This document shows, one piece after another, positions 1 to 64,000 of a stretch of DNA of 64,000 bases (position 1 is its first letter; each line of letters begins with the position of its first letter). The DNA is from Vulcanimicrobiota bacterium (lineage in GTDB: Bacteria > Vulcanimicrobiota > Xenobia > Xenobiales > JADMJV01), in NCBI GenBank assembly GCA_019637395.1, contig JAHBVR010000008.1, positions 124,001 to 188,000 on the forward strand, in the 5' to 3' direction. Under the pieces are notes generated by a model. It was not told the origin of the DNA. It ran no database searches and saw nothing but the letters and a program-made list of their open reading frames with translations. Position numbers and translations under genes: made by a program.

Positions 1-106
1 CTTCGCGCACTAACTGGAGGCACTGGCGCAGCAGTCTGCCGCCCTCTTTGATGATTTCGATCTCGTTGGCCGTTTTGAGAATGATGCCGTTCTTTGTTTT
101 GTTCAC
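1..106 (-). CDS. map: Methionine aminopeptidase type I, N-terminal fragment
   Basis: Only the first 35 codons lie in the window; the gene runs off the left edge. The product would remove the initiator methionine from new proteins in the cytosol. The visible peptide starts VNKTKNGIILKTANEIEII and continues KEGGRLLRQ, matching the start of type I enzymes (ILKT-EIE-M-EAGRL). The GTG start overlaps the adk stop as GTGA, so translation is probably coupled. The metal-binding residues are outside the window. The secY-adk-map order is the classic tail of the spc operon and supports the call. Confidence 0.85.
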   Translation of the reverse strand, partial: MNKTKNGIILKTANEIEIIKEGGRLLRQCLQLVRE

Positions 107-756
107 GCCGCTTCTCTTCCCAACGCCAAAATAATCGCCTGAGTGATGGCGTTGACCTCACCCATAGCGCTGAACTCCTTAAGGAGTGGGGTTTTGCGAT
201 AATATTCGACGACCGGCTCGGTCTGGCGATGGTAGACGTGCAGTCGATTGCGGATCGAGTCTTCGGTGTCGTCCGAGCGTTGGGTCAGCGGAGCGCCGTC
301 CACGTCGCAAAAACCCTCGTTGCGCGGAGCGTTGAAGAGCAGGTGGTAGGGACGGGCGCACTGCGAGCAGATGCGCCGGTAGCTCAGGCGGGTGACGATT
401 TCATCGTCGGGCATGATCAGTTGCACGACGGCGTCCAGTGGGCGCTGCAGACGATCGAGCAGGGTTTGGGTGGCTTCGGCCTGCACTTGAGAACGTGGGA
501 AGCCATCCAGAATAAAGCCGAGACGGCAGTCTTTCTGCTGCAGGCGCATTTCCACCAGACCCAGGATCATTTGATCCGAGACCAGGTTGCCGGCGGCCAG
601 GCAATCCTTGATTTGATTGCCGATCGAGCTACCGACCTTGACTTCTTCGCGCAGCATTTCTCCGGTGCTGATATGTGGGATGTGGTAGTGGGCCGCCAGG
701 CGCGAGGCCTGCGTCCCTTTGCCGGCCCCGGGAGGGCCTATCAATACCATTCTCAC
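103..756 (-). CDS. adk: Adenylate kinase (zinc-type LID)
   Basis: Converts ATP and AMP to two ADP in the cytosol. The 217-residue protein is the normal long form. The P-loop GPPGAGKGT is at residues 7-15, and the AMP-binding DGFPRS motif is near residue 84. The LID domain has Cys130, Cys133, Cys150 and Asp153 spaced as a structural zinc site, the pattern of Gram-positive and many deep-branching bacteria rather than the zinc-free enterobacterial LID. It lies between secY and map in the leftward operon. A 91-base gap with a strong stem-loop separates it from secY. Confidence 0.97.
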   Translation of the reverse strand: MRMVLIGPPGAGKGTQASRLAAHYHIPHISTGEMLREEVKVGSSIGNQIKDCLAAGNLVSDQMILGLVEMRLQQKDCRLGFILDGFPRSQVQAEATQTLLDRLQRPLDAVVQLIMPDDEIVTRLSYRRICSQCARPYHLLFNAPRNEGFCDVDGAPLTQRSDDTEDSIRNRLHVYHRQTEPVVEYYRKTPLLKEFSAMGEVNAITQAIILALGREAA

Positions 757-782
757 GACTGACTTTTCCCCGTTCAGAAAAC

Positions 783-819
783 TCCGCCCGCCTTCTGTCT
801 TACGATAGAGGCGGGCGGA
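783..819 (-). promoter_or_regulatory. Intercistronic stem-loop between secY and adk
   Basis: An 11-base-pair stem (783-793 paired with 809-819, nine of the pairs being perfect CCGCCCGCC/GGCGGGCGG) closes a 15-base loop in the only sizeable gap of the distal operon. No U-tract follows on the leftward transcript, so it is not a standard intrinsic terminator. It may be an RNA-processing or stability element that sets adk-map expression apart from the ribosomal genes. The structure is seen; the function is inferred. Confidence 0.5.
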
Positions 820-847
820 TACTAATAAGCTTTGACCCGTTGCAGAG

Positions 848-2170
848 TTATTTCATAAAACCTTGGTAGTTGCGCAGCACCATGCGGGCCTGAATCTGGC
901 TCATGGTATCCAGAGCCACGCCCACGATGATAAGCAAAGAAGTGGCGCCCAGGTAGAAGCTGTTGACGTTGGTCATCTTCATGATGTAGGTCGGCAGGAC
1001 CGCCAGCAGGGCCAGAAAGAGTCCCGAGACCAGGTTCAGACGGCTGAGCAGGCGGCCGAGGTAGTCGGCCGTGGCCCGGCCCGGGCGGATGCCCGGAATG
1101 AACCCGCCTTGCTTCTTGAGGTTGTCGGCGATGTCTTCCGGGCTGAAGGCGATCGAAGAATAGAAGTAGGTGAAGAAGATCACCATCACGGCGTAAAAGA
1201 GGTTATAGAGGGGATTTTCCGGGTTGAGGAAGCTGGTGATGACTTCTTTGAATTGTTGGGCCCAATCCGGCGCCGTCGGTGGAATCATGCCCACCAGCGT
1301 GCTGGGCAGGTACATCAACGAGACGGCGAAGATGATCGAGATCACGCCGGCGTTGTTGACTTTGACCGGAATGAAGGTCGACTGGCCGCCCATCACCCGG
1401 TTGCCCACCTGGCGCTTGGGAAATTGGATGGGAACTTTACGCACGGCCAGGGTCATGATGATGATCGAGACCACGATTCCCAGACTCATCAGGAAGAAGA
1501 CCACCAGCGAGAGCCCGGCGCGGGCGCCGCCGGCCTGGGCGGCCTGCAGCGTCTGCATCAGGTACATCGGGTAGGACATCACGATACCGGCGAAGATGAG
1601 CAGCGAGACACCGCTGCCCAGCGACTTTTCCGACATGGTCTCGCCCAACCAGATCATGAAACAGGTGCCGGCCACCAGGGTGATGATGATACCCGCCAGA
1701 AACACCGGGCTGCGTGACATGAAGACCCAGCTGTTAGGGTTGGCGGCGTCGCCGTAGTGGGCCAGGGCGGTGGTCATCACGGTGGCCTGCACAAAGGCCA
1801 ACACGATGGTTAGCCAGCGGGTGTATTTGACGATCTGCTTGCGTCCGATTTCGCCGCCTTCTTTTTGCATGTCCTTGAGTTGGGGCGAAACCACCGTCAA
1901 CAGCTGCATGATGATGCTGGCGTTGATATAGGGGGTGATTCCCAGGGCCACGATGGAGAATTTGTTGAGCGCGTTACCGGTGAACATTCCCAAGAGTTTG
2001 AAGAGTTCACCGCCGGCCAGCATCGACTCCCAGACGGGGCGGTTGATGCCCGGAATGGGCACATGCACGGCTAAGGCAAAGATGAAGAAACCAATAAACA
2101 GCCAGGAGATGCGTCCCCGCAAATCCCGGCTGTTCATCGCCTCAGCTAAAGCGGCTTGAGGGCTGGACAC
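848..2170 (-). CDS. secY: Preprotein translocase subunit SecY
   Basis: Central channel of the Sec translocon in the cytoplasmic membrane, 440 residues with about ten hydrophobic segments. Family landmarks include the HVPIPGI stretch after the first membrane segment, the plug and loop region SPQLKDMQKEGGE, GSGVSLLIFAGIV, and GIRPGRATADYL near the C-terminal cytosolic loop. The GTG start shares one base with the rplO stop (TAGTG), which suggests coupled translation. An internal ATG eleven codons later would also be compatible with the family. It is the last secretion gene of the spc cluster, followed by adk and map. Confidence 0.97.
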   Translation of the reverse strand: MSSPQAALAEAMNSRDLRGRISWLFIGFFIFALAVHVPIPGINRPVWESMLAGGELFKLLGMFTGNALNKFSIVALGITPYINASIIMQLLTVVSPQLKDMQKEGGEIGRKQIVKYTRWLTIVLAFVQATVMTTALAHYGDAANPNSWVFMSRSPVFLAGIIITLVAGTCFMIWLGETMSEKSLGSGVSLLIFAGIVMSYPMYLMQTLQAAQAGGARAGLSLVVFFLMSLGIVVSIIIMTLAVRKVPIQFPKRQVGNRVMGGQSTFIPVKVNNAGVISIIFAVSLMYLPSTLVGMIPPTAPDWAQQFKEVITSFLNPENPLYNLFYAVMVIFFTYFYSSIAFSPEDIADNLKKQGGFIPGIRPGRATADYLGRLLSRLNLVSGLFLALLAVLPTYIMKMTNVNSFYLGATSLLIIVGVALDTMSQIQARMVLRNYQGFMK

Positions 2171-2607
2171 TAGATGACCTCGACTTTCCCCCCGGCCTTT
2201 TCGATTGCTTCACGGGCCGAGGCGGTGGCTGCGTGCAGTTGAACTGTGAGCTTCTTGGTCAAAGTTCCTGAACCCAGCACCTTGATGGGCTGGCGCAGAT
2301 GGCGCACAAAGCCCTTTTCCCTCAAAGCCTCAGGGGTAACCGTCGAATCGGCATCAAATTGTTCCAATTGTTTCAGCGAGACCTCCAGATACTCCGTGCG
2401 GAAGTGATTCTTGAAGCCGCGATATTTGGGCAACTGGCGATACCAGGGGGTTTGACCGCCCTCGAAGGAGGGGCCTTTGGTTCCGCCGGAGCGGGACGAC
2501 TGGCCCTTGTGGCCGCGGGTGGCCTGAGCGCCCAGTTTGCCGCCGCGTCCGACACGGCGGCGATCTTTACGGGCTCCCGGATTGGAGCGTAAATCGTTGG
2601 ATTGCAT
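2170..2607 (-). CDS. rplO: 50S ribosomal protein L15
   Basis: A 145-residue large-subunit protein that binds 23S rRNA and joins late in assembly. It shows the long basic glycine-rich N-terminal tail (RRRVGRGGKLGAQATRGHKG) and the C-terminal globular domain ending in EKAGGKVEVI. It starts only nine bases after rpsE ends. In most bacteria rpmD (L30) lies between these two genes, and here there is no room for it. The stop codon overlaps the secY GTG start. Confidence 0.96.
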   Translation of the reverse strand: MQSNDLRSNPGARKDRRRVGRGGKLGAQATRGHKGQSSRSGGTKGPSFEGGQTPWYRQLPKYRGFKNHFRTEYLEVSLKQLEQFDADSTVTPEALREKGFVRHLRQPIKVLGSGTLTKKLTVQLHAATASAREAIEKAGGKVEVI

Positions 2608-2616
2608 AATTCCTCC

Positions 2617-3180
2617 TTAGGTGAAGGCGGGGACGGCGTGCTGCGTTTCCTGCAGCACGGTAGCCACGCGCTTGCCAACCAGTTCTTCCACGGTTTTACC
2701 GCGGCGGGCGGCGATTTCCTCAGCCTTGAGCAGTTCGGAGAGTCCCTTGACGGTGGTGTAAACCACGTTGGTGGGATTCTTGGAGCCCAGCGTCTTGGTG
2801 AGGATGTCTTTGATGCCGGCCAGCTCGACCACGGCGCGCACGGCACCCCCCGCGATAACGCCCGTTCCGGCCGAAGCCGGGCGCATCATCACTTTGGTGG
2901 AGCCGAATTCGGCCACGTGAGCGTGAGGGATGGTGTGACCCACCATAGGCACGCGGATCAAGTTCTTTTTGGCATCTTCGTTGGCCTTACGGATGGCTTC
3001 GGGGACTTCGCCGGCTTTACCCAGGCCGACGCCCACGTGACCGGCTCCGTCGCCGACCACCACCAGAGCGGAGAAGGCGAAGCGTTTGCCGCCCTTAACC
3101 ACTTTGGATACGCGGTTGATGCGAACCAGGTGCTCCTTCAGGTCGAGACCGTCGGGATCGATGTGTCGTTGCAAACTCAT
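2617..3180 (-). CDS. rpsE: 30S ribosomal protein S5
   Basis: Small-subunit protein important for decoding fidelity, 187 residues. The double-stranded-RNA-binding-like N-domain ([20 protein letters not shown]) is followed by FSALVVVGD and by the C-terminal domain with the conserved [17 protein letters not shown] stretch. The ATG at 3180 is chosen because an AGGAGG Shine-Dalgarno lies just upstream and the family alignment begins there. A longer upstream reading adds 28 residues of no family character. Next genes: rplR upstream, rplO downstream. Confidence 0.96.
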
Positions 3181-3190
3181 ATACTGCCTC

Positions 3191-3553
3191 CTAGAATTCC
3201 AGACCCTTGCCGCGAGCGGCTTCGGCCAGTGCGGCCACACGGCCGTGGTACTTGTAGCCACCACGGTCGAACACCACCTGGGTGATGCCCTTTTCGGTGC
3301 TGCGCTGTCCGATCAACTCGCCCACTTTGACGGCCTTCTCTTTCAGCGACATCTTCTGTCCCTTGAGAGAGGGGTCCAGACTGGAAGCCGACACCAGGGT
3401 GTTGCCCTGGCTGTCGTCGATCACCTGAACGTAAACGTGGTTTAAGCTGCGGTAGATGACCAGGCGAGGACGCTCGCCCGAGCCATTGAGGCGTTTGCGC
3501 ACCCGCAGGTGGCGCTGAACGCGGGTGGAGTTGCGTGAAACTTTCTTGATCAC
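3191..3553 (-). CDS. rplR: 50S ribosomal protein L18
   Basis: A 120-residue protein that binds 5S rRNA together with L5 in the central protuberance. Typical landmarks are the basic N-terminus with [18 protein letters not shown], the VYRS-like [13 protein letters not shown] stretch, and the C-terminal [20 protein letters not shown] motif. Its length is normal. It lies two bases after rplF ends and ten bases before rpsE begins, in the standard spc order. Confidence 0.96.
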
Positions 3554-3555
3554 GG

Positions 3556-4119
3556 TTACTTACCAGCCTTTCCGGCTTTGCCCATCTTGCGAATGATCTT
3601 TTCGCCGATGTAGCGGACGCCCTTACCCTTGTAGGGTTCCGGGGGACGAAGCTCGCGCAGGTTGGCGGCCACCTGGCCGACCTTCTGGCGATCCACGCCT
3701 CTGACGTGGATGAAGTTGGTTTTGGCGCGGTTGTCGGCTTCGACCACCAGCTCGATGTCGGCGATCTCGGCGACGTCGATGGGGTGAGAGTAACCCAGTT
3801 GAAGCTGGATGCCTTTGCCCTGCTGCACGGCGCGGTAACCGACGCCGATGATTTCCAGCGACTTGGTGAAGCCGGTCGACACGCCGGTGACGGCGTTGCT
3901 GAGCAGGGTGCGGGACAAGCCGTGGGCCGACTTGAGGGCGCGGTTCTCGTGCTGGGGATTTTCCACGCTGAGGTTGCTACCCTCGATGGTGATCTTTAGC
4001 TCGGGGTGGATGGAGTGAACCATCTGGCCTTTGGGGCCCTTGACGGTAACCTGGCCGTTGTTAACGGTAACGGTTACGCCTTTGGGGAGTTCAATCGGTT
4101 TTTTTCCAATACGTGACAT
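3556..4119 (-). CDS. rplF: 50S ribosomal protein L6
   Basis: A 187-residue large-subunit protein near the factor-binding centre. Its two tandem L6 folds are evident from [15 protein letters not shown] at the start and the conserved C-terminal motif [12 protein letters not shown]. The ATG at 4119 is preferred because MSRIGK is the almost invariant N-terminus of the family. An upstream ATG would add sixteen unsupported residues overlapping rpsH. The order rpsH-rplF-rplR is canonical. Confidence 0.97.
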
Positions 4120-4132
4120 ATCAGGCTCCTCG

Positions 4133-4531
4133 TTACCAAACGTAGGCCAGGACTTCGCCACCGACACCCTGTTTGCGAGCCTTGCGGCCGGACATAACGC
4201 CCTTCGGGGTGGAGAGGATGACGACGCCCATACCGCCGTAAATGTTGGGGATTTCTTCTTTGCCTACGTAGCGACGCAGGCCCGGCTTGGAAACGCGGGT
4301 GATCCCGTTGATCACACGGTCCCGCTCGGAGCTGTACTTCATCTGGATGCGCAGCACGCCCTGAACTCCGGCTTGAATCATTTGGTAATCTTTGATGAAG
4401 CCTTCGCGCTTGAGCACTTTGGCGATGCGCTCCTTCATCTTGGAGGCGGGCACGTCGACCTGCTCGTGAAGAGACTTATTGGCGTTGCGTACCCGGGTCA
4501 GCATATCTGCAATGGGATCTGTGGTCGGCAT
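4133..4531 (-). CDS. rpsH: 30S ribosomal protein S8
   Basis: A 132-residue protein binding the central domain of 16S rRNA, and in enterobacteria the translational repressor of the spc operon. Landmarks are TDPIADMLTRVRNA at the N-terminus and the C-terminal GVMSGRKARKQGVGGEVLAYVW signature. It begins only twelve bases after rplE ends, so rpsN (S14), which normally lies between them, is absent. A possible S8-type target is noted under the stem-loops upstream of rplE. Confidence 0.97.
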   Translation of the reverse strand: MPTTDPIADMLTRVRNANKSLHEQVDVPASKMKERIAKVLKREGFIKDYQMIQAGVQGVLRIQMKYSSERDRVINGITRVSKPGLRRYVGKEEIPNIYGGMGVVILSTPKGVMSGRKARKQGVGGEVLAYVW

Positions 4532-4543
4532 ACTCGACTCTCC

Positions 4544-5182
4544 TTACTGGACTCGGATGGGGCAGCCGAGGAGTTTTAAGAACTCCGACGCCTCTTCATC
4601 CGTGTGGGCGGTGGTGACGATGTTGATGTCCATTCCCCGAACGCGCTCCACCTTGTCATACTGGATCTCGGGGAAGATGGTCTGCTCTTTGAGGCCGATA
4701 GCGTAGTTGCCGCGGCCGTCAAACGACTTGTGGGGCAGACCGCGGAAGTCGCGGATACGGGGCAGAACCACCGAGAACAGCTTGTCCAGGAAGGCCCACA
4801 TGCGCGGTCCGCGCAGGGTCACCTTGGTGCCGATCTTCACGCCTTCGCGCAGTTTGAAGTTGGAGATGGAGTTACGAGCCTTGGTGATCACCGGACGCTG
4901 TCCGGTGATGTGACCCAGCTCGGCGTGAGCCATATCCAGCAACTTGGGGTTGCCGATGGCTTCACCCACGCCGATGTTGATGACCACTTTTTCAAGTCGC
5001 GGGACTTGCATGACGTTTTTGTAGTTGAACTTTTCCTTCAGGGCTCCGACGACTTCGCTGCGGTACTTCTCTTTGAGACGCAACGGAATCTTTTTGAAGG
5101 GGACTTTCTCGGTGGCGCCGCCCAGGTCGATGGGACCCTTGGAGCGGCCACCACCCTTTTGGGCTTCAGGTTTCTTGGCCAT
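4544..5182 (-). CDS. rplE: 50S ribosomal protein L5 with N-terminal extension
   Basis: Binds 5S rRNA in the central protuberance. At 212 residues it is about 30 longer than usual: the ordinary L5 body starts at about residue 34 ([21 protein letters not shown]) and is preceded by a lysine- and glycine-rich leader [15 protein letters not shown]. The body is normal, with [26 protein letters not shown] and the C-terminal [14 protein letters not shown]. The ATG at 5182 has a GAAAGGA ribosome-binding site. The extension has no KOW motif, so it is not a fused L24. Confidence 0.95.
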
Positions 5183-5195
5183 AACTTTTCCTTTC

Positions 5196-5242
5196 GTCGG
5201 AACGTCTTTGTGCTCCGACCTGTGGAGGTCGGAACGACCTCC
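5196..5242 (-). promoter_or_regulatory. Tandem stem-loops in the rplN-rplE junction
   Basis: Two hairpins fill the 77-base gap where rplX (L24) is normally encoded. The upstream one, 5224-5242, is a perfect 8-base-pair stem with a 3-base loop. The second, 5196-5219, has a 6-base-pair stem and a 12-base loop, and ends close to the rplE ribosome-binding site. No U-tract follows. In E. coli the S8 repressor site of the spc mRNA lies at the rplX-rplE junction, so an autoregulatory site is an attractive but unproven reading. Confidence 0.5.
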
Positions 5243-5259
5243 TTGACTCTGTTGACGGG

Positions 5260-5628
5260 CTAAAGAACCTCGGGTGCGAGGGAGACGATCTTCATGAAAT
5301 CGCGTTCACGAAGTTCGCGGGCCACCGGTCCGAAGATGCGGGTTCCGCGGGGATTGTGATCCTCGCGGATCACGACGGCGGCGTTGTCGTCGAAACCGAT
5401 GTAAGAACCGTCGGGACGGCGCACGCGGGTCTTGGTGCGGACCACCACAGCCTTGACCACGTCACCCTTCTTGACGGCACCACCGGGGGTGGCGGTTTTG
5501 ACGGCGGCGACAATGATGTCACCGACGCCGGCGTATTTGCGGGTCGAGCCTCCCAGCACGCGGATGCACAAGAGTTCCTTGGCTCCCGAGTTGTCGGCTA
5601 CGCGAAGACGGCTTTCTTGTTGAATCAT
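5260..5628 (-). CDS. rplN: 50S ribosomal protein L14
   Basis: A 122-residue protein of the subunit interface, of exactly typical length. It begins [18 protein letters not shown] and contains the conserved [34 protein letters not shown] and [14 protein letters not shown] blocks. It is the first gene of the spc group and follows rpsQ by eleven bases. Downstream the expected rplX is missing and a 77-base structured gap leads to rplE. Confidence 0.98.
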
Positions 5629-5639
5629 GGCGGCCTCCC

Positions 5640-5909
5640 TTAGCGAGCTTTCTCGAGGATGATCTGGATTCTCCAGCGCTTGTCGCGGGACAAGGGACGG
5701 GTCTCCGAGATGCGCACCACGTCGCCGACGCCACAGGTGTTGTCTTCATCGTGGGCCTTGTACTTTTTGGTACGCTTGATGATCTTCTTGTAGAGCGGGT
5801 GGGGGAACTGACGCGTGACGGCAACCACCACGGTCTTATCCATTTTGTCGCTCACCACCACGCCGACGCGGGTCTTGCGGCGGGCGCGGGTAACGGTCGC
5901 TTCACTCAT
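5640..5909 (-). CDS. rpsQ: 30S ribosomal protein S17
   Basis: An 89-residue primary 16S rRNA-binding protein with an OB fold. The family core [18 protein letters not shown] and the C-terminal [19 protein letters not shown] are both present. Its start overlaps the rpmC stop as ATGA, indicating translational coupling within the S10 part of the operon. Confidence 0.97.
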
Positions 5910-6130
5910 TTCTTCGCTCCTTCGGACTCGGCCAGTTCCTTCTCGCGAAGGATGGTGTGGATACGGGCGATCTCTTTCTTGACGCGGCGAACTTCCGCGT
6001 TGTTTTGAGATCCACCGGTCGAGAGCATGAAGCGCAGGTTAAAGAGCTCTTGCTTGGTCTCGATCAGTTTGTCGCGCAAAGCCGCTTTGTCTTTGCCGCG
6101 CAGGTCTTTTCTGGAATCGCTGATCTTCAC
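5906..6130 (-). CDS. rpmC: 50S ribosomal protein L29
   Basis: A 74-residue helical protein near the exit tunnel. Landmarks are [19 protein letters not shown] and the [18 protein letters not shown] helix. It overlaps the neighbours on both sides by four bases: ATGA with rplP upstream and with rpsQ downstream. The order rplP-rpmC-rpsQ is canonical. Confidence 0.96.
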
Positions 6131-6555
6131 GACTCATCTCCTCCGAGTTCTTCACGGACCATAAAGCGCGTCTTCATGGGCAGCTTGTTGGCAGCGAGAC
6201 GCATGGCCTCGCGGGCCGCTTCCTCGGGAACACCGGCGATTTCGAACATGATGCGGCCGGGGCGAACCACGGCTACCCAGAACTCCGGGGATCCCTTGCC
6301 GGAGCCCATGCGGGTTTCGGCCGGTTTCTTGGTCACGGACTTGTCGGGGAAGACGCGGATCCAGACCTTGCCACCACGCTTGATGTAGCGGGTCATAGCG
6401 ATACGGGCGGCTTCGATCTGGCGGGCGGTCAGCCAGCACGGCTCCATCGACTGGAGCGCGAACTGTCCGAAGTACACCGAGCTTCCTCGGTGCGACTTGC
6501 CTTTCATACGGCCGCGGTGAACTTTGCGATGTTTTACTCGCTTCGGGCTAAGCAT
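6127..6555 (-). CDS. rplP: 50S ribosomal protein L16
   Basis: A 142-residue protein beside the A site and peptidyl-transferase region. Landmarks are [43 protein letters not shown] in overlapping parts, the [15 protein letters not shown] block and the [11 protein letters not shown] motif. Length and order are normal. It starts eleven bases after rpsC ends. Confidence 0.97.
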
Positions 6556-6565
6556 TGCGCGCCTC

Positions 6566-7225
6566 CTACAGCTGCTGCTCGGACTGCTGCTGATCCGCCT
6601 TCTGGGGCAGGATCTCGCCGCGATACACCCAGACTTTGACGCCGATACGGCCGGCCGGGGTGCGAGCTTCGTGGATTGAGTAGTCGATGTCGGCGCGCAG
6701 CGTGTGCAGCGGCACCTTACCTTGGAAGTTACGCTCGGTGCGGGCGATTTCCGCGCCGCCCAGACGTCCGCTCACCTGAACTTTGATGCCCTTGGCGCCG
6801 GCCTTCATCGAACGGCTCATCGACTGCTTCATGGCGCGGCGGAAGGCCACGCGCTTCTCGAGAGCTTCAGCGATGTTCTGGGCGACGAGTTCGGCATCGA
6901 GCTCGGGCTGCTTGATTTCCTTGACGGAAATCTTGATCGGCTTCTGAGTCAGCTTTTCCAGCTTCTTGCGCAAGTCTTCGATGCCGGAGCCGCGCTTGCC
7001 GATCACCAGGCCGGGCTTACCGGTGTTGATGATGACGTGCACTTTGTTGGCCCGCTCGATTTCGATGCGCGAGATACTGGCGTGGCGGTATTGAGCCAGA
7101 ACGAATTTGCGGATTTGGAAGTCCTCCCGGATCCACTCGGCCAGGTTTTTCTCCTGGAACCAGCGCGAATCCCAGCCGCGGATAATGCCCAGACGAAGTC
7201 CGAGCGGGTGAATCTTCTGACCCAT
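6566..7225 (-). CDS. rpsC: 30S ribosomal protein S3
   Basis: A 219-residue small-subunit protein at the mRNA entry channel. It begins [20 protein letters not shown], carries a KH domain with GXXG as GKRG in [15 protein letters not shown], and has the C-terminal S3 domain with [12 protein letters not shown] and the [10 protein letters not shown] ending. Only one base separates it from rplV. Confidence 0.98.
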
Positions 7226-7226
7226 A

Positions 7227-7727
7227 CTAGATGCCCTCCTGACGTTGACGCACGACCACAGTGATGTGACTACCGTACTTCAGCACGGGAGTGGCCCGGC
7301 CGCGCGACTTGGGAAGGTAGCGCTTGAACATGGGACCCTGGTCGACATAGAGCTGGGAAACCACCAGTTTGTTGGTATCCAACTCGTGATTGTTCTCGGC
7401 GTTGGCGATGGCCGACTTGATCACTTTGTTGAGCGTGCGAGCCGCGCGCTTGTTGGTGAAGTCAAGCAGGGTAACCGCTTCGCTGGCCTTCTTGCCACGG
7501 ACCATATCGGCCACCAGGCGCAATTTGCGCGGGGCGGTGCGGATCCACTTGGCCACGGCGCGTACCTCAGGGCCTTCGAAAACCGGCCTGGCCTTGCGGG
7601 GGCGGGCTTTCTTAGCTTTGGGAGCAACCGTCTTGGCAGCAGCCGGCTTGGCTTCGGCTTTTTTAGCCGGGGCTTTCTTGGCCGCTTTGGGTTTCTTTTC
7701 GATGGGATCTTCTTGCTCGTTAGCCAC
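7227..7727 (-). CDS. rplV: 50S ribosomal protein L22 with long basic N-terminal extension
   Basis: Lines the peptide exit tunnel. The usual L22 body of about 110 residues starts near residue 52 ([21 protein letters not shown]) and includes the conserved [13 protein letters not shown] helix and the [17 protein letters not shown] ending. Before it sits an extension of about 50 residues made almost only of Ala, Lys and Pro ([18 protein letters not shown]), resembling histone H1-like tails. Many lineages extend L22 at the C-terminus; an N-terminal tail of this length is unusual. Confidence 0.95.
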
Positions 7728-7732
7728 GGTGA

Positions 7733-8017
7733 CTACCTCTTGCCTTTCTTCTCGGCTTTACCGCCGGAGTGGCCGCGATAGAGACGCGTGGGGGCGAACT
7801 CACCCAGTTTGTGAGCAACCATCTGCTCGTTGACGTAGATCGGCACGTGCTTGCGTCCGTCGTGAACAGCCAGGGTATGGCCGATCATTTCGGGAGTGAT
7901 GGTGGCGGCACGCGACCAGGTCTTGATGACCTTCTTTTCATTCTTGGCGTTCATAGCATCGACTTTCTTTTGCAAGTTGTAGTCGATGTAGGGGCCTTTT
8001 TTTACGGAACGGGACAC
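7733..8017 (-). CDS. rpsS: 30S ribosomal protein S19
   Basis: A 94-residue head protein of the small subunit. The N-terminus [19 protein letters not shown] and the conserved [19 protein letters not shown] and [12 protein letters not shown] blocks give a clear call. It lies eleven bases after rplB and five bases before rplV. Confidence 0.98.
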
Positions 8018-8028
8018 GGCTCAGCCTC

Positions 8029-8853
8029 CTACTTCTTGCGCCGACGCACGATCAGCGCGTCACTGGCTTTCTTTTTGCGGGTCTTCAGACCCAGGGCGGG
8101 TTTGCCCCACGGGGTGGAGCTGGGACGACCCGGGGTGGAGCGGGCTTCGCCGCCGCCGTGGGGGTGGTCGCAGGGGTTGGTGGCGATGCCGCGGATGTTC
8201 GGGCGAATACCCTTCCAGCGCGAACGGCCGGCTTTGCCGCCTTTGACGTTCTCGTTTTCGAGGTTGCCGACCTGACCGATGGTGGCGCGGCAGTCGTGAG
8301 AGACCTGACGAACTTCACCGGAGGGCAGGCGCAGCAGAGCCTTGTTGTTTTCCTTGGCCATCAGCTGGGCGGCGGCCCCGGCGGCGCGCACCATCTGAGC
8401 TCCACGGCTGGGATACAGCTCGATGTTGTGGACCAGGGTGCCGACGGGGATCTTGCGCAACGGCAGGTTGTTGCCGGTCTTGATGTCGGCGTCTTCACCC
8501 GAGTGGATGGGGTCGCCCACTTTCAGGCCGTTGGCAGCCAGGATGTAGCGCTTGTCGCCGTCCGCATAGTGGATGAGGGCGATAAAGGCGGTGCGGTTGG
8601 GATCGTACTCGATGGTGGCGACCTTGCCGGGGACTCCGTCTTTGTTGCGTTTCCAGTCGATGATACGGTAGTGACGGCGGGTTCCGCCGCCACGGTGGTA
8701 GGCGGTGACGCGTCCCTGCGAGTTGCGGCCGGCCGTTTTCTTGAGCGGTTCCAGCAGGCGCTTTTCCGGTTCCGAGGTGGTGATCTCGTCGAACGTGGGC
8801 AGGCTCATGTGGCGGCGACCAGGGCTGGTCGGATTGAACTTCTTAATAGCCAT
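8029..8853 (-). CDS. rplB: 50S ribosomal protein L2
   Basis: A 274-residue core large-subunit protein needed for peptidyl transfer. Conserved blocks include [48 protein letters not shown] and the C-terminal [14 protein letters not shown], which contains the functionally important histidine. Length and position between rplW and rpsS are standard. Confidence 0.98.
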
Positions 8854-8871
8854 CTGTTTGGAGGTCCTTCC

Positions 8872-9216
8872 TTAGACTTCAAACAGGGGGCGGTTGTCGA
8901 TCTGAATCTGATGCCCCTCTGCCAGAGTCACCACCGCGCGCTTACGGTCGGAGGTGCTTCCCACCACTCGGCCGCGGCGCTTGACTTTGCCGGGCAGAAT
9001 GGAGGTGGTTACTTTGGTCACCTTCACTTTGAAGATGTCCTGGATGGCGTTGCGAATTTCGATCTTGTTGGCGCGCAAGTTCACTTCGAAGGTGTACTTG
9101 TTGACGGCCGACAGGTTCATCGACTGTTCCGTAACGATGGGTTTGCGAATGACGTCATGAGCCGTCATGCGGCGCAAATCGGCGACGCTCGATAAGGGTT
9201 TTGCGGGGCGGCTCAC
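8872..9216 (-). CDS. rplW: 50S ribosomal protein L23
   Basis: Docking site for trigger factor and SRP at the tunnel exit. The body DVIRKPIVTEQSMNLSAVNKYTFEV begins at about residue 20, and EIRNAIQDIFKVKVTKV is the classic central motif. The ATG at 9216 overlaps the rplD stop (ATGA) and is chosen for that reason, giving 114 residues. A second ATG sixteen codons later would give a more typical N-terminus. Confidence 0.95.
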   Translation of the reverse strand: MSRPAKPLSSVADLRRMTAHDVIRKPIVTEQSMNLSAVNKYTFEVNLRANKIEIRNAIQDIFKVKVTKVTTSILPGKVKRRGRVVGSTSDRKRAVVTLAEGHQIQIDNRPLFEV

Positions 9217-9854
9217 GAGAGAACTTCCTCCAGTTTGGTGATGGCGTCTTTGGTGGCCAGGATGCGCTTGCTGTTGACCACGTCCACGACGTTGACGCGC
9301 TCGGCCACGATGACTTCGACGCCGGGGATGTTGGCGGCCGATTTCATCACCACGTTGTCCTGGACTCCGATGAGCAGCAGGGTGTGGCTGGTGGAGACGC
9401 TGTGGTCATCCTGGGTCAGGCTCTTGAGCATGTCGACCACGGCCCTGGTTTTGAAGCCGTCCAGCTTCACTTCCGAAACGGCCGTAAAGGCTTCTTCGCG
9501 GACGCGCTGGGAGAGCGCGGAGCGAAGAGCGGCGTGACGCATGGTCTTGGGCAGAACCTGGGTGTACTTGCGGGGGGTGGGACCAAAGGTGGTTCCGCCG
9601 CCCTTCCACAGAGGGGAGCGACGGCTGCCGGCGCGAGCGCCGCCCGTGCCTTTTTGGCGCCAGGGCTTGCGACCGCCACCGCGGACTTCGCCCTTGCCCT
9701 TGGTGTCGTGGGTGCCGTGCCGGGCATTGGCCATCAGGCCCACGTAGATCTGGTGAATCAGAGATTCCTTGTACTCGGCGCCGAAGATGGCGTCTTTGAG
9801 TTCGATGTCGCCGACGACTTTGCCGGCCATGTCGTGAAGTTTAATCTTCGCCAT
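9213..9854 (-). CDS. rplD: 50S ribosomal protein L4
   Basis: A 213-residue protein whose loop reaches into the exit tunnel; in enterobacteria it also represses the S10 operon. The tunnel loop [22 protein letters not shown] (in part [17 protein letters not shown]) and [12 protein letters not shown] are conserved, and the C-terminal Rossmann-like half ends ITKLEEVLS. It overlaps rplW by four bases and follows rplC by thirteen. Confidence 0.97.
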
Positions 9855-9867
9855 TTGCGTCGTCTCC

Positions 9868-10494
9868 TTACTTACGGCCCGACTCGCGGACCGTGATCAG
9901 GCGACCGTTGGGGCCGGGCACGGAACCTTTGACGAGCAGGAGATTGCGCTCGGCGTCGAGGCGAACCACGGTGAGACCGAGAGCGGTGACGCGAGCGTTG
10001 CCCATTTGACCGGGCTTGCGCATACCGGGCAGGCTACCCATCTGGGTGGTGCCGGTAGAGGCGGGGCGGCGGTGCACCTTGGAGCCGTGCGTGCGCGGGC
10101 CGCCACCAAAGTTGTGGCGCTTCATCGTTCCCTGGAAGCCCTTGCCTTTGGAGGTGCCGATCACGTCGACTTTGGTGATGCCGTCGAAGATGTTGACGGT
10201 GACTTCGTCACCGAAAGCTTCGAGGTTGTCCACGCGGACTTCTTTCAGATAGCGGAAGACGGGCTTGCCGTGCTTCTTGAATTGTCCGCGGCGGGGACCG
10301 TTGATGACCTTCTTGGCGCGAGCTTCGCCGATCTCTTCGTATCCCAGCTGGACGGCCTTGTAGCCGTCTTTTTCTTCGGTTTTGCGTTGGATGACCGGGC
10401 AAGGACCCACTTCCAGCACCGTTACGGGAACGGCATTGCCGGTCGGGTCGAAGACTTGGGTCATACCAATCTTCTTACCTAATATGGCTTTCAT
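9868..10494 (-). CDS. rplC: 50S ribosomal protein L3
   Basis: A 208-residue early-assembly protein close to the peptidyl-transferase centre. It begins MKAILGKKIGMTQVF and has the family signature region GPRTHGSKVHRRPASTGTTQ and MRKPGQMGNARVT. Here it is the first gene of the operon: rpsJ, which normally precedes it, lies 8.6 kb away behind tuf. Its own promoter and leader are described separately. Confidence 0.98.
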   Translation of the reverse strand: MKAILGKKIGMTQVFDPTGNAVPVTVLEVGPCPVIQRKTEEKDGYKAVQLGYEEIGEARAKKVINGPRRGQFKKHGKPVFRYLKEVRVDNLEAFGDEVTVNIFDGITKVDVIGTSKGKGFQGTMKRHNFGGGPRTHGSKVHRRPASTGTTQMGSLPGMRKPGQMGNARVTALGLTVVRLDAERNLLLVKGSVPGPNGRLITVRESGRK

Positions 10495-10578
10495 TCTATA
10501 CCCTCGATATGACGCATAAGTCTAGCCAAAGATCTCAGCGGCGCCAGTGCTACGTGCACCAAAGGTGGTGAACGCGCT

Positions 10579-10631
10579 TAAGGGGCCGCTTGCTTGCCGG
10601 CCCCTTATTCTATACCAGCGAGAGTCGCTGG
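10579..10631 (-). promoter_or_regulatory. Structured leader of the rplC operon
   Basis: The leader of about 165 bases between the promoter and rplC holds two hairpins. The first (10615-10631) is a perfect 6-base-pair stem with a 5-base loop. The second (10579-10607) is a perfect 10-base-pair GC-rich stem with a 9-base loop. Only a short UUAAG follows the second stem, so it is at best a weak terminator. Its place matches where S10-operon leaders regulated by L4 carry their attenuator; regulation is inferred. Confidence 0.5.
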
Positions 10632-10666
10632 CTTAGTCGATCACGCTTGCGCAATGTCGAGCGACT

Positions 10667-10695
10667 AATTTATGAGGATCGAGGCCGTCTGTCAA
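10667..10695 (-). promoter_or_regulatory. Sigma-70-type promoter of the rplC operon
   Basis: On the leftward strand a perfect -35 TTGACA (10690-10695) is followed after 17 bases by TAAATT (10667-10672), so transcription would start near 10660. The same TTGACA-17 layout is found ahead of rpsL and rpoB in this window, which strengthens all three calls. Confidence 0.7.
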
Positions 10696-10724
10696 CAGGT
10701 CTGTTCGATTTTTTGCGCTGGTAA

Positions 10725-11513
10725 CATGTTGTTTACCTCCCCGGGGCTCGGGCGGCCATCGACCTGAGGCGCGAAATGGACCTGGTGGTTCGGTTAAGGT
10801 TACGGGAGGGGGACGCTTATTTCGTCGTTCACGTTGAGCACGAGGCGCACAGCAGTGCGGACTTTCCGCCAAGGATGTTTCGCTACTTTTCCCGCCTGTG
10901 GGACCGATACGGGTTGCCGGTTTATCCCATCGCAGTCTTGTCTTTCCCAGGGAAAAAGCTGCGGCCGCAGCGCTACTGGCTGGACTTTCACGACCTGCGC
11001 GTTCTGGAGTTCCGTTACCGAACGGTGCAGTTGAATCAGCTGGACTGGCGAGCCTTCGTCGGCAGCCACAACCCGGTGGCCACTGCCCTGATGGCGCGCA
11101 TGAAGATTCGCAAGGCGGACCGGCCGCGGGTGAAGCTGCAATGCTTGCGCTTGCTGGTCACTCTGCGTCTGGATCGGCGGCGCAGCGGCTTGATAGCGCA
11201 TTTTGTGCATAGCTACCTGCGGTTAAACCAGGACGAGGTGAGGATTTACCGGGAGGCTCTAGAACTTACCCCGATGGGAGAAAGGCAAGAAATTATGCAG
11301 TACACGAATGAATGGATCGAGCAGGGACTGGCTGAGGGTCTCAGGCGAGGTCTGGCGATGTTCCTGAAGCTGCAGTATGGCGAGCGGGCTCTGGAGCTGA
11401 TTCAGCGGCTGCACTCACTGGACCTCTCCGGACTGGAGAAGCTTCAACAGCAACTGGAATCAGGAGTGGAACTTGAACAACTGGTGCCGAGCGTTCAAGA
11501 GGGTAGGCGGTAG
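10725..11513 (+). pseudogene. 5'-truncated Rpn-family (PD-(D/E)XK) nuclease / putative transposase
   Basis: Members of this family are recombination-promoting nucleases with an N-terminal PD-(D/E)XK fold and a helical tail. The readable frame is open from 10725, with an ATG at 10776 giving 245 residues. It shows the RREMDLVVRLRLREGD strand, the VHVEHEAH active-site segment, the middle ALMARMKIRKADRPRVKLQC region, and the tail GLAEGLRRGLAMFLKLQYG. About 45-50 residues that normally precede RRE-DL are missing, and the frame instead begins in the divergent rplC promoter region. It is probably a remnant, although a short functional protein cannot be excluded. Its 3' end overlaps the convergent gene by 19 bases. 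Confidence 0.6.
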
Positions 11514-12997
11514 GATTCATCCTGCTCGATTTGAGCCAGCACCCAGTCGAAGTCGCCCTGGGTGATGGTGCTGCCGCAGTATTCGCATTGGCCGGCCTGG
11601 CTGATGCGGTCGAGCGGGGCGCCGCAGCTGGGGCAGGTTCCGGCCGGGCGGGTCTCGGAGGGCGGTTGATAGCCGACCTTGCGAATCAGGGTCCAGTATT
11701 CACTGAACACTCGGGGTTGGTTGGGATTGCCGCCCAGGCGTCTGCCGCTGGACTTTTCCAGGGTGATATCGATCATCGAGGCAAAGATGCGCACCGTGAC
11801 GGCGTCGAAATACGCGTCCGTTTCGATGTTGCAGAGTTCGATCTTGAGCACTTTGATCTGCGACAACTGATTGACCACGCCCTGGCGCTGATAGGCTTCG
11901 ATCCAGTAGCGGTGGGTCTGATAAAGCGAGTCGGTTTCGTAGGGTCGGGCCCGTTCCCACTGCTGGTCCGACCAGGCTTGCTGGAGCGCCATAAAGATCT
12001 CCACCAGACGGGCTTCGAACTGTGTCTGCACAAATTCGGGATAGCGGGCCTGGAAGGCTCGCCAACGTTGGCCCAGTTGAGGACTGCGCCGGGTGGGCAG
12101 GTTGGTGCCGCGTTCGGGAGCCTGTTCGCCCAGTCCCAGTTGGAGCTGCTGGGCGCGCTCCTGGACCTGCACCTGAACCACGACCCAGCCGTAGTCACCG
12201 GTGTTGACCAGCTTATCGCAGTATGGGCAGAGTCCGTCTTTGCCTACCTCGCCGGACTGGCCGCAGTTGGGACAACCCAGGCGCACGGTCCCCACCGGGA
12301 TGGGGCCCGGACTGGTGACGCCGGCCTTGCGTTGAAAAGTCCAGCGCTCTTTGCTGTAGATTCTCTCTTCGCGGTCGCCGTGCAGTTCGGTGAAATTGCT
12401 CTCCAAGGTCAAGATGATGCGCACCCGGTTTTGGACGATCGTCTGGCTGAGGATTCGGGCGGCTCCCAAAAGGACGTTTTTGACGCCGGTCACCTGCTGG
12501 TTATGAGTCAGTTTGAGCATTGATTCGCGCACCTGGGGACTCAGATAGTGGCCCACCTCGGCCAGGTCGCCGCAACGTCCCTGTTGCACCTGAGTATACA
12601 GAAGCCCGATAAAGTCTCGGAAGACGTAGTAGGAAAAATTGGGATCGGGATTGCCCTTGGCCAGGGGCTGAACGTGAAAGACGTCGGCGTCGGGAACTTC
12701 GATGCCCGTCGAAGCCGGAAGGTTGCGCTTGAGGACGGTTTCCAGTCCCGGACTGTTCTGGTTAGCCATCCAGAAGAAAAGCACGACGAGCAGCACCGGA
12801 ATGCCCACCGCCGGGTAGCGAATCAGCAGCTCCAGCAGAAAAAAGATCAGCTGGCTGCTGTCTCCACCGCCTCCCGAAGGCGCAGAGGACGAGCCGGAGT
12901 AGGACGGGGACGACGGAGCGGAGTAGCTCTCTCCGCCACCCAGCCGGGCCCAGGCCGGCGCCGTCAATAACAGTATCCAGAGAACCCGGCTCAGCAC
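11495..12997 (-). CDS. Membrane-anchored Tim44-like protein with two zinc ribbons
   Basis: Starts at a GTG that overlaps the end of the upstream gene by seven bases, giving 500 residues and a clean signal peptide (VLSRVLWILLLTAPAWA). A Gly/Ser-rich stretch and a membrane segment near residues 50-78 follow. Two copies of a Tim44-like alpha/beta domain occupy about residues 115-240 and 300-435. Each is followed by a zinc ribbon, CPNCGQ...CPYC and CPSCGAP...CEYCGS. Bacterial Tim44-like proteins are membrane proteins of uncertain role. The paired TPM-domain gene suggests they act together. Starting further upstream would add 76 residues lying entirely within the upstream gene and of low-complexity character, so that start is rejected. 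Confidence 0.75.
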   Translation of the reverse strand: MLSRVLWILLLTAPAWARLGGGESYSAPSSPSYSGSSSAPSGGGGDSSQLIFFLLELLIRYPAVGIPVLLVVLFFWMANQNSPGLETVLKRNLPASTGIEVPDADVFHVQPLAKGNPDPNFSYYVFRDFIGLLYTQVQQGRCGDLAEVGHYLSPQVRESMLKLTHNQQVTGVKNVLLGAARILSQTIVQNRVRIILTLESNFTELHGDREERIYSKERWTFQRKAGVTSPGPIPVGTVRLGCPNCGQSGEVGKDGLCPYCDKLVNTGDYGWVVVQVQVQERAQQLQLGLGEQAPERGTNLPTRRSPQLGQRWRAFQARYPEFVQTQFEARLVEIFMALQQAWSDQQWERARPYETDSLYQTHRYWIEAYQRQGVVNQLSQIKVLKIELCNIETDAYFDAVTVRIFASMIDITLEKSSGRRLGGNPNQPRVFSEYWTLIRKVGYQPPSETRPAGTCPSCGAPLDRISQAGQCEYCGSTITQGDFDWVLAQIEQDESYRLPS

Positions 12998-13605
12998 AGA
13001 ATACGTACCTGATCGCTCAGTTCGTTCTGATCGTCCTCGGCTCGCGGGGCTTGCTCGCGCAACAGCGGCGCCAGTTCCTCGAGCACCCGGCTGACTGCTT
13101 TCTCCAGTTGATCCCATCCCCGGGCCGCGTCCAGGCGGGCCTGCAACTGATTCCAGCGCGCTCCCGGCACCCGTCCGGTCAATCCCAGGTCGGGGCGTAA
13201 CAGCGCCACCCGCTCGAAGCGACACACCAGAACCAGCAGGCCCATACGCTCGCGCGTGTGGCTCACCTCCAGGCGCGTAAAGGCCAGGTCGGCGCTACGC
13301 TCCGCTTGCTGGCGCCGGCGACGCGCACTGGTCATCCAGCGTCTTAGCCAGGGAGCGCGCCAACTGGCCAGGTAGCCCAGCGCTCCCACGAAAACGGTGT
13401 TGAGAACCAGCCCTTCGGGGTGAAACACAATGGGACTGTGGACCATGATCAGCAGCGTCAGCAAACTGGCCAGAACCGCCCATTTCCAGTTGGCCTCGCA
13501 GTAGTCGTCAGCCTGAGCTTGTTCCGCCACTACCACTTCGGCGCAACTCCCGCTTTCGATCTGGGCTACCTGAGTCTGCCATAACGAATGTCTCTCAGGA
13601 GTCAT
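12991..13605 (-). CDS. TPM-domain membrane protein
   Basis: A 204-residue protein starting at ATG 13605. Residues about 35-78 form two close membrane segments (WAVLASLLTLLIMV and LVLNTVFVGALGYLASW). The N-terminal SGSCAEVVVAEQ and the segment HTRERMGLLVLVCRFERVALLRPD resemble the TPM (TLP18.3/Psb32/MOLO-1) fold interrupted by the membrane hairpin. A TTG fourteen codons upstream is an alternative start. It is translationally linked to the Tim44-like gene behind it, and the same pairing of TPM and Tim44-like domains is known in other bacteria. Biochemical function unknown. Confidence 0.6.
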   Translation of the reverse strand: MTPERHSLWQTQVAQIESGSCAEVVVAEQAQADDYCEANWKWAVLASLLTLLIMVHSPIVFHPEGLVLNTVFVGALGYLASWRAPWLRRWMTSARRRRQQAERSADLAFTRLEVSHTRERMGLLVLVCRFERVALLRPDLGLTGRVPGARWNQLQARLDAARGWDQLEKAVSRVLEELAPLLREQAPRAEDDQNELSDQVRILC

Positions 13606-13684
13606 GGCGGATCGGTTTCCCGGTCGGCCCGCCCCGACCTTTCCCAAGGGCGTCCAAACCTCTGGATCCGGGAGACTGTTGAAT

Positions 13685-14254
13685 TTACCGGGGCGGTCCT
13701 TGCCAGACCCCTTGAGCCAATCCCCAACTGGCTGCCAGAGCGGTTGAGGAGGCCAGCGTGGCGCCGCCCATCATGGCTAACCCCCCGGGGTCGTGAATGA
13801 TGGCGCCGGGAGTGGCCACGATTCCTCCGAAGCCTCCGATGGCGCCCAGGGCGGCGCCGAAGGTCATGGCTCCGAATCTTTCGTCGGCGGCTGCTTTGCC
13901 CTCGAGCCCGTTCAGCTGGACCAGCTTGTCACCGGCCACTTTGCCGATGCCGGCCCCGATCATGCCACCCATGAGAAGGTTGGTGAGAAAACCGCCCAGG
14001 GGGACCCAAAGTGGAATGGCCGCGCTGACGGCGCTGGTCACGGCCAGGGGCACGGTCAGGGCGGTGCTGGCCAACAGAGCGTTGACGCCCGCGTTCTTGA
14101 GACCGTGGACCAGGCGACCACCGGCTTTTTGCAGGAGGCCGGGCGGTCCCGGCTGGTAGCCGTCTTGTGGTGGAGGAGAAGGGTTCGGGTCGCTCTTGAT
14201 TTGAACGGGCAAACCACGGGTGGGCGTCGCGTTGAGATTCTGTTGAATTTTCAT
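13685..14254 (-). CDS. Glycine-rich hydrophobic protein of unknown function
   Basis: A 189-residue protein I do not recognise. A polar, proline-rich N-terminus (MKIQQNLNATPTRG, then SDPNPSPPPQDGYQPGPPG) precedes a long hydrophobic region rich in Gly and Ala. That region has repeated stretches such as LLMGGMIGAGIGKVAGD and FGAALGAIGGFGGIVATPG, like glycine-zipper membrane-inserting proteins. No signal peptide is evident. It stands alone, with about 80 bases to the gene downstream and 100 bases to the one upstream. Confidence 0.6.
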   Translation of the reverse strand: MKIQQNLNATPTRGLPVQIKSDPNPSPPPQDGYQPGPPGLLQKAGGRLVHGLKNAGVNALLASTALTVPLAVTSAVSAAIPLWVPLGGFLTNLLMGGMIGAGIGKVAGDKLVQLNGLEGKAAADERFGAMTFGAALGAIGGFGGIVATPGAIIHDPGGLAMMGGATLASSTALAASWGLAQGVWQGPPR

Positions 14255-14356
14255 GAGGCGCTCCTTTATCTGTCTTTTCTCAGCTTAACAACCCGAGAAA
14301 GCGGCGCTCAGGGGGGAAATGGAAACAGGCTGTTACCGATGTTAAGAGTTTACGAT

Positions 14357-14938
14357 CTAGGACGAGCGAAGCTGGTAGACCCGCCAGCTGAGCGTGGCCA
14401 GCAACAATACGGCTAGCGAAGCCCAGCCCAGAGCTCCCATCACTTCGAGCAGTTGTTGCACGCGGTCTTGGAAAAAGTAGCCGGGAATCACGTAGAGCAG
14501 CACCCAGAAGCTTTGTCCGAGCAGACTCCAGGTGAGGAACTTGTGGGAAGCATAGTCGGCCATGCCACAGTTGAAGTTGACCCAGGGACCCAGCGGTACC
14601 AGCCAGCGCGTCAAGAAGATGCTGGGACCCTGCACTCTGGCCTGGTAGCGGACGGCTTTGTCCAGCGCGTGGCGCAGGCTGAGCCGGTCAGCCCAGTCGA
14701 GAATGCGTTGGCGGCCGGCCAGGCGGGCCAGCCAGAAAGCCAGCAGGTCTCCGCTGACGGCCGCGGCCACCACTCCGAAGAGGACGCCGGCCAGGCTCCA
14801 TTGAGCTCTCCTGGCAAAGGAGCCGGCCGCCACCAGGGCCAGGCTGAGCCCCGGCATGGGGACGCCGAAGCAGCAGATGGCCGTGCCCACAAAGAGCACG
14901 GGCAGGCCGTAGTGAGTGAGTAAGGCGCTCAGGTCCAT
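14357..14938 (-). CDS. DedA/VTT-family membrane protein
   Basis: A 193-residue integral membrane protein with the DedA order: N-terminal hydrophobic segment (GLPVLFVGTAICCFGVPMPG), a reentrant loop with the small-residue GSFARRAQWS region, GDLLAFWLARLAGR, and FLTRWLVPLGPWVNFNCGMADY, which corresponds to the family FxxRFxPxxRxxxxxxAG motif in altered form. DedA/VTT proteins are implicated in lipid carrier flipping and membrane homeostasis. Here the second conserved arginine of the motif is not obvious, so substrate assignment is unsafe. The gene is isolated on both sides. Confidence 0.75.
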   Translation of the reverse strand: MDLSALLTHYGLPVLFVGTAICCFGVPMPGLSLALVAAGSFARRAQWSLAGVLFGVVAAAVSGDLLAFWLARLAGRQRILDWADRLSLRHALDKAVRYQARVQGPSIFLTRWLVPLGPWVNFNCGMADYASHKFLTWSLLGQSFWVLLYVIPGYFFQDRVQQLLEVMGALGWASLAVLLLATLSWRVYQLRSS

Positions 14939-15017
14939 CCTGGTTCAGCATAGGCGGGTGGGCACCGGGCGGGACAGGCGAGGAAATCCTGTCTGGGCGG
15001 TATTGGGGTCGTGGTGA

Positions 15018-16193
15018 TCAGACTCCGGGCACGCGTGGGTCGCGAATCACCCCTTCGTTGCTGATCAGGCCGGCCAGGGCGGGGTCGCGCAGCACTTCGG
15101 AGACCGGGCGTTCTTGTCCGTCCACAATCATGGTGCCACCTACCAGGCGCACGCCGTGGCTGTAGTCAGCGTAGCTGCTTTCATGGACGGTACTGAGGCC
15201 CTGGATCGGTTTGCCATTTTGTTGGTGCCATCCGTAGATCGCGACCCGATCCGGGTGTTGGGTCAGGCGGTTGGAGATGACCAGGTCCTTCTGGTGGCCG
15301 GCCGTGAGCCGTCCATGCTCGGCGCCGCGCCGGGCCATTTGCGTTTCCACCAGATCGTTGTGGCGCTGGTAGTAGTCGTTGGACATCATCTGAGCGCCCG
15401 CCGGCAGGGGCTGGGGGGTCAGTTTGGTGTCGGCCTGTTGGTAAATATCGTCGACCATCTTGGTGGTGGGCAGGCTGGTGCCGGTCTGGTCGGCAATTTT
15501 TTGGGCGGTTTGGGCGTCCATGGGAATGCGCACGAAGTCATCGTTGGAACCGATGGCCAGGTAGTCGGGCATGACCCGCAGGGTGCCGGTGTGGCCGTTG
15601 TTGCTGACCTGGATTTCGCGCATCTGGCGGGCGAAGTCGGGCACGTTGCCCTTTTGGATTTCCTGTAAAATCCTGGCTTCGCGTTGTTTGCGATCCAGGC
15701 CGCGGGTACTCTCGAGGAATTCTTTGCCGGTCATGGAGCCTTCCGGGCGCGGTGGAAGCGGAAGGCTGGCCTGGCTGGGCGCGCTTTGCGGCCGCTTCTC
15801 CGCCGCCGGCTGAGCGCTGGCCGGACTGGCCGGCTCAGGCCTGGGGGCTGGGGCGGGTTGCTGAGGGGCCGCGGGCCGGGCCACTCCGGGGCTGGCAGAT
15901 GACATCGGCCGGCTCGGGAGGGGGCGGCTTTGGACCGGCCGGTTGTGCTGGGGCCAATTTTGTACGGCGCGCTGGTAGGCCGGTTGCAGAGCGGGCTGGG
16001 CCCAGGATTGGAACAACTGCTGCAGCAGCGGCTCGTTGAAGAGTTCGTCGGCTTCTTCTTCCTCGTCCAGACTGGCTTCGTCATCAAGCGGAGAGGCTCC
16101 CCAGGCACTGATTTGCTCGTCCTCATGCCAGTGCGGGCGCGGGGAGTCCACCCGGTTTTCGTAGCGCGCGGGAGAACCTTCTCGGATTTTCAT
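15018..16193 (-). CDS. Conserved protein of unknown function with disordered N-terminal half
   Basis: 391 residues. The first 150 are acidic and then Pro/Ala/Ser-rich (LDDEASLDEEEEADELF, then PAPAPRPEPASPASAQPA), presumably disordered. From about residue 155 a compact domain follows with ARQMREIQV, VMPDYLAIGSNDDFVRIPM, LPTTKMVDDIYQQA, LTAGHQKDLVISNRL, RVAIYGWHQQNGKPIQGL and SYADYSHGVRLVGG. I recognise this as a widespread conserved hypothetical domain in high-GC bacteria and planctomycetes, without known biochemistry. The invariant-looking His, Asp and Tyr residues (GHQKD, YGWH, YADYSHG) suggest an enzyme. Confidence 0.7.
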   Translation of the reverse strand: MKIREGSPARYENRVDSPRPHWHEDEQISAWGASPLDDEASLDEEEEADELFNEPLLQQLFQSWAQPALQPAYQRAVQNWPQHNRPVQSRPLPSRPMSSASPGVARPAAPQQPAPAPRPEPASPASAQPAAEKRPQSAPSQASLPLPPRPEGSMTGKEFLESTRGLDRKQREARILQEIQKGNVPDFARQMREIQVSNNGHTGTLRVMPDYLAIGSNDDFVRIPMDAQTAQKIADQTGTSLPTTKMVDDIYQQADTKLTPQPLPAGAQMMSNDYYQRHNDLVETQMARRGAEHGRLTAGHQKDLVISNRLTQHPDRVAIYGWHQQNGKPIQGLSTVHESSYADYSHGVRLVGGTMIVDGQERPVSEVLRDPALAGLISNEGVIRDPRVPGV

Positions 16194-16303
16194 ATCAGCA
16201 AGACCTCTTTCCTGGTATTTGGATCGAGGCTAAGGGACGGCGATTATTTGGACCTTACCGGCGTTCGCTCGAGATGAACAGAATGTTACTAACCTTCGGG
16301 GAG

Positions 16304-17314
16304 TTACTCCCAGTGGGGAGGGACCTTTCGGTTGTCGGGGCTGGCGTCGGCGCGGGGCACGCGGAGGCGGATGTTCTGCTCGTTTTCATCGCAGGTGAGA
16401 GTGCCTTTGAGCTGCAGCGCCTGGTCATTCATGGCCACCACGCCGGCGTGGCTGGAGCTGACCTGCAGTTCCCCCTCCCAGTCGAGGTCCAGACGGATTT
16501 GTTCGGGGTCGACCGACAAAGTGACGGTGATTTGTTCCAGAGCTCCCTCGAGCAACAGATGAAGGCCGGCTTCGCAGACACGGAAGAGTCCCAGGCGGGT
16601 GCGTGAATCCAGCCGCAAGGGGCGGTCCGGGCGCACCAGTTGCCAGGGGATTCCCTGCAGGCCGCAGTTCTCCTGAAGCAGCCAGTCGATGGCCGCCTCC
16701 AGACCCAGTTCATCGAGAATTGGTGGCCGCAGTCCCTTCCAGAGTTGGCGGACGGAGCGTAGAATACTATCGATGGAAAGAGTCAGCCTGGCGGCGTGAG
16801 CTTCGGACCCTTCGGGTAGTTTCGACTTTAGCCAGGAGACTTCAAACTTGAGAGCGCTCAGCGATTGGCCGAGCTGGTCGTGAAGTTCGCGGGCGATTCG
16901 TGCCTTTTCTTGTTCCTGGAGACTTTGCATGCGGGCGGCGATGGCCCGGGCCAGGGGCTCGTGGGCCACCCGATAAGTGACGTCTTCGAGAAAGGAGAGA
17001 AAATGCGTCGGCTCGCCCTCCGCATCTCGCTTGAGGGTCGTCTGCAGCAGCACCCACACCACCGCTCCATCCTTGCGCACGTAGCGCTTGAGTTCTTGCT
17101 GAAAACGTTCGTAGTGGCGCAGAGCCTGATCGACAATGTTGACGCTCAGAGCTCGATCTTCCGGATGGGTGACGTCGCGCACGCGCATGGATTTCAATTC
17201 ATGCGCTTCGTAACCCAAAAGTTTGCACAGGGCGTTATTGGTGCGTAGCCAGCAGCCGTCTAAAGAGACTTCCGCTACCGCCCGCTCGGATTCTATGAAG
17301 GAATCATAGCTCAA
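16304..17314 (-). CDS. PAS-domain histidine kinase (HisKA_3 type) with degenerate ATPase domain
   Basis: 336 residues from a TTG start. Residues about 5-115 form a PAS/PAC domain (VSLDGCWLRTNNALCKLLGY and VLLQTTLKRDAEGEPTHFL), with no membrane segment, so it is cytosolic. The NarL/DesK-type dimerisation box EKARIARELHDQLGQSLSALK places the phosphoacceptor at His145. The C-terminal region has the expected length, but the N-box reads FRVCEAGLHLLLEG without the usual asparagine. No DxGxG motif is seen where IRLDLDWEGEL and VVAMNDQALQLKG stand. It may not bind ATP. It follows the REC-pseudokinase gene by 155 bases and probably functions with it. Confidence 0.75.
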   Translation of the reverse strand: MSYDSFIESERAVAEVSLDGCWLRTNNALCKLLGYEAHELKSMRVRDVTHPEDRALSVNIVDQALRHYERFQQELKRYVRKDGAVVWVLLQTTLKRDAEGEPTHFLSFLEDVTYRVAHEPLARAIAARMQSLQEQEKARIARELHDQLGQSLSALKFEVSWLKSKLPEGSEAHAARLTLSIDSILRSVRQLWKGLRPPILDELGLEAAIDWLLQENCGLQGIPWQLVRPDRPLRLDSRTRLGLFRVCEAGLHLLLEGALEQITVTLSVDPEQIRLDLDWEGELQVSSSHAGVVAMNDQALQLKGTLTCDENEQNIRLRVPRADASPDNRKVPPHWE

Positions 17315-17469
17315 CTCAGATCGACCCCGGGCACTCTCACATTGCTCTTATCGACCACTATTCCAGTGAAACCAAGAGTGTCTTTTGGCCAGTCCTGACC
17401 ATTTTTCGGTAAGTTGATCGAACCAAATTTCACTAGGAAGCAGACCTCGCTGGTGGCGAGTGCGCCAGC

Positions 17470-19026
17470 TCAATTCACGGTTTGCATCGCCGTAATGGCC
17501 TCGCTTAGGCCTTTGAAACGTCTAGCCGGATCGGGATCGAGCATGGTGCGCAGGGCGGGCCCGTAGGGGCCCAGGGGTTCGTCTTCGGCCAGATGGCTGA
17601 AGCGATGGAAGGAAGCGACCGGCGAGAGTGCCCCCACGACGGCTTCGCCGAAGATTCGGGCCAGTACGAACTGATCGGCGGCCGGGCTGGGTGAGGCCTG
17701 TTGGGCCAGTTCGGGAGCGGCCAGGAAAAGGTCGCCGGGCTGCCCGGCCCCGGTCAAGGCCAGCCCGCGCCAGCGCTCAGGTCCGAATCCCTCGATGTGA
17801 ACTGCATTGTCGGCGTCGAAGAGAACGTGACGGGTGCCGAAGCAGCCGCAGCAGAGGCCCTGGCTGTGCAGTTCTCGGACCGCCAGAAAGACTGGCTTGA
17901 GCAGGTGCCAAGCCATTTCGGGCGGCATAGCACCCGGGCGCATCCGCCTCTTCAGACTGGTGCCGCTGGCCTTCCGGTAGTGCAGGAGATGATGACTCTG
18001 GATGTTTCCGAGGTAGCTGGCGCGCCCGCTGGAGACCTCCTGCTGAAAGAAGGCTTCGTTTTCCGGGCTGGCCGGCAGGCAAAGTACGCGTCCGGCTCCG
18101 GTTTCGTAAAGGCGGGCCTGCTGGGCGCCGACCAGCAACCTCTGCAAGGTCAACCCTTCGACCTGGGTACCGATGAACTCGTCCCTTTGGGCGTCTTCTT
18201 CCCAAATGCGGCAGTAGCAGCTGTAGGCTTCCAGGTCGGCTTTGCGGGCGTCTGCGGAGAACCAGAGGGCCAGGGAGCGTTCAAAATGCTCGGGTTCGAC
18301 CGTGCCCGCGCGCACACGCTCGTAGAGGCGGCGAAAAGCGGCGCGTGGAACCAGTTCGGCCGCTTCCACCCGTTGGCCGGCGATGGAGTTGAGCAACAGT
18401 TTTTCCAGCTCCTGGATGGATTCGCTGAGGGAGGTCCAGAGAGCCGGGTCATTTTTCAGGAATTCGCGTTCGCTGGAGGCGAAGCGGTTGAAGATCGGGT
18501 GGGCTTCCTCGGGAGAGATTCGGCCTGAGCGCATGAGCAGAAAGAGGCGCTGGGCGAAGCGTTTGCGCAGTTCCTGGAGTTGCTGAAGTTGTTTGTCGTT
18601 CAGCCAGCGCCAGAAGTTGCCGCGTGAGGAGAGCACCTTGCGCAATAAAGTCGGCGGGGGAGTTTCTTCGCGGTCGAGCACCGAGCGCACCGTTCGGGAA
18701 AGTTCGGCCAGCTCGAAGGGTTTGGTGAGGTAGTCTTCGGCCTGCAGACGAGCCGCTCGCACAGGCACTTCCAGATCGGCAAAACCGGTCATGACGATGC
18801 ATTTGAGATGGGGGGCCCGAGCTTTGATGGCTTCCAGAGCGCTGACTCCGTCCATGCCACCCAGGCGCACATCGGTCAGGAGCAGGTGAAAGTCCTGGCG
18901 CCGGGCAATTTCGATGGCCTCCTGGGCGCTGCCGACGGCGGTGACCTGGTAGCCTTCCGCGTCGAGCAGGTCGGCGATGACCTCCCGGAAGTTTTCATCG
19001 TCCTCGAGAACCAGTATTTGTTCCAA
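17470..19026 (-). CDS. Response regulator with C-terminal pseudokinase domain
   Basis: 518 residues. The N-terminal receiver domain is complete, with Asp9/Asp10, phosphoacceptor Asp52 (LLLTDVRL), Thr80 and Lys102. A helical linker spans about 120-285. Residues about 288-515 align in outline with a Ser/Thr protein kinase: LHSQGLCCGCFGTRHVLFDAD at the catalytic loop (386-406), EGFG in place of DFG (412-415), APE at 437-439, DQFVLARIFGEAVVG and the PARRF ending. The catalytic Asp, Lys and Asn of HxDxKxxN are replaced, and the metal-binding Asp of DFG is Gly. It should therefore be a pseudokinase, perhaps a phosphorylation-controlled scaffold. It follows rpsJ and its terminator and precedes the PAS kinase gene. 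Confidence 0.75.
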   Translation of the reverse strand: MEQILVLEDDENFREVIADLLDAEGYQVTAVGSAQEAIEIARRQDFHLLLTDVRLGGMDGVSALEAIKARAPHLKCIVMTGFADLEVPVRAARLQAEDYLTKPFELAELSRTVRSVLDREETPPPTLLRKVLSSRGNFWRWLNDKQLQQLQELRKRFAQRLFLLMRSGRISPEEAHPIFNRFASSEREFLKNDPALWTSLSESIQELEKLLLNSIAGQRVEAAELVPRAAFRRLYERVRAGTVEPEHFERSLALWFSADARKADLEAYSCYCRIWEEDAQRDEFIGTQVEGLTLQRLLVGAQQARLYETGAGRVLCLPASPENEAFFQQEVSSGRASYLGNIQSHHLLHYRKASGTSLKRRMRPGAMPPEMAWHLLKPVFLAVRELHSQGLCCGCFGTRHVLFDADNAVHIEGFGPERWRGLALTGAGQPGDLFLAAPELAQQASPSPAADQFVLARIFGEAVVGALSPVASFHRFSHLAEDEPLGPYGPALRTMLDPDPARRFKGLSEAITAMQTVN

Positions 19027-19044
19027 TTGTCCCCCTGGGCCTCC

Positions 19045-19075
19045 AAAAAAAGGAGCCCGGATTTTTCCGGGCTCC
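19045..19075 (-). terminator. Rho-independent terminator of the str operon
   Basis: On the leftward transcript a perfect 9-base-pair stem (GGAGCCCGG with CCGGGCTCC, 19052-19060 and 19067-19075) with a 6-base loop is followed by seven U residues (19045-19051). It lies 20 bases after rpsJ and ends the rpsL-rpsG-fusA-tuf-rpsJ unit. Confidence 0.9.
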
Positions 19076-19095
19076 TTTTCGGTAGGTTAGAAAAT

Positions 19096-19407
19096 TTAGC
19101 CTTTGATTTCGATGTCGACGCCGGCGGGCAGATCGACTTTCATCAGTTGCTCGATGGTCTTCTGCTGGGGATCGAAGTAGATGTCGATCAGGCGCTTGTG
19201 GGTGCGCACTTCAAAGTGCTCGCGGGACTTCTTGTCCACGTGGGGGGAGCGCAGCACACAGTAGCGATTCTTTTCGGTGGGCAGCGGTACCGGGCCCGAG
19301 ATATTGGCGCCGGTTTGACGAGCGATTTGCACGATCTTTTCGGACGATTCGTCCAGAATCAGGTGATCGTAAGCCTTGAGTTTGATACGGATACGTTGCT
19401 TAGCCAT
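19096..19407 (-). CDS. rpsJ: 30S ribosomal protein S10
   Basis: A 103-residue head protein of the small subunit, also a transcription antitermination partner (NusE). It has [36 protein letters not shown] and the [19 protein letters not shown] ending. Instead of leading the S10 operon it ends the str operon behind tuf, as in cyanobacteria and some other deep lineages, and is followed directly by a terminator. Confidence 0.98.
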
Positions 19408-19462
19408 TTTCGATTCCTCCGGGGAATTTGTAAGAACCTCCAGCTAGGAGCCAGAGTCAAAT

Positions 19463-19591
19463 GGAGTTTTCCTGATGGAAAACTCCGGGAGGTCGCTTTA
19501 GCGAACTCCGGTTTGCCTGCGCAAAACTTCCGGTGAAGTGAGCGAAGCTTGGTGAAACAGGGGGGATGCCTGCTTAAGGGCATCCCCCCTG
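19463..19591 (-). promoter_or_regulatory. Two perfect stem-loops between tuf and rpsJ
   Basis: The 200-base tuf-rpsJ gap contains a 13-base-pair stem with 8-base loop (19558-19591, core GGGGGGATGCC paired to its complement) just after the tuf stop. A 10-base-pair stem with a 4-base loop follows (19463-19486). The first is only weakly followed by U residues. They could be a partial terminator that lowers rpsJ relative to tuf, or processing signals. No additional gene fits in the gap. Confidence 0.55.
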
Positions 19592-19607
19592 TCTGTGAAG
19601 CTAGTGC

Positions 19608-20810
<1,203 letters not shown>

Positions 20811-20875
20811 TGATTAGGGCCTCCACAGTATTTTAGGTTTACGTTTCGCTGGGTACGATTTCCAGCTGGTTCTCG

Positions 20876-22963
<2,088 letters not shown>

Positions 22964-23016
22964 GCTCCTTTCCTACCCCGGTTTGGGGCAGTTTGAAAAA
23001 CCCGTTGGATGCCCAA

Positions 23017-23039
23017 AGGGAGGCAGTATATGCCTCCCT
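23017..23039 (-). promoter_or_regulatory. Stem-loop between rpsG and fusA
   Basis: A perfect 9-base-pair stem (AGGGAGGCA with its complement) around a 5-base loop lies in the 107-base rpsG-fusA gap. No U-tract follows. In E. coli the S7 repressor site is in this junction of the str mRNA, but there the rpsL-rpsG spacer is the target, so equivalence is only a suggestion. Confidence 0.45.
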
Positions 23040-23070
23040 AAGGGTCACCAGCGTTATGCGGTCGGCTTGG

Positions 23071-23541
23071 CTACCAGCGGTAGTGAGCGAACGCTTTGTT
23101 GGCCTCGGCCATGCGGTGGGTGTCTTCCTTCTTTTTGACGGCGGCGCCCGTGCCCTGAGCGGCGTCGGCCAGTTCGGCGGCCAGCTTGTCCATCATGGCA
23201 CGGCCCGAGCGGTTGCGGGCGGCACCGATGAGCCAACGCATCGAAAGACTGAGACGGCGTTCCTGGCGGACTTCGACGGGCACCTGGTAGGTGGCGCCGC
23301 CGACGCGGCGGGGGCGTACCTCAATCAGGGGCATGGTGTTGTCCAGCGCCTGCTGAAACACCACCAGCGGATCCTTGTTCGTGCGCTTGGAAACGGCGTC
23401 CAGGCTACCGTAGATGATCTGCTCGGCGATGCCTTTCTTTCCGTCATACATGATCATGTTCATGAACTTGGAAAGATTCTTGCTATTGTACTTAGGGTCG
23501 CCGATGATTTCGCGGCGAGGTACCGGACCCTTACGAGGCAT
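23071..23541 (-). CDS. rpsG: 30S ribosomal protein S7
   Basis: A 156-residue protein that nucleates assembly of the 30S head. Landmarks are [20 protein letters not shown], the [26 protein letters not shown] block (in overlapping parts) and the C-terminal [12 protein letters not shown]. Normal length and str-operon position. Confidence 0.98.
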
Positions 23542-23597
23542 AATTACTCCTATACTTCAATCGGATCGAGATGCGAGCTGGAGGGCCCGACTCGGAT

Positions 23598-24047
<450 letters not shown>

Positions 24048-24209
24048 AAAAAAACTCCCCTTGGTTCACCTTCGAGGTTCTGTAGAACCAGGATGGAAAA
24101 CCACAGGCGAGCCTGTCGTTGGGGGTACTGTTGGAAGAAACCCCTTTCCTAGTTCTGCAGGGCTGCGGCAGTCCTTGGTAAGACAAGGGCGGTCGCGAAA
24201 TGCTCGCGT

Positions 24210-24238
24210 ATACTAGCAAAGGGATTTGGAGGTGTCAA
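24210..24238 (-). promoter_or_regulatory. Sigma-70-type promoter of the str operon
   Basis: TTGACA (24233-24238 on the leftward strand) is followed after exactly 17 bases by TAGTAT (24210-24215), placing the start near 24203. That leaves a leader of about 155 bases before rpsL. The leader has no confident intrinsic terminator. Confidence 0.75.
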
Positions 24239-24255
24239 CCCCATGGGTACGCCGT

Positions 24256-24906
24256 TTACTTGCCAAAGTCCAGCGTCAAGGGCCCATTGATGGTGGGATC
24301 GAGTGAGGCTTTGCGATCGCGGGTGGCGATATCGATGCGGCCCGTACCTTTGTTGGTGAAGGCGCCACCGGTGTCGACCACGCGGAAGTCGATATGTTCT
24401 TTCCCCAATTTTTTGAGTTGTTCGGCGTACTTTTGGTCCAGTTCTTTGATGTTGAGACCTTTGCCGTAAGGAATTTTTTGATTTTTGTCCATAGCTACCG
24501 AGACGTACTTGGACTTGCCTTCCAGGAAGTCTTGCAGCGTGGCCAGTTTGTTGCCCTTTCGGTCGTTGAAACCGCCTTCCATCTTGGAGTTGGATGGGTA
24601 GTAGCCGGTGCCTCTGGACTTATGGACGCCGCTCGGTCCGCCGGCAGCCGGGTTCATGGGATCGGGTCTGCCCGTCTTTGGGGCCGGGGAGGCGCCGAAA
24701 TTCTGCGCCAGGGCATTGGTGTGGGCGCTGTTGCCGGCCTGGTGGGCTGCCCGGGCGTCGCGGGATAACTTGGTTTTATCGGCGGTTTTGGTTCCCCGCG
24801 CACGACGCTTGCGCTTCGCCTGTCCGCTTTTTTTGGTTCTCTTCGCCTTGCCTGTCCGGCTGGGGGATGCTGCTCTGCTAGAAGAAGTTGCGGACCCGAT
24901 CGCCAT
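24256..24906 (-). CDS. 3D-domain (double-psi beta-barrel) protein with basic N-terminus
   Basis: 216 residues. The C-terminal part from about residue 95 carries the 3D pattern of RlpA/MltA-like double-psi barrels: GTGYYPSNSKMEGG, VSVAMDKNQKIPYGKGLNI and FRVVDTGGAFTNKGTGRIDI, with the paired aspartates expected for peptidoglycan-cleaving members. The first 85 residues are unlike exported 3D proteins: rich in Lys, Arg, Ser and Thr (GKAKRTKKSGQAKRKRRA), with no signal peptide. The start has a strong AGGAGG site. It lies between the mscS-type gene and the str promoter. Confidence 0.65.
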   Translation of the reverse strand: MAIGSATSSSRAASPSRTGKAKRTKKSGQAKRKRRARGTKTADKTKLSRDARAAHQAGNSAHTNALAQNFGASPAPKTGRPDPMNPAAGGPSGVHKSRGTGYYPSNSKMEGGFNDRKGNKLATLQDFLEGKSKYVSVAMDKNQKIPYGKGLNIKELDQKYAEQLKKLGKEHIDFRVVDTGGAFTNKGTGRIDIATRDRKASLDPTINGPLTLDFGK

Positions 24907-25016
24907 GACGCCTCCTGTTTGGTGTTGCTTGTCCTGTCAGAATAGCGGATCGGTAGCTCCCTGGCGTGGTTCGGTTGTTGCCGTGTTGTTGACAATGATT
25001 GCCTTTTTGTAAAAAA

Positions 25017-26357
25017 TTACGGAGATTCTTCCAACAATTTGGCCGGGTAGGCCAACCGCAGGTCGCAACGCTCCAGACCATAGAGCAACTGGCTGCGAAC
25101 GCTGGATTCATCTCGAGCCAGGAAGTTGATGTGGGCCAGCCACCAGCGAATTCTGTAGGTATGGGCGAAACCGTCGAGTTCCATCAGGTAAATTTCGGGT
25201 GCGGGCGCTTGGCAGACTTGGGGAATGGTGGCTAAGATCTCGAGTAATTTGGCCCGTACGATTCCCGGCGGTATAGTGCGCGAAAGCTGCAGGTTCAGAT
25301 AGGAACCGTGTTGGGGGCTGGGCCGGGTGTGGTTGATCAAGACGCTTTTGGCTACTTTGGCGTGGGGTAGGGTGATCAGGTCGTGGCTCAAGGTGCCCAG
25401 GCTGATGGAGCGCCAGTCGATACGGGTGACTTTGCCATAGAGGTTGCCGATGGTGACGAAGTCCCCAATGGAGAAGTCCTGCGAGATTCGCATGATCAGT
25501 CCGGAGACCAGGTTGCCCAGGGTGGGTTTCAGGGCCAATCCCAGGCCTAGCGAGAAGAAGGCTGAGCTCAGAGCCAGTGAGGTCACGTCCCGATGGGTGA
25601 CGGCGGCCGTGAGGTAAAAGGCCAGACCAATGTAAACCACGGCCCGGAAGGTATCGACCACCAGTTGGGCCACTTCTTCCGAGCGTCGCCGGAAGCGTAA
25701 CACGTGCTCCAAGGTCGCCGCACAGGCTTCAACGGAGGCCAGACCCAGTACCGCCCAGAGGCCGCCGACAGCCCAATGGAGTTGACGGCTGGTAATCGGG
25801 ATGACGGTCCAGGCGTGCAACAGGTAGTAGCCCGAGATGCACAGCAGCATCAGGTAACCGTGCACTCTGAGGCGCTTTTGCAGACGGAGGATATAGTGGC
25901 TGCTGCGCCTGCGCGGCTGGAAGAGCCAGCGATGGACGAAGAGCAGGGCGATGGCGACGGCGGTAGTCGCGCCCAGGGCGTAGGCCAGATCGCGGTATTG
26001 GGGGTCTTCCCAGCCGGCATGGAAGGTCAGGCCGAGCAGACAGAGCAACCGCAGGCCACGCCTCCAATCCCATTTGGAGCTTTGTCCAGAGAGCCAGACG
26101 ACTTCGATGGCGGTCGAGCCGACCCAGTAGAGGATGACCTGGTTCAGGACCAGGGTCAGCAGGGGGAGACGGCCTTGCAAGGCCAGGAAGAGCGAGATGG
26201 GAGCGACCACGGCCACTCCCAGCATGCGAACCTTACCGGCTCGCTGCAGAGTGCGGCCCCACGAATTGCGAGCCGGCCGGCGGAACCCCAGGTAATGGCA
26301 GCCGAGCAGCACGCCCAGCAGCAACAGCGAGATCAAATCGATCAGGGCCGATTCCAC
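25017..26357 (-). CDS. Small-conductance mechanosensitive channel family protein (MscS)
   Basis: 446 residues with about six hydrophobic segments. The pore helix and beta domain of MscS follow: AFFSLGLGLALKPTLGNLVSG, DFSIGDFVTIGNLYGKVTRID and LITLPHAKVAKSVLINHTRP, and then a C-terminal alpha/beta domain. It should open under membrane tension to release solutes. The N-terminal membrane part is longer than in E. coli MscS, as in MscS-like proteins with extra helices. It sits after the rpoC terminator on the same strand. Confidence 0.85.
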   Translation of the reverse strand: MESALIDLISLLLLGVLLGCHYLGFRRPARNSWGRTLQRAGKVRMLGVAVVAPISLFLALQGRLPLLTLVLNQVILYWVGSTAIEVVWLSGQSSKWDWRRGLRLLCLLGLTFHAGWEDPQYRDLAYALGATTAVAIALLFVHRWLFQPRRRSSHYILRLQKRLRVHGYLMLLCISGYYLLHAWTVIPITSRQLHWAVGGLWAVLGLASVEACAATLEHVLRFRRRSEEVAQLVVDTFRAVVYIGLAFYLTAAVTHRDVTSLALSSAFFSLGLGLALKPTLGNLVSGLIMRISQDFSIGDFVTIGNLYGKVTRIDWRSISLGTLSHDLITLPHAKVAKSVLINHTRPSPQHGSYLNLQLSRTIPPGIVRAKLLEILATIPQVCQAPAPEIYLMELDGFAHTYRIRWWLAHINFLARDESSVRSQLLYGLERCDLRLAYPAKLLEESP

Positions 26358-26394
26358 CTGGTGGTGATTCCTGCGAACTCATCGCGCTACCTTC

Positions 26395-26434
26395 AAAAAA
26401 AAGACCCTCGCCTTGCGGGCGAGGGTCTGTTTTT
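26395..26434 (-). terminator. Rho-independent terminator after rpoC (probably bidirectional)
   Basis: An 11-base-pair stem (26402-26412 with 26418-26428) and 5-base loop is flanked by an A-tract (26395-26402, U on the leftward transcript) and a T-tract (26430-26434). It lies 16 bases beyond the rpoC stop. Confidence 0.9.
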
Positions 26435-26449
26435 GGGGGGTATACCGAG

Positions 26450-30082
<3,633 letters not shown>

Positions 30083-30113
30083 CGGATTAAACTACCTCCA
30101 ACTGGGGACGGGC

Positions 30114-30138
30114 GGCGCGGGGCTTGGGACCCCGCGCC
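30114..30138 (-). promoter_or_regulatory. Stem-loop between rpoB and rpoC
   Basis: A perfect 9-base-pair stem, GGCGCGGGG with its complement, closes a 7-base loop in the 65-base rpoB-rpoC gap. No U-tract follows, so read-through into rpoC is expected. Confidence 0.5.
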
Positions 30139-30147
30139 ACGGGGTGA

Positions 30148-34089
<3,942 letters not shown>

Positions 34090-34282
34090 CGGGTTTCTCC
34101 TCTAACTTCCTGCGTATGGCGATAGCCGGTGAGCCGTTAAGCCTACCGGAGGGAGCTTCCTTCCCACTCGAGACTTTATGTAAACACAAAAAGCAAGATA
34201 GACTCGGAGCCTAACTCGCTTTTCCTTTTAATTCTTATGTTTGCAGTTAATAATCACAGGTAGGTCTAAAAGCTAGTTGCGT

Positions 34283-34311
34283 ATGGTACTAACTTCTGGT
34301 GAGTCTGTCAA
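34283..34311 (-). promoter_or_regulatory. Sigma-70-type promoter of rpoBC
   Basis: TTGACA (34306-34311 on the leftward strand), 17 bases, then TACCAT (34283-34288). The start near 34276 leaves an AT-richer leader of about 187 bases before rpoB. This is the third TTGACA-17 promoter in front of a core operon in the window. Confidence 0.7.
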
Positions 34312-34355
34312 GATAAGCTCTGAGTATTTTTCTGGGTAGGGATTGCCGTACCTCA

Positions 34356-35261
34356 ATGGAAAACCCACATGTGAAGCTGTTGCTGCGCCTGATTCTCTTC
34401 CTGAGCTTACTCTCGCTGGCTTTGTGCGCTCCTTCTTACCGTCCAGGCCAGCTCATGCTGCTGGTCATCGGCCGTAGCGCCGGCCGGCCCGATGCCGACC
34501 AACAGGCGCTTCTTCAACGGGTGCAGGCCCTGCGCACCAGTCCCGGTCTGAATACCCTCAAGGTCGCCACCATGCATTTTGATCGCCCGCGAGAGGCGGC
34601 TTTTGCCCGGCAGGTGCTCGGGGTTTCGGCTCAACAGTTGCCCTGCGTGTGTCTGGTGGAGTTGGATGCGGCTGAAGTGCGGCCGGTGCGCAGTCTCTAC
34701 TCCTGGCCGTCGGTCACCGGCGCTCGCCTGGCGGAGGTCGACCGGATGGCCGATATGTGGTCGCAACTGGCCAACGCGCCGGTTCCCTTGCTGACTCCGC
34801 AGCCGGCCCCGCTCGCCCCCGTTTTTCAGGCTCCCCAGGAAGCCCTGTCAATGCCCATGGGCTGGGCTGCGCCCCGCCCTTCTTCGCAAGAACGCGATCG
34901 CTTGTTGGCGGGCATGAATATGCCCGTCAATCGTTGGCTGCGCTCTCCCAACGGGCGCTACGGGTGTCTCTTTCAGCAGGGCGGCAACCTGGTGGTCTAC
35001 CGCTTTGATCGCACTCCCTATCAACCGATGTGGAATTCCATGACCGACTCGCGCGGCGGGGTCAACCTGCGCTTGAGTAACGATGGAGTGTTGCGCATGT
35101 TCGACGCGACGCATCAAGTCATTTGGGAGGCCGGCGATGCGGGGGCCTTCTCGCATTGCTACCTGCGCATGCAGGACGACGGCAATCTCGTCATCTATCG
35201 CGAAAACGGCAACGGTATGACGGTCGCCTGGGCCAGCAACTCCAACCAGTCCGGGCCTTAA
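34356..35261 (+). CDS. Secreted protein with C-terminal bulb-type (D-mannose-binding) lectin domain
   Basis: 301 residues with a signal peptide (LLLRLILFLSLLSLALCA; the Cys and small residues could also suit a lipobox-like cleavage). Residues about 30-130 look like a thioredoxin-type alpha/beta fold (LMLLVIGRSAGRPD, TLKVATMHFD, LPCVCLVELD) without a CxxC active site. Residues about 185-300 carry three lectin repeats: CLFQQGGNLVVYR, RLSNDGVLRMFD and RMQDDGNLVIYR. The first and third keep the Q-D/G-N-V-Y sugar-binding pattern. Stands alone, divergent from rpoB and convergent with mtnC, whose stop it overlaps by four bases. Confidence 0.75.
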   Translation: MENPHVKLLLRLILFLSLLSLALCAPSYRPGQLMLLVIGRSAGRPDADQQALLQRVQALRTSPGLNTLKVATMHFDRPREAAFARQVLGVSAQQLPCVCLVELDAAEVRPVRSLYSWPSVTGARLAEVDRMADMWSQLANAPVPLLTPQPAPLAPVFQAPQEALSMPMGWAAPRPSSQERDRLLAGMNMPVNRWLRSPNGRYGCLFQQGGNLVVYRFDRTPYQPMWNSMTDSRGGVNLRLSNDGVLRMFDATHQVIWEAGDAGAFSHCYLRMQDDGNLVIYRENGNGMTVAWASNSNQSGP

Positions 35262-35899
35262 AACCGAGTCCAGACTTCGAAGTCGTGGTCCGGTTGGGGG
35301 TGGTTGCCGGGGCGGTTGAGGATCACGGCCTGCCAGCCGGCGGAATGAGCGGCCCGGGCTTCGGCCACCACGTCGGTGGCGAAAAGGCCGATGCCGATTT
35401 GTTCGGCAATTTTCCGGTAGCTTTCGGCTTCCCCTTTGGGTCCCACCGCAGTGTCGAAGTAACCGTCGATCAGGTTGGTGAGATCGCCTTCGGGGGTGTG
35501 GGCAAACAGAAGTTTCTGGGCCAACACGCTGCCCGAGGAGTAGATGCAGGTGCGCAGTCCGGCTTCTCGGCGCCTGCGCAGCATGGGCGCCACGTCGGCA
35601 AAGAGCCGGCTTTTCAGTTGGCCGGAGCGGTAACCGGCTTCCCAGATGCGTCCCTGCAACGCTTTGAGTGCTCCCAGTTTGCGGTCTTCGTCCATCAAGG
35701 CCAGCGCCGCCGCCTCGGCCTGTTCGGGTGTTGCCAGCGACGGGCCGAGCTCGTTGACCTCGGCGCGCACTTTTTCGTCCTCCCAGTGTTGGCGGAGAAA
35801 CGAGCCGAAGTGAGCCCGGGCGAAGGGGAACAGAACCTCATAAACAAAAGAAATGGGCGTGGTGGTGCCTTCGATGTCGAGCAGATAGACCGGCTTCAT
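35258..35899 (-). CDS. mtnC: Enolase-phosphatase E1
   Basis: Bifunctional methionine-salvage enzyme that enolises and dephosphorylates 2,3-diketo-5-methylthiopentyl-1-phosphate to the acireductone. 213 residues of the HAD fold: motif I LLDIEGTTTPISFV, YSSGSVLAQ for motif II, GPKGEAESYRKIAEQ for motif III, and FATDVVAEARAAHSAGW for the acidic motif, which in the family reads S-D-V. The start overlaps the yjbQ stop as ATGA. mtnD is not adjacent. Confidence 0.92.
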   Translation of the reverse strand: MKPVYLLDIEGTTTPISFVYEVLFPFARAHFGSFLRQHWEDEKVRAEVNELGPSLATPEQAEAAALALMDEDRKLGALKALQGRIWEAGYRSGQLKSRLFADVAPMLRRRREAGLRTCIYSSGSVLAQKLLFAHTPEGDLTNLIDGYFDTAVGPKGEAESYRKIAEQIGIGLFATDVVAEARAAHSAGWQAVILNRPGNHPQPDHDFEVWTRF

Positions 35900-36342
35900 G
35901 CGATGCCTACGAATTGAACGACCACTTCGCGGGCCCGGGGGCTATCCAGTTCAAGCAGAAAAATCCGCTGCCAGCGGCCGATTTGCAGCTTGCCCTGGTG
36001 AATCGGGACGTGCACACTCTGGCCGAGGAACAGGCCCTGGCAGTGGGCGTGTCCGTTGGCCTCCATTTCCTCGATCAGGTTCTCGGTGCGGATGGAAAAA
36101 TCGTCATGCGCGTAAGCCTCGTCCGGTGAGGCAATTTGACTCAGTTTGCGGGCCATGTCCTGAAGTAACAGCGGTTCGTTCTCCTGGATCACCACTCCGG
36201 CCGTGGTGTGGCGGGAAAATACCAGCACATAGCCTTCGCGCACCGGACAGCGCTCCAATTGACGGGAGACGACCTCGGTCAGATCGATAAACTCCGGACC
36301 GTGCTGACTTTGAACCGCAATGCGGCTGCGGTAGACTTGCAT
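35896..36342 (-). CDS. yjbQ: YjbQ/UPF0047 family protein
   Basis: 148 residues from ATG 36342, which has an AGGTGAG ribosome-binding site; an earlier in-frame start would overlap mtnB. Family landmarks are VFSRHTTAGVVIQENEP, GHAHCQGLFLGQSVHVPI and GKLQIGRWQRIFLLELDSPR, with the conserved histidines. YjbQ homologues show weak thiamin-phosphate synthase activity, but their main role is uncertain. Its place between mtnB and mtnC, with a 13-base gap and an ATGA overlap, suggests a link to methionine salvage. Confidence 0.88.
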   Translation of the reverse strand: MQVYRSRIAVQSQHGPEFIDLTEVVSRQLERCPVREGYVLVFSRHTTAGVVIQENEPLLLQDMARKLSQIASPDEAYAHDDFSIRTENLIEEMEANGHAHCQGLFLGQSVHVPIHQGKLQIGRWQRIFLLELDSPRAREVVVQFVGIA

Positions 36343-36355
36343 CTCACCTGTTGAT

Positions 36356-36985
36356 TCAGACCATTCCAAGGCGGTGTAACTCCACTCTGTATTCCAGCAA
36401 GAACTCGAAAATTTCGATGTGGCGCCGGGCTGCTTCGGCATCTCGGCCCCAGGCGTAGATGCCGTGCTGATAAACCAGCACGGCCGGAACGTCCTGGGAA
36501 ACCGCCGCCGCCACCGATCGGGCTAAAGCGGGCATCTCGTGGAAGTTGGCCACGATGGGCAGGTGCACTCTATCGTTCAGCGTTTTTCCGGCGATCCCCT
36601 TGATCATTTCGACCCCTTCCAAAACCACCTGGCCCGCCTCGAACCACAGTCGGGAAGCCAGGTTATTGGCGATGGAGTGGACATGAAAGACGGCGCTGGC
36701 TTCGGTCAGGCGATAGATCTCCTGGTGCACGCTGAGTTCTTCGGAAGCTCTGCCGGCGCCCGTCAAGCTCAGGCCACGCTCGTCGACCAACAAGAAATCG
36801 TCTGTATCCAGACGGGATTTGTCTTTCCCCGAGGGAGTGACGAGAATTCGTTGGGGCACCCGGTGGAGTTGTACGGACAGATTGCCGCAGGTGCCCATGA
36901 GCCAGCCACGGGAGTGGAAGAACCGGGCTGCTTCCACCATGGATTTGGCGGCCGCGGCGCTGTCGGGAGGTAAGGTCTGATTCAT
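36356..36985 (-). CDS. mtnB: Methylthioribulose-1-phosphate dehydratase
   Basis: Zinc-dependent class II aldolase-fold enzyme of the methionine-salvage pathway, 209 residues. GTCGNLSVQL, ILVTPSGKDKSRL, VFHVHSIANN with the zinc histidines, EGVEMIKGI and VYQHGIYAWG with the third histidine are all typical. The ATG has an AAGGAA site. First gene of mtnB-yjbQ-mtnC. Confidence 0.93.
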   Translation of the reverse strand: MNQTLPPDSAAAAKSMVEAARFFHSRGWLMGTCGNLSVQLHRVPQRILVTPSGKDKSRLDTDDFLLVDERGLSLTGAGRASEELSVHQEIYRLTEASAVFHVHSIANNLASRLWFEAGQVVLEGVEMIKGIAGKTLNDRVHLPIVANFHEMPALARSVAAAVSQDVPAVLVYQHGIYAWGRDAEAARRHIEIFEFLLEYRVELHRLGMV

Positions 36986-37263
36986 CTCGGTTCCTTTCTT
37001 AAAAGGCGAAAGGCCAAGCGCTCAGAGGGATTCAGGCTGGCCCGCCGGGTTCTGCAGGCCGCCTGCCGGGAAATTTACCCGGGCTGACGACCCTGCCCAC
37101 AAAGACAACAACAGCCCTGACGACAACAGAGCGGAGCGGCCGTGTGAAACAAAATAGCAGGCATCGCAGCAGGTTAGCACACCTGTTTGGCCAGCGTCAA
37201 CGCTCCAGGATTTTCTTACCGCGCCCAGAAGCGCAAATCACTCAAGGTCGGCACGGAGGTAAC
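36986..37263. promoter_or_regulatory. Divergent intergenic region with putative mtnB promoter and structured leader
   Basis: On the leftward strand TTGACG (37195-37200), an 18-base spacer and TAACCT (37171-37176) form a plausible promoter for mtnB, leaving a leader of about 180 bases. The leader has small stems such as CCGGG/CCCGG around a TAAATTT loop. I compared it by eye with SAM and SAH riboswitch consensus motifs and found no match. The rightward gene starts at 37264 behind a GGAGG site. Confidence 0.4.
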
Positions 37264-37806
37264 TTGTCCAAACGTTTTTCGCTATCCGCCATCGGACACG
37301 ACCAGCCCGGCATTGTCTCCGCCGTGACCGAGATTCTCTTCCAGTCCGGTTGCAACATCGAAGATTCCGCCATGACGATTCTGTGGGGCCAGTTCGCCAT
37401 GCTGCTGGTGGTCACACCCAACGATTCCACGGACCTGGACAGGTTGCGCAGCGAGTTCGCGCGCGTCAGCCAGGAATTGCACCTGCAATTGAGTTTGAGC
37501 GAACTGGAAGAAGCCCGCAAGCCGGAGCCCAAGGAAGCGGGGGTGCCCTATGTGGTCTCCGTCTATGGAGCCGACCATCCCGGCATCGTGTCGCGCACCA
37601 CCGGTTACCTGGCCGAGCGCCAGATCAATATCACCGACCTGAGCACTCGCGTGATCCAGGCCAAGGGGCCGGTTTACATCATGTTGCTGGAGGTGGAGGC
37701 GCCGCGGGCCTTGACGGAACAGCAGATCAAAGAAGAACTCTTCGCCTTGAGCCAGGAACTCAAAGTCGACATCAGTGTGCGCCGGCTGGAATCGGAGCTT
37801 CTCTAG
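37264..37806 (+). CDS. Tandem ACT-domain protein (GcvR-like)
   Basis: 180 residues from a TTG with a GGAGG ribosome-binding site five bases upstream; an in-frame upstream ATG adds 40 residues without family character. Two ACT domains follow: FSLSAIGHDQPGIVSAVTEI at the start and VVSVYGADHPGIVSRTTGYL at about residue 95. This resembles the GcvR family, which controls glycine cleavage genes by binding another regulator. No DNA-binding domain is present. Probably co-transcribed with def three bases downstream. Confidence 0.8.
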   Translation: MSKRFSLSAIGHDQPGIVSAVTEILFQSGCNIEDSAMTILWGQFAMLLVVTPNDSTDLDRLRSEFARVSQELHLQLSLSELEEARKPEPKEAGVPYVVSVYGADHPGIVSRTTGYLAERQINITDLSTRVIQAKGPVYIMLLEVEAPRALTEQQIKEELFALSQELKVDISVRRLESELL

Positions 37807-37808
37807 TT

Positions 37809-38342
37809 TTGGGGGTCCAGCCCATCGTACTCTACCCGGATCCGATCCTGAAGAAGGTCTGCCGGCCCGTGGATTGGCGTGACCCGCTGGTACAGCAGGT
37901 GGCCCAAGATCTGGTGGATACCATGCAGGCGGGGCCCGGGGTGGGTGTGGCCGCTCCTCAGATCGGCCACGCTTTGCGTATCTTCGTGGTGGACGTGACT
38001 CCCAGGCATCCCGGCCACGGACTGCTGGTGCTGCTCAATCCCGAGTTGGTCGGCCAAGAAGGCGCCGTTACAGGTCGCGAAGGTTGCCTGTCCATTCCAG
38101 ACTTCACCGCCAGCGTGCAACGCTACAGCAAAATCCTGGTGCAGGCCGTCGATCTGCAGGGGAACCCGCGTATTCTCGAAAGCGAAGGCTTTGAAGCGGT
38201 CTGTTTGCAGCACGAACTCGACCATCTCGATGGAGTGCTCTTCCTGGACCGGGTCAGCTGTCTGAAAACGGATGTTTTTCGCCGTAAGGGAGTTAAGCCG
38301 CGCTTCGACCCTCAAGAATATCCACAAGGAGCGTCCACGTGA
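37809..38342 (+). CDS. def: Peptide deformylase
   Basis: Removes the formyl group from nascent proteins. 177 residues from a TTG three bases after the previous stop. The three signature motifs are present: GVGVAAPQIG at 44-53, EGCLS at 91-95 with the metal-binding Cys, and HELDH at 135-139. The stop overlaps the next gene's GTG (GTGA). Confidence 0.94.
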   Translation: MGVQPIVLYPDPILKKVCRPVDWRDPLVQQVAQDLVDTMQAGPGVGVAAPQIGHALRIFVVDVTPRHPGHGLLVLLNPELVGQEGAVTGREGCLSIPDFTASVQRYSKILVQAVDLQGNPRILESEGFEAVCLQHELDHLDGVLFLDRVSCLKTDVFRRKGVKPRFDPQEYPQGAST

Positions 38343-39001
38343 AACGCCTGATTCTGACCTTTATCGTGGTGACAGTGGCCGAGTTTTACGCTTTTCACGT
38401 GTTTCGCAGTCACCCTATTTCCCGTCCGGCCTATTTCCCCGCCCTTTTAACCGCCATCCAGTTCTGGATGTCTTACGGGGGCATCGAATCGGCCCGCTGG
38501 CTGTTGCGCAAGTCGCCGGCTTCCAGGGCGCCCGGGCCGGCTTCAGACTGGACCCGGCTCTGGCTCTGGGTGGGGCCTCCCGGGGGGATCCTCATGGTGC
38601 TCACCTCTCTGCTGGCCTGGTGGGCCTCGGGCCAGGGGTCGAGCTGGATTCCCCCAGCCATCCTTTTGGCGCACGCGGCCGGCGGCGGACTGCTCTGGCT
38701 GTGCGCCTCGCTGGAAATGCTGCCCAACCTGGCGCGTATCCATCCCGCCTCCCGCCCTTTCTGCGGGGGACTGGCGCTGGGCGGCCTGCTGACCCACCTG
38801 TGCGGGCTCTACTTCTATGCCAAGATTTACCCGGCCGGCGAACTGCAGGTCGGGCTCTTCGTGCTGGCCATTTTGCTGACTTACTTCGTGTTCTACTATA
38901 TCTGGGCCGCCATCATGGTCTGGATGGTCATCTTCCGCTTCTGGACTCCTCCCACCACGCCCGATACGAGCGATGATGGACTCGCAGTCCACCAAGGATA
39001 G
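38339..39001 (+). CDS. Integral membrane protein of unknown function
   Basis: 220 residues starting at GTG. About six hydrophobic segments (for example LILTFIVVTVAEFYAFHVF, GGILMVLTSLLAWWA and VGLFVLAILLTYFVFYYIW) make it an integral membrane protein. I do not recognise a family. It overlaps def by four bases and the following MFS gene by 29 bases, so all three are likely translated from one mRNA. Confidence 0.7.
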   Translation: MKRLILTFIVVTVAEFYAFHVFRSHPISRPAYFPALLTAIQFWMSYGGIESARWLLRKSPASRAPGPASDWTRLWLWVGPPGGILMVLTSLLAWWASGQGSSWIPPAILLAHAAGGGLLWLCASLEMLPNLARIHPASRPFCGGLALGGLLTHLCGLYFYAKIYPAGELQVGLFVLAILLTYFVFYYIWAAIMVWMVIFRFWTPPTTPDTSDDGLAVHQG

Positions 39002-40709
39002 CTCTGCCTCTGCCGTCGACGAGGGGGAGGCCGACGAGTTTGCGCTTCATCCCCCGATAGAAAACACTCCGCCCAGCCGCCCGCGCAGCCCCTGGACGCC
39101 CTTGCGCAATCGGCTTTTTCGGGCTCTGTGGTTCGCCACTCTGGCCTCCAATCTAGGAACCTGGGTCCATGAAGTCTCGGCCAGCTGGATGATGACCGGC
39201 CTGGCGCCGGATAATCCCTGGCTGAACTCGCTGGTCCAGGTGGCCAACACCACGCCTATGTTTCTGTTGGCCCTGCCGGCCGGGGCCATCGCTGACGTGG
39301 TCGACCGCCGGCGCTACTTGCTGGCCACTCAATTGTGCATGATGCTGACCGCCCTGTCCATGGCCGTTCTGGCCCTGCGCGGCCAGTTGAACGCCTATGG
39401 ATTGCTGGCCGGGACAGTCATTCTCTCCATCGCTTCGGCCTTGAACTCGCCGGCCTGGCACGCGGTCTTGCCCACCGTGGTCAACCGCTATAACCTGGCT
39501 CCGGCTGTCAACCTGCAGGGCCTGGCCATCAGTCTGGCGCGGGCGCTGGGACCCGGTCTGGCCGGCGTGCTGCTCATCTACCTGCATCCCGCCTGGGGCT
39601 TCGCCCTCAATACCTGTTCGTTTTTGGGCGTGCTCATCGTACTCTTTCGTTGGAAGCCCAAGCGTAAACCACAGCGGGTGCGCTCCGAGCGCTTTTTTGG
39701 GGCGGTGCGCGTCGGCCTGCAGCACGTTCGCCATTCGCCGCGTATGCGCAATGTGTTGTTGCGGGTGGCTCTCTTTGTCTTCGGCAGCAGCGCCTTGTGG
39801 GCTCTGCTGCCGCTGTTGGTGCGCAGCGTCTATCGCATGAATTCCGAAGCCTACGGCGGTATGGTGGGACTCTTCGGCCTGGGGGCGGCCGTCAGCAGCA
39901 CCGCCTGGTTGCCGCGCCTGCGCGACCGGCTTTCGGTCAATCAGATCATCGATCTGCACTGGTGCGGCTTTGCTCTCATTCTGGTGATTCTCAGTCAGAC
40001 CCGCTGGTACTGGGTGCCCTTCGTCAGCATGTATTTAGGTGGCTGCTGCTGGATCTGTATCTTGAGCAATTTGCACTTTTCGGTGCAGTCGGTGGCTCCC
40101 GCCTGGGTGCGCTCCCGCGCCATGTCGGTCTACCTGCTCTGCTACTACGCGGCCGCTTCTTCAGGCAGCGCCACCTGGGGCCGGGTGGCCGAAGCCTACG
40201 GTCTGCGTCAGGGCATGCTCTGGGGAGGGATCATGCTGGGCCTGGCCATGCTCTCCACCTTCCTGGCGCCGGTGCGCTCGGGCGAAGACCTGAACCTGCA
40301 TCCCAGCCACCACTGGCCGCACCCCAAAGTCAAATACCCCATCGAGCTCGACCAGGGGCCCGTGCTGGTCACCGTCGAGTATCGGATTGAACCGGAGAAC
40401 GCCAGTGAATTCGGTATCCGCATGCAGGCGGTGCGCCAGCAGCGGCTGCAGAACGGGGTGCTGCGCTGGGGCCTTTTTGTGGATATCGAGGAGCCGAGCC
40501 TTTACCGTGAGGTCTACCTGGAAGAGAGCTGGGAAGCCCATTTGCGCCAGCACGAGCGCGTCACCGGCCACGAGCAAGAAGTGGCCGAATTTGCCTATGC
40601 CCTTCACGTCGGCCCGGAAAAGCCCAAAGTCAACCACCTCCTGCTTTGCGACGATCAGGCGGTGCCGGATATCGACCGCCCACCTCATCCGGACGACGAA
40701 GACCGCTAG
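38973..40709 (+). CDS. MFS_3 (EntS-like) exporter with C-terminal soluble domain
   Basis: 578 residues. Residues about 45-430 form a twelve-helix major facilitator transporter of the EntS/MFS_3 type, with FRALWFATLASNLGTWVHEV in the first helix and GAIADVVDRRRYL as the loop 2-3 motif. From about 465 a soluble domain follows (VLVTVEYRIEPENASEF, RWGLFVDIEEPSLYREVYLEE, WEAHLRQHERVTGHEQEVAEF), like a dimeric alpha-beta barrel (antibiotic-monooxygenase-like) fold. This combination occurs in a subset of MFS_3 proteins. Substrate unknown. Confidence 0.85.
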   Translation: MMDSQSTKDSSASAVDEGEADEFALHPPIENTPPSRPRSPWTPLRNRLFRALWFATLASNLGTWVHEVSASWMMTGLAPDNPWLNSLVQVANTTPMFLLALPAGAIADVVDRRRYLLATQLCMMLTALSMAVLALRGQLNAYGLLAGTVILSIASALNSPAWHAVLPTVVNRYNLAPAVNLQGLAISLARALGPGLAGVLLIYLHPAWGFALNTCSFLGVLIVLFRWKPKRKPQRVRSERFFGAVRVGLQHVRHSPRMRNVLLRVALFVFGSSALWALLPLLVRSVYRMNSEAYGGMVGLFGLGAAVSSTAWLPRLRDRLSVNQIIDLHWCGFALILVILSQTRWYWVPFVSMYLGGCCWICILSNLHFSVQSVAPAWVRSRAMSVYLLCYYAAASSGSATWGRVAEAYGLRQGMLWGGIMLGLAMLSTFLAPVRSGEDLNLHPSHHWPHPKVKYPIELDQGPVLVTVEYRIEPENASEFGIRMQAVRQQRLQNGVLRWGLFVDIEEPSLYREVYLEESWEAHLRQHERVTGHEQEVAEFAYALHVGPEKPKVNHLLLCDDQAVPDIDRPPHPDDEDR

Positions 40710-40726
40710 TTTCAGAAGCTTTTGAG

Positions 40727-40748
40727 CTTGCCAGCCTATGCTGGCAAG
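40727..40748 (+). promoter_or_regulatory. Perfect stem-loop after the MFS gene
   Basis: Nine paired bases (CTTGCCAGC with its complement) around a 4-base loop, 18 bases after the MFS stop. No T-tract follows on the rightward strand, so it may weaken read-through into the peptidase gene or protect the mRNA end. Confidence 0.45.
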
Positions 40749-40782
40749 ACCACACTTGTGTCTGAAAGAGGTCTAGCCGAAT

Positions 40783-42843
40783 ATGGATGTCCGTCCCTGC
40801 GCCTGTCACGATCACCACCCGCTGAAGAGGCAGGCTCCCACGCCGCCACCGGAAACGGCTGAAGCTGGGGACCCCGTAGACTTTCGCACCGGCTCGGGCT
40901 TTGATCCCGCCAACCTCGACCGCAGCGTGCGCCCGCAGGATGACTTTTATAAGTTTGCCGTCGGGGGTTGGAAAAAAAGCCACCCCATTCCCGACCACAA
41001 GATGTCGGTGGGAGCTTTCGATGGTCTGGCCGAGGCCAATCGAACCACCCTGCACAACATTTTGACGGATCTTTCCAGCCGTACTCAGGTCCCGGGCAGC
41101 GATGAGCAGAAGCTGGCCGATTACTACGCCAGCGGCATGGATCAGGCCACCATCGAGGCGGCCGGAGCTAAACCGCTCCAGCCTTTGTTTGACGGTATCG
41201 AGAGCATCGACAGTCTGGCTGCACTGCAGACTCAGGTGGCCCGACTGCACAGCCAGGGCGTGAGCGCCTTCTTTTCCTTCGGCAGCAGCCAGGACCTGAA
41301 AGACTCCAAGAAGATCATCGGCGAAACCGCGCAGGGCGGCCTGGGCTTACCGGAGCGCGACTACTACTTCAAGAGCGACGCCAAGTCGGTGGAAATCCGC
41401 CAGGCTTATCAAAAGCATATCGAGCGCACCTTCCAACTGCTGGGTGACAGCCCGCAAGCGGCGGCCGCCGGCGCTCAAAAAGTGATGGAGGTGGAAACCA
41501 AATTGGCCGGCATCTCCCTGACCATGGAGGAGCTGCGCGACCCCAACAAGCTCTACAATCCACACAATCGCACCCAGCTCGAGCAGATGACGCCGAACCT
41601 GAACTGGAACCAGTACCTGGCCGAGCGCGGCCTGGACAAACTGGACGGGCTGAATGTGGCCACCCCGGATTACTTCAAAGGCCTGACCAAACTGCTGGGC
41701 GAGACTCCGCTGCAAGACCTGAAAGGCTATCTGCGCTGGCACGCCATTGCCGCCAATTCGTGGGCTCTTTCCAAGCCTTTCGAAGACGAGAACTTCGAGT
41801 TCAACAAAGTGATGACCGGTGTCAAAACCAAGAACGACCGCTGGAAGAAGGTGGTGACCGCCACCGAAGGCGCCATGGGCGACGCGCTGGGACGGGAGTT
41901 CGTGAAGCAAAAGTTTCCGCCCGAGTCCAAGGAGCGCGTGCTCAACATCCTGCACAACATCCGCGCCGAATTGCACGATGACCTGAGCAAGCTGCCCTGG
42001 ATGGGGGAGGCCACCCGCAAGGAGGCGATCCAGAAACTGGACGCCATCCGCGAAAAGATCGGCTACCCCGATAAGTGGACCGACTACAGCCAGCTTCAGG
42101 TGGAAAAAGGCCCCTTCGTCAACAACGTCATCAGCGCCAACCGCTGGGCCATCCAGCAAGATCTGAACAAGATCGGCAAGACAGTGGACCCGACTGAATG
42201 GGGCATGACGCCGGCTCAGGTCAACGCCTACTACCATCCGCTCAACAACGAGATCGTTTTTCCGGCCGGCATCCTGCAGCCGCCTTTCTTCAATCCCGAC
42301 GCCGATGAAGCCATCAACTACGGCGGCATCGGGGTGGTCATCGGCCACGAAATTACCCACGGCTTTGACGATTCGGGCGCTCAGTTCGACGCTCAGGGCA
42401 ACCTGCGCGACTGGTGGACTCCCGACGATAAGGCGCGCTTCCAGGAACGGACTCAGCGCATTATCAACCAGGCCAATGATTTCAAAGTGGGCGAAAGCCA
42501 TTTGAATGGTCCGGTGGTGGTGGGCGAAGCCATGGCCGACCTGGGCGGCGTGGAACTGGCCTTTGACGCTTTCCAGCGCTCCCGCGAGGGAAAGCCGGCG
42601 ACCGCCAAAATCGACGGTTTCACGCCCGAGCAGCGCTTCTTCCTGGGCTATGCCCAGGTCTGGGCCAGCAATACGCGACCCGAAGCCGAACTGCAGCAGA
42701 TCAACACGGACCCGCACCCGCTCTCCGAATTCCGGGTCAACGGAACGCTCAGCAACCTGCCCGAGTTCGCCGAAGCCTTCGGCGCCAAGGAAGGGGACCC
42801 GATGGTGCGGCCCAAGGCCACCAGCACCTTGCTCTGGGAGTAG
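40783..42843 (+). CDS. M13-family metallopeptidase (neprilysin/PepO type)
   Basis: 686 residues. Zinc ligands are His522 and His526 in HEITH and Glu582 in EAMAD; the AYYHPLNNEIVFPAGILQPPFF region just before is a family hallmark. The N-terminal large domain begins FDPANLDRSVRPQDDFYKFA. The N-terminus MDVRPCACHDHHPLKR has no signal peptide or membrane anchor, so this copy is probably cytosolic like PepO endopeptidases. The C-terminus ends TLLWE instead of the CxxW seen in many members. It stands after a stem-loop and may have its own promoter. Confidence 0.92.
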   Translation: MDVRPCACHDHHPLKRQAPTPPPETAEAGDPVDFRTGSGFDPANLDRSVRPQDDFYKFAVGGWKKSHPIPDHKMSVGAFDGLAEANRTTLHNILTDLSSRTQVPGSDEQKLADYYASGMDQATIEAAGAKPLQPLFDGIESIDSLAALQTQVARLHSQGVSAFFSFGSSQDLKDSKKIIGETAQGGLGLPERDYYFKSDAKSVEIRQAYQKHIERTFQLLGDSPQAAAAGAQKVMEVETKLAGISLTMEELRDPNKLYNPHNRTQLEQMTPNLNWNQYLAERGLDKLDGLNVATPDYFKGLTKLLGETPLQDLKGYLRWHAIAANSWALSKPFEDENFEFNKVMTGVKTKNDRWKKVVTATEGAMGDALGREFVKQKFPPESKERVLNILHNIRAELHDDLSKLPWMGEATRKEAIQKLDAIREKIGYPDKWTDYSQLQVEKGPFVNNVISANRWAIQQDLNKIGKTVDPTEWGMTPAQVNAYYHPLNNEIVFPAGILQPPFFNPDADEAINYGGIGVVIGHEITHGFDDSGAQFDAQGNLRDWWTPDDKARFQERTQRIINQANDFKVGESHLNGPVVVGEAMADLGGVELAFDAFQRSREGKPATAKIDGFTPEQRFFLGYAQVWASNTRPEAELQQINTDPHPLSEFRVNGTLSNLPEFAEAFGAKEGDPMVRPKATSTLLWE

Positions 42844-42844
42844 T

Positions 42845-43477
42845 TCACCGGGCGGACTCCCACTCGGCCACGGTCAAGCGATCCATCTGAAAGAGTTGGT
42901 GGGTAGTGGTATACCAGCCGGCTCCGTGCATGCGGCCGATGAGCTTGAGTTCCGGCGTGTTGACGTAGCATTTTTCGGCGTCCAGCAAGTAGCGATCTTC
43001 GATATGGCAGGCCAGGGCCCGCGCGATGACGATGGTATTGGTCGCGGAGGCGGGCACGGTCTGTATCAGTTGGCACTCGAAGGCTACGGGACTGGCGGCC
43101 AGGCGCGGCGGCTTGACCTTGAGCGCCGGTGCCGTGGCCAGGCCTGCCTTCTCCAGCTCGCTTACGCCGTAGGCAAAGGGAGTGGCCGTCACATTCATGG
43201 AGCGGGCCAGCTCTTCGTTCACCAGGTTGATGACGAACTGGCCCGTCTCTTGAATATTACGTAGAGAATCTTTGGGGCCGCCCTCGTCGCGGCTGCCGAT
43301 GCCGATCACCAGCGTGGGCGGGTCGCCGGCCATAGCATTGAAGAACGAGAAGGGAGCGCAATTGAGCTGGCCCCGGGCATTCTGGCTGACAATCCAGGCG
43401 ATGGGCCGGGGGACGATGGTGGAAACGACCAGCTTATAGGCGTTGCGAGCCGAAAGTTGGGAGAAGTCGTAGTGCAT
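42845..43477 (-). CDS. Flavin reductase-like FMN-binding split-barrel protein
   Basis: 210 residues from ATG 43477; a longer upstream reading has no family character. SARNAYKLVVSTIVPRPIAWI, GQLNCAPFSFFNAMAGDPP and DSLRNIQETGQFVINLVNEEL are typical of the DIM6/NTAB family that binds FMN and reduces it or uses it as cofactor. The physiological substrate is unknown. It converges tail-to-tail on the peptidase gene, with one base between them. Confidence 0.85.
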   Translation of the reverse strand: MHYDFSQLSARNAYKLVVSTIVPRPIAWIVSQNARGQLNCAPFSFFNAMAGDPPTLVIGIGSRDEGGPKDSLRNIQETGQFVINLVNEELARSMNVTATPFAYGVSELEKAGLATAPALKVKPPRLAASPVAFECQLIQTVPASATNTIVIARALACHIEDRYLLDAEKCYVNTPELKLIGRMHGAGWYTTTHQLFQMDRLTVAEWESAR

Positions 43478-43541
43478 GGAGCTAGCTTCGCAGCCGTTCG
43501 GCAGGTCGCCTCCGCGCCGAAACGAAGCCCGGCTGCGCGGA

Positions 43542-44483
43542 ATGAAATTCAAGATGCTCTGGTTGGTCCTGTGGGCTTTGCCCGCGGCCGCCGAAGAAGG
43601 TCCAGCTCCCTGGATGCTCCAACCCTTGCGCCCTCCCTCGCGGCTGGCCATTCGAGACCTTTCGCTGCGCGTCGACTACCGGGAGCGCGCCACCCCCGGC
43701 ACGGCCCGGGTGGAGGCTCAGGTCGAGTTGACCAACGAGGATGTCACCGCTTGCGACGAGCAGTTTATGATTCTCAACGGCGACGCCGCCAGCCGGGTCA
43801 CCTGGAAGGGCAGGGAGCTGCAGCAGGAACGTCTGGTGATGCAGATTCCCGATTCTCCCGGCCGGGAGATGACCCGAGTCTCCATCTTTCACTTGATTCT
43901 GCTGCCCCGGGAGAAGGGCCAGCTGAAGTTCACGGGCCTGCACCGGCTGGATTTCCGTAGCGCCAATCAGCATCGCCTGCGTTTGATCTTTCCGCTCCGA
44001 CGAGCCTGGCATCGCCTGGGCGAAAGCGATGTTCAGGTGGCGCTGGCTCCGGAATTAAAACTTCTTTCTCGCGACTTTCAGCCGGTCGCCGGGCAGCCGG
44101 CGACTTTTCAACGTCACTTCGGGGCCTACAGCAAGGCCCTGGAGCTGAGCGTAGAAGCCAGGGCCGGCGGTCCCGAGTGGGCCGGCGCGTTGGGAGCCAT
44201 CCCCGCCCTGCGGCGCGCCTGGCTTTGGGGCGGCCTGGCGGCCTTGTTGAGTGTCACACTGGCCGCACTGAGTCGCCGCCACTGGTGGTTGGCCGTTCCG
44301 CTCAGCTTGTTGCTGAATTTGGGACTGCGCCATCAGGATGAGACCGTCCGCCAATGGACATATTATGAGGATGCCGCCGAGTATAAGCGTGCCCTCGATC
44401 TGCAGTGGTATCTGGTCCCGCTCTGGGCATTTCTGGGCGGCCTGGGAATAGCCGTCCTGGGACAAAAGAAGGAGACGAAATGA
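43542..44483 (+). CDS. Signal-peptide protein with C-terminal membrane helices, unknown function
   Basis: 313 residues from ATG 43542, which begins a clear signal peptide (MKFKMLWLVLWALPAAAEE); an earlier ATG lies in the divergent promoter region. A beta-rich outside domain of about 230 residues (VEAQVELTNEDVTACDEQFM, then RVSIFHLILLPREKGQLKF) is followed by hydrophobic segments WLWGGLAALLSVTLAAL, WLAVPLSLLLNLGL and YLVPLWAFLGGLGIAVL. I do not recognise the family. Its stop overlaps the next start as ATGA. Confidence 0.65.
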   Translation: MKFKMLWLVLWALPAAAEEGPAPWMLQPLRPPSRLAIRDLSLRVDYRERATPGTARVEAQVELTNEDVTACDEQFMILNGDAASRVTWKGRELQQERLVMQIPDSPGREMTRVSIFHLILLPREKGQLKFTGLHRLDFRSANQHRLRLIFPLRRAWHRLGESDVQVALAPELKLLSRDFQPVAGQPATFQRHFGAYSKALELSVEARAGGPEWAGALGAIPALRRAWLWGGLAALLSVTLAALSRRHWWLAVPLSLLLNLGLRHQDETVRQWTYYEDAAEYKRALDLQWYLVPLWAFLGGLGIAVLGQKKETK

Positions 44484-44965
44484 AGAGCTTGTTGATGGGA
44501 GCGGCCCTGGCCGTCAGCCTGGCCGGAGCCGCCTGGAGTGAGAACTGGCCATTTGAGCCGGGGGCCGGGGTAGGGCCTGTCAAATTGGGGCTCGATTATC
44601 TCGAGCCCACCCGATTCCTGACGCCTGACCGCCAGATTCCCGGAAGCTTGGGCGGCGTCTATCTCATCTATAAGGAAGGCATCGAAACCCAGTGCCAGGG
44701 CAAGAGGATCATCGAGGTCGTGGTCAAGAAAACCAGTTTCACGGGCGGCGGGCGCACGGTGGAGGTTTCCCTTCCCGGTGGTCTCAAAATCGGCTCTCCG
44801 GCCACCCAACTGCAAGGAGCCTTCGGTACCGGTATGGTCTCAAGCAACCTGCCCACCGCCAAGGGCTTCCCTCAAAAGACCGTTTACGCTTGGCCTTACA
44901 AGGGTGTGGAGGCGCAGGCCGAGGGAGGCAAAATCATCCAGTTCTCGATTTTCCCCAAGAAGTAG
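44480..44965 (+). CDS. Small secreted protein of unknown function
   Basis: 161 residues from ATG 44480 with a signal peptide (MKSLLMGAALAVSLAGAAWS). The mature part has GVGPVKLGLDYL and LPGGLKIGSPATQLQGAFG, a pattern of secreted proteins with paired beta repeats, and a C-terminal echo GGKIIQFSIFPKK of the earlier GKRIIEVVVKK. Coupled to the preceding membrane protein, so the two likely act together in the envelope. Its 3' end overlaps the convergent mqnD by 32 bases. Confidence 0.65.
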   Translation: MKSLLMGAALAVSLAGAAWSENWPFEPGAGVGPVKLGLDYLEPTRFLTPDRQIPGSLGGVYLIYKEGIETQCQGKRIIEVVVKKTSFTGGGRTVEVSLPGGLKIGSPATQLQGAFGTGMVSSNLPTAKGFPQKTVYAWPYKGVEAQAEGGKIIQFSIFPKK

Positions 44966-45791
44966 GCACAATCCAATCGAGTTCCAACGGTTGCGGCGTC
45001 AAACCAGCCAGATGGGCCCGTCGATAAAACTCGGCCACCGCCTTCAAGCCATCCTCACCTGGATCGAGGGTTGACTGGTTGACGTAGCGTAAGACGAACT
45101 CTCGGCAGCGATCCCGGTCCAGGCCGCGGGCCAGAGGCAGCGCCTGATCCAGGGCCGGCTCCACTTCCTCCAGAGCCAGCGCGATGCTGTCGTGCAGTGC
45201 CTGGGCCAGTTGGCGCTGCACTTCTGCGGAAAGATCGCGGCGCACCCCGTTCACTCCCAGGGGAATGGGCAGACCCGTTTGCTCGTGCCACCAGGCCCCC
45301 AGGTCCGCCACCAGCTTCAGTCCAGCCTCGCGGTAGCTCATCTGGCCTTCGTGGATAACCACGGCGGCCAGCGTTTCTCCTGACAGCACCGCCTCCAAAG
45401 TTTGATCGAAACGCACCGGTAGCGTGCGCTGTCCGGGACTCCATAGATGAGTGAGCCAGTGGGCCGAAGTCAGATCTCCCGGGCTGGCCAGCCAGCCGGC
45501 CCTTACCTCGGCTTCACTCGTCTCGGGGCGGGCCACCACCAGCGGGCCGGTACCGTGTCCCAAACTGATGCCACAAGCAATGGGACGGTAGTTCCGAAAA
45601 GACTGGGCCAAAGCGGCAAAGGAAAAGGCCGTCATCTCCAGTCTTCCGTCCAGCGACCAGCGGTTGAGTTGCTGCATCGGCTGCAACTCGTGCACGATCT
45701 CCAGTCCGGTTGTGTCCACGCGCCCCTGGTTGATGCCGTAAAACATAAAGGCATCGTCCGCGTCCGGGGTATGCCCGATACGGATTTTCAA
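44934..45791 (-). CDS. mqnD: MqnD-type menaquinone biosynthesis protein
   Basis: 285 residues from a TTG overlapping the upstream stop (TTGA). The family start IRIGHTPDADDAFMFYGINQG, LEMTAFSFAALAQSF, ISLGHGTGPLVVARP and VVIHEGQMSY match the MqnA/MqnD group. MqnD converts cyclic dehypoxanthinyl futalosine to 1,4-dihydroxy-6-naphthoate, so menaquinone is probably made by the futalosine route. MqnA itself is close in sequence, and the split between the two is not certain from this alone. Other mqn genes are not in the window. Confidence 0.8.
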   Translation of the reverse strand: MKIRIGHTPDADDAFMFYGINQGRVDTTGLEIVHELQPMQQLNRWSLDGRLEMTAFSFAALAQSFRNYRPIACGISLGHGTGPLVVARPETSEAEVRAGWLASPGDLTSAHWLTHLWSPGQRTLPVRFDQTLEAVLSGETLAAVVIHEGQMSYREAGLKLVADLGAWWHEQTGLPIPLGVNGVRRDLSAEVQRQLAQALHDSIALALEEVEPALDQALPLARGLDRDRCREFVLRYVNQSTLDPGEDGLKAVAEFYRRAHLAGLTPQPLELDWIVPTSWGKSRTG

Positions 45792-47368
45792 AGTTTGGCG
45801 GCCGGGTAGCTCAAGCTGTGCCCGCGTTCGTAGAGTCCGGGAATGCTCACGCTCAGGCGCCCTGTCGGCGGCAGATGGCCGCTGAGCACCCGGCCCAGGG
45901 CCTGCATGCTCAGAGGAGTATAGTTGTAGCTGCACAAAAAGGCCGGCATGTTGGGCAGGTCGCGCAAGACGTAGGGACTGGAAAGGCTGATCAGCACGGT
46001 GCGCCCATTGGCCTCCAGCAGCCGCTCTCCCAACTCGCGGGTGGCGTCCGGCAGGCGATGCCGGGCATAGACAGTAAAAAGCACCGTGTCGCAGGCGCGG
46101 GCCTGCTGCAGGATATGTTCCAGCGCCGGACCGCGAGTCTCGGCCGGATAGTAGGCCTCCTGCACCTCCACACCCTCTAATTGCATATGCTGCAAGGCGC
46201 CGTCGCTACGGCGCATCTCTCCCAGGGGAGTGAGCGGCAGCAAGTCCGGGCTGAGCACCAGCACCTTTCCCGGCCCCAGAGGGAGCAGGTCCTGATTGCG
46301 CACCAGGGTGACGGTGCGTTCGACGATCTGGCGCATCTGTTCATTCTGTTCGGCGAAGTGAGGATTATAGTGGAGCCGCTTCATGGTGGGCAGCGAGTCC
46401 CGCATCAACTCCAGACGGCGCAGCGATTCCTCGAGGCGCTCGCGGCTCAGCCGGCCGCTTTCTACCGCTTCCACCAGCGCCCGCACGGCCTCTAGATGTT
46501 CGGGATAGCCACGACCGCAGATGATCATATCGGCCCCCGCCTCCACGGCCATGACCGCGGACTCCCCGGCGCCATAGTGCTCGGCGATGGCTTTCATCTC
46601 CATGGAGTCGGTGAAAATGACTCCTTCGAAATGCAGCAACTGGCGCAGCAGTCCGTTGAGGATGGGCTGCGAGAGAGTAGCCGGGCGCCCGGGACGCGAA
46701 TCCAGGGCGGGAAAAGTAATGTGGGCCGTCATGACGCCCTCGCAGCCGGCTTCGACGCAACCCTGGAAAGGCACCAGTTCCCGCGAGCGCAGTCGATCGA
46801 GGGAATGAGGCAGCGTGGGTAGAGAGAGATGAGAATCCAGACTGGTGGCTCCGTGGCCCGGAAAATGCTTGGCGGTGGCAGCCACCCCGCCCTGGCGCAG
46901 TCCCAGGCAGGCGGCCTGTCCCTGGCGGCTCACTTCTTCGGGATCCTCGCCAAAAGAGCGCACCCCGATGATGGGATTGTCAGGGTTGCTGTTGACGTCC
47001 ACGCAGGGCGCGAAGTCGACGTGGAAACCCAGTTGATGCAATTGCCGGCCCATAATTTCGTGAGCCTGGCGCGTCAGCTCCGGGTCGCCGGCCGCGCCCA
47101 GGGCCATCAAACCCGGCGTCAGCACGCTATCGGAAAAGCGCACCCGGTCGACCAGACCACCTTCTTGATCGATGGCCACGATCGGATCGCATAGCTCTTC
47201 CATTTGCTCCATCAGGCGCACCAGTTGAGGACGGTCACGCAGATTGTGAGCGAACAACAGCACCCCCCCCCAGCGGTGTGATTTCAGGTGCTGGATACAT
47301 TCGGGCCCCAGTTCCGGGCCGGGTATATTGATCATGACTAAGCGGGCGGCCAGGTCGGAGAGATTCAT
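45788..47368 (-). CDS. nagZ: Glycoside hydrolase family 3 beta-N-acetylhexosaminidase (NagZ type)
   Basis: 526 residues, with no signal peptide, so probably cytosolic. The NagZ signature KHFPGHGATSLDSH and the nucleophile region EGVIFTDSMEMKA are present, together with IVAIDQEGGLVDRVRF. A C-terminal GH3-C domain (about 350-520) makes it longer than Proteobacterial NagZ, as in the Gram-positive type. It likely releases N-acetylglucosamine during cell-wall recycling. It overlaps mqnD and follows the unknown tryptophan-rich gene by 13 bases. Confidence 0.9.
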   Translation of the reverse strand: MNLSDLAARLVMINIPGPELGPECIQHLKSHRWGGVLLFAHNLRDRPQLVRLMEQMEELCDPIVAIDQEGGLVDRVRFSDSVLTPGLMALGAAGDPELTRQAHEIMGRQLHQLGFHVDFAPCVDVNSNPDNPIIGVRSFGEDPEEVSRQGQAACLGLRQGGVAATAKHFPGHGATSLDSHLSLPTLPHSLDRLRSRELVPFQGCVEAGCEGVMTAHITFPALDSRPGRPATLSQPILNGLLRQLLHFEGVIFTDSMEMKAIAEHYGAGESAVMAVEAGADMIICGRGYPEHLEAVRALVEAVESGRLSRERLEESLRRLELMRDSLPTMKRLHYNPHFAEQNEQMRQIVERTVTLVRNQDLLPLGPGKVLVLSPDLLPLTPLGEMRRSDGALQHMQLEGVEVQEAYYPAETRGPALEHILQQARACDTVLFTVYARHRLPDATRELGERLLEANGRTVLISLSSPYVLRDLPNMPAFLCSYNYTPLSMQALGRVLSGHLPPTGRLSVSIPGLYERGHSLSYPAAKL

Positions 47369-47381
47369 CGGGGAGTCCCTT

Positions 47382-48659
47382 TCACACGAGCTTTGGCCCA
47401 GGGGTTCTGTCCAGAACTGGAAAATCCCTCAATAAAAGTCCCTCGAGTTGGTCGAAACGTTGTTCTAAGAGTCGCACCACCGGACCGCTCAGGGGGTCGT
47501 AGCCTTCCAGCCAGGCGGCCAGCCACTCGCCGGCCTCGTGGGCCCATTGATATTCCGGGAAATCCACCCCGTGGCGCTGATATTGCACCTGCACCAGCGT
47601 GGTCAGCAAGCGTCCCAGCCGCAGTTGGCGTTGCAGGCGCTCGCCTTCTTTCTTGGCGGTGCCGGCGGGGGGACCGGTGGTGGCCTTGAAAAGCCAGTTG
47701 CGCCAAGGGTTCTGGCGTACAAAGTCGCGGCTGATTGGCGCGTCCGGCTCCAACCAGCGGAAGATATGCACTGCCTTGACTCCGGCCGGACAGGCGGGCA
47801 GGGCGGTCTGAAAATCGGACCAGGCCGGACCTACCTCCTGTTGCCAGCCGGGCAGTAGCTTTTGCCAGCGCAGCAAAGCCAGGCCCAGGGCCTGCACGGC
47901 CGGTTCCAGTCCGAGAATTTGCCCCTGATAGGGAGCCAGGCAGTAGACAAAATCGCAGGACCAGTCCTGAAACCAGAGCAACAGACTGTGCTGGATTTGA
48001 TGGGCCAGTTCGGCGTCCAGCGGCAGGGCCTCGGCCAGAGTTCCCCATTGCAAGGCGGCCGTGGCCGGCTGCAAGCCCGTCATGCACAGGTTGGCCACCT
48101 GCTCCCACTCCTCCAGGGCCTGGCTCCAGCGCCAACCTGCTTCTTCCAGATAGTTCACGTCGGGATGCTGAAAATAAGACTGCAATTGTTGCAGGCATTG
48201 CAAAAAAGCCCGTAGCGCGCTTTCTCCCTCGGTGGAAAAGGGTCCCAGGCCCCGGCGCAGACTCTGCACTCCCAGGCTCAGGCGCTGCCAGCTTTCGCGC
48301 AGCGTCGGCTTAAGCTCCTCAGGGCTCACACGCTGGCGGGCCAGTTCAAAGAGGACGGGTGAAAACCAACCATCCAGAGTGCGGCCGGAATCCAGTTTGA
48401 GCGATTGACCCAGTGTCTCCAGCACGGGGTCCAGAGCCAAATGGTCGCCGGCTCGTGGGTTTTGGCGCCACTGTTGGACCAGCCGGCGCTGCCATTCGTT
48501 CAGGTTGGGCGGGGGCTGCGACTGGGTCCAACGATAAACGAAGTGATGAAGGGTAATGATGAGATCGCCGGCGGGTTGCTCCAGTCCCAGCAGCCCCCAG
48601 GCCAGTCTCCGTCTCAGCAGCTCCAGAATGGTCGAATCAACGACCGGTGGCGGATGCAC
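47382..48659 (-). CDS. Tryptophan- and leucine-rich protein of unknown function
   Basis: 425 residues that I cannot assign. The sequence is helical in character, unusually rich in Trp, Gln and Leu (WRWSQALEEWEQVANLCM, ALLRWQKLLPGWQQEVGPAW), with no signal peptide, membrane segment or Cys cluster. It begins inside the last 23 bases of the FHA gene and is followed closely by nagZ, so its expression is tied to both. A scaffold or adaptor for FHA-linked signalling is one guess, without direct evidence. Confidence 0.65.
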   Translation of the reverse strand: MHPPPVVDSTILELLRRRLAWGLLGLEQPAGDLIITLHHFVYRWTQSQPPPNLNEWQRRLVQQWRQNPRAGDHLALDPVLETLGQSLKLDSGRTLDGWFSPVLFELARQRVSPEELKPTLRESWQRLSLGVQSLRRGLGPFSTEGESALRAFLQCLQQLQSYFQHPDVNYLEEAGWRWSQALEEWEQVANLCMTGLQPATAALQWGTLAEALPLDAELAHQIQHSLLLWFQDWSCDFVYCLAPYQGQILGLEPAVQALGLALLRWQKLLPGWQQEVGPAWSDFQTALPACPAGVKAVHIFRWLEPDAPISRDFVRQNPWRNWLFKATTGPPAGTAKKEGERLQRQLRLGRLLTTLVQVQYQRHGVDFPEYQWAHEAGEWLAAWLEGYDPLSGPVVRLLEQRFDQLEGLLLRDFPVLDRTPGPKLV

Positions 48660-50922
48660 GCTTACGCGACTCTGCCTTCGCGAACTGCAGCAGAGTCAAG
48701 CTCGACAGACGGATGCGGTCGCCGGTATGGATCTCGCGCTCACCGCCTTGCAGCAGGGACATGCCGTTCAGAAAAGTGGGATTGGTTTCGCTGCGATGCT
48801 GCACGAAGAAACGGCCGTCGCGATGCACCAGGGCTACGTGGATGCGGGAAACCTCCAAGTCGCTGAGACGCACATCGCAATTCTTGCCGCGGCCGATGAG
48901 CAGGCGCTGCTTGGAAAAGGGATAGACCTTGTCCTGATCCTGGTCGACGCCCGACTCGACCACGATCTGGAAACTTTGCAGCACTTCCACCACGGCCCGC
49001 TCCAGATAGCGGAAGGTCGACTCGCCGATGTCGATCCGATCTCCGGTCATCAGCACCACCTGGTCGCCTCGTTTCAGGGGAACGCGGTTGACCTGCACCG
49101 AGTCGTCGGGGCCCTGGTTGAGCAGGGCGAAGCGCCGGGAGCGGTAGCGCAGGGCGGCCATGTTGTTGGTGCCGTCGAGCGGAATATCAAATTGGTCCGA
49201 GTTGGAGCCGAGCGTAATCACCCGGTCATCCTGCATCTCGCCGGCATTGAGAGCGATCTGGCGACCCCGATTCGGCCCGGAGGTGAAGTCGAAAACAAAG
49301 TCCGAAGCGTCCCTCCAGGGCCAGGACAGCGGAATCAGTTCCTGGGGGCGGTCGTCGCTGACCGGCATGGGAGTTCGGCCCGGCGCCGAGCCGCTCAGCG
49401 TCGGAACCGTCGACGGATCCAGGGGCGTGGTCTGGGGAGTGGTGGTATCGATGGGTCGATTGGTCACCTCGCGCGTGGGCGGCTCGGGGACAGGCGCGGT
49501 GGGACGCACCGGAGTCAGATCCGAGCGGGAGCCCAGGCCGCCGGTATTGCGGCCGATCAGGGTTGGCTCCATGCGCGGCGGCGTAGGCGGTTTGGGCACA
49601 CGGAAGGTAGTGGGCGCCTCCGGTTCGTCGATGGTGGTTTCCGTTTCGACGCGACTGAAGGGCACAGGCGGAGTGGGAGCCACCCCGAGCGAGCCGCTGC
49701 CGGGGAAGTTGCGGGGTACGATGCCGCCTCCCCCTTCCGGCGGCGGCGCCGGAGCCTGGGCCGAATTCAGGGAAATCGAACGGGGTGGGCCGGACGGCTC
49801 GCTGGGACGGCCCCAGGGCGAGGGAGGACCGGCCTGGGCGGCCCAGTCTTCCTGGGGGGGAGAAACCGGGGGCGCCGAGGGGGGCAACGGCACGCTGGCC
49901 GGCCGAACCGGCGGAGCGGGGCGCTCTACGTCCTGGGGACTCCAGGTTTTTAGAGGGGTAGCGCCTTTGACGCGGCAAACCAGGGCGCTACGGCCCAGTT
50001 GGATAACGTCCCCGTCTTGTAGCAGGACCGGAGGCCCGTTGCCCACCGCCAGATCTTGAGGCTGCCCCTGGTGAACCCGGCGCACCCGAATGGCCACGCC
50101 GGGCGTGTCCGACTCGGACAGTCCATAAGCGTTATCGCGGCTCTGCCAGACGACGTAGGCCGCTTCTTTGGGCAGGCTGTCGTCCTGCAACAGCACTCCC
50201 TGGCCGCGCCGCGGATCATCCCGGCCCATGGCCCGGCCCACGATGCCGACCTGCTCCTTGAGCACGAAAATCTCGCCTTTGTCGGGGCCCTGGGCGACGG
50301 TGAACTGAATCTCGTTGGTGGCCTGGTCACTGGCGCCGTAGTCCCGCTCCAGGTAGGTTCCGCTTGGCTGCCGCGGAGCTTCGGGCTCGGCGGCGCGCGG
50401 CTGCGGGCGGCTGTCCAGTCGGTTGGTGTTGGGGGGAGCCGCCCCCGCCCCGGCGGGGTTGCGTTCAGCGCTCAGATTGGAAAGCGCCTCCAGGATATTA
50501 CCCACCATCATTTTGTGGGTCTTGGAGCTATCTTCTTTAGGCGGCGCGGCGGCCGGCGCGCCGCGCAGGGCCACCTGAGACTGTTCGCTGGCGGGTTCCA
50601 CTTCCAGCACCAGGTAACCCATTTGGATCTTGTGGCCCTTTTCCAGCGGGCGAGGCGTCTTCTTGTCGACTGGCAGGCCTTCTACCAGGGTGGGGTTGGT
50701 TTTGGACTGATGGTGGACGAAATAGGCTTTTTTCTTCTCGTTCCAGCGCAGTTCGGCATGGACGCGCGAAACCGTCGGTTCGTAGAAAAACATGTAGCCC
50801 GGGGCGGTCTCCCCCTGGCTGGTGGCTCGGCCTAAAATATAGACTTGCTCTGTCAGGGGCACAACCAGACCTTGCTGATTGCCTTTCAGAATGCGAAGCT
50901 GATAGCCGGAATTCCAAGCCAT
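48637..50922 (-). CDS. Protein with four FHA domains
   Basis: 761 residues. FHA domains at about 7-110 and 651-748 have the phosphothreonine-binding pattern: YILGRA, SRVHAEL, NPTLVEG in the first, and LLIGRG, SRIHVAL, NPTFLNG in the last. Two more FHA-like folds at about 203-318 and 542-645 lack the SRxH motif and may be structural. A Pro-rich linker (about 320-535) joins them. No kinase or output domain is present, so it should act as a phosphopeptide-binding scaffold. It heads the FHA-unknown-nagZ-mqnD part of the operon. Confidence 0.85.
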   Translation of the reverse strand: MAWNSGYQLRILKGNQQGLVVPLTEQVYILGRATSQGETAPGYMFFYEPTVSRVHAELRWNEKKKAYFVHHQSKTNPTLVEGLPVDKKTPRPLEKGHKIQMGYLVLEVEPASEQSQVALRGAPAAAPPKEDSSKTHKMMVGNILEALSNLSAERNPAGAGAAPPNTNRLDSRPQPRAAEPEAPRQPSGTYLERDYGASDQATNEIQFTVAQGPDKGEIFVLKEQVGIVGRAMGRDDPRRGQGVLLQDDSLPKEAAYVVWQSRDNAYGLSESDTPGVAIRVRRVHQGQPQDLAVGNGPPVLLQDGDVIQLGRSALVCRVKGATPLKTWSPQDVERPAPPVRPASVPLPPSAPPVSPPQEDWAAQAGPPSPWGRPSEPSGPPRSISLNSAQAPAPPPEGGGGIVPRNFPGSGSLGVAPTPPVPFSRVETETTIDEPEAPTTFRVPKPPTPPRMEPTLIGRNTGGLGSRSDLTPVRPTAPVPEPPTREVTNRPIDTTTPQTTPLDPSTVPTLSGSAPGRTPMPVSDDRPQELIPLSWPWRDASDFVFDFTSGPNRGRQIALNAGEMQDDRVITLGSNSDQFDIPLDGTNNMAALRYRSRRFALLNQGPDDSVQVNRVPLKRGDQVVLMTGDRIDIGESTFRYLERAVVEVLQSFQIVVESGVDQDQDKVYPFSKQRLLIGRGKNCDVRLSDLEVSRIHVALVHRDGRFFVQHRSETNPTFLNGMSLLQGGEREIHTGDRIRLSSLTLLQFAKAESRKRASATGR

Positions 50923-50988
50923 TCAGGATACGTTCGCGGACTGCTTAGCCCGCCCCTTCGTGAGTCGTGTTCGTGACGGAAAAGGGTG

Positions 50989-52626
50989 CTACGGAGCGTT
51001 TTCTTCGGCTGCCGCCAATTCGCTCTCGATGCTGTTGAGCAACTCGTCCAGGCCCGAGCCGTCCAGCGCCGAGATCAGAAAGCGCCCTTGCTGGCGCAGT
51101 TCGTCCTGTTCTTCCGGGCTGAGTCGATCGATCTTGTTCAGGACCACCAATTGCGGAAGGTTGTCGATGGCCAGGTCGCCGAGAATCTGTTCCACCGCCT
51201 CCAACTGGCGTCCGTGCTCGGGATCGGAGGCATCGAGCAGATGCACCAGCAGGTCGGCGCCGGACAACTCCTCCAGGGTGGCTCGGAAGGCTTTGGCCAG
51301 ATCTTCGGGCAGATCGCGGATGAAACCGACGGTGTCGGTGAGCAGCACAAAACGCCCGGAAGGTAGGCGGAGCCGGCGTGTGGTGGTTTCCAGGGTGGCG
51401 AACATACGCTGCTCGGCCAGTACCTGGCTATGCGTCAGGCGATTCAACAGGGTGGATTTGCCGGCATTGGTGTAGCCTACGATGGAGACGATAGGCAGGT
51501 CGTTCTTCTGGCGGCGATCGCGGCGCAGCTTGCGTTGGCGTGAGAGTTCGTCTAATTCTTTTTCGAGCCGGTTGATGCGGTCGCGAATGCGCCGCTGCCA
51601 CACTTCCATCTTGGTCTCGCCCGGGCCGCGGGCGCCGATACCGCCGGTGAGACGCGAGAGGAAATTGTCCTTTAGAACCAGCCGCGGCAGCGTGTACTTG
51701 AGCATGGCCAGCTCGACTTGCACTTTGCCGGCCCCGCTATGGGCGCGCCGGGCGAAGATGTTGAGAATGAGCTGGGTGCGGTCCCATACCTCCAGTTCGC
51801 CGAACTCGGAGATGGCGCGTACCTGTGAAGAGGATAGTTCGCCGTCGAAGATCAGCAGGTCGACCCCCTGTTGCATACATTGGACATAAAGATCTTTGAG
51901 TTTGCCGCTGCCTACTACGTAGCGGGGGTCGAGTTGTTGGCGGCGTTGGGTGACCACTTCGACCACCTCGAGATCGGCCGACTCGGCCAGGTTGCGCAGT
52001 TCATCCAGGTTGCGCTTGAGCCGGTCCAGCGAAGAGGTGGTTACGCCCACCAGCAAAGCCTGGCGCTTGCCTCCGTGCTCGTGGCTCTTTTCCCAATGGT
52101 CGGCCAATTCGCGTTCCAGGCCGTCGATGAAATGGTCGAAATCCTGAGGCAATTGATGCAGACTGGAAGAGGCTTCGCTCTGACAGGGATCTTGCGGATC
52201 GTGGCCGGGTTTCAGATGGGCCCAGTAGACCTTGCCGGGCAGGCCCTGCTCGGTCGCTTCCAGGGCCACGATGGCGTCGAAGCGCAGCAAGGCCAGGTCG
52301 GTCAGGTCATCCTGGCTGAGCGGTTCGCCCTGCAGGTGGGTGTGCACGAAGCGCAGGCCGCGCAGGCGTGTTTTGCCAGCGCGGTAACGGCCCAGGCCGG
52401 TCAGCGTGATTTGGCGCGCATCGCCCACGAAAACATCCTGGACGCGCCCGCGCCGATCCAGAAAGAGCCCCACCTGGCGTGAGATTTCCCGCGAGATCTC
52501 ACAGATGGTGCGAGCCAGTTCGGGACTTACAATCTGGTCGGGATGGACGCGTCTCTGGTAAAGTTTCTCCAGCCGCTGTTTGTGACTGGGTTTGAGACCG
52601 AGCAGATTGCCGTGAACTTTGTGCAC
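50989..52626 (-). CDS. hflX: Ribosome-associated GTPase HflX
   Basis: 545 residues with a long N-terminal region. The HflX glycine-rich segment GGIGARGPGETKME and LDPRYVVGSGKL, the G1 motif GYTNAGKST, the G3 motif DTVGFI and the G4 motif NKID are all intact. HflX splits stalled ribosomes after stress. The first 180 residues precede the standard HflX N-domain and show the extended form found in some phyla. It follows the epimerase gene by nine bases. Confidence 0.95.
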   Translation of the reverse strand: MHKVHGNLLGLKPSHKQRLEKLYQRRVHPDQIVSPELARTICEISREISRQVGLFLDRRGRVQDVFVGDARQITLTGLGRYRAGKTRLRGLRFVHTHLQGEPLSQDDLTDLALLRFDAIVALEATEQGLPGKVYWAHLKPGHDPQDPCQSEASSSLHQLPQDFDHFIDGLERELADHWEKSHEHGGKRQALLVGVTTSSLDRLKRNLDELRNLAESADLEVVEVVTQRRQQLDPRYVVGSGKLKDLYVQCMQQGVDLLIFDGELSSSQVRAISEFGELEVWDRTQLILNIFARRAHSGAGKVQVELAMLKYTLPRLVLKDNFLSRLTGGIGARGPGETKMEVWQRRIRDRINRLEKELDELSRQRKLRRDRRQKNDLPIVSIVGYTNAGKSTLLNRLTHSQVLAEQRMFATLETTTRRLRLPSGRFVLLTDTVGFIRDLPEDLAKAFRATLEELSGADLLVHLLDASDPEHGRQLEAVEQILGDLAIDNLPQLVVLNKIDRLSPEEQDELRQQGRFLISALDGSGLDELLNSIESELAAAEENAP

Positions 52627-52635
52627 TGAGGGGAA

Positions 52636-53625
52636 CTACCAGTTTTGGTCCTGGACCTCCTCCAGCAGGCCCGAGGCTTGTGGATAAGCCTCGTGAAACC
52701 ATTGGAGGTAGCGGTCCAATCCGGCCTCGATGTCCAGCTCGGCCTCAAATCCAAGCAGTTCGCGTGCTTTCCCGGTGGCCGCGAAATGCCGGTCCACGTC
52801 GGAGGGGCGGGCGCGGCGAAACTCCGGTTGCAGATCGGCGCGCCCCATTTTTTGCAACAGCAACTCGGCGATGCGGGCGATGCTGACTTCCCGGCCGCGA
52901 GCCAGATTAACGATCTGGCCGCGCCCTTCCGGTCGCTCGGCGGCCAGCATCAGGCCCCGGGCGGTGTCGCTGACATGGGTAAAGTCGCGGGTCTGGGAGC
53001 CGTCGCCGAAGATAATGGGCGCCAGGCCGTTGGCGATGCGCACCACAAAGCGGGGAATCACCTCGCCGCTGGCGCCCTGGTGATGTTCGCGGGGGCCGTA
53101 GGTGTTGAAGGGCCGGGCCACCGTCACCGGCAGTTCGGCCGCCAGCGTGTAAACTTCGCCGGCCAGCTTGGAAGCGCCGTAAACGGTGGTGGGACGCAGG
53201 GGATGTTGTTCGTCCATCGGGGTGTGCAGCGCGCTTCCATAGATCTCGCTGGACGAACAGTAGAGGAAGCGTTGTAGATGGGGGGCGTGCCGGCGGCAGG
53301 CTTCCAGCACCGCCAGAGTGCCGGTGGCGTTGATTTCATGGACTACCATGGGTTGATGAAACGAGCGTCGCAGGCAGGCGACCGCGAGGTGGAAGACGTG
53401 AGTGACCTCGGCCAGGCGATCGCTCCAGGCCTCGGGCTCCATGATGGTTCCGTGAACAAATTTGAGTCCCAGGGCTTCGGCTTGTTTCAAATTGTCGCGT
53501 GTGCCCACCGAGAGGTCGTCCACGGCCACGACCTGAGCTTCGGCGGCCACCAGCGCATCGCAAAGATGGCTGCCGATGAAGCCGGCGCCCCCGGTCACCA
53601 GGACTTTTTGCCCGGCCCAACTCAC
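52636..53625 (-). CDS. NAD-dependent sugar-nucleotide epimerase/dehydratase
   Basis: 329 residues from a GTG that overlaps the upstream stop as GTGA. The Rossmann motif TGGAGFIGSHLCDAL, the catalytic SSSEIYGS region, YGASKLAGE with Tyr and Lys, and RPFNTYGPREHHQG mark an extended short-chain dehydrogenase acting on a nucleotide sugar, close to UDP-glucuronate decarboxylase or 4-epimerases. Substrate not determinable. Its partner is the coupled Gfo/Idh/MocA gene, as in surface-polysaccharide sugar pathways. Confidence 0.88.
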   Translation of the reverse strand: MSWAGQKVLVTGGAGFIGSHLCDALVAAEAQVVAVDDLSVGTRDNLKQAEALGLKFVHGTIMEPEAWSDRLAEVTHVFHLAVACLRRSFHQPMVVHEINATGTLAVLEACRRHAPHLQRFLYCSSSEIYGSALHTPMDEQHPLRPTTVYGASKLAGEVYTLAAELPVTVARPFNTYGPREHHQGASGEVIPRFVVRIANGLAPIIFGDGSQTRDFTHVSDTARGLMLAAERPEGRGQIVNLARGREVSIARIAELLLQKMGRADLQPEFRRARPSDVDRHFAATGKARELLGFEAELDIEAGLDRYLQWFHEAYPQASGLLEEVQDQNW

Positions 53626-54641
53626 GCCAGGTTGAGCTCCACCGGAGCACCCCGCTGTTGAATCGAGAGCGTACCGGCTTCGATCATTTTTACTACCCGC
53701 AAGCCCGCCAGGCCATCGCTCAACGGTTTGGCTCCGCTGCGGATGCACTCGGCAAAATGGCGCACTTCATTTTCCAAGGCTTCTCCGGCCGGCACTTTGG
53801 GACACCAGCAATCGCCGCTGCGATAGCTGATCAGCAGTTTGTGGATCTCCTTTTCGTCGGTGACGGTGATGCCTTTGTCGTAGACTTTGACCCGTTCGGA
53901 CGGTTCCAGGTCATCATAAACGATCATTTGCTTTTCTCCCCCCAGCAGGGTCCGCCGCAGTTTGACGGGCGCCAGCCAGTTGGCGTGGATATGCGCCACC
54001 AGGTTGTCTGCATAAAAACAGGTCAGGTAGGCCATGTTCTCGGGTTGCCCAGGCACATGGGCGATGCCGGTGGCTGAAATGGCCAGCGGCCTGCGGTCGT
54101 GGATGAGGTAGTCCATCATGGCCAGGTCGTGCACGGCCAGGTCCCAGAGCACGTTGACGTCTCGTTGAAACAAGCCCAGATTGACGCGGGTGGAGTCGAA
54201 GTAGAGCAACCGGCCCAGCCGACCCGAGTCAAGAATGCCGCGCACCGCCTGGACGGCCGGATTGTAGAGGAAGGTGTGATCGACCATCAGGACTTTGCCG
54301 CGTTGTTCGGCCAGGTCGATCAACCGCTGGACTTTGTCGGAAGAGTCGCACAGGGGTTTTTCAACCAACACGTGGCGTCCCGATTCCAATACCTGCCGGG
54401 CCAGCTCGAAGTGAGTGTGACTGGGAGTGGCGATGCACACACCGTCGACGGCCGAGTCGGCCAGCACTTCCTCCAGGCGATGGGTGAGCTTGACGGCCGG
54501 ATAGCGCTTCTGGATGCCGAGCAGGCGCTCGGGCACCAGATCGCAGACCCAGTGCAGTTCGGTTTCGTCTGATTCCCAGAAGTTGCGCACCAGGTTGGGG
54601 CCCCAGTAGCCGCAACCGACGACGGCTATACCAACTGGCAT
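53622..54641 (-). CDS. Gfo/Idh/MocA family oxidoreductase
   Basis: 339 residues from ATG 54641, the point where the Rossmann fold begins (IAVVGCGYWGPNLVRNF). VCIATPSHTHFELARQ, HVLVEKPLCDSSDK and VDHTFLYNPA are the usual landmarks, and EKP is the catalytic lysine motif. Probably acts on a nucleotide sugar such as UDP-GlcNAc-derived uronate, together with the epimerase. It starts 16 bases before the aminopeptidase gene ends. Confidence 0.9.
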   Translation of the reverse strand: MPVGIAVVGCGYWGPNLVRNFWESDETELHWVCDLVPERLLGIQKRYPAVKLTHRLEEVLADSAVDGVCIATPSHTHFELARQVLESGRHVLVEKPLCDSSDKVQRLIDLAEQRGKVLMVDHTFLYNPAVQAVRGILDSGRLGRLLYFDSTRVNLGLFQRDVNVLWDLAVHDLAMMDYLIHDRRPLAISATGIAHVPGQPENMAYLTCFYADNLVAHIHANWLAPVKLRRTLLGGEKQMIVYDDLEPSERVKVYDKGITVTDEKEIHKLLISYRSGDCWCPKVPAGEALENEVRHFAECIRSGAKPLSDGLAGLRVVKMIEAGTLSIQQRGAPVELNLA

Positions 54642-55765
54642 TCCGCGCCCGCCAACTCTTTGGGGTTGAGTCCTTCCAGGTCGGGCAGCACGAAGAGACC
54701 GTTTTTGCGCACCAGCACGTCGTCGAAGTAAATCTCGCCTCCCTGCTCCTGACGCAACACCAGATCCCAGTGAATTTTGCTGCGGTTGCCGTTCTCGGTC
54801 TCCTCGTAACACTGGCCCAGGGCCAGATGCAGCGAACCGCGAATTTTTTCGTCAAAAAGAATGTCCCGCATGGGGGTTTGGATGTGAGGGTGGAAGCCGA
54901 GGGCGAATTCGCCGAAGTAACGGGCCCCTTCGTCGCTGTCCAGGATGGCCAGCAAGGCTTCGTTGTTGTTACAGTGAGAGTCGACCACTCGGCCCTGCTT
55001 GAAGGTCAGGCGGATGTCGTCAAAAGGAGTGCCCCGGTAGATGCTGGCCGAGTTGAAGTGGATATAGCCTTCCACCGAGTCTTTCACCGGGGCTGTAAAG
55101 CACTCCCCGTCGGGGATGTTGCAGGTGCCGCAGCAAGGAACGGCCCCCACGCCTTTGATGGAAAAGCTCAGGTCGGTGTCCTCACCTACGATGCGCACCC
55201 GATCGGTGCGGTTCATCAGTTCTTTGAGCGGCTGCACGGCTTTGTCCATACGGGCGTAGTCGGTTAGGCAGACGCGAAAGTAGAAGTCCTCGAAGGCCTC
55301 GGTGGACATACCGGCCTGTTGGGCCATGGAGCCGTTGGGCCAGCGCAGCACGCACCAGCGGGTATGCTTGACGCGTTGCTCGATGTGCACCGGCTTCATC
55401 AGGTTCTGTTCAAAAAGACCGATGTGCTCCACCGAAACGTCCGACATCTCGGTAATGTTGTCGGAACCGCGCAGGCCGATGTAGGCATCCATTTTTTTCA
55501 TGCGGGCCAGTTCCAGTTCGCCTTGGAGTTTGGTGCGGGCGTCCACCTGATCGGCGCTGCCGGAACGCAACCAGGTGCGTTGCAGGCGCAGGCTTTTCAT
55601 CTCCACCAGCGGGACGGCGCCCACCGCGGCGGCTTCTTCCACCAGCGCGGCCAACATGGCCTCGGGCACGTGAGTGGCTTCAATCAGGATTTTTTCGTTC
55701 GCTTGCAAGCGGGTCGAATGATGGATCAAGAGTTTGGCTAGCTGACGGTAGCGCGGGTCGCTCAC
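54626..55765 (-). CDS. M29-family aminopeptidase
   Basis: 379 residues of the thermophilic aminopeptidase (AmpS/PepS) family. ANEKILIEATHVPEAML, GLRGSDNITEMSD, GTCNIPDGECFTAPVKDSV with a metal-binding Glu, and HCNNNEALLAILDSDEGARY with FALGFHP correspond to the conserved metal-ligand regions. Cytosolic, releasing N-terminal residues from peptides. First gene of the long leftward operon. Confidence 0.9.
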   Translation of the reverse strand: MSDPRYRQLAKLLIHHSTRLQANEKILIEATHVPEAMLAALVEEAAAVGAVPLVEMKSLRLQRTWLRSGSADQVDARTKLQGELELARMKKMDAYIGLRGSDNITEMSDVSVEHIGLFEQNLMKPVHIEQRVKHTRWCVLRWPNGSMAQQAGMSTEAFEDFYFRVCLTDYARMDKAVQPLKELMNRTDRVRIVGEDTDLSFSIKGVGAVPCCGTCNIPDGECFTAPVKDSVEGYIHFNSASIYRGTPFDDIRLTFKQGRVVDSHCNNNEALLAILDSDEGARYFGEFALGFHPHIQTPMRDILFDEKIRGSLHLALGQCYEETENGNRSKIHWDLVLRQEQGGEIYFDDVLVRKNGLFVLPDLEGLNPKELAGAECQLV

Positions 55766-55932
55766 GAGAATGTCCTCCCAGGCTGAATTCGGCCCTCAGT
55801 TTTCCGCTTCCCGGGAGGGAACCTGCTGAGGGGGCATGTGAGTCAGAAGGCTTTTCTAGATGTGTGCGGCGAAGTGAAGGTTCAAGACCTAACTGGGAGG
55901 CTCGCCCCCCGGAGTACGAGTAAAGGACGCTG

Positions 55933-56751
55933 ATGTCTCGACTACCTCTGTTGTTGTCGATTCCCCACGGGGGCTCGATGCTACCGCGGGAGTATGCTCC
56001 CCGATTCGCACTGAGTGCGGCTGAGCTGTTTCACGAATCCGATCCTTGGACTCGAGAAATCTTCGCTATGGGCGAAGCCGTGCAAGGACGCATCGAAGCC
56101 GAAGTGGCCAAGGCCGTGGTCGATCTCAATTGCGATCCCGGCCTGGTGCCCCCCAAGGCGCCCTCAGGCGCCATCAAGCAGTTCACCGCCTTTGGACGCC
56201 CCATTTGGACCGACGACGGCTTCCCCACCAGCGAAGAAATGGACCGCCTGTTGGATCGCTATCACCGGCCTTATCACGACGTCTTGAATCGAACTTCCAA
56301 CCGGGGCGGCGTGCGCCTGGCCATCGACTGTCACTCTGTTTACGCTTACGGGCCTCCGGGTGCTCCTGACGCGGAGCAGGCGCGGCCGCTCTTTATTCTG
56401 GGCAATTTAGGCGATGAGAAAGGGGAGGGCCAGGCCGCTACCGCTCCGGCCCCTCTGCTGATGTTGCTGGCCGAGCTTCTCGAGAAGGAGTTTGTGGACC
56501 TGGAGCCTTTACCTGGAACGGTCAAAGTGGCCGTGAATGCTCCCGTCGTCAGTAACTACACGCTTCGGCGTCATGGCAAAGGCCGCAACCCCTGGCTGCA
56601 GTTGAGCTTGAATCGCGCCGTCTACCTGAAGAACCCCGGCGATGTCACCAATGTCCCCGATAGTGATCGAGAAGGCATCAGCAATCTACGCCGCCGGCTT
56701 TTTTCCGTGATGTGTGATCTGTCCGATCGAATCGACGAGTTCATCAAGTAA
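55933..56751 (+). CDS. N-formylglutamate amidohydrolase family protein
   Basis: 272 residues. LLSIPHGGSMLPREY at the start, VDLNCDPG, RYHRPYHDVLN and LAIDCHSVYAYGPPG match the family, which hydrolyses N-formylglutamate at the end of histidine degradation and includes related N-acyl amino acid hydrolases. No other hut gene is near, so the substrate is open. A GAAAGGACG-like site precedes the ATG. It runs directly into the regulator gene. Confidence 0.85.
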   Translation: MSRLPLLLSIPHGGSMLPREYAPRFALSAAELFHESDPWTREIFAMGEAVQGRIEAEVAKAVVDLNCDPGLVPPKAPSGAIKQFTAFGRPIWTDDGFPTSEEMDRLLDRYHRPYHDVLNRTSNRGGVRLAIDCHSVYAYGPPGAPDAEQARPLFILGNLGDEKGEGQAATAPAPLLMLLAELLEKEFVDLEPLPGTVKVAVNAPVVSNYTLRRHGKGRNPWLQLSLNRAVYLKNPGDVTNVPDSDREGISNLRRRLFSVMCDLSDRIDEFIK

Positions 56752-57141
56752 ATGGCTCATCTGGCTGAGGTTATCGGGCGCCATATTCGGCGCATCCGGC
56801 GAGATCACGCCATGACACAACAGGCCCTGGCCAAAAGGATTGGAGTCAATGCCTCTTTCATCGGGCCTTTGGAAAAGGGGCAGAAGTCGCCGAGTTTGCA
56901 GACGATCGAGCGTTTGTCGGAAGTCTTTTCCGTTCCCACTTTCACTTTCTTTATCGATGACGAGGCCGAAGACCGGGCGGCCATCGACCGCATTCGCGCT
57001 CTGGTCGGTTCGCGCTCATCGGAAGAGCGTGACTTTCTGCTCAAGACCCTGGAAGAAATGGTCAAACTGTTGCGTCGCCGCCCGCGCCGCAAGCCGGGTG
57101 AGGGCAAGCAGCGCGACGGCGATGGCACCAGCTCCAGCTGA
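56752..57141 (+). CDS. XRE-family transcriptional regulator
   Basis: 129 residues. The helix-turn-helix is IGRHIRRIRRDHAMTQQALA followed by KRIGVNASFIGPLEKGQKSP at about residues 8-60. The C-terminal tail (LLRRRPRRKPGEGKQRD) is basic and probably disordered. Its start abuts the amidohydrolase stop with no gap, and its stop overlaps the next start, so it may regulate this small operon. Confidence 0.85.
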   Translation: MAHLAEVIGRHIRRIRRDHAMTQQALAKRIGVNASFIGPLEKGQKSPSLQTIERLSEVFSVPTFTFFIDDEAEDRAAIDRIRALVGSRSSEERDFLLKTLEEMVKLLRRRPRRKPGEGKQRDGDGTSSS

Positions 57142-57446
57142 TGTCCGTTGCACGCAGTCAGAAGCGCCGGGAGAAGCGGGAGGCGGCTAAGAAGACAGCT
57201 CGCCTCGGCACCCCCGATCCGCGCCAGGCCGTCTTCGCCCGGCTGCGGCGGCGGGTGCGTTTCGTTCTGCTGGGGACCAGTCTGGTCGGCCTGCTGTTGT
57301 TACGGATTTTTCATGACCCGGTAGCGGCCTGGATGCTCCACTACGGCTTCGCCGCCCGCCTAGCCCTGGTGTTGGCCTTGCTCGCCCCAGCCCTGCTCAC
57401 CTGGGCGATCGGGTTGGGCGAGCTGAAGGACGCCAGGGGTGCATAA
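57141..57446 (+). CDS. Small membrane protein, unknown function
   Basis: 101 residues: a basic N-terminus (RSQKRREKREAAKKTAR) and two hydrophobic segments (FVLLGTSLVGLLLLRIF and LALVLALLAPALLTWAIG). The ATG overlaps the XRE stop, which supports real translation. No family recognised. Confidence 0.55.
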   Translation: MSVARSQKRREKREAAKKTARLGTPDPRQAVFARLRRRVRFVLLGTSLVGLLLLRIFHDPVAAWMLHYGFAARLALVLALLAPALLTWAIGLGELKDARGA

Positions 57447-57491
57447 CGTCCGTTTGAGCCTCCTGCTTCGGCCGCGAACAGCCGTTTCGCA

Positions 57492-58232
57492 CTAGGTGAC
57501 GGCGCCGCCGTCCACGCTGAGCACGTGGCCGGTGACGTAGGAGGCTTCGTCCGAGGCCAGCCAGAGGTAGGCGTTGGCAATATCTTGAGGTTTGCCCATG
57601 CGGCCGAGCGGCACCTTACTCACCAGTTGCTCCATGACTTTGTCCGGAATGCCTTCGGTCATGCGAGTTTCGATGAAACCGGGGGCAACCGCGTTGACCC
57701 GAATGCCCTTCCGGCCGAGTTCACGGGCCCAGACCTTGGTCATTCCGATTACGCCCGCCTTGCTGGCCACGTAGTTGGTTTGTCCGAAGTTTCCATAGAG
57801 AGCCACCACCGAGGAGGCGTTGAGGATCACGCCGCCACCCTGGGCGGCCATGACTTCGGCCACATGGCGGGTGCACAGGTAAACCCCCTTGAGGTTGACC
57901 TCGATGACGGCGTCGAAATCCGCTTCTTCCATCTTGAGCAACTGCTTGTCGCGGATGATGCCGGCGTTGTTAACCAGGATGTCGACGCGGCCGAACTCGG
58001 CCAGCACTTTACGCAAGAACTCCTGAACGGATGGCGTCTGGCCCGTGTTGGCCTGGAAGGCCACGGCCTGGCCACCGGATTTACGAATCTCCTCGGCGGC
58101 GGCCTGAACTTCGGGGAGATCGAGGTCGCACAGAGCGACCTTGGCGCCTTCGCGAGCGAAGGTTTGGGCTGTTACTAAACCGATGCCACGTCCCGCGCCG
58201 GTAACGATGGCTACTTTGTCTTTGAGTCTCAA
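57492..58232 (-). CDS. fabG: 3-oxoacyl-ACP reductase-type short-chain dehydrogenase
   Basis: 246 residues, the standard FabG length. The NADPH motif VTGAGRGIG, NNAGIIRD with the catalytic Asn, the Ser of NASSVVALYGN, YVASKAGVIG with Tyr and Lys, and the C-terminal GHVLSVDGG are all in place. In fatty-acid synthesis FabG reduces 3-oxoacyl-ACP. It is not beside other fab genes, so another ketoreductase role is possible. Confidence 0.85.
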   Translation of the reverse strand: MRLKDKVAIVTGAGRGIGLVTAQTFAREGAKVALCDLDLPEVQAAAEEIRKSGGQAVAFQANTGQTPSVQEFLRKVLAEFGRVDILVNNAGIIRDKQLLKMEEADFDAVIEVNLKGVYLCTRHVAEVMAAQGGGVILNASSVVALYGNFGQTNYVASKAGVIGMTKVWARELGRKGIRVNAVAPGFIETRMTEGIPDKVMEQLVSKVPLGRMGKPQDIANAYLWLASDEASYVTGHVLSVDGGAVT

Positions 58233-58302
58233 TTTAATTCACTACTCCTTGAGGAGGGTTCATAAAGCCGGCGGGCTGCAGACCCATTGCAAAGGTCTGA
58301 AA

Positions 58303-59256
58303 CTACTCCCCGGCTGGTGCTTCAGTCTCCTCGGAGTCCGGATCTTCCTTCTTGGGGAAGGCCATGCTGGCGGCTACCGAGAGGCCCAGCAGCCCGGCGA
58401 TCACGCTGAGTTCAATGGGGGTGCTGATGTGCACCCATTTGACCAGCAACATCTCGGCGCCGATGAAAACCAGGATCACCGAAAGGCCGATCTGCAGATA
58501 GTGGAACATGCCCATCATGCCGGCCAGCGCGAAGTAGAGCGCGCGCAACCCGAGGATGGCCATCACGTTGGATGAGTAAACGATGAAAGAATCCTGGCTT
58601 ACCGCAAAGACGGCGGGAATGCTGTCGAGCGCAAAAACCAGGTCGGTCGTTTCCACCGCCACCAGCACGATGAAAAGCGGCGTGATCAAGGTGCGCCCGT
58701 CGATGCGCACCAGAAACTGGCGACCCACATACTGAGGATGCAGGGGGAAGTGCTTGCGCACCCACTTCACCACCCAGTTCTGTTCTGGATCGACGTCGGC
58801 GTCCTCATCGCTCATGCCCATTTTGATACCGCTGACGATCAAAATGAGGCCAAAAATATAGAGAATCCACTCGTAGCGATTGACCAGGCTGATGCCGGCA
58901 AAGATGAGCGTTCCGCGCATCACCAGGGCCCCCAGCACGCCAAAAAGCAGCACCCGTTGCTGGCTGGGCTGCGGCACTTTGAAATAGCGGAAAATGATCA
59001 AGAAGACAAACAGGTTGTCGACGCTCAGACTTTTTTCCAGCAGGTAGGCGGAAAGAAAGTCCATAGCCATGGCGTCGCCCAACTGGTAGTAAACCCAAAC
59101 GTTGACGCCGAGGCCTACCAGGATCCAGAAAAGAGAACGGACTACGGCCTGGCGCATGGTCAGTGACCCATCTTTGGGCCGGGAAGTAATCAGGTCCAAA
59201 CCGAGCAGCAATAACACGAAGAGATTAAAGCCGGTCCAGTGGAGAGCGTGGTCCAT
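58303..59256 (-). CDS. TerC-family integral membrane protein
   Basis: 317 residues from ATG 59256; longer readings run into the G-rich repeats and are rejected. Seven to nine helices with the TerC core: SLSVDNLFVFLIIFRYF with conserved acidic residue, ITPLFIVLVAVETTDLVFALDSIPAVFAV (in parts) and FIVYSSNVMAILGLRALYF. TerC proteins act in manganese export and metal loading during secretion. No Mn riboswitch of the yybP-ykoY kind is apparent upstream. Confidence 0.9.
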   Translation of the reverse strand: MDHALHWTGFNLFVLLLLGLDLITSRPKDGSLTMRQAVVRSLFWILVGLGVNVWVYYQLGDAMAMDFLSAYLLEKSLSVDNLFVFLIIFRYFKVPQPSQQRVLLFGVLGALVMRGTLIFAGISLVNRYEWILYIFGLILIVSGIKMGMSDEDADVDPEQNWVVKWVRKHFPLHPQYVGRQFLVRIDGRTLITPLFIVLVAVETTDLVFALDSIPAVFAVSQDSFIVYSSNVMAILGLRALYFALAGMMGMFHYLQIGLSVILVFIGAEMLLVKWVHISTPIELSVIAGLLGLSVAASMAFPKKEDPDSEETEAPAGE

Positions 59257-59292
59257 TGAAAATTGCTTTAGCGCCCGCTGGCATAATCCCTT

Positions 59293-59410
59293 GAAGAGGG
59301 GGGTCCAAGGGGGAGACGCAGTCCCCCCTTGAACATTTGGAGAGGGGGGTCCAAGGGGGACGGACGTAGTCCGCAGGGCGAAGCCCATCAGTCCCCCCTT
59401 GACCTTTTGG
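59293..59410. repeat. Tandem G-rich repeat with inverted arms
   Basis: Two units, 59293-59340 and 59341-59410. Each starts AGAGGGGGGTCCAAGGGGGA and ends CAGTCCCCCCTTGA plus TTTGG, so the arms are partly self-complementary. The internal spacers differ (5 and 30 bases). It lies between terC and the divergent methyltransferase gene. It looks like a short palindromic intergenic element; other copies in the genome would be expected. Confidence 0.6.
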
Positions 59411-59445
59411 AAGGGGCGCAGCCCTGATTCACAAAAGAAGCTGCG

Positions 59446-60336
59446 ATGGAAACAGTAGCGGTCAGCAGCAAGAAGCCTCATCCCTGGGAGGAGCCGGAAG
59501 CTCCTCGCGCCCCCAAAGTCGACTGGTTTTTCAAGATGGGTCTGACCGCCCCCGATGTGGGCACCAATCCCGCGCTGTGGCCGTTTCGTTGGATCTATGG
59601 TGGACGTGCCTTGCGCCGTCTCAAGTCGGTGGCGCGCGGAGCCCGCAAGGTGTTGGACATCCGCTGCGGTTCCGGCTGGCTGCTCTGGGAGCTGGCCAAG
59701 GTCGCTCCCCAGGCTCATCTGCTGGGCCTGGATACGCGCTTACGGCCGCTCATCTGGGGTCAGCTGCAGAGCGAGACCCGTCTGGGCGGCTCGATGGGCA
59801 AGGTCGAACTGGAAGAGATGGATTTTCTGGATTTTCAGGCTGAGGATGAAAGCTACGATCTGATTCTCTGTAATCTGGCTTTGAGTCAGACGGAAGAAGC
59901 CGCTCCCGTGCTGGAAAAGATTCACCGTTTGCTCAAGCCGGGCGGCACCGTCTATTACTATGAAGGCACCGAGCCCACCAATCTCACCGTCGAGCATCTG
60001 GCCAGTTACTACCAACGCCGCCGGCGCTGGCGCGGAATCTATAGCGATCTCTGGAACTTGCGCCGGGAAGTACGTTCGGCTTTTGCCCGCGACAGCCTGC
60101 GCGCCTGGCGCAACCCCAAGGCCAGTCCCGAAGGCGAACTGTTCTCGGCCTTTCAAGGCTTTTTCCAGGTCATGGAGCAGGGCCGCTTTCGCTCGCTTGT
60201 CGATCTCTGGTTGCGCTCTTTGCCCACCCGTTTTCGCTGGTTCTGGTTGCCTATTTTGATTTGGGTCGACAAAATAGCCATCTCCGCCGGTTGGCTCGAG
60301 GGCTGCCGGCGCTATGCCCTGGCCCGCAAACTCTAA
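59446..60336 (+). CDS. Class I SAM-dependent methyltransferase
   Basis: 296 residues. Motif I is VLDIRCGSGWLLWELAKV (Arg in place of the usual Gly), the acidic motif II is LLGLDTRLR, and YDLILCNLALSQT and HRLLKPGGTVYYYEG follow. The C-terminal third is rich in Arg, Trp and Leu and may contain a membrane-associating helix (RFRWFWLPILIWVDKIAIS). The target is unknown. A SSKKPHPWEEPEAPRAP N-terminal tail is likely disordered. Confidence 0.85.
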   Translation: METVAVSSKKPHPWEEPEAPRAPKVDWFFKMGLTAPDVGTNPALWPFRWIYGGRALRRLKSVARGARKVLDIRCGSGWLLWELAKVAPQAHLLGLDTRLRPLIWGQLQSETRLGGSMGKVELEEMDFLDFQAEDESYDLILCNLALSQTEEAAPVLEKIHRLLKPGGTVYYYEGTEPTNLTVEHLASYYQRRRRWRGIYSDLWNLRREVRSAFARDSLRAWRNPKASPEGELFSAFQGFFQVMEQGRFRSLVDLWLRSLPTRFRWFWLPILIWVDKIAISAGWLEGCRRYALARKL

Positions 60337-60369
60337 TTTCGAACGTCTGTTGGCTTGCATGCATGGCTT

Positions 60370-60713
60370 CATGAGGAGTAACCTGTTCAAGCAAGACCTC
60401 GAGCGGACGGAGGAACCGATACCTACCCGGTGCTTTTTAGCACCAAATGCTACGTTCTCTTCGGAGACGTTTCATCAGAGTGAACCAGGAAGCTCTGGCT
60501 GCCCACGACGAGCACCGTATGCGCTCACTCTCTTCGGAGAATGATCGCTTGGATGGGTAACCATCCTCGGACCAACCTAGAAAGTTGATCCGAACCATGG
60601 GCGGAGATTCGAGTAGCATTCTCGTTTCTGTATCCTAGGCCAGAAACAAAGGAAAGGACGCGAAAGCGTCCGTAGGAAGGGCAAGTTCATCGAGGTCTTG
60701 CCCTTTTTCTTTT
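60370..60713 (+). ncRNA. Candidate structured non-coding RNA with intrinsic terminator
   Basis: A gene-free stretch dense in compact hairpins on the rightward strand. They are 60429-60444 (GGTGC/GCACC), 60452-60470 and 60525-60544 (both with TCTC-TTCG-GAGA, UUCG tetraloops), 60551-60566 (GGATGG-GTAA-CCATCC, GNRA loop), 60567-60593 (TCGGA/TCCGA with inner CAAC/GTTG) and 60656-60671 (GGACGC-GAAA-GCGTCC, GNRA loop) enclosed by CCTA/TAGG. The terminator stem at 60677-60705 follows, with a T-tract. I do not recognise it as RNase P RNA, tmRNA, SRP RNA, 6S RNA or a known riboswitch. The 5' end is uncertain. A 36-codon frame starting at 60447 lacks a ribosome-binding site. Confidence 0.6.
60677..60713 (+). 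terminator. Rho-independent terminator of the candidate RNA
   Basis: Stem AAGGGCAAG (60677-60685) pairs with CTTGCCCTT (60697-60705) around an 11-base loop, followed by TTTTTCTTTT to 60713. The tract is on the rightward strand only, so it ends a rightward transcript that holds no clear gene. Confidence 0.85.
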
Positions 60714-61055
60714 CGCGGGTCCGAAACGGCTGGAGCGGAGAGCTATACGGAAGCGTTCGTGGACCCATCGGAGCCGTCGCCAACTCGATGACTCTGGTGA
60801 TTGCTGGGGGGGTGGCCGCTGAGCAGGCACTTGCCATCACTGCCAGCGTCTCTACAACCAGATTTAGGCGGAAGGGATCCGTCTGCGAACCGCCCGGGTC
60901 AAAGCAGACTGTCGGGGGCCTTCGGTGATTGGAAGGAGCTCGCCCGTAGCACAATTCCACGTGCGGAAGTTTGACTCGTCGAGAGCTCTGAGGGCGCCAG
61001 GACGCACTAAGGTCTGCTCTTGCGGGATTCTGAGTAAAGAGCTTGAAACAAGAAC
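60714..61055. other. Gene-free stretch, no recognised feature
   Basis: 342 bases between the terminator and the next small gene. I see no tRNA and no convincing reading frame; frames that cross it have no family character and some read through the terminator. GGGTCC near 60717 is complementary to GGACCC near 60760, but the loop is long. It may hold the promoter of the following operon or be a decayed element. Confidence 0.4.
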
Positions 61056-61484
61056 GTGATGTCTGGAGCTGACGGTGATACTCCCAAGGAAGACGTCTGG
61101 CGCCATCCCCCCATGCCGGGTGCGCCTGTGCCATCCCAGGATCCGTTCGATGGGCTTGAAGTTCTTCCGTTGCCGGGCGAAGCTTTACCCATGGACTACG
61201 AAGGTGGCCCAACCAGCAGTCAGGATGGGCCGCTGGCTCCTTTGCTACCGGACCAGGCCAAGATCTTGCAGCTTACTCAAGAATGGAGCCAGTCTCCGGA
61301 GGGGCTTCTATGCCAATTGATTCAATTGGCTGATCCGGGCGAGTTAGCTTTTGTGCTGTCTCTGATCGGCGATCCGCTGCGCCAGCGGTTTTTTGCGTTG
61401 GCGCGTTCCCTCGACTTGCAACCTCCCGCTTCGCAAGGGCTGGATGAGATATTTTTGCTCTGGCTGAGAATCAAAAAAGCCTGA
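61056..61484 (+). CDS. Small acidic protein of unknown function
   Basis: 142 residues (GTG at 61056, or ATG one codon later). The first 75 residues are acidic and Pro-rich (GAPVPSQDPFDGLEVLPLPG), the rest is helical and Leu-rich (LLCQLIQLADPGELAFVLSLI). No family recognised. The stop overlaps the next start by one base (TGATG), which supports it being translated. Confidence 0.55.
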   Translation: MMSGADGDTPKEDVWRHPPMPGAPVPSQDPFDGLEVLPLPGEALPMDYEGGPTSSQDGPLAPLLPDQAKILQLTQEWSQSPEGLLCQLIQLADPGELAFVLSLIGDPLRQRFFALARSLDLQPPASQGLDEIFLLWLRIKKA

Positions 61485-61696
61485 TGGACGCTTCTCCGCC
61501 GCCCAAGGCGCAAAAAGAGATGTTGCTGGCCAGCCTCGGATTCGGCCTGTTATGGTGGATGCGCTACGATGCCGTGCATGGAGGGCGCTGCGGCGGGCTG
61601 GATATTCCTGTTTGGAGCGCTCGCTCCAAGATCTTTCTGGGTCGGACTGAAAATGGCTGTGTCCCAACGGACAGACCCAACCGTTTGACGTGGTGA
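61484..61696 (+). CDS. Possible small protein, unknown function
   Basis: 70 residues starting on the stop codon of the preceding gene. One hydrophobic stretch (KEMLLASLGFGLLWWMRY), then a basic tail. The following hydrolase gene starts one base after its stop. The tight packing suggests it is real, but there is no homology evidence. Confidence 0.45.
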   Translation: MDASPPPKAQKEMLLASLGFGLLWWMRYDAVHGGRCGGLDIPVWSARSKIFLGRTENGCVPTDRPNRLTW

Positions 61697-61697
61697 G

Positions 61698-62591
61698 ATG
61701 ATGTCGCCAAGGGGGCCGACCGGCCTGGCGGCATTTCTTCTCCTTCTGACCCTCCTCGGTCGGCTGGAATTTGCCTTTGGGCAAACTCCCAGAGATTCAG
61801 AACAAGGGACCGACTCGGTTGAGTCCTTGCCTGAGCAAGCCTGGATTTACAAGCCTTTCAAAGGCCGTTTTTTGGAGCCGGCCAGCCTGGGAGTGCGCGA
61901 CTGCTATTTTCAGGCGTCTGACGGTGTGCGTTTGAACGCCTGGTATCTGTCCGCGCCCGCTGGGCAGCCCACGGTGCTCTACTTTCACGGCAACGGCGGA
62001 AGTCTCTCCAGCATGGACCGCACTCTGGCCGAAATGAAACGGGCTCGCTTCGGGGTTCTGCTGGTGGACTATCGAGGCTACGGCTTGAGCGAGGGACGTC
62101 CCAGCGAACAGGGCCTTTACCGGGACGGATTGGCCGCGTATGACTACTGCCGGGAGCTGGGAGTGCCCGTCGAGCGCCTGCTCATTCATGGGCAATCCCT
62201 GGGCGGTGGAGTGGCCACTTATGTAGCCTCTCGGCGAGCCTGCTCGGGACTGATTCTGGAGTCGACCTTCACTTCTTTCCCGGCCGTCGCGTCCAAGGTC
62301 TGCGGAGGCGGATTTCCGGGGCGTCTGGCTTTTCTGGCCGTTCACACCCAGTTTCCCAATAAGCAGCGGGTGGCCACTCTCACCATTCCCGTTTTCGTCA
62401 TTCACGGCGCCCGGGATGAACTGATTCCCTGCTCGATGGGCAAGGCTCTCCACGCGGCCACTCGCACCGGACGTTTCTGGGTGGTGGACGGCGCCGGGCA
62501 CAACAACCTGCGCTCCGCCGCCAGGTCCGAGTATGCTCGCCGCCTCGGCCAATTCTGGTCGGATTTGAAGTCCGGTAAGTTTTCTCCGTAA
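61698..62591 (+). CDS. Exported alpha/beta hydrolase
   Basis: 297 residues with a signal peptide (GLAAFLLLLTLLGRLEFAFG). The hydrolase fold is clear: VLYFHGNGGSLSSMDR for the oxyanion strand, VDYRGYGLSEGRPSE, the nucleophile elbow LLIHGQSLGGGVATY (GxSxG), the acid in VIHGARDELIP, and the His in VDGAGHNNL. The family (BEM46/ABHD13-like) has diverse esterase or thioesterase roles. Substrate unknown. Confidence 0.85.
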   Translation: MMSPRGPTGLAAFLLLLTLLGRLEFAFGQTPRDSEQGTDSVESLPEQAWIYKPFKGRFLEPASLGVRDCYFQASDGVRLNAWYLSAPAGQPTVLYFHGNGGSLSSMDRTLAEMKRARFGVLLVDYRGYGLSEGRPSEQGLYRDGLAAYDYCRELGVPVERLLIHGQSLGGGVATYVASRRACSGLILESTFTSFPAVASKVCGGGFPGRLAFLAVHTQFPNKQRVATLTIPVFVIHGARDELIPCSMGKALHAATRTGRFWVVDGAGHNNLRSAARSEYARRLGQFWSDLKSGKFSP

Positions 62592-62806
62592 CTGCCAGGG
62601 GGTCTATGGGGGGGGCAGAAACCATCTTGAGCTTGAATTTCTATCAAGCAACGCGGTAAAGCACAGATGGTAGAACCAGTTTCTCTCAAACTGATTCAAG
62701 TCTTTAGGTCTTACCTAAAAATAGAATAAGTGCAGCTTGATCCTAATGAATATGATTTGGTATTAAAGTGCTTTGTATAAAAATGCCCCGCTCATATGAT
62801 ACTTGA
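62592..62806. other. AT-rich intergenic stretch
   Basis: 215 bases between convergent genes. The part from about 62690 to 62800 is clearly richer in A and T than the rest of the window (for example TTGGTATTAAAGTGC and TTTGTATAAAAATG). I see no gene, hairpin terminator or repeat there. The composition change beside the phosphonate gene may mark a transfer boundary. Confidence 0.4.
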
Positions 62807-64000
62807 TCAGGTACGCGAGAAGGCGTCGGCTCGCTCGATGTCCTCCAGGCGATTGACGTCCAGCCAGTGGCCGTGGATATAGTGAACCTGAATCTCCTGA
62901 CCGGCTTCCAGCAAGGCATTGAGAAGGTCACTCAGGCTGCCGTCCGGCAGCCGCTCCAAGATTTGATGGGCGCGCTCCAGGGCCGCTCCGCCCAGGCGGA
63001 GCACTCCGATCCAGCGGCCGTGATTGTCGGTTGCGCTGGTTACCATGGAACGCAGGCGCGCGGGAGGACCGAAGAAAGCCCGGTCGTCGGCCGTGTCGCA
63101 GATGGTAAAGTCGCAATCGGGGCCGGTCACGGTCAGAGAATCGACCACGGCTACCGCTTCGCCGGAATGTTCGAGGACATCGCGCAGCACCGAACTGCGC
63201 ACCAACAGGTCTCCATAGAGGATCAGAGCCTGCCCTTCGCGGGGCAAGGCCAGGCGTAGAGAGGCGATTTCTCCGGTGGTTTCGTGTTGTTCGTTGACCA
63301 CTACTTCGACTTCCTCGAGTGTCACCGCTTCCGAGCGGTAACCGGCCACCACGCGCAGGCTGTGAATGCCCTGGCGTTTGCATTCCTCCACCAGCCGGGC
63401 CAGAATTGGTTTGCCGCCAATCTGAATCATGGACTTGGGACGGTCGACCGTCAGCGATTCCAGCTCGCGGCCCCGGCTGGCGGCCAGCAACACCGCCTGC
63501 ACCCCGCGGCCGGGAGCGGGGGAGTAGGTGCGTTCGGCCTGGGCCAATTCATCGGCGCCCTGCAAGCGAAAGACTTCCTCCAGCGGAGCGATCTGATCTT
63601 CAATGGCCACCACGCTTTCTTGCTTGCGGATGCGCGCGGCCGTGGCCTGCATGACCGGAATGGTGCAGCGCAGCAGGTGGTTGGCCCAGATCGCCAGGCT
63701 GAAACCGGCCTTGCGGAAAACCTCGACGGGAGTGCTGTAATACTTGGTCGGAACGATCACCAGCGGGCAGCGGCCGGCCCACTGGCGGGCAAACTCGACC
63801 ACTTCGTCGGCCCGGCTTTTCTTGCTGTGGATGAGCACGGCGTCGGCCCCGGCCGCGTGATAGGCCTCGGCTCGGCGTAGCGCTTCGTCCATGCCGGCGC
63901 CGGCAATCAGCGCCTCGACCCGGGCTACCACCACAAAGTCCGGATCCAGCTGGCAGTCCTTGGCGGCTTTGATCTTACCGCAAAATTCGTCGACGGTAGC
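62807..64000 (-). CDS. Phosphoenolpyruvate mutase fused to a nucleotidyltransferase (5' part beyond window)
   Basis: The frame is open to the right edge, so the first part of the gene is missing. Visible first is the C-terminal half of a PEP mutase: DPDFVVVARVEALIAGAG, ADAVLIHSKKSRADEV, VPTKYYSTPVEVFRKAGFSL and the EVFRLQGADELAQAERTY ending. A sugar/aminophosphonate-type nucleotidyltransferase follows, with LLAASRGRELESLTVDRPKSM and ALILYGDLLVRSS. PEP mutase makes the C-P bond of phosphonates, and the fused transferase probably activates a phosphonate as a CMP derivative for attachment to surface molecules. The catalytic EDK-KNS loop of the mutase is outside the window. Confidence 0.88.
   Translation of the reverse strand, partial: ATVDEFCGKIKAAKDCQLDPDFVVVARVEALIAGAGMDEALRRAEAYHAAGADAVLIHSKKSRADEVVEFARQWAGRCPLVIVPTKYYSTPVEVFRKAGFSLAIWANHLLRCTIPVMQATAARIRKQESVVAIEDQIAPLEEVFRLQGADELAQAERTYSPAPGRGVQAVLLAASRGRELESLTVDRPKSMIQIGGKPILARLVEECKRQGIHSLRVVAGYRSEAVTLEEVEVVVNEQHETTGEIASLRLALPREGQALILYGDLLVRSSVLRDVLEHSGEAVAVVDSLTVTGPDCDFTICDTADDRAFFGPPARLRSMVTSATDNHGRWIGVLRLGGAALERAHQILERLPDGSLSDLLNALLEAGQEIQVHYIHGHWLDVNRLEDIERADAFSRT

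Follow-up and report, generated by a model that had tools for sequence, protein, structure and literature searches.

The window, a 64,000-nucleotide stretch of a Vulcanimicrobiota genome (G000 below), carries a small block of genes between the ribosomal protein genes rpsJ and rplC, and the same ribosomal flanks recur in related genomes wherever the examined stretches reach that far. The block contains two minus-strand open reading frames, whose positions in a preliminary description of this DNA we confirm: 17470..19026, starting with TTG and encoding a protein of 518 amino acids, and 16304..17314, encoding 336 amino acids from a TTG start that is conserved in three genomes. The larger protein combines a receiver (REC) domain (aa 4–113; 18688..19017; Pfam Response_reg, E 4.4e-26), a helical linker (aa 120–284; 18175..18669), which has no Pfam match, and a pseudokinase domain (aa 285–518; 17473..18174) recognized by AlphaFold2 (AF2) modeling with PDB matches and by its profile. 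The smaller is a PAS-HisKA_3 pseudo-histidine kinase (pseudo-HK) with a Pfam-defined PAS domain (aa 13–112; 16979..17278), a HisKA_3 dimerization and histidine phosphotransfer (DHp) domain (aa 136–199; 16718..16909; Pfam E 1.8e-13) and a degenerate ATP-binding (CA) domain (aa 206–322; 16349..16699).

The surroundings of the two genes, likewise on the minus strand, hold three further features. Downstream of the pseudo-HK lies a 391-aa neighbor (15018..16193), which is kept in G000 and two related genomes (G001 and G003) and matches no family of Pfam or NCBIfam. Sequence comparison uncovered a conserved 29-nt element in the stretch that separates the two genes, upstream of the pseudo-HK (17374..17402), and between rpsJ and the receiver-pseudokinase there is a terminator-like hairpin followed by a T run (19045..19075; −31.2 kcal/mol, z −6.6). 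This hairpin is missing from the list of a pattern scan. A pattern scan of 14900–19700 revealed no sigma-70 promoter.

A family of receivers with a pseudokinase output

The receiver of the 518-aa protein is intact by alignment (E8, D9, D10, D52, T80 and K102), the codon of the phosphoacceptor Asp52, placed by alignment with family members, being 18871..18873; Pfam and the alignment thus both identify a response regulator with its acidic pair, phosphoacceptor Asp, Thr/Ser and Lys. REC is the only domain above the Pfam cut-off, the kinase fold not being called, and neither Pfam nor NCBIfam has a family that names the linker or the pseudokinase. An AF2 model computed with 16 family sequences (pLDDT 77.3, pTM 0.38) points to a protein kinase fold: its top PDB matches are PknI, Stk1, PknB and PknA, PknB/PknA/PknI head both lists of structure matches, and VIA-align places the C-lobe (residues 352–518) on PknB (3oro) with a Z of 16.8 and an rmsd of 3.0 over 157 residues. 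Because of the pTM of 0.38 and an rmsd near 11 in the whole-domain rows of VIA-align, the arrangement of lobes and domains in this model is unreliable. A MAD6 defense kinase model was tried on L037 and rejected, its 40 bits lying far under the cut-off of 460.

Within this predicted fold, all three signature residues of an active kinase are lost. The VAIK Lys position is Pro318 (18073..18075), the HRD Asp position is Cys395 (17842..17844) and DFG reads GFG (413–415; 17782..17790; family alignment), with Gly413 in place of the Asp; alignment with relatives and canonical kinases also puts His400 at the catalytic Asn position. Alignment and model hence agree with the preliminary description, in which an intact Asp52 was coupled to a kinase fold lacking the catalytic Lys, Asp and Asn and bearing GFG for DFG.

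Searching 98 relatives, and 58 genomes by profile, recovered 29 family members, eight of them in G000, four in G001, three in G002, eight in G003 and six in G004. Among the matches listed, members occur only in these five genomes, all of one genus (Ca. Eremiobacterota), and with the pseudokinase profile the remaining 53 of the 58 genomes yielded none among those same matches. The family is sharply delimited, as the pseudokinase profile gives E ≤ 2.0e-73 for 28 members and 1.8e-28 for the best non-member; the 29th member (C616 of G002) ends at a contig edge. Two members enter the counts only at readable positions: L046 (G003), which only looked receiver-less as its frame runs past the contig end, and L057 (G002), whose C-terminus is cut.

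The substitutions are common to the family. The VAIK Lys is absent in 29/29 members, replaced by P, V, A or S, with Pro in 26; the HRD Asp is absent in all 28 readable members (C in 16, S in 5, G in 5, N in 1, H in 1), as is the catalytic Asn, where 18 members have Asp; and the DFG Asp is lost in 26 of 28 readable members and kept in two. The alignment also shows E8, D9, D10, D52, T80 and K102 of the receiver in 28/28 readable members, and the fold residues APE (437–439), Asp451 (αF-Asp) and Arg503 (αI-Arg) are kept in all readable members. By contrast with these losses, the ten next-best kinases from the same and related genomes align with a VAIK-type Lys, HRDLKP-N and DFG all present. Of 27 matched loci, 15 belong to the family, and nine of the other 12 were aligned and proved to be kinases with intact motifs (L099, L108 and L110 are outside that alignment). 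On the evidence of these alignments, the family is a lineage-expanded set of response regulators with an obligate pseudokinase as output. A tree of receivers plus linkers, built without L151 and L152 on account of their divergent receivers, sets the pseudokinase members apart by a branch with a support of 76/84; given this moderate support, a single origin of the pseudokinase is possible but not firm.

Could the domain have kept some other chemistry, be it AMPylation as in SelO, glutamylation as in SidJ or residual catalysis through other residues? The pocket is non-random, in that Gly394 and Phe414 are kept in 28/28 readable members, and SelO and SidJ are known precedents in the available text of a pseudokinase review (PMC12599244). 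However, both retain the Lys and a DFG-like Asp according to the table in that text, two residues that are here lost from every member and from all but two readable members, respectively, together with the HRD Asp and catalytic Asn, and the replacing residues differ among family members. We consider another enzymatic activity very improbable.

The linker is more widespread than the family. It also occurs in REC-linker-only proteins of about 290 aa and, in all, has matches in 12 of the 58 genomes, reaching beyond the genus up to the level of class. Some REC-linker-only genes adjoin HisKA-type histidine kinases (L141, L142, L145 and L149), and T2SSF genes lie in the examined flanks of 8/17 REC-linker loci (a partial T2SSF-like frame at L142 has no Pfam match and was left out of this count). 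The receiver-pseudokinases may thus have arisen from a kinase-coupled REC-linker regulator that acquired a kinase fold, became catalytically inactive and spread as orphans.

From T2SSF-adjoining REC-linker regulators, the receiver-pseudokinases could also have inherited a role in regulating the assembly platform of type IV pili or of type II secretion. The eight REC-linker loci just mentioned would fit such a role; four of the eight REC-linker genes of G000 have a T2SSF gene within about 2 kb, and T2SSF adjoins the pseudo-HK in G001 and the receiver-pseudokinase in G003. G000 has about 40 T2SSF genes, however, and only one of its eight receiver-pseudokinases lies within 5 kb of any of them; none is near the locus in the window, and we regard such a role as decidedly unlikely.

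A pseudo-histidine kinase that is probably not a dedicated partner

The smaller protein retains His145 (codon 16880..16882), followed by D146...Q150 (DxxxQ), but not the ATP site. In the alignment, the N-box Asn column holds Leu and DxGxG reads WEGEL, as expected from the preliminary description, which had noted a phosphoacceptor His without the N-box Asn and DxGxG. Pfam detects no HATPase_c in this protein, though the HATPase_c profile detects 126 places in G000, and its CA region is linked to intact CA domains by hhalign profile comparison (97.9%). A single-sequence structure prediction reached a pLDDT of 36, and the reading of the ATP site thus rests on sequence and profile comparison.

Two full-length orthologs, in G001 (84% identical) and G003 (78–79%), share the CA substitutions, and a degenerate CA is also found in a remnant in G004, a 163-aa open frame corresponding to the C-terminal part alone; no PAS or DHp similarity was found at the G004 locus. 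DxxxQ follows the His in all three full-length pseudo-HKs; it is the HisKA_3 phosphatase motif, the activity being predicted only. The protein thus combines a HisKA_3 DHp domain and its phosphoacceptor His with loss of the N box and DxGxG, a degenerate CA and a conserved His that would place it, as judged by sequence, with proteins of the Spo0B/ChpT/PhyT type. More broadly, the pattern proposed at the outset for both proteins, deficiency at the ATP step with retention of phosphoryl-transfer residues, recurs in their relatives; we also looked for homologs that still carry the missing residues and found none among the readable members, at the HRD Asp and catalytic Asn (28/28), or among the full-length pseudo-HK orthologs.

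NG86 estimates of dN/dS for G000 versus G001 and G003, rough because dS is near saturation, are 0.024–0.032 for the PAS region, 0.060–0.086 for DHp and 0.187–0.319 for CA, compared with 0.042–0.155 for the CA domains of intact paralog pairs (4/5 pairs computable). The PAS region (aa 1–129; identity with the full-length orthologs 95.3% and 93.8%) is by these comparisons the most constrained part of the pseudo-HK. The CA domain changes at about two to three times the rate seen in most of the intact kinases with which it was compared; as its dN/dS lies above that of the intact paralogs and is yet low, the domain appears relaxed but still constrained, although its faster evolution also fits slow erosion. 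This rate and the mere remnant in G004 are what one could cite for decaying genes that recently lost function in this copy alone. We find that explanation scarcely credible: the frames are open, the substitutions are common to family and orthologs, dN/dS is well below 1 in each computable domain and the PAS region is 94–95% identical between species. The family-wide substitutions speak against decay confined to this copy, which we reject.

The preliminary description had further taken the two genes for a two-component pair, and this part is not borne out. Read in the direction of the pseudo-HK, the order in G000 is receiver-pseudokinase, HK and 391-aa neighbor, the first two on the same strand; in G001 it is T2SSF, HK and neighbor, with the receiver-pseudokinase absent; in G003 it is T2SSF, an inverted (divergent) receiver-pseudokinase, HK and neighbor; and in G004 there is the HK remnant only. 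A tblastn search with the receiver-pseudokinase found nothing at the G001 and G004 loci. The receiver-pseudokinase hence adjoins a full-length pseudo-HK in two of three loci, in opposite orientations, which is not the conserved neighborhood of a dedicated two-component pair. Moreover, the 29-nt element that precedes the HK occurs once each in G000, G001 and G003, identical save for one A/G position, and was not found in G002, G004 or G005 with up to three mismatches allowed; it suggests a separate HK transcript.

Nor do the receiver-pseudokinases of G000, G003 and G004 have a recognizable HATPase_c domain close by. No PF02518 (HATPase_c) match lies within 7 kb of any of 22 loci (0/8 in G000, 0/8 in G003, 0/6 in G004), the nearest being 7.5 kb away, with the G003 count resting on 150 of 183 candidates and thus a lower bound, and with several contigs short. 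In addition, the receiver of the 518-aa protein scores best against NtrC/AtoC-type receivers, whereas the neighboring HK is of the HisKA_3 (NarX/UhpB-like) type.

These observations bear on the view that both proteins form one module, in which the pseudo-HK is phosphorylated by another kinase and hands the phosphate on to Asp52 of a scaffolding receiver-pseudokinase. The genes are indeed adjacent in G000 and G003, and His145 and Asp52 are both intact and conserved. We nevertheless hold this module to be unlikely, given the G001 ortholog without an adjoining receiver-pseudokinase, the changing gene orientation, the HK's own upstream element, the mismatch of HisKA_3 kinase and NtrC/AtoC-like receiver and the 22 loci without an HK nearby. 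We conclude that the two neighbors are probably not a dedicated pair. As they do lie side by side in two genomes, though arranged differently in each, a functional link is conceivable, and it is possible that they act on each other, although the gene neighborhood does not favor this.

Two probable maintained pseudoenzymes and their known counterparts

Given the family-wide loss of catalytic residues and the constrained HK orthologs, we regard both proteins as maintained pseudoenzymes; as the losses are old and conserved in relatives, signal adaptors look likelier than broken enzymes. The explanation we prefer, with about even confidence, is that the block encodes two separately maintained pseudoenzymes, a phospho-switched adaptor and an ATP-independent, PAS-gated DHp protein, that do not form an obligate pair. 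Of the function first envisaged, phosphotransfer from another kinase together with scaffolding, a putative form remains plausible.

For the adaptor, we envisage that an unlinked histidine kinase, or else a small phosphodonor, would phosphorylate Asp52; the receiver and linker would then rearrange and thereby alter binding by the pseudokinase C-lobe, in the way that RssB uses its pseudophosphatase. A resident active Ser/Thr kinase, or the target of such a kinase, may be the partner. The pseudo-HK, in turn, is predicted to be a PAS-gated DHp protein without canonical ATP binding, its PAS domain serving as the controlled input; via His145 and DxxxQ it might strip phosphate from response regulators or relay it between them, by analogy with the NarX phosphatase reaction or with the phosphotransferases PhyT, Spo0B and ChpT, respectively. 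A more far-reaching idea, tentative and on balance unlikely, is that up to eight parallel Asp-switched receiver-pseudokinases per cell act on the resident PknB-like kinases, be it as decoys or as allosteric partners, and would thereby link His-Asp to Ser/Thr signaling without a transcription factor, as a genus-specific output class.

The family offers a natural experiment on a kinase fold that only binds, with receiver switch and scaffold kept and active kinases alongside, and it provides a testable link between His-Asp and Ser/Thr phosphosignaling, at a time when bacterial pseudokinases are experimentally mostly unexplored according to the available text of PMC12599244. The locus also cautions that adjoining genes with "HK" and "RR" domains need not be a pair.

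Among known systems, one close in logic is RssB of E. coli, a response regulator and sigma-S adaptor with a protein-binding PP2C-fold output lacking active-site residues (PMC7226468, in the text available). The receiver-pseudokinase similarly joins a REC domain with a phosphoacceptor Asp to an enzyme-fold output devoid of active-site residues; unlike in RssB, this output follows a helical linker, its structure matches are of kinase rather than PP2C fold, and G000 has eight copies. The bacterial Ser/Thr pseudokinase families ActPs1-3, CP1, DLHK and DYD, and also EssB/YukC, share a PknB-like fold with degraded catalytic motifs (PMC12599244, available text); as described there, they differ from the present family, where a response regulator has the pseudokinase as its output. 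A term search of the available text of that review found neither "receiver" nor "response regulator", and among titles and abstract beginnings of the open-licence literature we found no receiver-pseudokinase. A REC-Ser/Thr-kinase fusion from a Deltaproteobacteria metagenome-assembled genome (L109) likewise joins REC to a PknB-like kinase behind it within a single open frame, but its kinase keeps HRDVKPAN and DFG.

The pseudo-HK has its counterparts in PhyT, Spo0B and ChpT, which the available text of PMC5898713 describes as HK-derived proteins with a retained His and a degenerate ATPase domain, PhyT being membrane-anchored. It resembles them in all three respects and differs in its HisKA_3 DHp domain with DxxxQ and its PAS input, phosphotransfer being only putative. 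With HisKA_3 kinases of the NarX/UhpB type, in which DxxxQ is linked to the phosphatase reaction (PMC3510030, in the part available), it shares an H-box with DxxxQ and, by profile, a homologous CA domain, but neither N box nor DxGxG. Pseudoenzyme-output regulators and degenerate histidine kinases are thus already known in kind; what seems new, as far as the literature covered shows, is a family of response regulators with a pseudokinase as output.

Surroundings of the pseudo-histidine kinase gene

Between rpsJ and rplC, the run of ribosomal protein genes gives way to a block of variable content (11495–19100 in the window; loci L080–L083), which contains signalling genes as well as genes for VTT-domain and Tim44-domain proteins. 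Upstream of the gene for the pseudo-histidine kinase, a PAS-HisKA_3 protein with a degenerate ATP-binding domain, lies a non-coding 29-nt element (17374–17402), with counterparts in the congeneric genomes G001 and G003 (L155, L156). This element encloses a near-palindrome and occurs once in each genome bearing the full-length protein; its conservation exceeds that at synonymous sites in the pseudo-histidine kinase gene. A 391-aa protein encoded behind the pseudo-histidine kinase (15018–16193) is conserved at this position in three genomes and matched no Pfam or NCBIfam family.

A receiver-pseudokinase lineage common to five genomes

One lineage of receiver-pseudokinases (L037, L045, L052, L056, L059) was found in all five genomes. 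Its members carry a three-residue insert after the receiver Lys, and a gene for a DUF2079 membrane protein (cluster c58) lies nearby in four of the five.

T2SSF genes and the L145 cluster

PilC/GspF-type proteins are greatly expanded in G000, the genome of the window, with 86 T2SSF domain matches genome-wide, distributed over about 40 genes. At one locus (L145; G000:C15:115500-121000), T2SSF is clustered with a REC-linker regulator (receiver and helical linker, lacking the pseudokinase), a GAF histidine kinase and a T2SSE ATPase; this cluster is likely a pilus or secretion locus under two-component control.

Follow-up and report, generated by a model that had tools for sequence, protein, structure and literature searches.

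A new structured RNA with paired ends, a free interior and a LexA-like operator in the bacterial class Xenobia

The window described here (the whole 64,000-nucleotide stretch of DNA that was analysed, from a Vulcanimicrobiota bacterium) appears to hold an RNA gene that guards its ends and lets the part between them go: positions 60391-60713 of the plus strand, on which all features below lie unless stated otherwise, are best explained as a standalone structured RNA gene under a LexA-type operator, with paired ends around a free interior and probably inducible by DNA damage, a reading to which we give odds of roughly three in four. It belongs to a known kind, the large structured RNAs of bacteria, and forms a new family there whose control element is unusual. 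A first-pass annotation had proposed an unassigned structured RNA, possibly of a new class, and this has held up well, as the RNA matches nothing in Rfam and its homologues covary. That annotation did not have the promoter with its LexA-like box, nor the pairing of the ends, nor any long-range helix; the larger relatives and the linkage to radA are also new here. As far as comparison between homologues can establish them, the boundaries of the gene, the spacing of operator, promoter and start, the paired ends, the internal helices and the independence from a downstream gene all appear well defined.

The source genome (7.66 Mb in 36 contigs) carries the RNA as a single copy, within an intergenic stretch (60337-60716) that comes after a class I SAM methyltransferase gene (59446-60336). 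This neighbour is kept across the genus and ends 54 bases 5' of the inferred RNA start; the earlier statement that no gene precedes the RNA was thus mistaken. In all four congeners a sharply bounded block of 60337-60716 is retained with 80-83% identity, and its flanks diverge on both sides. Downstream lies an alpha/beta hydrolase gene (61698-62591), about 1 kb from the RNA in the window; the intervening stretch (60717-61697) is exclusive to the window genome, and its open reading frame (ORF) at 61056-61484 has no match in Pfam, NCBIfam or PHROG. A mobile or repeated element is ruled out by the single copy and by the absence of any match among plasmids or phages, and such matches to motifs of the RNA as occurred in viral contigs proved to be unrelated coding-like sequence.

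Ten copies, of 299-978 nt, were found in nine genomes of the Eremiobacterota class Xenobia, where they fall into six lineages; the divergent ones were recovered by way of the promoter block together with the RNA's 5' end. Copies in G000-G004 measure 299-330 nt, G006 has one of 747 nt and another of 978 nt, and those of a different family in the same order measure 960 (G010), 904 (G011) and 947 nt (G012). Named carriers include Candidatus Eremiobacterota MAGs, SZAS-1 and bacterium CPR1. Common to all ten are the promoter block, ends paired in a helix of 10-12 bp and an invariant loop containing GGAG, while the interiors of different lineages share nothing above chance. The core motif CGAGCGNACGGAGGAACC has 54 matches in GTDB genomes, of which only those in Xenobia come with the closing helix and the T run, and a search for ACGGAGGAACC in 14 related genomes yielded no further RNA. 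So far the family is confined to Xenobia, and the form in the window is its smallest.

Within the conserved block, promoter and RNA can be told apart. A box of the shape TCGAACNNNTGTTGGCTTG heads all ten copies, in the window as the LexA-like operator TCGAACGTCTGTTGG (60339-60353), upstream of the -35 element and abutting it. Every copy continues with TTG(C/T)-N17/18-TANNNT, in the window a putative -35 element TTGCAT (60355-60360; recognised from the consensus alone and falling short of the mechanical scan's threshold) and a putative -10 element TAACCT (60379-60384; TAGTCT, TATATT or TAGTAT in homologues). The spacer between the two varies freely from copy to copy, as is expected of a promoter, and G(C/U)A(A/G)GACC, taken as the start of the RNA, follows in 10/10 copies, 51-52 bp from where the box begins. 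Because of this fixed spacing and free spacer the RNA start is placed at about G60391, 7 nt after the -10 element, giving a transcript of ~311-323 nt if it ends in the T run. Each of the ten copies would accordingly have its own promoter at a constant distance from the RNA start. The start at 60370 in the first-pass annotation lies some 20 nt too early, 60339-60384 being promoter, and an extension of the RNA 5' to TCGAAC, as in a first MFE fold, was rejected on the same grounds: the -35/-10 spacing is kept in all copies and the sequence between is free.

The RNA is predicted to close upon itself. Its closing helix, P1, pairs GCAAGACCUCGA (60391-60402) with UCGAGGUCUUGC (60690-60701) and is returned by the unconstrained RNAalifold prediction and by every single-sequence MFE, the first 10-12 nt pairing with the last in each copy. 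Next comes a conserved asymmetric loop, GCGGACGGAG (60403-60412; RYGRAYGGAG across lineages), the GGAGG of which starts at RNA position 19-20 in 10/10 copies, followed by a weakly supported helix P2 (GAAC, 60413-60416, with GUUC, 60685-60688) and by P3 (CCUAC, 60422-60426, with GUAGG, 60672-60676). The predicted interior in the window genus includes two long-range helices, one of AAUGCUAC (60446-60453) with GUAGCAUU (60613-60620), found by RNAalifold of five congeners with 92.5% of cells paired, and one of CUGCCCA (60499-60505) with UGGGCGG (60598-60604), in which all cells are paired and two pairs show two-sided change. The hairpins are GGUGCU-UUUU-AGCACC (60429-60444; consensus helix 5); a first UUCG hairpin, TCTC-TTCG-GAGA (60456-60467; with a CUCG loop in G001 and G002); one with a conserved CCAGGAAG in its loop (60475-60498; two-sided change in three pairs); a second UUCG hairpin with an extended stem (60521-60548; two-sided change in four pairs); a GNRA (GUAA) hairpin, GGAUGG-GUAA-CCAUCC (60551-60566), invariant within the genus; GUUUCUG...CAGAAAC with the conserved loop UAUCCUAGGC (60624-60647; consensus helix 14); and GGACGC-GAAA-GCGUCC (60656-60671), variable among congeners. 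The GNRA hairpin and the pair of TCTC-UUCG-GAGA modules (60456-60467 and 60529-60540) had been picked out by the first-pass annotation and are indeed present, but the second module is no fixed unit, since congeners show compensatory changes in it. Read on the minus strand, 60671-60656 is a terminator-like hairpin, GGACGC-TTTC-GCGTCC followed by TTTCCTTTGT, and over the RNA region the minus strand, too, has an unusually stable fold (z = -6.1); this could mark an end of antisense transcription or be a plain mirror of the helices of the RNA.

Homologues carry compensatory base-pair changes in 60391-60713, as those of a structured non-coding RNA gene should. P3 provides the clearest case, reading CCUAC/GUAGG, CACCC/GGGUG, ACCCG/CGGGU or CCRCC/GGUGG according to lineage, with two-sided change in 5/5 pairs and pairing of 100% with its own arms against 60% when arms are swapped between lineages (in a hand alignment whose register we chose). 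In P1, two-sided change between lineages is seen at 4 of the 12 pairs (C-G to U-A, U-A to C-G, G-C to U-A, A-U to U-A); most of the others are invariant and so evidence neither way, and because many pairs are fixed, pairing is still 0.88 after the arms are swapped, against 0.92 before. P2 is paired in 24/24 cells, its changes being of the wobble (G-U) type only. In the alignment of five congeners, 96.4% of cells are paired in the RNAalifold structure, for which P1-P3 were enforced (P1 and P3 also form without constraint), and two-sided change occurs in 14 pairs, where shuffles average 4.6 and none of 500 reaches 14, a comparison of few sequences uncorrected for kinship; slid controls gave one to three such changes. 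The suspicion that hairpins so dense are no product of chance was likewise borne out: the fold of a 381-nt stretch is more stable than those of its dinucleotide shuffles (z = -3.8, 0/100), the RNA trimmed to its inferred ends reaches z = -6.2, and the ten copies range from -3.1 to -7.9 against shuffles. Chance ORFs do overlap the region on both strands, yet a peptide-coding or decayed gene would have to accommodate frame-breaking gaps among congeners, some of a single base, an overlapping minus-strand ORF without a family match and strong base-pair covariation, and has next to no probability.

At its 3' end the RNA carries a terminator-like stem, GGGCAAG/CUUGCCC (60679-60685 / 60697-60703), which is identical in 5/5 congeners and is followed by TTTTTCTTTT, with the T run at 60704-60713. 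The stem and T run (60679-60713) of the putative intrinsic terminator claimed earlier are present; the mechanical terminator scan does not list the stem, because its loop is 11 nt long and the scan allows at most 8. Stem and T run are present in the window genus and in G006, and the T run is weak (GCCATTTCTC) in G010-G012. As the 3' strand of the stem is common to P1, the two structures are mutually exclusive, which is what one would look for in a cis-acting leader, an attenuator or riboswitch whose terminator governs the following gene, ancestrally radA. The neighbourhood of some relatives speaks for such a leader too: in the first G006 copy radA comes directly next, its GTG ~30 nt past the RNA end and right after the T run; in G011 it is again directly next, ~190 nt past the RNA; and in G010 it is second in line behind one intervening gene, by our reading glucosidase-like, of a type also found behind the RNA in G012. 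Against this, radA does not adjoin the RNA in the window genus, where the follower is the alpha/beta hydrolase, directly behind the RNA in G001 and G004, 1 kb away in the window and lost from G003, which still has the RNA; nor is a recognised radA found behind the second G006 copy, so that the ten copies have no downstream gene in common. Moreover, the interiors share no sequence between lineages, unlike those of ligand-binding leaders, and no riboswitch in Rfam matches. We regard a leader as quite improbable. The absence of an adjoining radA in the window genus, together with the loss of the hydrolase in G003, indicates instead that the RNA stands on its own, and the simplest history would be that it arose beside radA and was later moved or duplicated, hence its apparent status as an independent gene.

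What controls this standalone RNA is suggested by its box. The Gram-positive LexA consensus is CGAACRNRYGTTYC (PMC2248561), and the box of the RNA resembles the SOS operators of that group in having a CGAAC-N4-GTT core abutting the -35 element; it differs from them in its GTTGG right half-site and in that it would control an RNA, not a repair protein. The promoters of all ten copies contain TCGAACNNNTGTTGG, one base off CGAACNNNNGTTCG, the right half being GTTGG and not GTTCG. Closer to home, lexA promoters of Eremiobacterota carry TCGAACATATGTTTGGTTG (G044) and TCGAACATATGTTTGCTTG (G062), the latter sharing 16/19 bases with the box of the RNA (3/19 differ), GCTTG right flank included, and TTGACAATCGAACATATGTTCGA stands ahead of a putative ImuA-like gene in G074 and G078. 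Very few other boxes were found in G000, so that an SOS regulon around the box of the RNA would be conjecture there. At sites of TCGAACNNNTGTTCGATTG (20 regions) the ORFs downstream were not meaningful, and genes lay on the opposite side. Elsewhere, LexA-like boxes (TCGAACACAAGTTCGATTG / TCGAACACATATTCGATTG) precede a gene for a short Gly/Met-rich protein at L214 (G013:C29) and L223 (G010:C58), and a near-identical box-like GATCGAACGTCTGTTGGAATG occurs in L219/L261 (G010:C43) and L220/L262 (G012:C133), where the RNA does not follow.

Two LexA proteins are candidates for binding this box, and they complicate matters. In G000, LexA1 (C36) scores over the TIGR00498 cut-off and its paralogue LexA2 (C10:88329-88802, L232) just below it; further Xenobia LexA2 genes are L230, L231, L233 and L234. 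LexA2 has the recognition helix SSSTVHSHL, presumably of the Bacillus subtilis type, and CGAATACGTGTTCG upstream of its own gene. In an alignment that left out LexA1 of G000 and G003, LexA2 was found without the Ala-Gly cleavage site and without the catalytic Ser/Lys in 5/5 genomes checked, and LexA1 of G006 and G010 has Ala-Gly site, Ser and Lys intact and a different recognition helix. LexA2, the paralogue whose recognition helix best fits the box of the RNA, thus shows no capacity for self-cleavage in the alignment, so that RecA-driven release cannot be assumed and a simple SOS reading is weakened. In G006 and G010, GTGAACNNNTGTTCAC boxes lie upstream of LexA1, and the cleavable protein seems to use these. 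Its apparent preference, along with the conservation of the block across families beyond the usual extent of a LexA operator and the constant GTTGG, never GTTCG, would suit an ordinary standalone structured RNA with TCGAACNNNTGTTGG as an activator site or an upstream promoter element unrelated to LexA. We consider that unlikely while granting it some weight, as 16/19 bases agree with the G062 lexA-promoter box, GCTTG flank included, the box stands at a distance from the -35 element that is typical of repressor operators, and radA lies downstream in several relatives. On balance a LexA-family operator at the RNA promoter is well supported by these sequence comparisons, whereas damage-dependent release of the repressor is no more than plausible; we infer that the RNA is transcribed, repressed by a LexA-family protein and induced by DNA damage.

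Might the RNA be a very divergent member of a class already described? Its large size and end-paired, closed architecture recall several, yet the search of Rfam with cmscan at gathering and relaxed thresholds, covering the window and five larger homologues, gave nothing convincing (best E = 0.74 in the window region), and a sub-threshold match to BjrC68 (E = 0.019) lies inside the second G006 copy only. No tRNA or tmRNA was detected in the window, and cmscan found no SRP RNA at the locus. Like the RNA, 6S RNA, tmRNA and RNase P RNA are free-standing with paired 5' and 3' ends, but tmRNA, RNase P (type A) and 6S are encoded by separate genes elsewhere in the same genome and do not match it. The 6S RNA at G000:C26:25225-25409 (L079) has its own promoter. 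For bacterial Y RNA (Ro/Rsr-bound) there was no Rfam match in the window or the five larger homologues. The 11-mer ACGGAGGAACC recurs in a sequence from Bacillota (L132) that, by its look, we take to be a c-di-AMP riboswitch; only this 11-mer is shared with the c-di-AMP (ydaO) riboswitch, the GGGGUGAAU/GUCAGCUAACC parts do not match and neither does Rfam. GOLLD, ROOL and OLE are likewise large, heavily structured and standalone, with a molecular action that is not known (PMC12286853); in GOLLD the 3' region is conserved and the 5' region variable, and this RNA increases in phage lysis and binds ribosomes in pull-downs (PMC12286853). The Xenobia RNA, in contrast, is conserved at its closing helix and thus at both ends, has a LexA-like promoter and a shortest form of only ~311 nt, and showed no covariance-model match to these classes, no phage or tRNA-island context and no match to phage records. 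Taken together, membership of any of these classes (RNase P, tmRNA, 6S, SRP, Y RNA, GOLLD/ROOL/OLE or the c-di-AMP riboswitch) is very improbable. A parallel among non-coding RNAs for control by LexA is DinR of Klebsiella, which is a short mRNA 3' fragment, depends on Hfq and base-pairs with ftsZ mRNA (PMC10907235); the Xenobia RNA, for which such control is proposed, differs in its elaborate closed fold and in having a promoter to itself. A role as CsrA sponge was dropped, as GGA counts (made with no shuffle control) followed no consistent pattern across copies.

A mechanism can be sketched for the standalone RNA. A housekeeping-type promoter would start it at about G60391, and the LexA-type operator abutting the -35 element would hold it silent for as long as the repressor stays bound, release coming most plausibly with DNA damage; transcription would end in the T run near 60713. 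The ends would then pair into a helix of 10-12 bp with the asymmetric loop RYGRAYGGAG, which is strictly conserved, and a branched interior, free in sequence and in length (about 240 to 900 nt), would rise above this helix. So fast-changing an interior argues against a ligand-binding leader and equally against conserved antisense pairing, and the RNA may act in trans, as scaffold or decoy, its GGAG loop docking, at a guess, the 30S subunit or a protein. The GGAG resembles a Shine-Dalgarno sequence and, in the copies inspected, is not followed at a suitable distance by a start codon, which makes a decoy that docks 30S subunits one guess and a dedicated RNA-binding protein another. Carried to its fullest, this would be a new class of RNA machine under DNA-damage control, its conserved end domain holding it shut, its GGAG loop docking a protein or 30S subunit and its ~240-900 nt interior serving as cargo, cage or decoy, which arose by radA and became independent in the window genus and in one G006 copy under a LexA-family repressor perhaps incapable of self-cleavage. 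We offer this only tentatively, as possible but rather doubtful. Against the main reading, a standalone RNA under LexA-family control, count the small size of the family, the wobble-only changes in P2, the GTTGG half-site and the non-cleavable LexA2.

To our knowledge few large structured bacterial RNAs have been described, with functions that are mostly open, and we know of no precedent for LexA control of one, possibly by way of a non-cleavable paralogue. Conserved ends, a wholly changing interior and a LexA-like site together hint at an unknown RNA machine tied to DNA repair. Fixed ends with full turnover of the interior are unusual, and would help to tell the parts that such RNAs require from those that are mere cargo. 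The LexA-type operator and the historical link to radA, a starting point that most RNAs of this kind do not offer, point towards DNA repair, and make the function of the RNA in these bacteria one that may be tested by damage induction.
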